A DNA stretch of 36,156 nucleotides from Methanobacteriota archaeon. Its GTDB lineage: Archaea; Halobacteriota; Methanomicrobia; Methanomicrobiales; Methanospirillaceae. Location: positions 1 through 36,156 of the forward strand of contig JAKPPB010000007.1 of NCBI GenBank assembly GCA_029547605.1, written 5' to 3'. This document shows, one piece after another, positions 1 through 36,156 of the stretch. The translations under genes and the position numbers were made by a program. The notes beneath the pieces were generated by a model. That model worked only from the letters and a program-made list of their open reading frames with translations, was not told the DNA's origin and did no database searches. The stretch's first letter is position 1; each line of letters starts with the position of its first letter.

Positions 1-254
1 ACGATCATCTTCTCGTGATTGAACGGGAACGGGCGAAGAAGAGGCATGAATCAACCCTCCCCAAACCTGGGCAGAAGGGATTTAATGTTGTGGCAACGTT
101 GCCACAACATAACGAAGGCAAATCCCGCGACATCGTTGCCGAGAAGGTGGGGATGTCACACGGCACATTCGACAAGGCCCGCACAATCTGGGAGAAGGCG
201 AAAGAGGGAGACGATCATCTTCTCGTGATTGAACGGGAACGGGCGAAGAAGAGG
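1..254. repeat. 44-bp exact direct repeat, 210-bp period (copies 1-44 and 211-254)
   Basis: The first 44 bases of the window are identical to 211-254, after which the copies diverge (C versus G at the next base). The period of 210 bp is 70 codons, so the reading frame is preserved and both copies encode the peptide HLLVIERERAKKR. A second exact 23-bp match, 121-143 with 334-356, has a period of 213 bp. Together they show an in-frame tandem duplication in the left-edge gene, with more units possibly lying before the window. Confidence 0.85.
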
Positions 255-431
255 GTGGAAGAACACGGTAATACTGCACCTGGAAGAAGTGCGAACACCT
301 GTGGCAACGTTGCCTTAGGTGTTGAGAAAGGTCAATCCCGCGACATCGTTGCCGAGGTGAAGATAGAACCCAGTGGCAACGTTGCCACAGGGGTAGAGAA
401 AGGTGATTCCCGCGACGCGGTTGGTGCGTAA
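3..431 (+). CDS. Tandem-repeat HTH-like (ParB-type C-terminal) protein, 5'-truncated by window edge
   Basis: The reading frame is open from the first bases to a TAA at 429-431, so the start lies outside the window; the GTG at 15 is internal because the same residues recur as a repeat downstream. Visible protein is about 142 residues. It contains a segment with the pattern GKSRDIVAEKVGMSHGTFDK, which resembles the helix-turn-helix repeats found C-terminally in some ParB-like and plasmid or phage DNA-binding proteins (family resemblance, not verified). The gene is made of ~210-bp units: bases 1-44 recur exactly at 211-254, and 121-143 recur exactly at 334-356. The later units are degenerate: the second HTH loses its second helix after SRDIVAE, and a third SRD motif lies just before the stop. 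Three copies of a GGCAACGTTGCC palindrome lie inside it. Function is unknown; DNA binding is inferred. Confidence 0.6.
   Translation, partial: DHLLVIERERAKKRHESTLPKPGQKGFNVVATLPQHNEGKSRDIVAEKVGMSHGTFDKARTIWEKAKEGDDHLLVIERERAKKRVEEHGNTAPGRSANTCGNVALGVEKGQSRDIVAEVKIEPSGNVATGVEKGDSRDAVGA
85..110. repeat. 26-bp perfect palindrome, copy 1 of GGCAACGTTGCC element
   Basis: Bases 85-110 read the same on both strands (13-bp half-site ATGTTGTGGCAAC). The 12-bp core GGCAACGTTGCC is at 92-103 and is translated here in the frame V-A-T-L-P, which differs from the other two copies. Confidence 0.85.
303..314. repeat. GGCAACGTTGCC palindrome, copy 2
   Basis: The perfect 12-bp palindromic core is flanked by imperfect further dyad sequence (AACACCT at 295-301 against AGGTGTT downstream). 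It is read here as G-N-V-A. Confidence 0.8.
373..388. repeat. GTGGCAACGTTGCCAC palindrome, copy 3
   Basis: A perfect 16-bp palindrome around the same core (375-386), read as G-N-V-A. It lies 72 bp after copy 2. Confidence 0.8.
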
Positions 432-473
432 AAAAAAAGAGAGGACGGGCCAGACCGGAAAAAGAAGGGATAT

Positions 474-824
474 TTAGTCCTCTCTGCCACGAATGAGCAC
501 GAAAAGTGCTCCCAGGATGGCAACGGCGGCCATGACGATCAGGGTGATGCCGAGCAGCCCGTACCCGCTCTGTGTGGTGGTGGCAAGGGTGGCCTGCGTG
601 GTCGCCCACACGGAGGTGTTGGGGATGGCCGGGGTCGCAGTCTCTACCTGGTAGAGAATGATCACGCCGAGGGACAGGACGATAGCCGTGACCACAAACC
701 CGATGACCGCAGCGATATTTGCGCTCTCCCAATTGCGCATGCCCCTGTTGCGGGCAAATTCACGGAGGGCTCGCTCGTTGGTCCGCGCCCATGCCCTGAC
801 GGTCGAACCGAGGTTTCCAAGCAT
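474..824 (-). CDS. Small membrane protein, two predicted transmembrane helices
   Basis: A protein of 116 residues. A polar, Arg-rich N-terminus (about residues 1-35) is followed by one hydrophobic helix (about 37-60), a Thr/Ala-rich loop of about 30 residues, and a second helix (about 92-111) ending in the basic tail IRGRED. The ATG at 824 is preceded by a strong Shine-Dalgarno sequence (complement of TCACCTCC at 835-842, spacing 10), which fixes the start. It converges on the repeat gene at 3-431, with only 42 bp between the stops. I do not recognise a named family. The Thr-rich loop between two helices suggests an envelope-exposed segment, but no function can be assigned. Confidence 0.7.
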   Translation of the reverse strand: MLGNLGSTVRAWARTNERALREFARNRGMRNWESANIAAVIGFVVTAIVLSLGVIILYQVETATPAIPNTSVWATTQATLATTTQSGYGLLGITLIVMAAVAILGALFVLIRGRED

Positions 825-912
825 ATGCGGTGTTTCACCTCCCCAATGAAAACAAGAGCCAATGCGTGTTCAAATGGTTTTGCCTGGAGAAAGAAGCGAT
901 TTCCTTGGGTGG

Positions 913-1068
913 TCACCGGGGCATGTCCGGTTTGAACTGCATGCATACCGGACAATACCAGCCGACGGGGGAGAAGCGGTATCTCGTGCCGTCCGGCACC
1001 TGGATATAGCACCGTTTCATGCGCGATCCACAGAGGGGATGAGAACAGGCAGGGATTTTCACTTTCAT
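913..1068 (-). CDS. Small zinc-ribbon protein (51 aa)
   Basis: A short frame that is easy to miss. ATG is at 1066-1068 and TGA at 913-915, giving 51 residues starting MKVKIPACSHPLCGSRMKRC and containing VGWYCPVCMQF near the end. Cys8 and Cys13, with Cys20 close by, pair plausibly with Cys39 and Cys42 (CPVC) as a treble-clef or zinc-ribbon knuckle. The basic, aromatic spacing between the Cys pairs resembles small archaeal zinc-ribbon proteins of unknown role. A T/A-rich stretch about 30 bp upstream on the coding strand could be the TATA box of a nearly leaderless transcript. Inverted repeats seen here (924-931 with 947-954; 986-999) fall inside the coding sequence. Function is unknown; protein-protein or nucleic-acid binding is typical of such folds. 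Confidence 0.6.
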   Translation of the reverse strand: MKVKIPACSHPLCGSRMKRCYIQVPDGTRYRFSPVGWYCPVCMQFKPDMPR

Positions 1069-1315
1069 TTATTGGTATATTAGCACGGGGAATAAAAATC
1101 ATATCGGGCGAATTTTGTGGAAAGAACGAACCACACAGAACGCAGGCAGTGGACTTGGTGTCCGGGTTCCCTACCGGGGCTGCTGGACATACGATCCCGT
1201 GCTGGCTGGCACCATGCACGGCTCATAATTATGGTGTGTCAGCAGGTAAATACATTTGTCAGCACGGCAGCCAGGGTTCTCCACAGGCCCTGGTCCGAGA
1301 TATTAGACAGAGTGC

Positions 1316-2344
1316 CTATTCCCGCTTCACCCTGAACATGTGCCAGATCCTGCAGGCACCTTCGTGGCTGACCATGCACGGCCCGACAGGCGTCCTTGGA
1401 TTGCAGACCTTTCCAAAGAGCCTGCAGTCGGTAGGCTCCGCGATTCCTCGGAGCACCCTGTCGCAGATACAGGCAGAGTGCTTCTCTACGTGGCGGATGG
1501 GGAGATCAAACTTCTTCTGGGCATCGTATTCTTCGAACCCGGATTTGAGCTGCAGGCCTGACCTTGGGATGACAGGAAAGCCCCGCCATTCGGCGTCGAC
1601 CGGGGTAAAGACTTCGTACATCAGCTGGCGTGCCCTGACATTCCCCTCCCTTGTTACCGCCCGGGGGTATGCATTCTCAACTTCTGCCTTGCCGGCTTTC
1701 ACCTGCTCTACGAGCATCAGGAGACCAAGAAGGATATCTTCGGGCTCAAACCCCGCAACCACCTGGGGGACCGGAAACTGTTCGTAGTCCTGGTATCCCA
1801 CCACCGTGCAGACATGGCCCGGAAGAAGAAACCCGTGGAGTTTTGCTTCCCCCTGTTCAAGGAGCCACTTCATTGCAGGTGGTACCAAGCGGTGGCAAGA
1901 GAGGATGCTGAAGTTCTCCGGCGGCCTGGTGAGAAGGGTGGCTGCAACGGTCGGGGCGGTTGTCTCGAATCCGACGGAGATGAATGCGACTTCTTTATTG
2001 GTATTTCTCGCGATCTCCACAGCCTTGTGCACTCCCTGCACGACCCTGACATCGCCACCGCTCGATTCAAGAGAGCCCCTGCTGCCCGGGACCCGGAGAA
2101 GGTCCCCGTATGTTGCGACGATGCAACCTCTCTCCACGAGGTCGAGTGCGGCATCGATCTCACCCTGAGGGGTGATGCACACCGGACAGCCCGGCCCCAT
2201 TACGATCTTGAGGCCCGGCGGTAAGACGTTCCTCAGCCCAGCCCGCGAGATTGCGGCCTCGTGGGTCCCGCAGATATGCATGAAGGAGAGGTCTCTGTCG
2301 ACGGCCTCCCGCAATTTTTCCGATATTTCCTTGCCAAGGGCCAT
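1316..2344 (-). CDS. hypD: HypD, [NiFe]-hydrogenase maturation protein
   Basis: HypD works with HypC as the scaffold on which the Fe(CN)2CO unit of [NiFe] hydrogenases is assembled before transfer to the large subunit. The 342-residue protein shows the family hallmarks: HICGTHE near residue 25, GPGCPVC near 53-56, GFETTAPT in the central domain, and the C-terminal cysteine-rich segment (CICDRVL, then Cys residues through SHEGAC) that holds the [4Fe-4S] cluster. I chose ATG 2344 (MALGKEIS); a TTG four codons earlier is possible but has no ribosome-binding site. The gene stands alone without other hyp genes and is divergent from mscS across 46 bp. A hydrogenase maturation factor fits a hydrogen-using methanogen. 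Confidence 0.95.
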   Translation of the reverse strand: MALGKEISEKLREAVDRDLSFMHICGTHEAAISRAGLRNVLPPGLKIVMGPGCPVCITPQGEIDAALDLVERGCIVATYGDLLRVPGSRGSLESSGGDVRVVQGVHKAVEIARNTNKEVAFISVGFETTAPTVAATLLTRPPENFSILSCHRLVPPAMKWLLEQGEAKLHGFLLPGHVCTVVGYQDYEQFPVPQVVAGFEPEDILLGLLMLVEQVKAGKAEVENAYPRAVTREGNVRARQLMYEVFTPVDAEWRGFPVIPRSGLQLKSGFEEYDAQKKFDLPIRHVEKHSACICDRVLRGIAEPTDCRLFGKVCNPRTPVGPCMVSHEGACRIWHMFRVKRE

Positions 2345-2390
2345 ATATTGGACCAATTATTTTGTATCCACGAGTGATAATGGTACTGAT
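2345..2390. promoter_or_regulatory. Divergent hypD / mscS promoter region
   Basis: Only 46 bp separate the two divergent start codons. The stretch is A/T-rich (ATATATTGG at the hypD side, AATTATTTTGTATCC in the middle). Neither gene has a convincing Shine-Dalgarno sequence, which fits short-leader or leaderless transcripts from overlapping promoters. The exact boxes are not certain. Confidence 0.45.
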
Positions 2391-3440
2391 ATGGCGACCG
2401 AGACAATTTTTGGGATAAGCGGAAACCTCCTCGCCGTGATCGTGAGCATAACCGGGCTGGTCATTGCGCTGGCCATGTACGGGATTGTCGGGTGGTTGCG
2501 GCACAAGGCCCAGCAGACTGAGTCCCAACTGGACGATATTATTATCGCAGCGTTTGGCACCCCTGCGGTTATCGCGGTTCTGGTGATCACCTTTTTCCTG
2601 TCGTTGCAGGTCGCAGACCTTCCTGCAGAGTTCCAGTTCGTCCTGGATAGCAAATATGTGAACGTAATCTGGATAATCCTTGGCGCATGGGTAATCTCGA
2701 CGTTCATCTATACCCTGATCGAGACATACGGCCACCGTCTCGCGGCCGGGACCAAGACAGACCTTGATGACCGTTTGATCACTCTCGCACAGGTTGCGTC
2801 GAAATACGTGATATGGTTCGCGGCGTTCCTCCTTATCCTCTATCTCCTGGAGATAGACATCACGCCTTTCCTTGCCGGTGCGGGCATTGCAGGGATCGCC
2901 CTCGCCCTCGCAGCCCAGGACTTTCTCTCCAACTTTTTCGGGGGGGCCATCATCGCGGTAGACAAGCCCTTCAAGATCAACGACCGGATCATGATAGACC
3001 AGTATATAGGTGATGTGATCTGTGTCGGCGCCCGCAGCACGCGGATAAAAACACTTGACAACCAGATCGTGACGTTTCCGAACAAGAAGATCATGGACAG
3101 CTACGTCATCAACTACGCCCAGCCCGACATGCGCATGAAAGTCAGGGTGAATGTCGGGGTTTCATACGGTTCGGATATAGAGAAGGTCAGACAGGTCCTG
3201 ATGGAGATTGCAAAGGAGGCCTCCCGGATTTACCCTTTCATCACGGAAGATCCCGAGCCGATCGTGTATTTCCTCGAATTCGGGGCATCGAGCCTGAACT
3301 TCCAGCTGGTGGTGTGGACAAACGATTTCTCTATGACGTGGGAGACCAAGGACGCCATTAATACGAGGATTGCGAAGAGGTTCGCCGAGGAGGGAATCCA
3401 GATCCCATTCCCTCAGATGGATGTGCACATGCGTACCTAG
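2391..3440 (+). CDS. mscS: MscS-family small-conductance mechanosensitive channel
   Basis: A 349-residue membrane channel that opens under membrane tension and releases solutes during hypo-osmotic shock. The N-terminal half has several hydrophobic helices (about residues 9-34, 50-75, 90-110, 135-155). The pore-lining TM3 follows as a Gly/Ala-rich helix, GAGIAGIALALAAQ, then DFLSNFFGGAIIAVDKPF at the start of the beta domain. The C-terminal part has the beta and alpha/beta cytoplasmic domains (TFPNKKIMDSYVINY). The length is a little above the E. coli MscS size because of an extra N-terminal helix. The start ATG 2391 (MATETIFG) was chosen because upstream in-frame sequence runs over the hypD coding region. 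Confidence 0.92.
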   Translation: MATETIFGISGNLLAVIVSITGLVIALAMYGIVGWLRHKAQQTESQLDDIIIAAFGTPAVIAVLVITFFLSLQVADLPAEFQFVLDSKYVNVIWIILGAWVISTFIYTLIETYGHRLAAGTKTDLDDRLITLAQVASKYVIWFAAFLLILYLLEIDITPFLAGAGIAGIALALAAQDFLSNFFGGAIIAVDKPFKINDRIMIDQYIGDVICVGARSTRIKTLDNQIVTFPNKKIMDSYVINYAQPDMRMKVRVNVGVSYGSDIEKVRQVLMEIAKEASRIYPFITEDPEPIVYFLEFGASSLNFQLVVWTNDFSMTWETKDAINTRIAKRFAEEGIQIPFPQMDVHMRT

Positions 3441-3503
3441 CGCTCAACCCTCTTTTCCTCTCTCAAACACAACCTATTTCCCATCTCCTCTTAAGAAGAA
3501 TGT

Positions 3504-4220
3504 ATGTTTGGGATCTCCTCATTCTGCCTCCACCATCACCCCCTTTCATCTGCCCTTGATACGCTCTCTTCCCATACCGATCTCGTCGAGATCATGGACG
3601 ACGGTCCACATTTTTTGGAATCAACAGAACTCCTTGAGTCATACTCGCTCCGCTATGCATTTCATGCCCCTGCCAGAAGCGTGAACATTGCAAGTCTCCA
3701 CGAACCTATCCGGAAAGCGAGCGTGGAGGTAGTCGGGCAGTGCTTTCACCTTGCCAGTGAGATGGGGAGCACCGTAGTGATCCACCCCGGCTACTTTGCG
3801 TGGGAAGAGGAGCGTGACCGAGCGCTACGCCAGTTCATGAAGTCCCTTGAGGATCTGAAGCATGTTGCCGGAGAGTATGGGGTTACGTTCTATATCGAGA
3901 ACATGGCCAACTGGAATTATTTCTTCCTCCGCACTCCGGACGAGCTGGGGATAATCAACGGAATTGGCCTTGCCCTTGACGTCGGCCACGCACACCTCAA
4001 TCACTGCCTCCCCGGGTTCCTGACGGCCCCGATCTCCCATGTTCACCTCCATGACAATGACGGAAAGGATGATACCCATTTGGAGGTAGGCAAGGGCTCC
4101 ATTGATTTTGGACCGGTCATGGAAGCAATCACGAGAGACCGTGCGGTCCCCGTGGTGGAAGTGGCAACGCTAGAAGGGACTCTAGAGAGTATCAAGGCAC
4201 TTGAGAAGATGACCAGGTGA
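3504..4220 (+). CDS. Sugar phosphate isomerase/epimerase-like TIM barrel (AP endonuclease 2 family)
   Basis: A protein of 238 residues with the xylose isomerase-like TIM-barrel pattern: FHAPARSVNIAS (strand with His), VVIHPGYF, an FYIENMANW metal/substrate Glu strand, LALDVGHAHL, HVHLHDNDGKDDTH and a C-terminal VPVVEVAT strand. The His, Glu and Asp residues at strand ends are those that usually bind the divalent metal. Family members include sugar isomerases, inosose dehydratases and endonuclease IV. This one is shorter than endonuclease IV and the substrate cannot be read from sequence. The gene follows mscS by 63 bp and precedes the tRNA. The start ATG lacks a clear ribosome-binding site. 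Confidence 0.8.
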   Translation: MFGISSFCLHHHPLSSALDTLSSHTDLVEIMDDGPHFLESTELLESYSLRYAFHAPARSVNIASLHEPIRKASVEVVGQCFHLASEMGSTVVIHPGYFAWEEERDRALRQFMKSLEDLKHVAGEYGVTFYIENMANWNYFFLRTPDELGIINGIGLALDVGHAHLNHCLPGFLTAPISHVHLHDNDGKDDTHLEVGKGSIDFGPVMEAITRDRAVPVVEVATLEGTLESIKALEKMTR

Positions 4221-4316
4221 GAATCGGGCAGGAGGCATGCGAGGTACCTCGCGGTAACAGGGGTAATCCACTCAAATGAGCCCGGATATCCCAATTCATC
4301 CAGCCCTTTCCGCAAT

Positions 4317-4330
4317 CTTTTAAAGTATAT
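4317..4330 (+). promoter_or_regulatory. TATA box of tRNA-Thr
   Basis: TTTTTAAAGTATAT lies 26-39 bp upstream of the mature tRNA 5' end, the spacing expected for archaeal box A. Confidence 0.6.
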
Positions 4331-4355
4331 ACGTCGACTGTTGTTGTCGCATTGC

Positions 4356-4428
4356 GCCTTTGTGGCTCAGTCGGTAGAGCGACACCTTGGTAAGGTGTAG
4401 GTCGGGGGTTCGATTCCCCCCAAAGGCT
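4356..4428 (+). tRNA. tRNA-Thr (anticodon GGT)
   Basis: A full cloverleaf can be drawn. The acceptor GCCTTTG (4356-4362) pairs with CAAAGGC (4421-4427), with discriminator T at 4428. The D stem is GCTC/GAGC, the anticodon stem ACACC/GGTGT encloses loop TTGGTAA with anticodon GGT, and the T stem GGGGG/CCCCC has loop TTCGATT. No intron is present and CCA is not encoded. GGT reads ACC/ACU threonine codons. Confidence 0.95.
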
Positions 4429-4439
4429 TTGGCATCAAG

Positions 4440-4461
4440 TTCGATTTTTCTGTCGATTTTT
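4440..4461 (+). terminator. Oligo-T terminator after tRNA-Thr
   Basis: Two T5 tracts (4445-4449 and 4457-4461) separated by CTGTCGA follow the tRNA by about 17 bp, a typical archaeal intrinsic terminator arrangement. Confidence 0.5.
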
Positions 4462-4521
4462 CCCACCAGTGCATGATCTACTCTCCTCATATTGCATTCA
4501 CACATTGCATCCAGACAACGC

Positions 4522-4887
4522 CTATCTCAGTGCAAGTTCGATTCCGACCCGAAGGTCGTCATCATTGAAAGGTTTCAGAATAAATCCATTCGGGCGTGTC
4601 TCTTTTGCCCTCTCAATGATATCGCCATTTGAATGGGCGGTGACAAACACAATAGGGATATCATTCTTTCTCCGGACTTCATGGGCAACCGAGATACCGT
4701 CACAATTCCCAGGAAGCCCAATGTCAAGGAGAACGAGATCCGGTGACATTTGCTCAATCAGTGATACGGCCTCATGCCCATCAGAAGCTCGTCCACATAT
4801 CTCATATCCGAGTTTCACGAGCCGCCATTCCACCAGCCTGGCGATGATATCATCATCTTCCACAATAAGTATGCGCGCTTTTGACAT
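4522..4887 (-). CDS. Stand-alone response regulator receiver (REC) protein
   Basis: A 121-residue single REC domain: MSKARILIVEDDD (acidic pocket), LVLLDIGLPG carrying the phospho-accepting Asp, IPIVFVTAHS with the conserved Thr, and FILKPFNDDD with the Lys. No output domain is attached, so it must act through protein-protein contacts, like CheY or phosphorelay intermediates. It lies alone between the tRNA and an AIM24-like gene with no adjacent kinase. The ATG at 4887 sits directly after AGG, so the ribosome-binding site is poor and a short-leader transcript is likely. A TTTAATTGA box lies about 30 bp upstream on the coding strand. Confidence 0.92.
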   Translation of the reverse strand: MSKARILIVEDDDIIARLVEWRLVKLGYEICGRASDGHEAVSLIEQMSPDLVLLDIGLPGNCDGISVAHEVRRKNDIPIVFVTAHSNGDIIERAKETRPNGFILKPFNDDDLRVGIELALR

Positions 4888-5295
4888 CCTGCACTATTAA
4901 CCTGTCAATTAAACTCTGCGATAGGGCCTCTGATAAGAATTTGCCATGCAATCATTCATCAGAGCGATGAATATTCATCGGGATAATGAATGGGAAGTAC
5001 ATGCTCCCTTGAAGAACAATAATGGATTGCTCACCCGTATGTGTGTCAGTTCGTAGATAAACCGAATCTCACCTCTTTCAGAATGAATCTGGTTTATACA
5101 CTGAACCAAAAACAGGTTTGAGCATATTGCAGGTTCTGAAACGAACGGTCTTTAATGTGCTGCGAAGAGGTGAAGAATCTTTTCGTGGTGAATTGCATTA
5201 CCCTGCCTGGCTGCCCCAACCATGAGGTCACCTGGAGTATACTTCCTCTTCTTAGGAAAGCCCTTTCATCAGGAGAACCATAAAAGAATGATGAT
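4888..5295. other. 408-bp intergenic region with ATTCATC repeats
   Basis: There is no convincing gene here. Closest to the response regulator is a TATA-like TTTAATTGA (minus strand), followed at 4954-4979 by an ATTCATC/GATGAAT dyad plus a third ATTCATC. Short frames such as one from about 5159 ending just before the AIM24-like gene lack supporting features. Confidence 0.5.
4954..4979. promoter_or_regulatory. ATTCATC dyad with third half-site, possible operator
   Basis: ATTCATC (4954-4960), a 5-bp spacer, GATGAAT (4966-4972), then ATTCATC again at 4973-4979. It lies 67-92 bp upstream of the response regulator start, just upstream of its presumed promoter. An operator role is inferred from position and symmetry only. 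Confidence 0.35.
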
Positions 5296-5991
5296 ATGAA
5301 GTACGAAATACGCTATAAACCTGCGTACTCCCTCCTGGTGGTCACCCTCTCACCGGGCGAGAGCATTGTCGCCGAATCTGGCTCCATGACCTACATGCAG
5401 CCGACAATCGAGGTGAAGACCCAGAAACGGGAGAAGAGTCTCTGGGGCACACTCGGGCTTGCTCTTGTGGGAGGGCAGAGCTTTTTTGTCAACGAGTTCA
5501 CCGCGACAACAGGCACCGGCGAGGCAGGGTTCAGCGCCGCTCCCCTCGGTGACATCGACACAATCCCGATCAGCCAGGGAAAAGGGTTCATCCTACAGAA
5601 GGCTGCATACATCGCTTCCCAGGGGACCGTGAACCTCGACGTCAAGTGGGAAGGGTTCACGAAAGGGCTCTTTGGGCAGGGGCTGTTCATGATACGTGCG
5701 ACGGGGGAAGGGACCGTATTTATCAACACGTTCGGTGCAATCGACCGGCATACCCTTAAAGAAGGTGAAAAACTTGTCGTGGATAATTTTCACCTCGTGG
5801 CATTCAGTGACACCTGCCAGTACAAAGTAACGAAGTTCGGCGGGCTGAAGGAGACGATCCTGGGTGGAGAAGGGCTTGTTACTGAGATCCAGGGACCTGG
5901 CGAGGTCTTCATCCAGACCAAGAACATCCGGGAGCTCGCCGAGTGGATATGGACTATCATCGAGCCGAGGGTGCAGGCCAAGGCAAGGTGA
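5296..5991 (+). CDS. AIM24 / TIGR00266 family protein
   Basis: A 231-residue all-beta protein of the AIM24 family (formerly DUF124), close in length to the usual 220-260. Visible family features are the N-terminal VVTLSPGESIVAESGSM, the Gly-rich FGQGLFMIRATGEGTVFIN strand pair, and the C-terminal GPGEVFIQTKN. Homologues form a double-stranded beta-helix-like barrel; the yeast AIM24 is mitochondrial, and prokaryotic members have no established biochemical role. ATG 5296 is preceded by another ATG pair that runs into a stop, and the AGGAG at 5271 is too distant to help. It is not obviously in an operon. I am sure of the family, not of the function. Confidence 0.88.
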   Translation: MKYEIRYKPAYSLLVVTLSPGESIVAESGSMTYMQPTIEVKTQKREKSLWGTLGLALVGGQSFFVNEFTATTGTGEAGFSAAPLGDIDTIPISQGKGFILQKAAYIASQGTVNLDVKWEGFTKGLFGQGLFMIRATGEGTVFINTFGAIDRHTLKEGEKLVVDNFHLVAFSDTCQYKVTKFGGLKETILGGEGLVTEIQGPGEVFIQTKNIRELAEWIWTIIEPRVQAKAR

Positions 5992-6130
5992 AGGGACGCA
6001 CCCAATCTTTTCCCGGACGAAAGGAGAACAGAATTTCAGGATGTTCCCAGAACCGTGCAGACATTCAGGCGTAATATGCAGTTTGTGCCCAAGCCGCGGG
6101 GTTGACCTGACCGTTCTGGGATGGACACGA

Positions 6131-6139
6131 CTAAATATT
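6131..6139 (+). promoter_or_regulatory. TATA box for tspO
   Basis: CTAAATATT is centred about 25 bp upstream of ATG 6160, as expected for a leaderless archaeal transcript starting at that codon. Confidence 0.45.
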
Positions 6140-6159
6140 GATAAATGAGACATAGTTGC

Positions 6160-6678
6160 ATGGAATCGCAGAACGGCAAGAATACACTCCCATCGTCTGG
6201 CTGGGTGCGTTCACCCGTGAAGCTCCTCGCGGCAATAGTCGTCTGCAACCTTGCCGGGATCATCGGGGCACTTGTCACCACCACCGGAGAAGGGTCATGG
6301 TATGCAGCAATAGAGAAACCCCCTTTCAACCCGCCGGGGTTTGTGTTTGGCCCGGTATGGACCGCGCTCTACATCCTGATGGGTATCTCGCTCTACCTGG
6401 TCTGGATGGAGGGGACTGGCAGGAGAGATGTCAGGCTCGCACTCATCGTTTTTTTTATCCAGCTTGGGCTCAATACGCTCTGGACATTTCTCTTCTTCGG
6501 CCTCCAGTCTCCCTTTCTCGGCCTTGTAGAGATACTCATCTTGTGGATCTTCATTCTCGCCACCATCTTTATGTTTTACCCAATCAACAGGACAGCGGCG
6601 TTCCTGATGGTTCCGTATCTGGCCTGGGTCACGTTCGCCTCATTCCTGACGTACAGCATCTGGATTCTGAATGGGTGA
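6160..6678 (+). CDS. tspO: TspO/MBR family membrane protein
   Basis: TspO proteins are five-helix membrane proteins that bind porphyrins and other hydrophobic ligands and act in tetrapyrrole or stress responses. The 172-residue product has the family signature WYAAIEKPPFNPP followed by VFGPVWTALY, then a YLVW segment, QLGLNTLWTFLFFG in helix 3, and LAWVTFASFL with a terminal Asn in helix 5. Five hydrophobic helices are visible. I prefer ATG 6160 (MESQNGK) over ATG 6145 because of the TATA box spacing; the earlier start adds five residues. In an archaeon that makes cobalamin and F430-type tetrapyrroles a tetrapyrrole-related role is conceivable but unproven. Confidence 0.92.
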   Translation: MESQNGKNTLPSSGWVRSPVKLLAAIVVCNLAGIIGALVTTTGEGSWYAAIEKPPFNPPGFVFGPVWTALYILMGISLYLVWMEGTGRRDVRLALIVFFIQLGLNTLWTFLFFGLQSPFLGLVEILILWIFILATIFMFYPINRTAAFLMVPYLAWVTFASFLTYSIWILNG

Positions 6679-6896
6679 AAAATCCAGGATGAGTGTCCAT
6701 CAGCCACAATCAAAAAGGGATGGATATTTCACAGGAGACACCAAAACGGCAGTATTGCCTTACATTCTCTCGTGTACTGGAAAGAGGGATGGCGTCTGCC
6801 CATGGCAAGGTAAAAGGCAATTTTTTCCTCTTTTGGGATTACCCCCTTTTTGACTTCAGGGATCAATCCGTGATTTGAAAAAACGGGACAGGGTGA

Positions 6897-7364
6897 TTAA
6901 AAATGGATAGTCTTGTATAATTCAGGTTTTAAATAAGTCCTGAACTTGGTCGACTCAACTGGTTTCTGGACTGACATCCCGCCGCTGATCAGCTCAAGAG
7001 AATAACGGGCCTCTTCGCCGGTTGTCGGCATCCAGGCCTGCTTGTAGATTCCCGATACTGTCTGCCTGCCGGTCCCTGTCACCAGGAACTTCCAGGTTCT
7101 TACTCCGGCCGCTCCAATAAGCCCGGTGCCCGAAGGGGTATAAGAATCCTGGAGGGTCTTTAATCCCCCGCTCGTTTCCATGATCCAGCGAAAACCGGTA
7201 CTCGGATTCTCTTTTAGCGAGAGAGTGAAAGTATCTCCTGGGTTGACATGGACGGTTTTCCCATTGTCTTCACTCGAAAAAGCGTAACTCGCGGCTATGA
7301 CCGGCGCCGAAGCGCAGGCGAGGAACGCAAGAACGACCAGGATAATCAATCGGTATCTCAGCAT
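6897..7364 (-). CDS. Secreted chagasin-like (I42) cysteine-protease inhibitor
   Basis: A protein of 155 residues. An N-terminal signal peptide (about residues 1-25: basic start, hydrophobic core IILVVLAFLA, then ASAPVIAA) directs export. The mature part has the three loops of the I42 family: NPSTGFRW at 53-60, a GAAG turn at 84-87, and KQAW at 108-111 in the place of the R-P-W loop. These loops insert into the active site of papain-like proteases in characterised chagasins. The start is fixed by AAGGAG upstream of ATG 7364 (complement of CTCCTT, 7374-7379). The membrane protein gene lies 106 bp upstream in the same direction. The target protease is unknown; bacterial and archaeal homologues may protect against their own or foreign proteases. 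Confidence 0.85.
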   Translation of the reverse strand: MLRYRLIILVVLAFLACASAPVIAASYAFSSEDNGKTVHVNPGDTFTLSLKENPSTGFRWIMETSGGLKTLQDSYTPSGTGLIGAAGVRTWKFLVTGTGRQTVSGIYKQAWMPTTGEEARYSLELISGGMSVQKPVESTKFRTYLKPELYKTIHF

Positions 7365-7470
7365 TAGTAAACGCTCCTTATCTCTTGAGGAGTACGTTTC
7401 CTTATCTCTTGTATAAAAAAGGCATGCCTCAAAATGATGCATAAGGACTGTGGGAGGCGGAAGTTCTCTC

Positions 7471-8166
7471 TTACTTCCAGCCCTGGAAGAGGGGGAGGAT
7501 GATCTCGAAGATGAGCGTGGCGATAATGTAAAAGACCGAGGCAATGCCCATCGCAAACATGAAAAAGATTATTGGCGTGAATATTTGGGAGATGCTGCGA
7601 ATATTGACTGCAAGCAGCCAGGCGAGGGTCACAAAGAACACAACCAAGGCATATGTCATGGTCGCGAGGACTATCCTCCGAATGCGGGTATTCCTGCTGA
7701 TCAGGACGAGAATTGACGAAAAGACGACCATCCCAAGGCAAAATGCGATGAGTGAGAAGATCACTGCCAGCACCTGCGTGTAGGTGATGTATATCCATGT
7801 AGTAAGGGTCAGCACCAGCACGACAAGGGGGATGACGAGGAGAAAGCGCTTGAATGCTTCTATCCCGATAAAATAATAAAAAATCGGCCTGTCCCTGGGT
7901 TCGGCGAATGCCGCCCAGAGCACTGCAAAAATGCCGAGGTACGTGATCAGGAGGCATGAGGCAATGCTGATCTCCTGAAGGTTAAAGGAAATACCGAGGA
8001 GTTCGAATACCGGTTCGCTGCTTCCGGTTGCCGGGAATATCCGGGTGAGAAATACAGTGAGTGCTGCAAACAGCGTTATGAACACGAACAAGAACCAGTA
8101 TGCGCGAAGAAACGAGCTCAGCTGGAATTCGTTCTCTCCCACCGTGATGACCGGGGCAGGTACCAT
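7471..8166 (-). CDS. Multi-pass membrane protein of unknown function
   Basis: A 231-residue protein with about six hydrophobic helices (roughly residues 22-42, 64-84, 105-130, 133-155, 163-185, 193-220). Charged residues are few and concentrated in the loop EPRDRPIFYYFIG and in RNTRIRRI. It ends FQGWK. I recognise no catalytic motif or transporter signature. A TATA-like GATATATGAG lies about 35 bp upstream of ATG 8166 on the coding strand. It may be co-transcribed with the downstream chagasin-like gene. Confidence 0.7.
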   Translation of the reverse strand: MVPAPVITVGENEFQLSSFLRAYWFLFVFITLFAALTVFLTRIFPATGSSEPVFELLGISFNLQEISIASCLLITYLGIFAVLWAAFAEPRDRPIFYYFIGIEAFKRFLLVIPLVVLVLTLTTWIYITYTQVLAVIFSLIAFCLGMVVFSSILVLISRNTRIRRIVLATMTYALVVFFVTLAWLLAVNIRSISQIFTPIIFFMFAMGIASVFYIIATLIFEIILPLFQGWK

Positions 8167-8262
8167 GAAATGGCAGAATGTCGGTGTAACAACTCATATA
8201 TCTTTCTTCATGCACATCTGACGGAATATTCGTCGTCACAGGGCATGGCCCTTTCCGCCTGA

Positions 8263-8270
8263 TTTAAATA
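8263..8270 (+). promoter_or_regulatory. TATA box for REC-PAS gene
   Basis: TTTAAATA lies about 60 bp upstream of ATG 8326; a start site near 8293 would leave a leader of about 33 bp carrying the GGGGG before the start codon. Confidence 0.5.
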
Positions 8271-8325
8271 GTTGTCCGGTCATCATCCTGCTGATGAACC
8301 ATTCGGCACTGGACGGGGGCATGGC

Positions 8326-9111
8326 ATGATATCGATTCTCCTTGTTGATGACGAAGTGCAGTTCCTTGAGGTGACTCGCATGTTCCTCGAGAAGGGAAGG
8401 GGCATCCGTGTGACGTGCGCCAATTCCGGTGAACAGGCCCTTGAGCTCCTCGGGAACCACAAGTTTGATGCAATCATCTCGGATTATGCGATGCCCGGCA
8501 TGAATGGTATTGAGTTCATGAAACAGGTAAAGGCAATGGGTGATGATACCCCCTTCATCATCTTCACCGGAAAGGGCAGGCAGGACGTGGTGATCGATGC
8601 GCTCAATTTCGGTGCAGATCTCTACCTTGAGAAGAGCCCTGATCCGCGGACACAGTTCTCGGAAATGATGCAGAAGGTCAAGAATATTGTTGCCATCCGC
8701 GCTGACATCCAGGTTGCCCGGGAGAAGATGAAGATATTCTCTTCAGTTATGGAAAGGTTTCCGGGCATGATCTTTCGCATACGGCTTACCGGGAAAGAGA
8801 CGGTCCTCTTTGCGAGCGCGGGGGCATATCTCCTTACGGGATACCCTGCGGATGACCTTGTCAGTGGAGACCCTCCATTCAGCCAACTCATCGTTCAGGA
8901 AGACCGCAACAGGGTCGATGAGGTGAGAAGGTCGGCTCTCCAATCAGGCGACACGTATCACGTGCAATACCGGCTGAACACCCGGTCCGGGGGCGAGAAG
9001 CGCGTCATGGAGGGGGGCATTGCGGTCCGGGAAAGTGGGGGTGAAGTCCTCGAGGGGTATATCCTGGATCTCGACTGTATCTGTCATGAGTCACCGGCCC
9101 CCGGTCTATAA
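8326..9111 (+). CDS. Response regulator with C-terminal PAS domain
   Basis: A protein of 261 residues. The REC domain (about 1-120) has LLVDDE, phospho-acceptor Asp53 in ISDYAMPGMNG, Thr81 in IIFTGKG and Lys103 in YLEKSPD. A short linker (VAREKMKIFSSVMERFPG) leads into one PAS fold (about 145-255) with LFASAGAYLLTGYPADDL. No kinase or DNA-binding output is present. Start ATG 8326 (MISILLVDDE) replaces an upstream TTG that would add a non-REC extension. Its stop overlaps the stop of the convergent histidine kinase by 28 bp. The REC sequence is very like that of the kinase (shared FTGKGR, ALN-GAD), so the two are paralogous modules and may belong to one pathway. Confidence 0.9.
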   Translation: MISILLVDDEVQFLEVTRMFLEKGRGIRVTCANSGEQALELLGNHKFDAIISDYAMPGMNGIEFMKQVKAMGDDTPFIIFTGKGRQDVVIDALNFGADLYLEKSPDPRTQFSEMMQKVKNIVAIRADIQVAREKMKIFSSVMERFPGMIFRIRLTGKETVLFASAGAYLLTGYPADDLVSGDPPFSQLIVQEDRNRVDEVRRSALQSGDTYHVQYRLNTRSGGEKRVMEGGIAVRESGGEVLEGYILDLDCICHESPAPGL

Positions 9112-10943
9112 GATCCATCCTCTCTTCCCGTATCTGCATCAGCTCTCTCGACCAGGCGGAAGCACTCCCTTGGAACCCGGATCTCGAACCTTGCACCCTT
9201 CCCAAATGTCCCGGTCTCCTTGATCGCAAGTCCTGTGATTGAAAGGATCTCCCGTGAGAGAAAGAGTCCAAAACCGGTATTTTTCCCGTATCCCCGCTTG
9301 AAGATCTGTTCTTTTTCGCGAGGAGGGATTCCCTGACCGTTATCCTCGTACACGATCTTCATACCGGACTCATCCAGCAGTGATGTTATCCAGATTGAAT
9401 CGACGCTTCCTCCATGCCGAAGAGAGTTATCAATGAGGTTTTGCACCACGTTCTCGAGAAGGGGATCAGCATAGATCTCGACGCCTTTGATATCGCTTCT
9501 CACTGTTGCGCCATGGAGGCTTGCAGTGGCTGATGCCCGTGCGATGATCTCCTCAAGGGACTGCCACTGCGGGAGTTCAATCCCAATGTCCTGGTACACC
9601 TTTGTGAATTCGATCTGCCTCCGTATGGTCTGGGCAAGGTGTTCCACCTTCACAAACGTCTCTTTCTGGGCATCGTCTTTTGGGTCTTCCTTGAGCAGAT
9701 CGATGTAGAGGAGGAGGGCAGTGACTGTGTTGAGGATGTCATGCCTGGTGATGATATTCAGGAGGGTGAGCTTTGCATTCATCCTGCGAAGTGATTCCTC
9801 GGCAATATGCCTGCTGGTCACATCGTGCGCCGATCCAAGGACGATGGTCTTTCCCCCGATTTTTACTGGATGATTCCTGATCTCAACGATCACGCGGCTT
9901 TTATCTTTCCTGTTGATCACGAACTCTTCAGGGCCCGTTGGCTCACCTTCAACGTGCCGTGCGAGGAGAGAGATGGCTTTAGGGACCTCTTCTGGTGAGA
10001 GGATGCCGGTTTCAAGAAAATTCTTCCCGATGAGGGAGTTCCTGGGATACCCTATCAGGTGCTCTGCTGCTGCATTTCCGTCGATGAATGTCCCACGGAT
10101 GTCGGTGAGGAAATATGCATAGGGGGCATTTTCAAAGAGTACTTTCAACCGTTCCTCGGACGCTTCTTTCTGTTCAGCGATCTTCGTCTTGTCGGTGATA
10201 TCCTGCCCGATGCAGGATATTCCAGTCACGTTCCCTTCCGCGTCGCGAAGCAGAGTATTGTTGAGGTCGATCCTGCGGATAGTTCCTTCCCTTGTCCTTA
10301 TACTGCAGGTAAAGTAGAGCGCGTTCAGGTCGCCGTCCATCGCGGAAGTGAAGAACTGCTCGACCCTGTGCCGTTCATGGTCAGCAATGAAGATGTCAGA
10401 CCAGTGCTGCCCCATGACTTCATCCCTTTCATACCCCGCAAGGGTCAGGAGAAAGTCATTGCAGAACGTGACTTTTAAGTCCCTGTCGAGCTGAAACGCG
10501 ATGAGCCGGGCATTCTCGAGGGATTCCCGAAATCTCCTTTCGCTCTCGCGGAGTTCCTTCCTGGATTCATGCCTCCGGACGGCCTCCCGGATCATGTACA
10601 GGAGTTCGAGGAAGTTCAGCCGGGGATCACCTCTCTTTTGGAGATAATAATCGGCTCCATAGTTGAGGGCTTTTATTACTATCTCCTCCCGGCCCTTTCC
10701 TGTGAAGATAATGATCGGAGTCTCATCCCCCTGGCCCTTGACCATCTTGAGAAAATCTATGCCATTCATCCCGGGAAGCTCGTAGTCGAGGACAATCGCA
10801 TCGTAATGGGTGTTCTTGAGGGCCTCGATGGCGTCGGGTCCGGACATGCAGGTATCTATCTGCATCTCTTCTTCCCGCTCCAGGAAACGGCAGATGAGTT
10901 CAAGCAGATCGGGGTCGTCATCGACCAGCAGGATTTTCATCAT
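9084..10943 (-). CDS. Hybrid REC-PAS-PAS histidine kinase
   Basis: A cytoplasmic signalling protein of 619 residues with no transmembrane segment. Order: REC (1-125; Asp53 in VLDYELPGMNG), PAS (about 145-260), PAS (about 272-390; FENAPYAYFLTD, IDGNAAAEHLIGY), a dimerisation helix with the H-box NIITRHDILN, then HATPase with N-box NLIDNSLRHGG, G1 EDNGQGIP and G2 GFGLFLS. The RHDILN H-box type is common in methanogen soluble kinases. An N-terminal REC on a kinase suggests it receives a phosphoryl group or a protein input from another kinase. Tandem ATGs at 10943 and 10940 follow GGAGG (complement, 10951-10956); I chose the first. It lies tail to tail with the REC-PAS gene. Confidence 0.93.
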   Translation of the reverse strand: MMKILLVDDDPDLLELICRFLEREEEMQIDTCMSGPDAIEALKNTHYDAIVLDYELPGMNGIDFLKMVKGQGDETPIIIFTGKGREEIVIKALNYGADYYLQKRGDPRLNFLELLYMIREAVRRHESRKELRESERRFRESLENARLIAFQLDRDLKVTFCNDFLLTLAGYERDEVMGQHWSDIFIADHERHRVEQFFTSAMDGDLNALYFTCSIRTREGTIRRIDLNNTLLRDAEGNVTGISCIGQDITDKTKIAEQKEASEERLKVLFENAPYAYFLTDIRGTFIDGNAAAEHLIGYPRNSLIGKNFLETGILSPEEVPKAISLLARHVEGEPTGPEEFVINRKDKSRVIVEIRNHPVKIGGKTIVLGSAHDVTSRHIAEESLRRMNAKLTLLNIITRHDILNTVTALLLYIDLLKEDPKDDAQKETFVKVEHLAQTIRRQIEFTKVYQDIGIELPQWQSLEEIIARASATASLHGATVRSDIKGVEIYADPLLENVVQNLIDNSLRHGGSVDSIWITSLLDESGMKIVYEDNGQGIPPREKEQIFKRGYGKNTGFGLFLSREILSITGLAIKETGTFGKGARFEIRVPRECFRLVERADADTGREDGSYRPGAGDS

Positions 10944-10977
10944 AGATACCGCCTCCGACAAGGAACGTCTCAATATT

Positions 10978-10992
10978 ACAAAGGTCCTTTGT
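10978..10992. promoter_or_regulatory. 15-bp palindrome beside histidine-kinase promoter
   Basis: ACAAAGGTCCTTTGT (7-bp perfect arms around one base) lies directly upstream of a TAATATTG box on the minus strand, about 35 bp before the kinase start. The position suits a transcription-factor operator; the factor is unknown. Confidence 0.4.
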
Positions 10993-11230
10993 GGGGATGA
11001 TAGTCATGGCACCTGGAGTCTTTTTATCCTTCCGCTCTGTCCTGTCGCTATCCTGGGGTTTTTTCACCACGGCAAGCTGATCACCCTTCTGAGAATGGAA
11101 AATCGAGGAATGCGGGCAGGAAAATGGTGATGCCATGGTGCGAGTGCCAGAAAACGATCAACTGGGCTCTCCATTCTTGAGGGGCCCTTGTGGGAACCTT
11201 GGATTGAGAAAAGATTAATTCTGGAGGGTG

Positions 11231-11566
11231 TCATCCTGCCCGGTCGGCATGGTATTCCCTTACCCTGATACCCGCCCTTTCACCAGAGAGCAGTGCATGC
11301 AGGTCCCTGTATGAGACCAGAAAGAGCCTGTCCTGTATGAGGGCAGTCAGATCCTGCTTCTTTTTTGCCATAACCGGAGAGAGCCAGGCCATCCCTTCCT
11401 GTTCCCCTTCGTCGTTGAGTATCATGGCGTTCCGGTCAGAGAAAAGCCCGCCCACTTCATCGGGGGGTACATAGAACGTGCGGTTCCCCAGGGAGATTGA
11501 GATCCCTTTCCCTGAACGCCGGGCGATGCCAGCCCGGGTAAAGACGGATACCGGTGCCTGCCTCAT
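11231..11566 (-). CDS. Conserved-looking hypothetical protein (111 aa)
   Basis: A basic soluble protein of 111 residues with no signal peptide. The sequence shows an N-terminal strand-rich part (VSVFTRAGIARR, ISISLGNRTFYVPPDEVGGLFSDRNAMIL) and a helical C-terminal part (KKKQDLTALIQDRLFLVSYRDLHALLSGERAG). ATG 11566 is preceded by GGTGA with 5-bp spacing, and base use is like that of its neighbours, so I take it as real. No family is recognised. It stands alone. Confidence 0.6.
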   Translation of the reverse strand: MRQAPVSVFTRAGIARRSGKGISISLGNRTFYVPPDEVGGLFSDRNAMILNDEGEQEGMAWLSPVMAKKKQDLTALIQDRLFLVSYRDLHALLSGERAGIRVREYHADRAG

Positions 11567-12089
11567 GATGTCACCACATACCTAATTGATCCTCACTGCA
11601 TGTAAACATGGCGTCAGACACTGAATTGGAGTCGGATCAGTCAGATAACGCCATATTGGGGGTTTTAGAATTCAAGAAAAATGGCTTGATTTGCAGTTCT
11701 GCCAATCTTGTGGAGCCATAACGGGAATCAGGCGATGCGGCGGATGAACCATGCATTGGCAGCGAGATGCCTGACCGGTTATGCGCTCCGAATAATAAGA
11801 CCCGGATTTCTTGCCTAAAGTAGAATATTATTGATGATTTGCGGCGTTTTTCCAAAATATTTATATATAGGACAATACAACAAAAAATGTGAAACCAACA
11901 TGGTTCAGTGTCAGATAATGCTGATACTCCAATTGATCGTTGCCTGATACTCTCACGCATCAATGGTATATCGCTGCCTGGACCATGGTGGTCATTCCTT
12001 TACAGTTCTCTCCGGAATACTTCCATGTATCATCTTGCATAATCGGTTCCAGTTCTGTCTCCTTTCCTGGTCGTCCGGAGGCTTTAAGA
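11567..12089. other. 523-bp region without a convincing protein gene
   Basis: This region has lower G+C than its surroundings. It contains a strong TATA box (11857-11870) with no good coding frame on either side and short related strings (GTCAGATAA at 11640 and 11910; AATTGGAGT at 11624-11632 with its complement at 11926-11934). A 36-codon frame at 11608-11718 begins MASDTELESD but has no supporting signal. Confidence 0.5.
11857..11870. promoter_or_regulatory. Strong orphan TATA box
   Basis: ATATTTATATATAG is the most TATA-like string in the window and is nearly symmetric, so it could drive either strand. Downstream on plus, the first frames end after a few codons, and the next gene (DUF2070) is convergent; downstream on minus there is no credible frame. 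A non-coding transcript is possible. Confidence 0.4.
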
Positions 12090-13826
12090 TCAACCGATCA
12101 TGAAATAGACGAGAATAGAGAGGAGAAAGACCAGAAAGAGCATTCCGGCGCTGAGGACAGGGATGAAGAGGAGTATCGTATTGACGGTGCTTGCCATCTG
12201 GGTGATACGGTGGGATCCGAATACGACGACACCCTCACACCAGGCAGTGCTCCCCGCTGCCTCGGCCGGCGACATGTCGGCCATTGCCTGGCAGAGGGCG
12301 TCGTTTACACAGGGGATGATTTCTGAAACAGGTACATGAAGCCCGACCGGGTTTTTTCCGCTGATAGTATTAACCACGTGTGAGTCGGTCGTCATCACTT
12401 CGGCATCGTCAACTGATTGGAGTAAAAAATCCCTGAGGGCATCACGGACTCCACCCTCCATGTTGTTGCCATCAACGAGGAGATAGGCAGTAGTCTGGCC
12501 TCCTGCCTTCACGACTGCCATCTGGATGCCCTGATCACCAAACCCCTGTTCACGAGAGAAGGGGACCTGTACATGCGAGATCCCGAGTTCGAAAGGAAAC
12601 CTCTCCATCAGGGGTGTCTCGTCTATTGCCCTTGCCCCCGCATGGTAGTACTCCATGGCAAGCCTTGTCGCCGGGAGCACATAGGTCATGTCCCCTGCAT
12701 AACAGTTATGGGCATCGATAAAGGCGACATGGGGGAACGACCGATGGCCCTCGGACATGATGGTCATGCCGATATTGAAGTCAAGGTCCTCGGTACGTTC
12801 GGGGCACCTGGTCCCCACCATCACAAGCGTTTCATCGAAGACCTGGCAGAGGATGGAGACAGAGCCCTGCTGGTACCTGACTGACCGGGTCGCGTTCCCA
12901 GAGAACTTCAGATCTTTCCGGGAGCTGGCAACTGCCTGCACGAGCTTGTCAATCTCCTTCTCGGATACCAGGTTGAAGTCATGGGTGGCAGCTCCGTGTG
13001 GCACCATCACCATCTCCTGAAACCCTGCCTGCATCCCCCGTGGAAGGTTTCCCCCTCCAATCTCGCCCATGGGTCCTGGGTGAACGTTTGGGACCGTAAG
13101 GATGAGCCCTTTCCTCCCGGCTCTTCGAAAGAATATCGTGACCTGCGGCACGGTGACCTCCTCTCCAATCTTGCGGAAGAAATCCTCAAGTGCCCTTGAA
13201 CCATCGGTAAGGTGTGCAAGAAACGAGTTCAGGAAGTCGAGTCCCCTGATCTGGAATGTCCGGTAGAGTGGCCTGTCGATTGCCCAGATGAGGAGGATGA
13301 AACCAAGAGCGAAGAATACCTGGAGGACAAGCGCCAGGAGAAGAAAATTTTTCGTAAAGAGGAACACTCCCATCACAACCCCGGTCAGGCTCTGGCTTGC
13401 AGCAGGCAGGATCATGCGGGGTATCCGGTAATCGGCGATTGCAACAAGGACGAGGAGCCTCAGTCCAAGGATGATCCCGAGGGATATCGCGTAAAAGAGC
13501 GGAAGCATCGTGATGGAGATCGTAAGTGCCGACAGCGTGATGATGACTCCAAAAAGCGTGCAGGAGAGGGCCAGGAGCGCAGACCTGTTCCATGTCATGG
13601 GCCGCCCGGTCAGCTCGACTGCAGGCTTTGTTGCAAGGAATGCAAAGAGTGCGGGGATGGTGAATGCCAGGGTCCCGAGCCATAGGGGGGAGCCGAGTTT
13701 CAGGCTGACGCCGTCAAGAATGAAGCCCAGGAGGAGGAGAAGTGCAAGTGAGATTGGCCATGACGGAGCATTGAAGAGAAAGCGCCCGAGCCGCTCGATC
13801 CTCATTTCTCCCCCCATCACAGACAT
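12090..13826 (-). CDS. DUF2070 family membrane protein with large His/Asp-motif domain
   Basis: A 578-residue protein of the archaeal DUF2070 family. Residues about 20-185 form six to seven hydrophobic helices; about 190-530 is a soluble domain; a final helix is at about 545-575. The soluble domain carries motifs that look catalytic or metal-binding: HPGP (249-252) in PNVHPGPMGEIGGGNLP, HGAATHD (277-283), DAHNC (371-375) and TDSH (480-483). The family has no known function; hydrolase activity is my inference. It is the last gene of a five-gene minus-strand run. Start candidates are 13826, 13817 and 13805; the third (MRIERLGRF) has a GGGGGAG just in front, so the true protein may be seven residues shorter. 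Confidence 0.85.
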   Translation of the reverse strand: MSVMGGEMRIERLGRFLFNAPSWPISLALLLLLGFILDGVSLKLGSPLWLGTLAFTIPALFAFLATKPAVELTGRPMTWNRSALLALSCTLFGVIITLSALTISITMLPLFYAISLGIILGLRLLVLVAIADYRIPRMILPAASQSLTGVVMGVFLFTKNFLLLALVLQVFFALGFILLIWAIDRPLYRTFQIRGLDFLNSFLAHLTDGSRALEDFFRKIGEEVTVPQVTIFFRRAGRKGLILTVPNVHPGPMGEIGGGNLPRGMQAGFQEMVMVPHGAATHDFNLVSEKEIDKLVQAVASSRKDLKFSGNATRSVRYQQGSVSILCQVFDETLVMVGTRCPERTEDLDFNIGMTIMSEGHRSFPHVAFIDAHNCYAGDMTYVLPATRLAMEYYHAGARAIDETPLMERFPFELGISHVQVPFSREQGFGDQGIQMAVVKAGGQTTAYLLVDGNNMEGGVRDALRDFLLQSVDDAEVMTTDSHVVNTISGKNPVGLHVPVSEIIPCVNDALCQAMADMSPAEAAGSTAWCEGVVVFGSHRITQMASTVNTILLFIPVLSAGMLFLVFLLSILVYFMIG

Positions 13827-13835
13827 GGTTCTGTG

Positions 13836-14756
13836 TCACTTCCAAACCGGCTGAGTGTCTCCTGCCCCGGCCATTTTGCCTGGAAAACTCCCGAATTCGC
13901 GCTGATACCGGGCCACCATCTCATCCCACGAGGGGAGATTGTTCTGGCAGCCGACTACCTCGACGGCAAACGAGGCGGTCACCGTCCCGATCCGGCAGCA
14001 CTCAAGCAGAGGGTATCCCCGTTTGAATGCCACGAGGAATCCTGCGCGATAGGCATCCCCGGCCCCGGTTGGATCGGCCATTTGGACCTTCAATGCGGGG
14101 ATATGGAGATGTTCACGGCCTTTTATGCACTCGCTTCCTCCGGCACCCATCGTGAACACTGCAAGGGGGACACGGGCAGCAAGCGCTTCTCGCGAAAGAC
14201 CGAGGGTCCGACACATGCTCTCTACTTCGTGCTGGTTCGCAAAGAGAATATTGATGTGGGAAAGGATCGACTCGAGCTGTTCCCTGCTGTACCGGTGCAG
14301 GTCCTGTCCCGGGTCAAACGTAGAGAAAGCAGCCCGCTCTGCGATGCGGGTATTGAATCCGGGGTCCGCCGTTGCCATGTGTACGAAGGGCAAGGCAGGT
14401 GCCTCGGAGTGAGACAGGATGCCTGAGGCGCCCCATTCAAAGAAGGTGATCTGGTCTCCCTCATCGTCTGTGAACATGAATGCGGTTGCGGTATGGGCAT
14501 CAGGCACTGTGAAAAACTGCTGGTGAAGGCCAAGCGACTTCTGCCAGTGGTCGTAATCGCTGCCGGGAAAATCCCCTCCCACTGCGCTCACGAGTGTACA
14601 GGGCTCACCGAGCCTGGCGATGCCTGCGGCGATATTCGCCGCCCCCCCGCCGAAATAGGTCTTCCTGTCGGTGATCGTGGCTGACCCGTTCCTGGGCGGG
14701 AACCGGGGTACCCTGCAGATATGATCGACGGCCGTATGCCCCACGACGTATATCAC
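13836..14756 (-). CDS. PfkB-family carbohydrate/nucleoside kinase
   Basis: A 306-residue ribokinase-fold kinase. The N-terminal signature around [17 protein letters not shown] binds the sugar or nucleoside. The C-terminal signature [17 protein letters not shown] carries the anion hole and the catalytic Asp of GAGD. The substrate cannot be told from sequence; archaeal relatives include nucleoside kinases and sugar kinases. It starts with GTG at 14756, overlapping the stop of the DUF555 gene by 4 bp (GTGA), so translation is probably coupled. It follows DUF555 and precedes DUF2070 by 9-30 bp in the same operon. Confidence 0.9.
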
Positions 14757-15091
14757 AGCGTGCAGACCTCCTTGACTTCCAGGGGGACGTCGCGGAGGGC
14801 CTTTCCGATTACTGATCTTGCGATACGGGTGGCGTGTTCGGGGGACTCGGCCCTGAAGACTTTCATCTCCAGGAGGAGCCCCACGAGGGCAGTGTGAGCC
14901 ACCACCAGGGCACTGTTCAGTTCACCCTCGCAGAAGGGGCAGGCAAGCATTCCCACCTCCACGTCAACATAGGCTGCAACCGGGTTCAGCCTCTTGCCAG
15001 CCTCGCTTATGGCAATGCTCACTGCATCGTCGAGCGAGCTGACATCTTTTACCACCCATGCTCCTTCAAGAATTACACGATAATCAGGCAT
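14753..15091 (-). CDS. DUF555 (UPF0212) family protein
   Basis: A 112-residue soluble archaeal protein with the pattern [29 protein letters not shown], a CPFC knuckle in [18 protein letters not shown], and an alpha-helical C-terminus. The single CxxC could bind a metal in a dimer. I place the start at ATG 15091 because GGTGAGGG lies about 10 bp upstream; an in-frame GTG at 15106 overlapping the nitroreductase stop would add five residues. The function of the family is unknown. Its position between a nitroreductase and a PfkB kinase suggests a shared pathway. Confidence 0.85.
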
Positions 15092-15102
15092 TGATACATC
15101 CC

Positions 15103-15630
15103 TCACCAGGACTGGTAGTGCATGTGCTCCACCACCGGCATTCGTTCTGTATAACTCCCTGGCGAAGCGCCGACTCCTATACAGAGGATTGCTACGGGCC
15201 TTGCGTGGGACGGGAGTTCAAGCAGTTGACGTACCTCCTCGTCCTGGAATGACCCAACCCAGCAGGTATGCAGACGCCTTGCATGGGCCGCAAGCATCAT
15301 GTACGTGCAGGCGATGGTCGCATCCTCTATCGCGAACAGGACGCCGCGATCACCATACCTGGACATGGATCGCACGTAATTTGCGCATACGACGAGGAGC
15401 AGCGAGGCCTTCGCGACGTGCTCCTGTCCGTATGCCGCCTCTGCCATCCTCTCCTGTGCCTCTTCTCCCTCGACCACTACTACGTCCCAGGCCTCAAGGT
15501 TTCCAGCACTTGGTGCAGTGCTTGCGCAGTCCAGTATGAAGGTGAGATCTGCGCCAGGGATCTTTCTCGCGTCATACTCCCGCACCGAGCAACGCGATAC
15601 CAGGAATTCCAGGAATTCAGATGAGTCCAT
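15103..15630 (-). CDS. Nitroreductase-family flavoprotein
   Basis: A 175-residue FMN-dependent oxidoreductase of the nitroreductase superfamily. It shows the start [14 protein letters not shown] (FMN-phosphate binding Arg residues), [15 protein letters not shown] (Ser/Asn flavin contacts), and the helical dimer region [28 protein letters not shown]. Members reduce nitro groups, quinones or flavins, or cut flavins (BluB-like), so the natural substrate is open. The ATG at 15630 overlaps the upstream helical-protein gene by 14 bp, showing operon organisation. Confidence 0.9.
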
Positions 15631-15973
15631 TCGCTTCGAGTACCTGCCACGCTCCCTGGGCAGCCGTGGTTACCGCGCTGATTGATTCGCTTATCTTCAG
15701 GGATGCTGCACCGTAATTCTCGCTCTCGACCGTGCTGATCGATTCAGAGAGAAGGTTGATCGCTCTTCTGAAATCAGATATCTCAGTCCCTTTCCACGCA
15801 AATTCGAGTTCTGAACGGACCGCCTCCAGAAGGAGTACAAGCATCCGTTTCCCGCCAGGACGCTCGGCGTCAGGGAACCCGGCCAGAGCGATGGTAAGCT
15901 GCGAGGAGATGATCAGTTCACTCTTGGCCCGCTCTGCAAACTGGTAACCCTTCACCGCTGTCTTCAGATCCAT
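15617..15973 (-). CDS. Helical hypothetical protein, first gene of the nitroreductase-DUF2070 run
   Basis: A 118-residue protein predicted mostly alpha-helical, with amphipathic stretches (AVKGYQFAERAKSELIISS, RMLVLLLEAVRSELEFAW, FRRAINLLSESISTVES). There is no membrane segment or Cys. The regular Ser/Ala/Leu pattern suggests a helical bundle. I recognise no family. Its 3' end overlaps the nitroreductase start by 14 bp; an A/T-rich stretch about 55 bp upstream of ATG 15973 (TTTTTTTTAAGTGAC on the coding strand) may hold the operon promoter. Confidence 0.7.
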   Translation of the reverse strand: MDLKTAVKGYQFAERAKSELIISSQLTIALAGFPDAERPGGKRMLVLLLEAVRSELEFAWKGTEISDFRRAINLLSESISTVESENYGAASLKISESISAVTTAAQGAWQVLEANGLI

Positions 15974-16060
15974 ACTTCCACTGTACTGCGGTGATACAAG
16001 ATACTTCTGTATTCACAGCAAAGTCACTTAAAAAAAAGGGAAATCGGGGATATATCGGGG

Positions 16061-16381
16061 TTATCTGCCTGATTTCTGCTTGGCGCCCAGCACGGAGACC
16101 TTGGGCCTGCGCATGGCTTTGCGGACCATGGGGTTTGCCTGGGGACCCGACTCTGTAGCGCGGCCTCCCCGACCTCCTCTGCCTCCCCTTCCCCCGCGGC
16201 CCCCGCGGTAACCGCCCTGGCCTTCTCCCGTCAGCTGTTCAAGCTTACGCAGCGATGCCCCAGCCTTGAACCGCTGGTTCGGCCCCGGCTTTTTTAACTC
16301 CCCTTCAGACTTTGGAACCAGGCGAATCTGGCCCTTGACTCCTTTCACCTGTGTCCATTGGACGGATCCTGTTTTTCCCAT
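16061..16381 (-). CDS. Small basic protein with RGG-repeat (DUF5350-like)
   Basis: A 106-residue, strongly basic protein. The N-terminal part (MGKTGSVQWTQVKGVKGQIR, then KPGPNQRFKAGASLRKLEQL) looks like a small conserved domain known in Methanomicrobiales-type genomes (possibly DUF5350). Residues 57-74 are an RGG run of five consecutive RGG units, and the C-terminus is Lys/Arg-rich. RGG boxes bind RNA in eukaryotic and some bacterial proteins. The ATG at 16381 has AAGGAG 7 bp upstream (complement of CTCCTT, 16389-16394), so I drop the TTG two codons earlier. It follows gatE by 78 bp and may be co-transcribed with it. An RNA- or ribosome-associated role is inferred. Confidence 0.8.
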   Translation of the reverse strand: MGKTGSVQWTQVKGVKGQIRLVPKSEGELKKPGPNQRFKAGASLRKLEQLTGEGQGGYRGGRGGRGGRGGRGGRATESGPQANPMVRKAMRRPKVSVLGAKQKSGR

Positions 16382-16459
16382 AAGCAAACTCCTTAACTTA
16401 TTTGCGACGCTTTCTTTTAATACTTTGGACCTCCCGACCTCCCAGGGGAGTTTGCTGGG

Positions 16460-18328
16460 CTATTTCTCTCCAAGAGCTTCTGAGAGCGCAGCCTTCAGGA
16501 CCTGCGAGACTTTCCTGCCATCTACTGCACCCCTCACTTCCTTCATCATCACACCCATAAGGGGACCGAGGGCTTCCATGCCTTTCTCCCTCACAAACGG
16601 CATCCTCTCGCGCACGATGCTCCTCGCAAGCGCTTCGAGATCGGCCCCTGCAGCCGTTGACTCCACTGCCTGCACCGCCGACTCCGCGGATTCACCCTGA
16701 ATGATCCTCCTCAAGACATCCGGGACGGCTTCTTTGCCGACGCGCGCATCCTTCACGCCGAGTAGCACCTGCAATACTTCCGGGACGACGGGGGCCCCTT
16801 CCCTGTCACGATCATCAAGGAGGGGGCGGACATCGAGCCCATCCCTTGAGAGTTCCTTCAGGGTCGCGATGAGGGTCCGGGCTGCAAGCGTCGGAGAGAT
16901 ACCGAGATCCACCGCCTTCTCGAAGAGCAAGACGTGCTCAGAGTACGCCATCTGCCGTGCGACCGCCGGATCGAGGCCATGTTCCCTGCAAAAGCGTTCT
17001 GCCTTGGCGCTCAGAAGTTCGACGCGGGGGATCTCCTCCCAGAATTCTGAAGTGACCAGCACAGGAAGCACATCGGTCTCGGGATACATCCTTGCTGCCC
17101 CAGGCAGCGGCCGCATGTACGAGGTGCTCCCTCCCTCCAGCATCTTTCTCGTCTCCTCAGGGACCCCTTTCAGGGCATATTCGGCCCGGAGGATGACCTG
17201 CTGGCATGCGCACTCCGCCTGGCGTGTATCTCCTGCTACAATTACAATGCAGTCCGTCTCCCCCGCCCCGACCCCGGCACGCAGTGCAGTTATCTCTTCA
17301 GCAGTTATCCCGTAGGCGGGAAGCTCGTCGGTGTGGAAGATACCTCCCACCCCGCACTTCTTTGCATAATCAGAGAGTTCACTGCCAAGCCTCCTCCCGG
17401 CCTGGATCTCTTCTCCGACAAGCCCTGCGAACCCTGTGAGGATTACGGCCATGATCCGGGATGCCTTCCTGAGGATCTTTGAGCCGGAATGGGAGAAGAG
17501 TGCTGTCACGTCGTGTGGTGCCCTTGAAACAGACGCACCGCGTTCTTTCAACCGTTTCCGGATTGAAAGGAGGCGTTCCTGGCGCTGGACCTCCCTTCTG
17601 ACTACTTCTGCGATGAGATCCAGATCCTGGACGCCCTTGATCTCCACACGGGCCCCTTCGCGGATCGAGATGTTGACGTCCTGTCGGATAGTCCCAAGGC
17701 CCCTCTTCACCTTTCCGGTCGAGCGGAGCACCATTCCGAGGTACTCAGCTATCTCCTGCACCTCTTCGGGAGAATGCATGCAGGGAGAGGTGGTGATCTC
17801 CACCAGGGGAATTCCAAGGCGGTCGAGCGAGAAGACCTCGTCCTTTACCCTCTGAGCTGCCTCTTCCTCAAGGCAGATTGTCTCGATGGCCCCGCCGTTC
17901 GGGAGAGTGCCGTTCACGGCAACCAGGGCCGTACGCTGGAACCCGCTGGTGTTTGACCCGTCGATGACAAGTTTTCGCATAGTGTGCACCTGGGGTATCG
18001 GGGTCATACCACACATCTTCGCGATCTGGAGGCAGATTGCGAGTGCCTCGGGGTTGAGGGGAGCAGGAGGCTCCTCGTCGTTCTCGACAAGGCACGTGCT
18101 GTCATAGGTATAATACCGGAATTTCCGGAGGTTCTTCATCTCTTCGCGTGCCGCCCGGTCTATCTCGCCGAGTTCGCTCTCTGTCGCACGGAGGTAACGG
18201 AAAAATTCTCCGTTATGCGCTTCGAACGGTCGAAGTTCAGTAGGACAACGGCAGAAGAGTTTCTCGCCCGTATTCAGCTGCTGGTGGATCTCGATCCCGG
18301 CAACGAGCCCGAGGCGTTCATACTCCAT
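16460..18328 (-). CDS. gatE: GatE, Glu-tRNA(Gln) amidotransferase subunit E
   Basis: The archaeal GatDE complex converts Glu-tRNA(Gln) into Gln-tRNA(Gln); GatE is the kinase and amidotransferase subunit that activates the glutamyl group. The 622-residue length and domain order are typical: a GatB-like cradle beginning GLVAGIEIHQQLNTGEKLFC, with LVEITTSPCMHSPEEVQEIA and GTIRQDVNISI; an AspRS-like insertion (about 290-400); then a helical and YqeY-like tail (about 480-620) that holds the tRNA. It overlaps the end of gatD by 11 bp, so the two subunits are made together. Confidence 0.96.
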   Translation of the reverse strand: MEYERLGLVAGIEIHQQLNTGEKLFCRCPTELRPFEAHNGEFFRYLRATESELGEIDRAAREEMKNLRKFRYYTYDSTCLVENDEEPPAPLNPEALAICLQIAKMCGMTPIPQVHTMRKLVIDGSNTSGFQRTALVAVNGTLPNGGAIETICLEEEAAQRVKDEVFSLDRLGIPLVEITTSPCMHSPEEVQEIAEYLGMVLRSTGKVKRGLGTIRQDVNISIREGARVEIKGVQDLDLIAEVVRREVQRQERLLSIRKRLKERGASVSRAPHDVTALFSHSGSKILRKASRIMAVILTGFAGLVGEEIQAGRRLGSELSDYAKKCGVGGIFHTDELPAYGITAEEITALRAGVGAGETDCIVIVAGDTRQAECACQQVILRAEYALKGVPEETRKMLEGGSTSYMRPLPGAARMYPETDVLPVLVTSEFWEEIPRVELLSAKAERFCREHGLDPAVARQMAYSEHVLLFEKAVDLGISPTLAARTLIATLKELSRDGLDVRPLLDDRDREGAPVVPEVLQVLLGVKDARVGKEAVPDVLRRIIQGESAESAVQAVESTAAGADLEALARSIVRERMPFVREKGMEALGPLMGVMMKEVRGAVDGRKVSQVLKAALSEALGEK

Positions 18329-19553
18329 GCAGCGACCTCCTTGTATACTCCCCTTTCAGGTTCTCCTGCATCATGCAGCGCGCCCTCTCACTATCGGGTT
18401 CGTTTCCGAGCACCCACATCAGTTTCACCAGCGCCGTCTCGGGGAGCATGTCCTCCCCTTCGACGACGCCTGCCCTGATCAGATCCCTGCCCGTGTCATA
18501 GACACGGTCACATACCCTTCCATGGAGGCACTGGGAGGTCATCACAACAAGAGTACCCTCATCGATCAGCTCCCGTATTGCCGGTATGAGGGAGGTGCTG
18601 ACGTGTCCGAGCCCGCTCCCTGCAATCACGACTCCTCTTAATCCCGCATATGCGTTGAGGATGTCGGGGGACATGCCCGGGCTGAAATAGAGGAGGCCGC
18701 ACGCCGGTTCAAGCCGGTCGTGGAGCGCAGGCTCACAGGCACCCCTCCCTCGCGTGCCGGGAGAGAGGGTCACCTTGAGCGAGGGATAGTCGACGTATCC
18801 CAGGGGGGGAACGCCTATGCTCTGGAACGCATCGCGCCTGGAGGTATGCATCTTCCTGACCCTCGTGCCACGGTGGATCGCGCACCGGTCGTCGCTCGTC
18901 GTCCCGTGCATGACCACAGCCACCTCGCCAAGATCCCCGACTGCGACGCTTGCACTGCAGAGTGCATTCATCACATTGTCTGAACTGGGGCGGTCCGCGG
19001 ACCTCTGCGAACCAACGAAGACGACTGGCACTGGGGTATCCAGCATGAAGCTGAGCGCGGCTGCGGAGTATGCCATGGTATCGGTCCCATGGGTGACGAT
19101 GACCCCCCTCGCTCCCCCCTGTATCTCATCGTACACAGCCCTTGCAAGTTCCTGCCATATCGAGGGTGTCATGTTCTCCGAGAGGATGGTATACAGCTTA
19201 CGGGTCCGATAGCGGGCGATCGCACTCAAGCCGGGGATTGCACGGAGGATATCTGACGCGTCGAACTGGCTCGTAACCGCACCGGTCCGGTAATCTATCC
19301 TGCTTGCGATCGTTCCGCCGGTGGAAACTATAGAAAGCACAGGAAGGGAGGGGTCCTGGATAACCTCCTCTCTCTCAGATTTGACCGGCGGAGGGCGCTC
19401 GATGAGGGTGCAGTCCCCAGGAAAGACCCCGATATTATACCCGCTCTCCATCTTCAGGACCGCCATGCCGTCACGGCTGGTGATATAGGTCCCCTTCAAT
19501 TCGGAGCCTCCTACGATGCACCTGACCAGATCCCCGGACCGGAGATCGTTCAC
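18318..19553 (-). CDS. gatD: GatD, Glu-tRNA(Gln) amidotransferase subunit D (asparaginase-like)
   Basis: GatD releases ammonia from an amide donor for GatE. It has 411 residues: an N-terminal small beta domain (about 1-75; GDLVRCIVGGSELKGTYI), then an L-asparaginase-type domain with STGGTIASRIDY (first catalytic Thr), VIVTHGTDTMAYSAAALSF (second Thr-Asp pair) and a C-terminal asparaginase lobe with VVMTSQCLHGRV. It overlaps argH by 4 bp on one side and gatE by 11 bp on the other. The pair is archaea-specific. Confidence 0.96.
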   Translation of the reverse strand: MNDLRSGDLVRCIVGGSELKGTYITSRDGMAVLKMESGYNIGVFPGDCTLIERPPPVKSEREEVIQDPSLPVLSIVSTGGTIASRIDYRTGAVTSQFDASDILRAIPGLSAIARYRTRKLYTILSENMTPSIWQELARAVYDEIQGGARGVIVTHGTDTMAYSAAALSFMLDTPVPVVFVGSQRSADRPSSDNVMNALCSASVAVGDLGEVAVVMHGTTSDDRCAIHRGTRVRKMHTSRRDAFQSIGVPPLGYVDYPSLKVTLSPGTRGRGACEPALHDRLEPACGLLYFSPGMSPDILNAYAGLRGVVIAGSGLGHVSTSLIPAIRELIDEGTLVVMTSQCLHGRVCDRVYDTGRDLIRAGVVEGEDMLPETALVKLMWVLGNEPDSERARCMMQENLKGEYTRRSLHGV

Positions 19554-21031
19554 TCTCCCGCCTCCTTTCGTGCATCGCTGATCAGGCGACGGATCGCTCC
19601 TGCATAGTGAGACATCCTCTCCTCGAGCAGGTGGGAGTCTTCCGAAAGTGTCATCTTCCTTGAAGAGAGGGATATCTTCACTGAGAACGGAGAAGGGCTC
19701 CCCTGAGCCCTGCGGCGGTCAACACAGGCCCGCACGTCGAGTGCCGCAGCGATCTCATTTCCGGTAACCCCTGTCTTTGAGAGGGGAACAAGTCCCATCT
19801 CCTCTGCTGCACGGTCAAGCGTGGGCAGGTCGAGGCCACCTTTCTGGATCGCCTTGCCCACAAGGGTGTGCGCAGTCCTGAAGGGGAAACCATGCGACTG
19901 GACCAGCATGTCCGCAACTTCTGTTGCAGTCGAGTACCCCCGTCCCGCCTCCTCTGCCATTGCTGTAGTATTGAAGGTTGCCGAAGAGAGCATGTCTACC
20001 AGGAGGCGGGTGCTGTGTTTTGCATCACTGATCCCTCGCCAGAGGTGTGGGTTGAGTTCCTGCAGGTCGCGGTTGTAGCTCATGGGAAGGGCTTTAGCGA
20101 TGGCGAACGCTGCTGCGGCAGAGCCAAGGACTGATCCGGCCTTTGCTCGCATCACCTCCGCCGTATCCGGGTTCTTCTTCTGGGGCATGATCGAACTCGT
20201 TGAGCAGAATGCATCATCAAGCTCGACAAACCTGGCAAACCCCGAACTCCATACCACAAGCTCCTCGCAGACACGGCTCGCATGCGTCATCATAATCGCG
20301 AGGGATGAGAGTAACTCGAGGGCAAAGTCACGCGAGGACACCGCATCCATGGTATTCTCAAGCACATCTCGGAAACCAAGGAGTTCTGCAACGAATTCTC
20401 GCTGGATAGGGTAACTTGTTGATGCAAATGCGGCCGCACCGAGAGGAGACTGGTCCACCCTGACAAGTGCGCCTGCAAGCCTCTGGAAATCCCTGCCGAA
20501 CGCAGCCTCGTGGGCAAGGAAGTGGTGTGCAAGGGTCGTTGGCTGTGCATGCTGGAGGTGCGTGAAGCCCGGCATCACACTTTCGATATGCTCCTCTGCG
20601 AGTGTGAGCAGCGTCTCTCTCAGGCGAATGAGGATGGAGAGCTGGCGTACAATATCTTCCCTCACCCGAAGGCGAAGACACGTTGCGACTTCGTCGTTCC
20701 GCGAGCGACCGATATGCAGTCTCCCTCCGGCCTCTTCCCCGATCGTTGCGATCAGAAGGGTCTCGATCCCTGCATGGATATCCTCGAACCGGTCGTCAAA
20801 AGCACTCTCGGGTATCCCGTTATCGTACAGTTCCAGGAGGGCGGACAGGATTCTGCCTGCCTGGTCTTTTGCGATGATCCTCTGCTTTGAGAGCATCAGT
20901 ACATGGGCGATATCGACAAGGATGTCCGCATCAGCGATGCAGCGGTCTGCACCCATTGAAGAGAGAAAATGCATCATCTCACCGCTCCGCTCCCCCGTGA
21001 GCCGTCCCCTCCGCACCACGTCCTGATCCAT
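19550..21031 (-). CDS. argH: Argininosuccinate lyase
   Basis: ArgH cleaves argininosuccinate to arginine and fumarate, the last step of arginine synthesis. The 493-residue protein belongs to the fumarase/aspartase superfamily and shows HIGRSRNDEVATCLRLRVRE, the TFLQHAQ-type motif as FTHLQHAQPTTLAHH, and the mobile-loop signature SSIMPQKKNPDTAE with the catalytic Ser. I chose ATG 21031 because GAGGTT lies 9 bp upstream; the ATG at 21040 directly abuts that motif. Its last 4 bp overlap gatD. An XRE-type regulator gene ends 42 bp upstream, so all four may share a transcript. Confidence 0.95.
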   Translation of the reverse strand: MDQDVVRRGRLTGERSGEMMHFLSSMGADRCIADADILVDIAHVLMLSKQRIIAKDQAGRILSALLELYDNGIPESAFDDRFEDIHAGIETLLIATIGEEAGGRLHIGRSRNDEVATCLRLRVREDIVRQLSILIRLRETLLTLAEEHIESVMPGFTHLQHAQPTTLAHHFLAHEAAFGRDFQRLAGALVRVDQSPLGAAAFASTSYPIQREFVAELLGFRDVLENTMDAVSSRDFALELLSSLAIMMTHASRVCEELVVWSSGFARFVELDDAFCSTSSIMPQKKNPDTAEVMRAKAGSVLGSAAAAFAIAKALPMSYNRDLQELNPHLWRGISDAKHSTRLLVDMLSSATFNTTAMAEEAGRGYSTATEVADMLVQSHGFPFRTAHTLVGKAIQKGGLDLPTLDRAAEEMGLVPLSKTGVTGNEIAAALDVRACVDRRRAQGSPSPFSVKISLSSRKMTLSEDSHLLEERMSHYAGAIRRLISDARKEAGE

Positions 21032-21073
21032 CCTAATCATAACCTCGCATACAGATAGGACGCTGGAATGAGA

Positions 21074-21604
21074 TTAAAGCCACGCCTTCCGGGCCGCGAG
21101 CTCGATTGCCCTCTGCACAGATTCTCTCGGGATAATTGTAGCGACCGGCACGTTCACGAGCTGCTCGATCACGCTGCTGACAATGGGCGCACAGACGATA
21201 GCCATTGCTCCCTCTCTTTCTGCACGTATCGCTGCGATCGTGGCCTCTTCCATGGTATGCACGGGATACTCACGTACCCTTACCTTCCGTCCGTCTACCT
21301 CCGCGTTCCGCTCCTGTATCACGTCGAGTACCGGACGGGCGGCGATCAGGCCGATGAACTCTCCCTCGGAAGAATGAGTGATCCTCCTCATCGCATGAAC
21401 CACTGCACGCAGGGTGGAGAGATTCGGGGACCTCTTTCCATGCACTATCTTGTAAAGAGAGCTCTGCGCGACCCCGCTCTTCTCGGCAAGCTCCCTTACG
21501 CTTATCCGCAGGTCACGCTGCATCACTTCCTGGAGGGTATGTACAAACTCTTCATCAGAGAGAAGCGCTGCTTTCACCAGCCGGTCTACCGGGTCTATCT
21601 GCAT
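21074..21604 (-). CDS. XRE-type HTH regulator with C-terminal ligand-type domain
   Basis: A 176-residue transcription factor. The N-terminal helix-turn-helix (about 30-72) reads ISVRELAEKSGVAQSSLYKI followed by GKRSPNLSTLRAVVHAM, a Cro/C1-type fold. The C-terminal part (about 85-175) has alternating strands and helices with EATIAAIRAEREGAMAIVCA and VNVPVATIIPRESVQRAIE, resembling the sensor fold of PrpR-N-like regulators; this match is tentative. It faces the ABC importer genes across 187 bp and lies 42 bp before argH. It could control the importer, argH or itself. There is no clear ribosome-binding site before ATG 21604. Confidence 0.82.
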   Translation of the reverse strand: MQIDPVDRLVKAALLSDEEFVHTLQEVMQRDLRISVRELAEKSGVAQSSLYKIVHGKRSPNLSTLRAVVHAMRRITHSSEGEFIGLIAARPVLDVIQERNAEVDGRKVRVREYPVHTMEEATIAAIRAEREGAMAIVCAPIVSSVIEQLVNVPVATIIPRESVQRAIELAARKAWL

Positions 21605-21631
21605 GATATATCGTGAGATGAGATGTTGTGC

Positions 21632-21687
21632 TGTCCATGGATAATCTTTTTGTCCATTCTTTGACGATCATTTTTCTTTTTGTCAAA
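21632..21687. promoter_or_regulatory. Repeats between regulator and ABC importer, possible operator
   Basis: TGTCCAT occurs at 21632-21638 and 21651-21657 (19-bp step), and TTTGAC (21660-21665) pairs with GTCAAA (21682-21687) across 16 bp. They sit between the divergent genes, upstream of the importer TATA box. Binding by the adjacent XRE protein is inferred. Confidence 0.35.
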
Positions 21688-21720
21688 AAAATTAATACAA
21701 TAAAACAACTAGTTATTCAA

Positions 21721-21730
21721 TATTTATACA
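21721..21730 (+). promoter_or_regulatory. TATA box for ABC importer operon
   Basis: TATTTATACA predicts a start near 21752 and a leader of about 40 bp containing GGTGAG (21774-21779). Confidence 0.5.
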
Positions 21731-21791
21731 ATAGTATAGTAAACCATCATCTTTCGGAGAATTTATCTCCACCGGTGAGTACACTGTGTGC

Positions 21792-23027
21792 ATGAAAATG
21801 TCGCATGCGTGTGCAATCGTCGGCATGCTGTTGTGCGCAGCGCTGATCGCCGGATGCATTACTCCAACACCCCCTTCGGGGACACCCACGCCCACGGCGC
21901 CTCCCGCAGGGGCCCAGGTCATTCTCACGTACACCAAAGGGACAGGGCCTATGCCCACCCTTCTTGGCACGGACCAGATTGACGGTTATATCGCGTGGCA
22001 GCCTTTCGTCGAGGTCCCGCCAATGGCAGGAATAGGCAAGGTCCTTGTGTATTCGGGAGATATGCCTCCGGAAGGCAAGTGGAAGGATCACCCCTGCTGT
22101 GTCTTCACCGCCAACGAGAAATTTATCTCAGAACACCCCGATCTCGTAAATGCCATGACAGCCTCGATGATCCTCGCCACCAGGTACCTTGAGGAGCACC
22201 CGGAGGAGAGTGCAGAGATCGTCGCAGACTGGCTTGCCGGAAAAGGCAATTTCACCTACGGCGACATATCGGTCTCGTCCGTGGATGTACTCAAACGTGC
22301 CTTCCCCACCGTGAAATTCGTGAATGAGCCCAATGATCAGTGGATGGACTCAAACATCGAATTCGTCCATGCATTAAGAGAACTCCAGGTGCTCACAGGA
22401 TCCCTGAAAGACTCTTCTGACGCGGATTCAAAGGCACTCCTCTTTGACACCACCCCGTACGAAGCGGCACAGTCCATGGTGGACCAGGGGAAGATCGTGA
22501 CACCTGCTCCAGTGAGGGGCACAGTGGGAGTGGGCTACCTGATGTCGGATCACCATGCGGCGCTCTTCGTGGCCATCAAGAAGTGGGAGTACTTCAACGA
22601 TACCTACGGAATTGCCCTCAAGCCAAGGGACCCTGCTGCATCCAGGCCTGATGCTGCGGACCTCATCGTGAACGGGCAAAAGGTTGCGGAAATGAAGATG
22701 ATCTCGGGGGACGCCGGTCCGCAACTGATGCAACTGATGGCAACTGACAACATCCAGTTTGCGCTGGTAGGAAACCCGCCTGCAATCTCTGCGGCCGACA
22801 AGGGCACGCCTGTCAAGATCATCATGGCGATCAATTTCGAAGGCTCTGGAGTCGTCGTCACAGAAGACTCCCCTGTCACCGACTGGAACAGTTTTGTCGC
22901 ATGGGCAAAGGAGCGCTCTGCTGCCGGAAAGCCGCTCAAGATCGCCGCTCCGGGCAAAGGATCCATCCAGGACGTCATGGTCCGCTATTCCCTGGAAGCA
23001 AGCGGTTTATCTGTGAGGGAAGGATAA
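21792..23027 (+). CDS. ABC substrate-binding lipoprotein, SsuA/NrtA-like, apparently circularly permuted
   Basis: A lipoprotein: signal MKMSHACAIVGMLLC, lipobox LIAGC (Cys22), then a Pro/Thr linker. The mature protein has two parts. Residues about 41-238 match what is normally the latter part of an SsuA/NMT1-like protein (TDQIDGYIAWQPF, GIGKVLVYSGD, then the SEHPDLVNAM helices and LLFDTTPYEAAQ). Residues about 243-411 match what is normally the first part (VGVGYLMSDHHAALFVAI, MATDNIQFALVGNPPAI, KIAAPGKGSIQDVMVRYSLE). The order is thus reversed against SsuA. The substrate is unknown (sulfonate, nitrate, bicarbonate or thiamine-precursor classes). The start may be GTG 21786, two codons earlier, with better spacing to GGTGAG. 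The permease gene follows after 12 bp. Confidence 0.88.
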   Translation: MKMSHACAIVGMLLCAALIAGCITPTPPSGTPTPTAPPAGAQVILTYTKGTGPMPTLLGTDQIDGYIAWQPFVEVPPMAGIGKVLVYSGDMPPEGKWKDHPCCVFTANEKFISEHPDLVNAMTASMILATRYLEEHPEESAEIVADWLAGKGNFTYGDISVSSVDVLKRAFPTVKFVNEPNDQWMDSNIEFVHALRELQVLTGSLKDSSDADSKALLFDTTPYEAAQSMVDQGKIVTPAPVRGTVGVGYLMSDHHAALFVAIKKWEYFNDTYGIALKPRDPAASRPDAADLIVNGQKVAEMKMISGDAGPQLMQLMATDNIQFALVGNPPAISAADKGTPVKIIMAINFEGSGVVVTEDSPVTDWNSFVAWAKERSAAGKPLKIAAPGKGSIQDVMVRYSLEASGLSVREG

Positions 23028-23039
23028 CATTAAGGGACA

Positions 23040-23804
23040 ATGAGGTATCTCCGGTTCCTCCTCCCCCTTCTTCTTATCATAGGCTGGGAGGTTGCATCAT
23101 GGGTCGTCAACAATCCATTCATACTTCCCTCCCTTGAGACTGTCATACCCATCCTTTTGCATCCGTTCAGCCCGGCGTACACTCTCGGCACCGGGAGCCT
23201 CGTAGAGAATGCGACTGTCAGCATCCAGCGGGTGGGCCTCGGTTTCCTCGTTGCCGCAGCGGTCGCAATACCCATAGGAATCCTCATGGGAAGGTCAACC
23301 CTGCTCAACGATTTCTTCGACTCAACGATTGAGCTGCTCCGGCCAATCCCTCCCCTCGCGTGGGTCCCGCTGGCACTTGCATGGTTCAAGATCGGGCTCA
23401 CCTCAATCGTCTTCATCATCTTCATCGGTGCGTTCTTCCCAATCCTCCTGAACACGGTTGACGGGGTGAGATCGGTCAAGAAGACCTGGATCGAGGTTGC
23501 GACCACACTTGGAGCCAAGGAAAAGCAGATCATGACAAAGGTTGTCCTGCCGGGGGCCGCTCCTACCATATGGACGGGTCTCCGTGTCGGCTTTGGCATT
23601 GCATGGATGTGTGTGGTTGCAGCGGAGTGGCTCCCCGGCATCTCAAAAGGGCTCGGATACCTTATCCTCTACGCATACAACTTCGGCCAGACCAACCTGA
23701 TCATTGCCGGGATGGTGGTGATCGGCGTCATTGGCCTCCTCATTGACTTTATCTTCAAGCGAGTCGAGAAGAAGTGGTTCTCGTGGAGGGGCCTTGAGAG
23801 ATGA
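23040..23804 (+). CDS. ABC transporter permease (SsuC/TauC-type)
   Basis: A 254-residue integral membrane subunit with about six helices. Family signs are ELLRPIPPLAWVPLALAWF, and the EAA loop EVATTLGAKEKQIMTKVVLP followed by GAAPTIWTGLRVGFGIAW, which docks on the ATPase. It forms the translocation path for the substrate delivered by the preceding lipoprotein, probably as a homodimer since no second permease gene is present. TAAGGG lies a few bases before ATG 23040. Confidence 0.93.
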   Translation: MRYLRFLLPLLLIIGWEVASWVVNNPFILPSLETVIPILLHPFSPAYTLGTGSLVENATVSIQRVGLGFLVAAAVAIPIGILMGRSTLLNDFFDSTIELLRPIPPLAWVPLALAWFKIGLTSIVFIIFIGAFFPILLNTVDGVRSVKKTWIEVATTLGAKEKQIMTKVVLPGAAPTIWTGLRVGFGIAWMCVVAAEWLPGISKGLGYLILYAYNFGQTNLIIAGMVVIGVIGLLIDFIFKRVEKKWFSWRGLER

Positions 23805-23832
23805 GTAAGATCGCGGAATCTTTAGAGGAGGC

Positions 23833-24606
23833 GTGCGGCCTGTGACCCTCGTTCTGAAGGGCCTCTCCAAGTCATTTGTGGGAGAAGGGAAGACCGAGGT
23901 GCAGGCCCTCTCCAACATCAACCTTGAGGTCGCAGACGGCGAGTTCGTCTCGGTCCTTGGTCCGTCCGGATGCGGGAAGACCACCCTGCTTCGGATCATT
24001 GCAGGGCTCGACCATGCCACTGGTGGCTCCATCCTGCTTGACGGGAACAGGATCGATGGCCCCTGCCCAAGGATGGCAATGATATTCCAGGAATATTCAC
24101 TCTATCCCTGGAGGACGGTACTCGACAACATCGCGTTTGGCCTCGAGATGAAGGGGATGGAGAAGTCGAGGAGAAGGGAGAAGGCCCTCGAGTTCCTGGA
24201 ACTTGTAGGTCTCGTTGATTTTGCGAAGAACTACCCCTTCGAGCTCTCAGGCGGCATGCGCCAGCGGGTGGCTGTCGCGAGGGCGCTTGCAATTGACCCG
24301 CAGATCCTTCTGATGGACGAACCGTTCGGTGCCCTGGACGCCCAGACCCGGAACATGCTCCAGCGGGAGTTGCTGGACATATGGGAGAAGACAAGGAAAA
24401 CTGTCATTTTTGTCACCCACAGCGTGGATGAGGCAGTATTCCTCTCGGACAGGGTGGTAGTCCTCACTGCACGCCCGGGGACTGTCAGGGACATGGTTCA
24501 AATCGATCTCCCGCGCCCAAGAGAGAGGACCGGCACCGAATTTGCCAGGATCAGGCGCTATGTCCTGGATCACGTAGAGAAAACTGCCTTTTCCAGTAAG
24601 GTTTAA
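23833..24606 (+). CDS. ABC transporter ATP-binding protein (SsuB/TauB-type)
   Basis: A 257-residue ATPase that powers the importer. Motifs in order: Walker A GPSGCGKTT, Q-loop MIFQEYSLYPW, signature LSGGMRQRVAVARAL, Walker B ILLMDEPFGALD, and switch His in FVTHS. The tail VVVLTARPGTVRDMVQIDLP is typical of nitrate/sulfonate-type ATPases. The first GTG (23833) lies only 2 bp after GAGGAG, so the second GTG (23842; VTLVLKGL) may be the real start. A gap of 28 bp follows the permease gene. Confidence 0.94.
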   Translation: MRPVTLVLKGLSKSFVGEGKTEVQALSNINLEVADGEFVSVLGPSGCGKTTLLRIIAGLDHATGGSILLDGNRIDGPCPRMAMIFQEYSLYPWRTVLDNIAFGLEMKGMEKSRRREKALEFLELVGLVDFAKNYPFELSGGMRQRVAVARALAIDPQILLMDEPFGALDAQTRNMLQRELLDIWEKTRKTVIFVTHSVDEAVFLSDRVVVLTARPGTVRDMVQIDLPRPRERTGTEFARIRRYVLDHVEKTAFSSKV

Positions 24607-24621
24607 GAAGATACATCCCCA

Positions 24622-24630
24622 TTTTATAAC
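24622..24630 (+). promoter_or_regulatory. TATA-like box before rpl10e
   Basis: TTTTATAAC lies about 34 bp before the L10e start codon, downstream of the end of the ABC operon. It suggests the ribosomal gene has its own promoter. Confidence 0.4.
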
Positions 24631-24659
24631 GCACAGACAGGGATAAGGAGTATTCCGTC

Positions 24660-25196
24660 ATGGTAAGAAAACCAGGAAAGATGTACAGGAACATCTCAAA
24701 GAAAGCCTATACCCGCCGGGAGTACATGGGCGGGGTACCCGGCAGCAAAGTGGTGCAGTTTGACATGGGAAACCTCTCCCAGGAGTTCCCGATGGCCATC
24801 AGCATCGCGGTGGAGGAGGCCTGCCAGATCCGCCATACTGCACTCGAGGCAGCACGCATCACCATCAACCGCCACCTGATGAAGGACCTTGGAAGGATGA
24901 ACTACCGGTTGAAGCTACGTGTCTACCCCCACCATGTGCTGCGTGAGAACAAACAGGCCACAGGTGCCGGAGCAGACCGTGTCTCCGAAGGGATGAGGCT
25001 CTCGTTTGGAAAAGCGGTCGGGACTGCCGCCCGTGTCGCACCCGGTCAGGAGATCTTCACGGTGTATACCACTCCTCAATATCTTGCCCAGGTAAAGACT
25101 GCCCTCAGGTCTGGCGGTCACAAACTCCCTTCCCCCTCCTACATCACCATACAAGAGAAGACGGTTCCCGAATCCCCAACACCAGAGCAGGCATAA
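24660..25196 (+). CDS. rpl10e: Ribosomal protein L10e (uL16)
   Basis: A 178-residue archaeal large-subunit protein near the peptidyl-transferase centre and the A-site tRNA. The sequence begins [20 protein letters not shown], includes [17 protein letters not shown] and [14 protein letters not shown], and has the loop [20 protein letters not shown], all characteristic of L10e. A clear AAGGAG (24645-24650) lies 9 bp before ATG 24660. It stands alone, not in a ribosomal operon. Confidence 0.96.
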
Positions 25197-25217
25197 TTTT
25201 TTCGGATACCATTTTTT
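25197..25217 (+). terminator. Oligo-T terminator after rpl10e
   Basis: T6 tracts at 25197-25202 and 25212-25217 directly follow the stop codon, suggesting transcription ends before the fumarase operon. Confidence 0.5.
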
Positions 25218-25359
25218 CCCATTCTCTTCCTGTAAATGTGTGAAGGGAACCTGCCAGGAATTCCGTCATGTATGGATTCTGGCACTGAAATGAACCTGGG
25301 GACAAAGCAAATCACTAATGCGGTTACGGGCATCCCTCTCCAATCACGTCGTATCACAA

Positions 25360-25367
25360 TGTATATT
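25360..25367 (+). promoter_or_regulatory. TATA box of fum-kor-suc operon
   Basis: TGTATATT is centred about 31 bp before ATG 25395, so a leaderless or near-leaderless transcript starting about 25390-25395 is plausible and agrees with the lack of a ribosome-binding site there. Confidence 0.4.
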
Positions 25368-25394
25368 CCCGTCCACTTCAAATTTCATACCAGT

Positions 25395-26231
25395 ATGATC
25401 CCAACCCCGGACCCCGGACTCCTTGCAGCCATCACCCGAGCCACCTGCGAGGCATTCCGGCAGGCAGAGATCACCCTTCCTCCCGATGTGAAACAGGCTA
25501 TCCTGACCGCAAAAGAGCACGAGACAAGCGAGATTGCCAGGGGAGAACTTGCGAACATCCTCGCCAACCTGGAGATGGCAGGGGCGCTCTCGGTGCCCAT
25601 CTGCCAGGATACCGGGGTCCCCGTGGTCTACCTTACCATCCCGCCGCATGTCCCCCTGAATAACGGGATTTTTGACGCGATTGCAGAAGGGGTGAGGATG
25701 GCGAGCAGGGAGATCCCGCTCCGGCCAAACGTGGTTGACCCTCTCACGAGAGAGAACACCGGGGACAATACCGGGGAAGGGATGCCTGCTGTCCACGTGC
25801 GTCCGGGTGACCGTCTCACCATCACGGTGCTGCCCAAGGGTGCGGGAGCAGAGAACATGTCGAGGATCGCGATGATGCTCCCGTCGGAGCGTGGGCAGAT
25901 CCCGAAGTTCGTGGCCGAGACGATGCTGATCGCCGGGGGCAAGCCCTGCCCTCCGGTCATTCTCGGGGTGGGGATCGGGGGGACATTCGATGGAGCCGCG
26001 GCCCTCGCCAAGGAGGCCCTGCTTGAACCAATCGACACTATGACTTCCTACGAAAAAGAGCTCCTTGCTGCGGTAAATGCGCTCGGTATCGGGCCGATGG
26101 GTATCGGGGGAAGGACCACGGCACTCGCAGTCAAGGTGAAGACCGCGGGGTGCCACACAGCGTCCCTCCCTGTTGCGGTCAATGTCCAGTGCTGGGCCTG
26201 CCGCCGGGCCACGGTGGAGGTTCAATGTTAA
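25395..26231 (+). CDS. fumA: Class I fumarate hydratase, alpha (N-terminal) subunit
   Basis: The [4Fe-4S] fumarase interconverts malate and fumarate; archaeal enzymes are split into two subunits. This 278-residue part shows VPICQDTGVPVVYL (first cluster Cys), NTGDNTGEGMPAVH, KGAGAENMSRIAMM (no Cys in this loop), GIGGTFDGAA, and AGCHTASLPVAVNVQCWACR at the end. I start at ATG 25395 (MIPTPDPGLL) because family members begin there and a TATA box fits; ATGs at 25359 and 25236 would add unrelated residues. Its stop overlaps fumB by 7 bp. It is the first gene of the reductive TCA operon. Confidence 0.92.
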   Translation: MIPTPDPGLLAAITRATCEAFRQAEITLPPDVKQAILTAKEHETSEIARGELANILANLEMAGALSVPICQDTGVPVVYLTIPPHVPLNNGIFDAIAEGVRMASREIPLRPNVVDPLTRENTGDNTGEGMPAVHVRPGDRLTITVLPKGAGAENMSRIAMMLPSERGQIPKFVAETMLIAGGKPCPPVILGVGIGGTFDGAAALAKEALLEPIDTMTSYEKELLAAVNALGIGPMGIGGRTTALAVKVKTAGCHTASLPVAVNVQCWACRRATVEVQC

Positions 26232-26794
26232 GCATCATGGACCTCTGCACCCCTCTCTCACATGAGGTGCTCATGCTGCGCGCCGGTGACCGTGTCACGC
26301 TCTCGGGGACGGTGTATACTGCACGGGACGAGGCACATTTGAGAATGATGGAGGATGGCATCCCGTTTGACCCCCATGGAGCCGTGATCTACCACTGCGG
26401 CCCTGTCATCCAGGGGCAGAAGGTGATTGCCGCAGGCCCCACCACTTCTGCCCGCCTGAACTCGCTCTCCGGCTTCCTGATTGAGAAGGGTGTCCGTGCC
26501 CTTGTTGGAAAGGGAGGGATGGGCCGGCAGGTGGCCGACCAGTTGAAGGGCCGCGGGGTGTACCTGGCATTTACCGGGGGATGTGCAGCGCTTGCGGCCT
26601 CGAGGATGACACTGAAGGGAGTGTTTTTCGAGGATCTCGGGATGGCTGAAGCAGTGTGGGTCATCGAGCTCGACCGGCTCCCGCTCGTGGTGGGGATCGA
26701 TGCGGCCGGAAACGATATATTCGAGGGTGTGCACCGGAATGCGCAGGCAGAGTTCAAAAAGCGGTTCTCGCTGAAGAAGGAGGCGCCGGCATGA
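26225..26794 (+). CDS. fumB: Class I fumarate hydratase, beta (C-terminal) subunit
   Basis: A 189-residue swivelling subunit of the two-part fumarase: LRAGDRVTLSGTVYTARDEAH, FDPHGAVIYHCGPV, AAGPTTSARLNS, VGKGGMG and FTGGCAALAA, matching the C-terminal domain of FumA/TtdB-type enzymes. ATG 26225 lies inside the alpha-subunit end, 4 bp after GGAGG, and overlaps that stop by 7 bp; a later ATG at 26237 is less well placed. The 3' end overlaps korD as ATGA. Confidence 0.93.
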   Translation: MLSIMDLCTPLSHEVLMLRAGDRVTLSGTVYTARDEAHLRMMEDGIPFDPHGAVIYHCGPVIQGQKVIAAGPTTSARLNSLSGFLIEKGVRALVGKGGMGRQVADQLKGRGVYLAFTGGCAALAASRMTLKGVFFEDLGMAEAVWVIELDRLPLVVGIDAAGNDIFEGVHRNAQAEFKKRFSLKKEAPA

Positions 26795-27063
26795 GACTTG
26801 TAATCGATGAACGGAGGTGCAAGGGATGCAACCTCTGCACCCTGGTGTGCCCGTATCGGATCTTTTCTGCAGGCAAGCAGCCGAATGCCCGCGGTATCGT
26901 GGTACCTGTCCTCGACCGGCCAGAACGCTGCGCGAACTGCCGCCTGCAGGCGCTCTACGGCCGGACACTCTGCGGGATGTGCCAGATGATCTGCCCTGAC
27001 CAGGCGATCTCATGGGTCGAGGAGAAGCCCGGGGAGGCCCAGAAGGTGGCGATCGAGTTTTGA
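26791..27063 (+). CDS. korD: KorD, ferredoxin-type subunit of 2-oxoglutarate:ferredoxin oxidoreductase
   Basis: A 90-residue polyferredoxin subunit passing electrons between ferredoxin and the KorAB active site. The first cluster motif is canonical (Cys10, 13, 16, 20 followed by Pro). The second is not: Cys47 and Cys50 are separated by ten residues from Cys61, Cys64 and Cys68-Pro, so the usual CxxCxxCxxxCP spacing is broken by an insertion and nine Cys occur in total. ATG 26791 overlaps fumB by 4 bp and follows GAAGGAGG. The kor genes are in the order D-A-B-C. Confidence 0.9.
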   Translation: MRLVIDERRCKGCNLCTLVCPYRIFSAGKQPNARGIVVPVLDRPERCANCRLQALYGRTLCGMCQMICPDQAISWVEEKPGEAQKVAIEF

Positions 27064-28160
27064 CGCGAATTGACTTCATGCAGGGCAACACGGCATGCGC
27101 GGAGGGTGCGCTTGCTGCCGGGTGCCGTTTCTTTGGAGGCTACCCCATCACACCGTCGACCGAGGTTGCCGAGCACATGGCAGCAAAGCTGCCCAGGGTC
27201 GGGGGAGTGTTTATCCAGATGGAAGATGAAATTGCCGGGATAGCATCGGTGATCGGAGCCTCCTGGACAGGCGCGAGGGCAATGACCGCGACGAGTGGTC
27301 CAGGCTTCTCCCTGATGATGGAGAACATCGGGTTTGCGGTGATGACCGAGACCCCCTGCGTTCTGGTCAACATCCAGCGCGGAGGCCCGTCCACGGGACA
27401 ACCTACCATGTCTGCCCAGGCAGACATGCTCCAGTGCCGTTTTGGTTCCCATGGCGACTACAGCATCATCGCGCTCTCTCCCGCAAGCGTGCAGGAGATG
27501 TTCGAGCTGACGGTAGATGCGTTCAATCTCGCGGACAGGTTCCGAGTACCAGTGTTTCTCATGGCCGACGAGATCATCGGCCACATGCGGGAGAGAATCG
27601 AGATCCCGGACAGTGTGCCGCGCGAAGAACGAAAGATCCTACCGAAAGGCACACCCCCGTTCCGCGCCGATGAGGGCATGATCCCGGGATTCCCTCAGTT
27701 CGGAAAGGGGTACGGCGTCCACGTGACGGGCCTCACCCATGACGAGCGGGGCTACCCCTGCGCTACCAGTCCGAGCCTCCACGAAGACCTGGTGAAGCGG
27801 CTGGTCGCAAAGGTCGAATCCGCCCGGCACGAGATCGCCGATTACCGGGTCACGAACCCGGAAGCCGAGGTCGTCTTTATCACGTACGGGTCACCCGCAA
27901 GAACGGTGGAGCAGGTACTCCACGACCACCCGGATGAGCGAATCGGCCACCTCCGGTTCCGCGTGGTCTGGCCGTTCCCGGAAAAGGCCCTCGATAAATT
28001 CCCGGATGCGAAGGTCTTCCTCGTACCGGAGCAGAACCTCGGTCAGATCGCAAGAGAGATCGAGCGGCATACCTGCATTCCCGTGGTTCCGCTTCCAAGG
28101 TTCGGGGGAGCCCTTCATACGCCTGCCGAGCTGGAGAAGGCCGTGGAGGCATGGCGATGA
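27060..28160 (+). CDS. korA: KorA, 2-oxoglutarate:ferredoxin oxidoreductase alpha subunit
   Basis: A 366-residue subunit with the pyrimidine-binding domain of the thiamine-diphosphate enzyme: FMQGNTACAEGALAAGCRFF, GYPITPSTEVAEHMA, TATSGPGFSLMMENIGFAVM, and QRGGPSTGQPTMSAQADML, then a transketolase C-like domain after residue about 250. In this pathway it carboxylates succinyl-CoA to 2-oxoglutarate with reduced ferredoxin. The start appears to be TTG 27060, overlapping the korD stop as TTGA, giving MTRIDFMQGN; the ATG at 27078 would trim six residues. Confidence 0.93.
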   Translation: MTRIDFMQGNTACAEGALAAGCRFFGGYPITPSTEVAEHMAAKLPRVGGVFIQMEDEIAGIASVIGASWTGARAMTATSGPGFSLMMENIGFAVMTETPCVLVNIQRGGPSTGQPTMSAQADMLQCRFGSHGDYSIIALSPASVQEMFELTVDAFNLADRFRVPVFLMADEIIGHMRERIEIPDSVPREERKILPKGTPPFRADEGMIPGFPQFGKGYGVHVTGLTHDERGYPCATSPSLHEDLVKRLVAKVESARHEIADYRVTNPEAEVVFITYGSPARTVEQVLHDHPDERIGHLRFRVVWPFPEKALDKFPDAKVFLVPEQNLGQIAREIERHTCIPVVPLPRFGGALHTPAELEKAVEAWR

Positions 28161-28945
28161 CGTATTCCGACTGGCTCAGGGTGGACCGCCTCCCCCACAT
28201 CTATTGCGCGGGATGCGGGAATGGGACAGTGATCAACTGCACCCTGAATGCCGTTGACCGGATGGGCTGGAAAAAGGAGGAGACGGTCTTTGTCTCAGGA
28301 ATTGGGTGCTCCTCGCGCGCTCCCGGATACATCGTGACCGATTCACTCCACACCACCCATGGCAGGGCGCTCGCGTTCGCGACAGGCATAAAGATGGCAA
28401 ACCCGGAACTGCATGTCGTCGTCTTCACCGGGGACGGGGACCTTGCTGCAATCGGGGGCAACCACTTCATCCATTCCTGCCGGAGGAATATCGATCTCAC
28501 CGTGGTCTGCATGAACAACCAGATATACGGGATGACCGGTGGGCAGGGGAGTCCGACAACCCCCAGGGGAGCGCTCTCGACCACCACCCCCTATGGATCT
28601 CAGGAGCCTGCATTCGATCTCTGCGAACTTGCCTCTGCAGCCGGGGCGAATTTTGTCTCTCGGTGGACCTCGTACCACGTCAAGGAACTGACACGTTCAA
28701 TACATCAAGGACTCGGTGTACCGGGTTTCTCTTTCATCGAGGCCCTTGTCCAGTGTCCGACCAATTACGGGAGGCGGAACAAGTTCCGCCAGGTGATGGA
28801 CCAGGTCGAGTATTTCAAGACCCACGGTATCCTGGTGCAGAAGGCACACAGGCTCCGCGATGAAGGACTGCCCATCCCGGCCGACGCGATTCTCCTTGGT
28901 GACATGGTCAGGCGTGATCGGCCGGCCATGGGGGTGAAGCGATGA
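28151..28945 (+). CDS. korB: KorB, 2-oxoglutarate:ferredoxin oxidoreductase beta subunit
   Basis: A 264-residue subunit binding the thiamine diphosphate diphosphate moiety: IYCAGCGNGTVINC, GIGCSSRAPGYI, TTHGRALAFATGIKMANP, the Mg/ThDP motif FTGDGDLAAIGGNHF with downstream MNNQIYGMTGGQ, and LVQCPTNYGRRN. The Cys residues near the N-terminus are typical of the family. It overlaps korA by 10 bp and korC by 4 bp. Confidence 0.95.
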   Translation: MAMTYSDWLRVDRLPHIYCAGCGNGTVINCTLNAVDRMGWKKEETVFVSGIGCSSRAPGYIVTDSLHTTHGRALAFATGIKMANPELHVVVFTGDGDLAAIGGNHFIHSCRRNIDLTVVCMNNQIYGMTGGQGSPTTPRGALSTTTPYGSQEPAFDLCELASAAGANFVSRWTSYHVKELTRSIHQGLGVPGFSFIEALVQCPTNYGRRNKFRQVMDQVEYFKTHGILVQKAHRLRDEGLPIPADAILLGDMVRRDRPAMGVKR

Positions 28946-29481
28946 GGCATGAAGTACGCTTCTCGGGATTCGGCGGCCAGGGAATTATCCTCTCGGCAGT
29001 TATCCTCGGAAGGGCAGCCGTGATGTACGATGGGAACTATGCGGTCCAGACACAGGTGTACGGACCGGAAGCACGGGGCGGGGCGTCCATGAGTGCCGTA
29101 ATCATCGATGATGAGCCGATCCTCTACCCGAAGGTGACCGACCCTGACATCTTCGTGATTATGTCCCAGGAGGGGTACGAGAAGTATGGCGTCCACGCGA
29201 AGGAAAATGCAATGATGGTCCTCGACTCTTCTCTCGTGCATTCCCGGCCTGCCTGTAGATACATCGAGATCCCGGCAACCCGCGAGGCGAAGCAGACCCT
29301 GGGCAGAGATATCGTGGCCAACATCATCATGCTGGGGGCGCTGGTGAAGGTCACCCGTGTGGTGAGAGAGGAGGCGATCGAGAAGGCGATTCTTGACTCA
29401 GTGCCAAAAGGCACCGAATCGCTGAATCTGAAGGCGATGAAACTTGGATTTGAACTTGCAGAAAAAGGGAAGATACAATGA
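28942..29481 (+). CDS. korC: KorC, 2-oxoglutarate:ferredoxin oxidoreductase gamma subunit
   Basis: A 179-residue CoA-binding gamma subunit: VRFSGFGGQGIILSAVILG, QVYGPEARGGASMSAVII, and a C-terminal helical region with NIIMLGALVKVT. It completes the KorABCD set. ATGA overlaps exist with korB and with sucC. Confidence 0.95.
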   Translation: MRHEVRFSGFGGQGIILSAVILGRAAVMYDGNYAVQTQVYGPEARGGASMSAVIIDDEPILYPKVTDPDIFVIMSQEGYEKYGVHAKENAMMVLDSSLVHSRPACRYIEIPATREAKQTLGRDIVANIIMLGALVKVTRVVREEAIEKAILDSVPKGTESLNLKAMKLGFELAEKGKIQ

Positions 29482-30563
29482 AACTGCGTGAGCATGAGGC
29501 CATGAAGATTTTCGGGGAGCATGGGATCCCTGTCCCAAAGGGATTCCTCATACACTCCCCTGCTGAACTTGGTCCCCGGATGGGGGAACTTGGCGACAGG
29601 TTCGTGCTGAAGGCACAGGTGGAAGTTGGAGGGCGTGGGAAATCAGGTGGCATCCTCGTGGCCAATCCCTCGAATGGAGCGCGCCTTGCAGAGGAGCTCT
29701 TCAAAAAAGAGATCAAGGGGGTTCCCATCCGTGAGGTGCTGGCAGTGGAGTACCTCGATATCCAGAAAGAATATTACGCGAGTATCGCCATCGACCGTTC
29801 GACCAAACAGGCACTCATTCTTTTTACCGACCAGGGGGGTGTGGATATCGAGATCCTTGCAAAGGAGAACCCTGATGCGGTGCGAAAGGCCTCCCTCCCC
29901 CTCCTCATGAGGGATATCCCCCCTTTCATGCTCAGGGACCTGCTCGGTTCGTCACCAAAAGAGATCGGAAGCATTCTCAACCAGCTCTTCCGGGTATTCT
30001 GCGCAAAGGACGCCCTGCTTGCAGAGATCAATCCCCTGGTCGCAACGCCCCATGGCATCTTTGCCGCCGATGCAAAACTGATCATCGATGACAATGCCCT
30101 TTCCCGCCAGGGCATCACCCTGAACCGGGACCTCACCGAGAGGGAGCGGGAAGCCGAGAAGCACGGGTTCTCCTACGTTGAACTGAATGGGGACATCGGG
30201 GTGATCGGCAACGGTGCCGGCCTCACTATGGCCACTCTCGACCTTATCGAGTATTACGATGGAAAGGCCGCGAACTTCCTCGATGTCGGTGGCGGAGCGG
30301 ATCAGGAGCGAGTGATGCATGCAGTGAAGCTTGTTGCTGCCGATCCCTCAGTGAAAGTGATTGTTGTGAATCTCCTCGGAGGGATCACCAGGTGCGACGA
30401 AGTCGCTCGGGGGATTATCAGCGCGGGGGTTGTCCAGCCCATCATCGTGAGGCTGGCGGGGACAAACGAAGCGGAAGGCCGGCAGATCCTCGACGGCAGC
30501 GGCTACCGCATGATGGAGAGCATGGAGCAGGCAGTGAAAGCGGCAGTGGAGGCGGTGCAGTGA
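29478..30563 (+). CDS. sucC: Succinyl-CoA ligase (ADP-forming) beta subunit
   Basis: A 361-residue ATP-grasp subunit that uses ATP or GTP to make succinyl-CoA from succinate and CoA. Motifs: MKLREHEAMKIFGEHGIPVP, VLKAQVEVGGRGKSGGI, AKDALLAEINPLV, DVGGGADQERVMHAV, and NLLGGITRCDEVARGI. It directly precedes sucD and overlaps it by 4 bp (GTGA). Confidence 0.95.
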   Translation: MKLREHEAMKIFGEHGIPVPKGFLIHSPAELGPRMGELGDRFVLKAQVEVGGRGKSGGILVANPSNGARLAEELFKKEIKGVPIREVLAVEYLDIQKEYYASIAIDRSTKQALILFTDQGGVDIEILAKENPDAVRKASLPLLMRDIPPFMLRDLLGSSPKEIGSILNQLFRVFCAKDALLAEINPLVATPHGIFAADAKLIIDDNALSRQGITLNRDLTEREREAEKHGFSYVELNGDIGVIGNGAGLTMATLDLIEYYDGKAANFLDVGGGADQERVMHAVKLVAADPSVKVIVVNLLGGITRCDEVARGIISAGVVQPIIVRLAGTNEAEGRQILDGSGYRMMESMEQAVKAAVEAVQ

Positions 30564-31426
30564 TCTACGGTGACAGGAGCACGGGGGTCATCGTCACTGG
30601 AGCGACCGGGAAACAGGGGGCTTTCCACATTGCTCTGATGAACGAATATGCCCGGAAGGTAGGCGGAGTGGGAGTGGTTGCCGGTGTCACACCTGGGAAA
30701 GCGGGCCAGGAGGTCGCAGGAGTTCCGGTCTACAACAGCATCCGGGATGCATTAAAGAAGCACGACGCAAGCGCAAGCGTCCTCTTTGTCCCGGGTTTTG
30801 CAGCGGGAGACTCCATCATGGAGGCTGCAAGCGCCGGGCTCTCTCTCGTTGTCGCAATCACAGAGCATATCCCGGTACACGACACAATGAGGGCAATCTC
30901 ATATGCAAGAATTCATGGCTGCGACGTGATCGGCCCAAATTGCCCGGGACTTCTCTCGCCGGGAGAGATCAAGATGGGGATCATGCCGGTCCACCTCTCT
31001 TCACGCGGGCACATAGGTGTCATCTCAAGGAGCGGCACGCTCACTTATGAGATTGTGGATCAGCTCACGCGAGCCGGGCTCGGGCAGAGCACCATTGTCG
31101 GTATTGGGGGGGACCCGGTGATTGGCCAGACATTCCGGGACGTCCTCCGACGCTTCGAGGAGGATGACCAGACAAAGGCGGTGGTGATACTCGGCGAGGT
31201 GGGAGGGTCACTCGAGGAGGAAGGGGCAAGGGCAACCGACCTGCCCGTTGCCGCGTACATCGCGGGGATCTCCGCACCCCCCGAGAAACGCATGGGGCAT
31301 GCGGGGGCGATCATCGAGGGTGGCGAGGGAGACGCACGCTCGAAGATCGCAAGGCTCAAAGAGATGGGTGTACCTGTGGCTTCACGTCCTTCTGAAGTCC
31401 CGCGCCTTATCCGGGAGATTCTCTGA
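30560..31426 (+). CDS. sucD: Succinyl-CoA ligase (ADP-forming) alpha subunit
   Basis: A 288-residue CoA-binding subunit carrying the phospho-histidine: VIVTGATGKQGAFHIALM (CoA/nucleotide fold), GVTPGKAGQEVAGVPVYNS, GPNCPGLLSPGEIKMGIMP, SRSGTLTYEIVDQLT, GIGGDPVIGQTFRDVL and the phospho-His in MGHAGAII. The start is GTG 30560, embedded in the sucC stop, with GGAGG 8 bp before. Upstream in-frame sequence is sucC shadow. It is the last gene of the fum-kor-suc operon. Confidence 0.95.
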   Translation: MIYGDRSTGVIVTGATGKQGAFHIALMNEYARKVGGVGVVAGVTPGKAGQEVAGVPVYNSIRDALKKHDASASVLFVPGFAAGDSIMEAASAGLSLVVAITEHIPVHDTMRAISYARIHGCDVIGPNCPGLLSPGEIKMGIMPVHLSSRGHIGVISRSGTLTYEIVDQLTRAGLGQSTIVGIGGDPVIGQTFRDVLRRFEEDDQTKAVVILGEVGGSLEEEGARATDLPVAAYIAGISAPPEKRMGHAGAIIEGGEGDARSKIARLKEMGVPVASRPSEVPRLIREIL

Positions 31427-31512
31427 TGTCTCCTGCTTTTTATTGCATATCACCTGGAAACCATTTAACCCATCACGGAGTACTTCACTTATAATTCTCT
31501 TTCGGAGGAACG

Positions 31513-32388
31513 ATGACTGATCACTCAAATCCCGGCTACGATCCCTTTACCGGAGAGGAGGAACTCCAGGGCCCTGAAAGGTACCTGAGGGCTGGTGAAG
31601 AACTTCTCATCTATACTCCTGATATCCAGATAAAGAAGTTCAGGTTCGATGCCTATCTCACGAACACGCGGCTCTTTCTCACCGATCAGGCCGAAAAGAC
31701 CCCTGGCGTCACTGCAAAAGAGATCCCAATCGGATCAGTGGTCGATACATACCTTGAACATTCCCCGGCCCAGGAGCCAATCCTTGTCCTCTCCATCCGT
31801 ACATCCGAAGACGACCTCCGTACCATGAAGATGACATTCGTGCATACTGGCGCAGACCGCCTGCCCCAGGCTGAAGAGTGGATGCACCTGATCCGGCACG
31901 GCAAGGTACGGCAAAAGCCAGGGGACACTCCATCCCCGGGGGCATCTTCTTCCTCTCCCTTACCCATATCGGCGGAAGCGAGGGCGCTCTCTGAGACGAT
32001 TGTGTACCCTGAAAAAACCACCGTGGAGCCGTTTCCCCCCATGCCCGCGCAACCCGCCACGGAGACGAGGGATGGGAGAAGTGGTGGCGTTTCACCTCCT
32101 CCCCTGCAAAGAGAAAGGCAGAGAGAAGCCGAACCCCCTGCAAAAGTCTTCCCGGTAGAGGGCGCTTCAATTACCCAGATACAGTTCTGCTTCCACTGTG
32201 GACACCGCCTGCCGCCAAATGCAAATTTTTGCCCTTATTGCGGGACGAGAATGCACCAGGCACCAACCCACGGGACACCGCACGTGCCTGTCCAGCAAAA
32301 AAAGGTTATCGATGAGCCACCGGGCGCTATGACAAAGGAGAAGGAGAAGAAGAAGAAGATGCTGGGATGGCTCTTCCGAAGGAAATAG
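31513..32388 (+). CDS. PH-like domain and zinc-ribbon protein, unknown function
   Basis: A 291-residue soluble protein. The N-terminal part (about 20-130) is strand-rich (RYLRAGEELLIYTP, FDAYLTNTRLFLTDQ, PILVLSIRTSE, MKMTFVHTG) and resembles bacterial PH-like domains. A long Pro/Ser/Thr-rich, probably disordered, linker follows (about 135-215). A zinc ribbon comes next with CFHCGHRLPPNANFCPYCG (two CxxC pairs), and the end is very basic (KEKEKKKKMLGWLFRRK). GGAGG lies 4 bp before ATG 31513. The basic tail with aromatic residues could touch membrane or nucleic acid. No specific family name is assigned. Confidence 0.75.
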   Translation: MTDHSNPGYDPFTGEEELQGPERYLRAGEELLIYTPDIQIKKFRFDAYLTNTRLFLTDQAEKTPGVTAKEIPIGSVVDTYLEHSPAQEPILVLSIRTSEDDLRTMKMTFVHTGADRLPQAEEWMHLIRHGKVRQKPGDTPSPGASSSSPLPISAEARALSETIVYPEKTTVEPFPPMPAQPATETRDGRSGGVSPPPLQRERQREAEPPAKVFPVEGASITQIQFCFHCGHRLPPNANFCPYCGTRMHQAPTHGTPHVPVQQKKVIDEPPGAMTKEKEKKKKMLGWLFRRK

Positions 32389-32529
32389 GAATCTTCCCCC
32401 CTCTTCTCCATGACGACATTCATTCAATACATGAAACGGAGGTTTTTTTAGGAACAGGGAATGGATCTTCGGGCTTGCTGTGGCGGGGACCTAGGATGGG
32501 GGCAATGCCCGATCAGTGTGGACAGAAGA

Positions 32530-32559
32530 TGAGTGAACCTCTTTTCGGCAGTTCACTCA
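32530..32559. promoter_or_regulatory. 9-bp perfect hairpin upstream of metK
   Basis: TGAGTGAAC (32530-32538) and GTTCACTCA (32551-32559) with a 12-base loop. It lies about 120 bp before the metK start and upstream of its probable TATA box (TTTATTAAT near 32641). It could be an operator or a hairpin in a longer leader. Confidence 0.4.
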
Positions 32560-32679
32560 AACGAACATTTCGATCTTCCCAAGGGGACAGGTGGGGAGGT
32601 GCCGAGACTCAAAAGGAATGATTATGTTACTTCCCGTCGTTTTATTAATGATTACGCGTCCGGTGATCGAGGGATTTCA

Positions 32680-33882
32680 TTGAAAAGGAATATAAAGATC
32701 GAAGCACTGCACCAGATCCCGCTGGAACGCCAGGAGATCGAACTCGTTGAGCGTAAATGCATAGGCCACCCTGACAGCCTTGCCGACGGGATAGCTGAAT
32801 CCATCAGCAGGGCTCTCTCAAAAGCATACCTTGAAGAATGTGGGGCAATCCTGCATCATAACACCGACCAGGGTGAGATCGTTGCCGGAGAGTCCCAGCC
32901 AAAATACGGGGGTGGCAAGGTCATCCGGCCCATCTACATGCTGATCGACGGCAGGGCGACCAAGCAGTTTGACGGGATAAACATCCCCACCGACGCAATC
33001 GCCGTTGAGGCCGCCCGGGCATACCTTCGCGATACCCTGACCAACCTCAACATGGAGCGGGATATCATCGTCGACTGTCGGCTGGGAACGGGCTCAACGG
33101 ACCTCCGGGACGTCTTCAAACCCTGCCAGAATACCCCTCCACGCGCCAATGACACCTCGTTTGGCGTGGGGCATGCTCCGTTCTCCGAGACAGAGACGAT
33201 TGTCAAGGCAGTCTCCGATTACATCGACCACACTTTCAGGCCCAAGCACCCTGTGGTGGGGCAGGACATCAAGATCATGGGGCTACGGGACGGTGACACT
33301 ATCACCCTCACCCTCGGTTGCGCCATGGTGGACCGCTACTGTTCCGGCCTCCCCGAGTACCTTGAGTATAAGGAACTCTTGAGGGAGCATGTCCTGAAAG
33401 TGGCACGCCAGCATACCAGAAGGAAGATCGTTGCCGCCATCAATACCGCTGATGATATAGACATGGGGAGCGTCTTCCTGACAGTGACCGGGACATCTGC
33501 GGAGATGGGCGATGACGGTTCAGTGGGACGGGGGAACCGCTGCAATGGCCTCATCACTCCGAACCGCCCGATGAGCATGGAGGCAACCAGCGGGAAGAAC
33601 CCTATCAACCACATTGGGAAGATTTACAACGTCATCTCTACGCAGCTCGCGCAGGAATGCGTGGCAAAAGTCGAAGGTATCGAGGAGATCTACATCCGGC
33701 TCCTCTCCCAGATCGGAAAACCGATCGATCAGCCCCTCGTTGCAAGCGTGCAGGTTCTCCCTGCAAAAGATGTCGAAGTAAGTGCACTCAGCCCTGACAT
33801 CGAAGCAATAATTGATAACGGGCTGGCCGGGATCACCTGCATCACCAAGAAGATCATCCGTGGCGAGATCAAGACGTTCTGA
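32680..33882 (+). CDS. metK: Archaeal-type S-adenosylmethionine synthetase
   Basis: Makes S-adenosylmethionine from methionine and ATP. It belongs to the archaeal family (about 400 residues), divergent from bacterial MetK: KIEALHQIPLERQEIELVER, IGHPDSLADGIAESISRAL, HHNTDQGEIVAGESQPKYGG, GHAPFSETETIVK, VGRGNRCNGLITPNRPMSME and ATSGKNPINHIGKIYN. Conservation begins at LKRNIKIEA, so the start is taken as TTG 32680, with GAGGG 7 bp before; this gives 400 residues, the family norm. Earlier in-frame ATGs would add about 50 unrelated residues. Confidence 0.94.
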   Translation: MKRNIKIEALHQIPLERQEIELVERKCIGHPDSLADGIAESISRALSKAYLEECGAILHHNTDQGEIVAGESQPKYGGGKVIRPIYMLIDGRATKQFDGINIPTDAIAVEAARAYLRDTLTNLNMERDIIVDCRLGTGSTDLRDVFKPCQNTPPRANDTSFGVGHAPFSETETIVKAVSDYIDHTFRPKHPVVGQDIKIMGLRDGDTITLTLGCAMVDRYCSGLPEYLEYKELLREHVLKVARQHTRRKIVAAINTADDIDMGSVFLTVTGTSAEMGDDGSVGRGNRCNGLITPNRPMSMEATSGKNPINHIGKIYNVISTQLAQECVAKVEGIEEIYIRLLSQIGKPIDQPLVASVQVLPAKDVEVSALSPDIEAIIDNGLAGITCITKKIIRGEIKTF

Positions 33883-34777
33883 TACGGAAAAGAGTCCAGA
33901 CGCGACTCCCGGGGCCCAGGTTGTACGCCTGGCCATCCCCAACAAGGGACGGATAGCGGGGCCGGTCAACGACTTGATGGAGAAGAGCGGGCTGCACCTC
34001 CTTGATATCGGTGAACGTCGCCTCGTCTCCCGCACCCCCGACCCCCACGTGGAGATCCTCTTCGCAAGGCCAGTGGATATCCCGGAATACGTGGCCAACG
34101 GTGCGGCAGACCTTGGGATCACCGGTCATGATATGGTTCTCGAGCGTGAGTCCGACGTATCCGAGCTCCTTGACCTGAAGATCGGATCCGCATCTCTGGT
34201 CCTTGCCGTCAGAGAAGATGCCGGATTCTCGTCACCAGAAGACCTTGAGGGGGCAAGGGTTGCCACCGAGTTCCCTGTTATATCAAGGCGGTATTTCCAG
34301 GAGAGGGGGATCCACGTCACTCTTGTGCCGGTCGGCGGGGCCTGCGAGGCTACACCGTACCTCGGCATTGCCGAAGCGATCATCGATCTCACCAGTTCGG
34401 GGAACACGCTCCGTTCAAACCGCCTCAGGGTCCTTGACACGGTCCTTCAGACGACCACCATGCTGATTGCGAATCGTGGATCCCTTGCTTCGAAAGGGAC
34501 AAAGATTGAGGAGATCGTCCTTGCCCTCGAGAGCGTGATAAGGGCAAGGGGGCAGTGCTACCTGATGATGAACGCGAGGCGTACCTGTGTCGATAAGGTC
34601 ACCTCTGTTCTCCCCGGCCTCTCGGGGCCCACCGTGATGGAGGTCGCTTCAAGGCAGGACATGGTCGCCATTCACGCAGTCGTTGATGAAGAGAGGGTTT
34701 ACCAGTTGATACACCTCCTCAAGCGGTCTGGGGCGCGGGATATCCTGGTCATGCCCATTGCGCGGATGATTCCCTGA
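33860..34777 (+). CDS. hisG: ATP phosphoribosyltransferase, long form
   Basis: HisG commits ATP and PRPP to histidine synthesis. Motifs: VVRLAIPNKGRIAGPVNDLM, ARPVDIPEYVANGAADLGIT, PVGGACEATPYLGIAEAIID (PRPP loop region) and LTSSGNTLRSN, then a C-terminal ACT-like regulatory domain (about the last 75 residues) giving feedback inhibition and marking the long form. The start is uncertain: family members begin at about VVRLAIPNKG (33920), but no ATG, GTG or TTG is in frame there. The nearest is GTG 33860, inside the end of metK (23-bp overlap), which adds 20 residues. It is followed by hisA after one base. Confidence 0.9.
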   Translation: MARSRRSDTEKSPDATPGAQVVRLAIPNKGRIAGPVNDLMEKSGLHLLDIGERRLVSRTPDPHVEILFARPVDIPEYVANGAADLGITGHDMVLERESDVSELLDLKIGSASLVLAVREDAGFSSPEDLEGARVATEFPVISRRYFQERGIHVTLVPVGGACEATPYLGIAEAIIDLTSSGNTLRSNRLRVLDTVLQTTTMLIANRGSLASKGTKIEEIVLALESVIRARGQCYLMMNARRTCVDKVTSVLPGLSGPTVMEVASRQDMVAIHAVVDEERVYQLIHLLKRSGARDILVMPIARMIP

Positions 34778-34778
34778 C

Positions 34779-35489
34779 ATGCGAGTATTTCCCGCTGTGG
34801 ATATCCTTAAAGGCGAGTGTGTCCAGCTGGTCCAGGGAAAGAAGGACTCGGCAACTGTCTTTGGCGACCCGCTTGACTGTGCACGGCGCTGGCTGGACCT
34901 CGGTGCGAGATGCCTGCATGTCGTGAACCTTGACGGGGCGTTTGGAGACTCATCCTCGAATGCGCAGAAGATCAGGCAGATCGTGCAGGAGACTGATATC
35001 GAAGTGCAACTTGGCGGAGGCATCCGATCGTATGAAGACGCATCCGCGTGGCTTGAGACAGGAGTTGAGCGGATAATCCTTGGGACACTTGCGACCAGGG
35101 ACCCCCCTGTCCTGAAACGGTTGAGTGATGAATTCGGGAGCTCCCGGATCATGGCAGGCGTAGATGCGCGGGGGGGCGAGATCACCATTGAGGGATGGCA
35201 GAAGAGCGGGGGAGACTATCTTGTATGGGCAGAACGATTTGAGGATATGGGTGCAGGCGCACTCCTCTTTACCAACGTGGACGTCGAAGGGCTGCAGTCC
35301 GGTATTGATCCGGAACCAGTTGCCCGGTTGCTGCGCCACACCCGGCTCCCTGTCACGGTTGCGGGCGGGATCACCACCATCGACGACATCAGGGTTCTCA
35401 AGCACCTTGGGTCTTCTGGCGTGGTGCTGGGATCTGCCCTCTACAGCGGGAGGCTGCAACTGCGGGACGCCATGGAGGCGGCAGAATGA
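34779..35489 (+). CDS. hisA: HisA, phosphoribosylformimino-AICAR-phosphate isomerase
   Basis: A 236-residue TIM barrel catalysing the Amadori rearrangement of ProFAR in histidine synthesis. It shows [19 protein letters not shown] with the catalytic Asp8, [41 protein letters not shown] with the second acidic residue, and [19 protein letters not shown] with [11 protein letters not shown] for phosphate binding. It starts one base after the hisG stop and overlaps hisB as ATGA. Confidence 0.95.
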
Positions 35490-36067
35490 GACGCGTACAC
35501 CGAACACGAAAGACAAAAGAGACTTCGATTGACATCATCCTTAATCTTGATACCCCGCAGGAGGGGGAGATCTCCACAGGAATTGCATTTTTTGACCACA
35601 TGCTGATCGCGATGGCTACTCACGGGGGTTTTTTCCTCTCCTGTTCAGCAAGGGGCGATCTTGAAGTGGATGCGCACCATACAATCGAAGACACGGGTAT
35701 AGTCCTGGGTCAGGCTTTCAGGGAAGCGATTGCGGAAGGCAGGGGGATCATGAGGTTTGCCCATGCGATCATCCCCATGGACGAATCCATTGCGACTGCA
35801 GCACTGGACTGCGGAGGCAGGGGATTTCTGGTCTTCAAAGGTTCCTTCTTCCATCCCCGCGTGGGGGGAATCGAAAGGGAGATATTCGAGCACTTCTTCT
35901 ACAGCATCTGTGTCCATGCGGGGATTACCGCGCACCTGGCCATTGACGGAAAGAACGACCACCACAAGTGTGAGGCATTATTCAAGGCATTTGGCATCGC
36001 AGTTGGTGCTGCGACCCGTCTTCGGGCCGAAAATCAGAAAATTCCAAGCACCAAGGGGGTGCTCTGA
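35486..36067 (+). CDS. hisB: HisB, imidazoleglycerol-phosphate dehydratase
   Basis: A 193-residue metal-dependent dehydratase. The typical His-rich motifs are present: [37 protein letters not shown], a central [18 protein letters not shown] and the C-terminal [19 protein letters not shown]. The paired HHT/DHHK motifs bind two manganese ions. The length is that of the monofunctional enzyme, without a phosphatase domain. It is the last histidine gene in the window. Confidence 0.95.
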
Positions 36068-36133
36068 TCGTCAGAAGGAAGGAATGGGCAAGGAATAATG
36101 GGAAATCCCACCCACTCTATCGCGTTCTCTGAC

Positions 36134-36142
36134 CTTTTTTTT
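36134..36142 (+). terminator. Oligo-T tract after hisB
   Basis: A run of T residues about 70 bp after the hisB stop is consistent with an archaeal terminator for the histidine gene set. Confidence 0.4.
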
Positions 36143-36156
36143 ATCTTCTAAAAAAA

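Follow-up and report, generated by a model that had tools for sequence, protein, structure and literature searches.

The 36,156-nucleotide stretch of archaeal DNA that we analyzed (the window) carries a gene for a substrate-binding lipoprotein whose two halves stand in reverse order. With a probability of roughly 0.8, we assign its product to the substrate receptors of type II ABC importers of the SsuA/TauA (NMT1_2) class, with a permuted chain and a small sulfonate as ligand. The part of this assignment that concerns the chain itself, a natural circular permutation of the NMT1_2/SsuA type, is almost certain.

Order of the receptor halves

The sequence-only reading had proposed the swapped order on the basis of a series of motifs. 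All of those that it listed lie in the same open reading frame and follow one another as it described; the complete series runs LIAGC, the Pro/Thr linker, LTYTKGTGPMPTLL, QIDGYIAWQPF, HPCC, DTTPYEAAQ, VGVGYLMSDHHAAL, GNPPAI, PGKGSIQDV and the stop (Table 1). The frame has an alternative GTG start at 21786, two codons 5′, and Gly21 and the lipidated Cys22 (21855-21857) show at least 90% conservation across 42 relatives.

Profile scans confirmed that the two NMT1_2 halves are exchanged. Residues 44-148 of the receptor matched positions 155-251 of Pfam NMT1_2 (PF13379, 252 positions), and the C-terminal part, scanned separately from about residue 238 onward, matched positions 7-150; both halves scored above the gathering score, but not in the canonical order. 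When the receptor was rotated by hand, with residues 239-411 placed before residues 39-238, a single match was obtained (residues 6-283 on profile positions 7-251) and the score rose from 99.6 bits as encoded to 111.8 bits (gathering score 24.7). On the SsuA_fam model TIGR01728 (cut-off 163.5), the receptor stayed below the cut-off both as encoded (87.4 bits) and rotated (96.5 bits); canonical archaeal relatives reached 181 and 189 bits. Aligned with TauA (PDB 6SSY), a profile built from the 42 relatives placed its positions 276-352 on chain positions 14-92 and its positions 35-128 on 128-217. When the window receptor was compared with a profile built from 23 canonical archaeal receptors, its N-terminal half aligned with the C-terminal half of the profile (E 2.7e-33). 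The E-values exclude chance as the source of the swapped matches. In canonical relatives such as G489 (query 68-351), the rotated query matches across the junction; in permuted ones it splits. Each element is present once in a rotated order, with the old termini joined to each other and new termini opened, as in a circular permutation.

An assembly or sequencing artefact could also produce a rotated order, by fusing pieces of two normal genes that lie in tandem. The window genome is a draft of 128 contigs, and tandem receptor genes occur in the relatives L063 and L072. Such a join, which the sequence-only reading had itself named as a possible objection, is excluded because independent genomes, several of them single-contig, carry the same rotated order at 44-96% identity; in addition, the window genome has no second NMT1_2 protein. 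We give the artefact a negligible probability.

Table 1. Features of the permuted receptor gene and its neighbours (positions in the window)
Feature	Position	Strand	Basis or remark
Divergent HTH regulator (HTH_3)	21074-21604	-	Conserved beside permuted and canonical loci
Permuted substrate-binding lipoprotein gene	21792-23027	+	Open reading frame of 411 aa
Signal peptide and lipobox LIAGC	21792-21857	+	Sequence
Pro/Thr linker, lipid anchor to domain	21858-21911	+	Sequence; low pLDDT at aa 22-32
Segment Y, aa 41-238, equivalent to the C-terminal part of a canonical SsuA/NMT1 receptor	21912-22505	+	Profile, PDB and alignment matches
HPCC motif, aa 100-103	22089-22100	+	Cys102-Cys103 at TauA Leu204-Asp205, ligand pocket
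Linker from old C-terminus to old N-terminus, about aa 226-243	22467-22520	+	pLDDT >95
Segment X, aa 239-411, equivalent to the N-terminal part of a canonical receptor	22506-23024	+	Profile and alignment matches
Gly309, equivalent to TauA Gly61, sulfonate site	22716-22718	+	Invariant, 42/42
Gly327, equivalent to TauA Gly79, sulfonate site	22770-22772	+	Invariant, 42/42
PGKGSIQDV, aa 387-395	22950-22976	+	Ser391 equivalent to TauA Thr132; Ser/Thr in 42/42
ABC importer permease	23040-23804	+	PF00528, E 3.8e-29; conserved adjoining the receptor
ABC importer ATPase	23833-24606	+	PF00005, E 8.6e-33; conserved

Predicted structure and domain layout

An AlphaFold2 model of the receptor, computed from a 42-sequence alignment, reached a pLDDT of 93.5 and a pTM of 0.87. 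Foldseek, which aligns in chain order, found no solved structure of such connectivity for this model (best E 1e-4, TM at most 0.27), and a search of the viral structure library gave no match. The model of the canonical archaeal relative L061 (pLDDT 87.6), which served as control, retrieved SsuA, TauA, NrtA and CmpA, including SsuA 3KSX at E 5.5e-22 and SsuA structures at TMt 0.84-0.88 (3KSJ, TMt 0.88). A colinear alignment with SsuA or NrtA, the outcome that would have spoken against a permutation, was thus not seen for the permuted model, whereas the control yielded SsuA.

It had further been claimed that no piece is missing, and the two models agree with this: their secondary-structure elements, paired by hand from two lists, correspond one to one in rotated order. 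Elements E214-217, H220-228, E234-238, H241-247 and E252-256 of canonical L061 are E42-47, H54-59, E65-69, H75-79 and E82-87 of the permuted model; E265-272, H273-278, H280-299 and H301-312 are E101-108, H109-114, H116-135 and H137-149; H316-325, H338-350, H360-363 and H367-373 are H163-173, H182-197, H210-217 and H221-232; and the series from E78-84 to H194-205 is found again at E244-250 to H392-403. Beyond these, the permuted model has only a short last strand and additional strands near 153-162 and 274-293.

The cut maps near TauA residues 145-151, a mapping for which we extended the printed alignment along the TauA sequence. Domain I of TauA consists of residues 23-104 and 202-319 and domain II of residues 105-201 (PMC6906117), which places the cut inside domain II. 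The lipid anchor therefore moves from domain I, which holds the old N-terminus, to domain II, which holds the new one, and two hinge crossings are kept; by these domain limits, the suggested transfer of the anchor to the other lobe is correct. By homology with TauA, domain I would be one continuous stretch (about residues 101-348) and domain II would be built of both chain ends (about residues 41-97 and 353-411), with the old ends connected by a short linker and the new ends opened inside domain II.

Function as an importer receptor

The window protein has the lipobox and anchor of an ABC importer receptor and adjoins a permease and an ATPase. Many loci in several families, permuted as well as canonical, have kept the arrangement of divergent HTH regulator, receptor, permease and ATPase, from which it follows that the permuted protein probably works as an ordinary importer receptor. 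Judged from its sequence and gene neighbourhood, it is very likely such a receptor, and it would close on its ligand and dock on the permease like any Venus-flytrap receptor. A receptor that no longer transports and now acts as a sensor or as a binding protein for something else is improbable. In divergent clades (29-35% identity), some cysteines and portions of the C-terminal helices are indeed missing, but the receptor is kept directly upstream of permease and ATPase, its pocket residues are conserved, and in one transporter operon a permuted form has taken over from a canonical receptor (see below).

The C-terminal part of the regulator is weakly PrpR_N-like, and the regulator is kept with both receptor orders across families. 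The transported compound may be its ligand.

Distribution and phylogeny

The rotated arrangement is widespread among homologues in the window's taxonomic order, where 84 of 199 genomes gave one unbroken match over the whole permuted chain and 14 more of the same 199 contained a divergent permuted form (about 29-41% identity). The permuted form also lies on GTDB contigs that bear the names Methanolinea, Methanoregulaceae and Methanophagales. A second permuted group, with shorter members and the same cut, was found in 29 of 393 genomes of the phylum; its open reading frames mostly encode 331-431 residues, are about 21-29% identical to the window receptor and were checked for the rotated order. 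Most of the fetched phylum-search matches that end near residue 270 also proved to be permuted. A plasmid search gave two-piece matches at best, and no site at which the full query was covered in permuted order.

For phylogenetic analysis, all sequences were rotated to a common order. A tree constrained to keep all permuted receptors of the window's cut together scored better than the one from the free search, by 7.27 log units, and was not rejected (AU p 0.72). One ancient origin for the window-type and second-group permutations is possible but not proven. We consider it rather unlikely that the Methanomicrobiales-type and second-group permutations are separate events in the same loop: the unconstrained tree leaves the two groups unjoined and two other permutations show that such events recur, but the constrained tree scores better and the cut site is identical in both groups.

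Several loci in this survey differ in composition. L063 and L072 each have two tandem permuted receptor genes upstream of a single permease and ATPase. At L146, the gene immediately upstream of a second-group permuted receptor encodes an MtrH-family methyltransferase (4149-5096, + strand), a hint that the substrate there may be methylated. At L100, an NMT1_2-like protein of 302 residues without signal peptide (507-1412, + strand) adjoins a permuted receptor gene and can be regarded as a cytoplasmic binding protein or enzyme. L038 (Nitrospirota), which appeared permuted at first glance, was found by alignment to have the canonical order.

Young permutations at a second cut

Two receptors, L077 (genome G233) and L081 (genome G461), are rotated at a cut different from that of the window; in L077 it lies between '..NGSGLFYRKG' and 'GIKTIADLKGKKIA'. 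Each is nested, with strong support, in a canonical clade of the tree, and the two are young, independent permutations. Among the 51 genomes of the family of G461, only G461 itself gave a rotated match in one piece. The receptor of this ANME-1-family genome (L081, also L137 4936-6081, - strand) has a PGF-CTERM-like C-terminal anchor.

Comparison of congeners revealed the DNA of a permuted and an unpermuted state. Regulator, signal peptide, permease and ATPase are collinear between locus L135 of G233 and locus L136 of G206, the latter on a single contig, and the only difference between the two loci (L135 4871-5953 versus L136 5187-6242) is an exchange of the two adjacent parts of the receptor: L135 5036-5637 corresponds to L136 5616-6220, and L135 5669-5946 to L136 5337-5614. 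The new internal linker of L135, PASGTPKVKD, resembles the post-lipobox linker of the congener, TPTGTPGVKD. Together, the clean segment swap and the likeness of the linkers are the remnant expected of tandem duplication, fusion and trimming. G206 and G233 may be Methanocella, and family f9 may be Archaeoglobi.

By the same route of tandem duplication, fusion and trimming the window's permutation would have arisen. The sequence-only reading had suggested duplication followed by trimming of both ends; the signature of this process is visible in the young permutation, which belongs to another genus of the same phylum, and is not visible for the window's ancient event. No fused tandem receptors that could be intermediates were found among the long open reading frames L083 and L078: the former (819 aa) holds one canonical copy and unrelated domains, and the part of the latter that was covered shows one copy.

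Exchange of receptors within a coenzyme M operon

In ANME-1 relatives (family f10), comDE and in some cases also comA and comB are located directly upstream of receptor, permease and ATPase (L166, L168, L169, L170, L173, L174 and L175). At L137, a cysteate synthase (528 bits, cut-off 324.9) and a sulfopyruvate decarboxylase are encoded between permease and ATPase. The receptors adjoining com genes, among those examined, are mostly canonical.

One locus, L036 (JAGGRS010000230.1, Methanophagales), through which the family was recognised as ANME-1, contains a permuted receptor. Compared with its congener L173, it is 98% identical over comABDE (1-2705) and 94% identical over the ATPase part (5402-6288), and the segment with the receptor and the permease or permeases is exchanged (L036 2706-5401 versus L173 5169-6952). 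In L036, a permuted receptor and the permease that belongs to it have replaced the canonical pair, a natural swap test of their equivalence that is seen on one metagenome contig whose two flanks match the same host.

We consider it reasonably likely that, in a single family of archaeal receptors, permutation has recurred and been selected for. This reading comprises three or more independent events (one or two ancient ones at the cut of the window and two young ones at the second cut), new ends that always lie in domain II, so that the chain starts on the other lobe, and exchange of rotated and normal forms inside one coenzyme M operon.

Relation to known systems

With SsuA, TauA and NrtA (PF13379; TIGR01728; E. 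coli SsuA 2X26, TauA 6SSY) the window receptor has both halves, the ligand-site glycines and the adjoining permease and ATPase in common; it differs from them in its rotated order, the anchor on the other lobe, inserted strands and a score below the SsuA_fam cut-off. Treponema pallidum MglB-2 (Tp0684), of 'Cluster Bc', is also a natural permutation of a tethered ABC receptor that retained ligand binding (PMC4990184). Its fold is that of a sugar-binding type I (cluster B) receptor, with the N-lobe cut and a fourth hinge crossing gained, whereas the window receptor is of type II, with domain II cut and two crossings kept; as an NMT1_2 protein of this type, it does not belong to Cluster Bc. Among type II binding proteins, permutation also relates the glycine betaine- and molybdate-binding proteins and CysB (CPSARST, PMC2395249). 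Those cases are deep structural relations below 24% identity; the present one is at the sequence level, with orthologous loci and young cases. The best or second-best named models for receptor, permease and ATPase were SaoX, SaoP and SaoA (NF040735, NF040733 and NF040729) at 53.7, 186 and 283 bits; all three proteins fell below the cut-offs (300, 295 and 360) and do not belong to the Sao system.

We found no report of a permuted NMT1/SsuA receptor in the open-access papers searched. Permuted ABC receptors are already known elsewhere; the case in this family is new, and stands out because it is broad, recurs and leaves its DNA steps visible. As a rule, natural circular permutations are deduced by comparing distant structures; here rotated and normal forms stand in orthologous operons, a pair of congeners shows both the earlier and the later state of the DNA, and in one operon a rotated receptor occupies the place of a normal one. 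The pair and the replacement make both the duplication-trimming route and the tolerance of docking geometry directly testable. For annotation, a permuted protein breaks profile models: it appears as two partial matches and falls under a family cut-off.

Ligand and coenzyme M

In TauA, the sulfonate is held by Gln30 and the backbone amides of Gly61, Gly79 and Thr132, and the amine of taurine by Glu106, Thr132 and Asp205 (PMC6906117). At the equivalents of TauA 204-205, Cys102 is present in 38 of 42 sequences and Cys103 in 35 of 42. Vicinal cysteines at this position of taurine specificity are common to permuted and canonical archaeal receptors (mostly CC, in a few CD or SC); some relatives have HPCD or have lost one cysteine, and Cys103 is Asp or Asn in some. 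Coenzyme M (2-mercaptoethanesulfonate) is taurine with a thiol replacing the amine, and for this reason a cysteine at the place of TauA Asp205 is suggestive of coenzyme M. In Methanosarcina acetivorans, a coenzyme M-specific ABC transporter (ssuA, ssuC) is induced on coenzyme M starvation, together with cs and comDE (PMC12068725). That SsuABC system is the same kind of operon, canonical archaeal receptors bearing the C-C motif count among the relatives, and com genes adjoin such transporters in ANME-1; it differs in that the com-linked receptors are mostly canonical, and coenzyme M binding by the permuted receptor is putative.

In the window genome (G000, estimated 100% complete), neither ComA nor cysteate synthase nor sulfopyruvate decarboxylase gave a match above the curated cut-offs, and in control genomes the families of the pathway were found where expected. 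The window organism may, on this gene content, be a coenzyme M auxotroph, and a link between the receptor and uptake of the cofactor, in an organism seemingly unable to make it, bears on cofactor sharing among methanogens. Within the window's genus, sulfopyruvate decarboxylase is absent from 10 of 11 genomes and the permuted receptor is present in all 11; the enzyme is present in 39 of the 84 permuted genomes. Across the taxonomic order, the association between loss of coenzyme M genes and the transporter is weak (p 0.045, kinship not corrected for), and the genes and the transporter coexist in many genomes.

The odds that coenzyme M is the ligand appear slightly better than even. A small sulfonate, most likely coenzyme M, would be bound at the conserved Gly309, Gly327 and Ser391, with Cys102-Cys103 where Asp205 of TauA holds the amine of taurine. 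A real permutation with another ligand that serves as a source of sulfur or nitrogen, be it a general alkanesulfonate, taurine or some other anion (for example nitrate), is somewhat less probable than an even chance. It would fit SsuA, TauA and NrtA as the best named relatives, second-group permuted receptors in families that may not make methane or use coenzyme M, the replacement of Cys103 in some relatives and the window locus, which has no com gene nearby. It is opposed by the com genes adjoining canonical transporters and one permuted transporter in ANME-1, by the coenzyme M-specific ssuA of Methanosarcina (PMC12068725) and by the lack, in the window genome, of the pathway genes searched for. 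At L039 (3050-4489, + strand), a Desulfobacter response-regulator receiver domain is fused to a receptor-like domain, and the latter likewise contains an HPCC motif.
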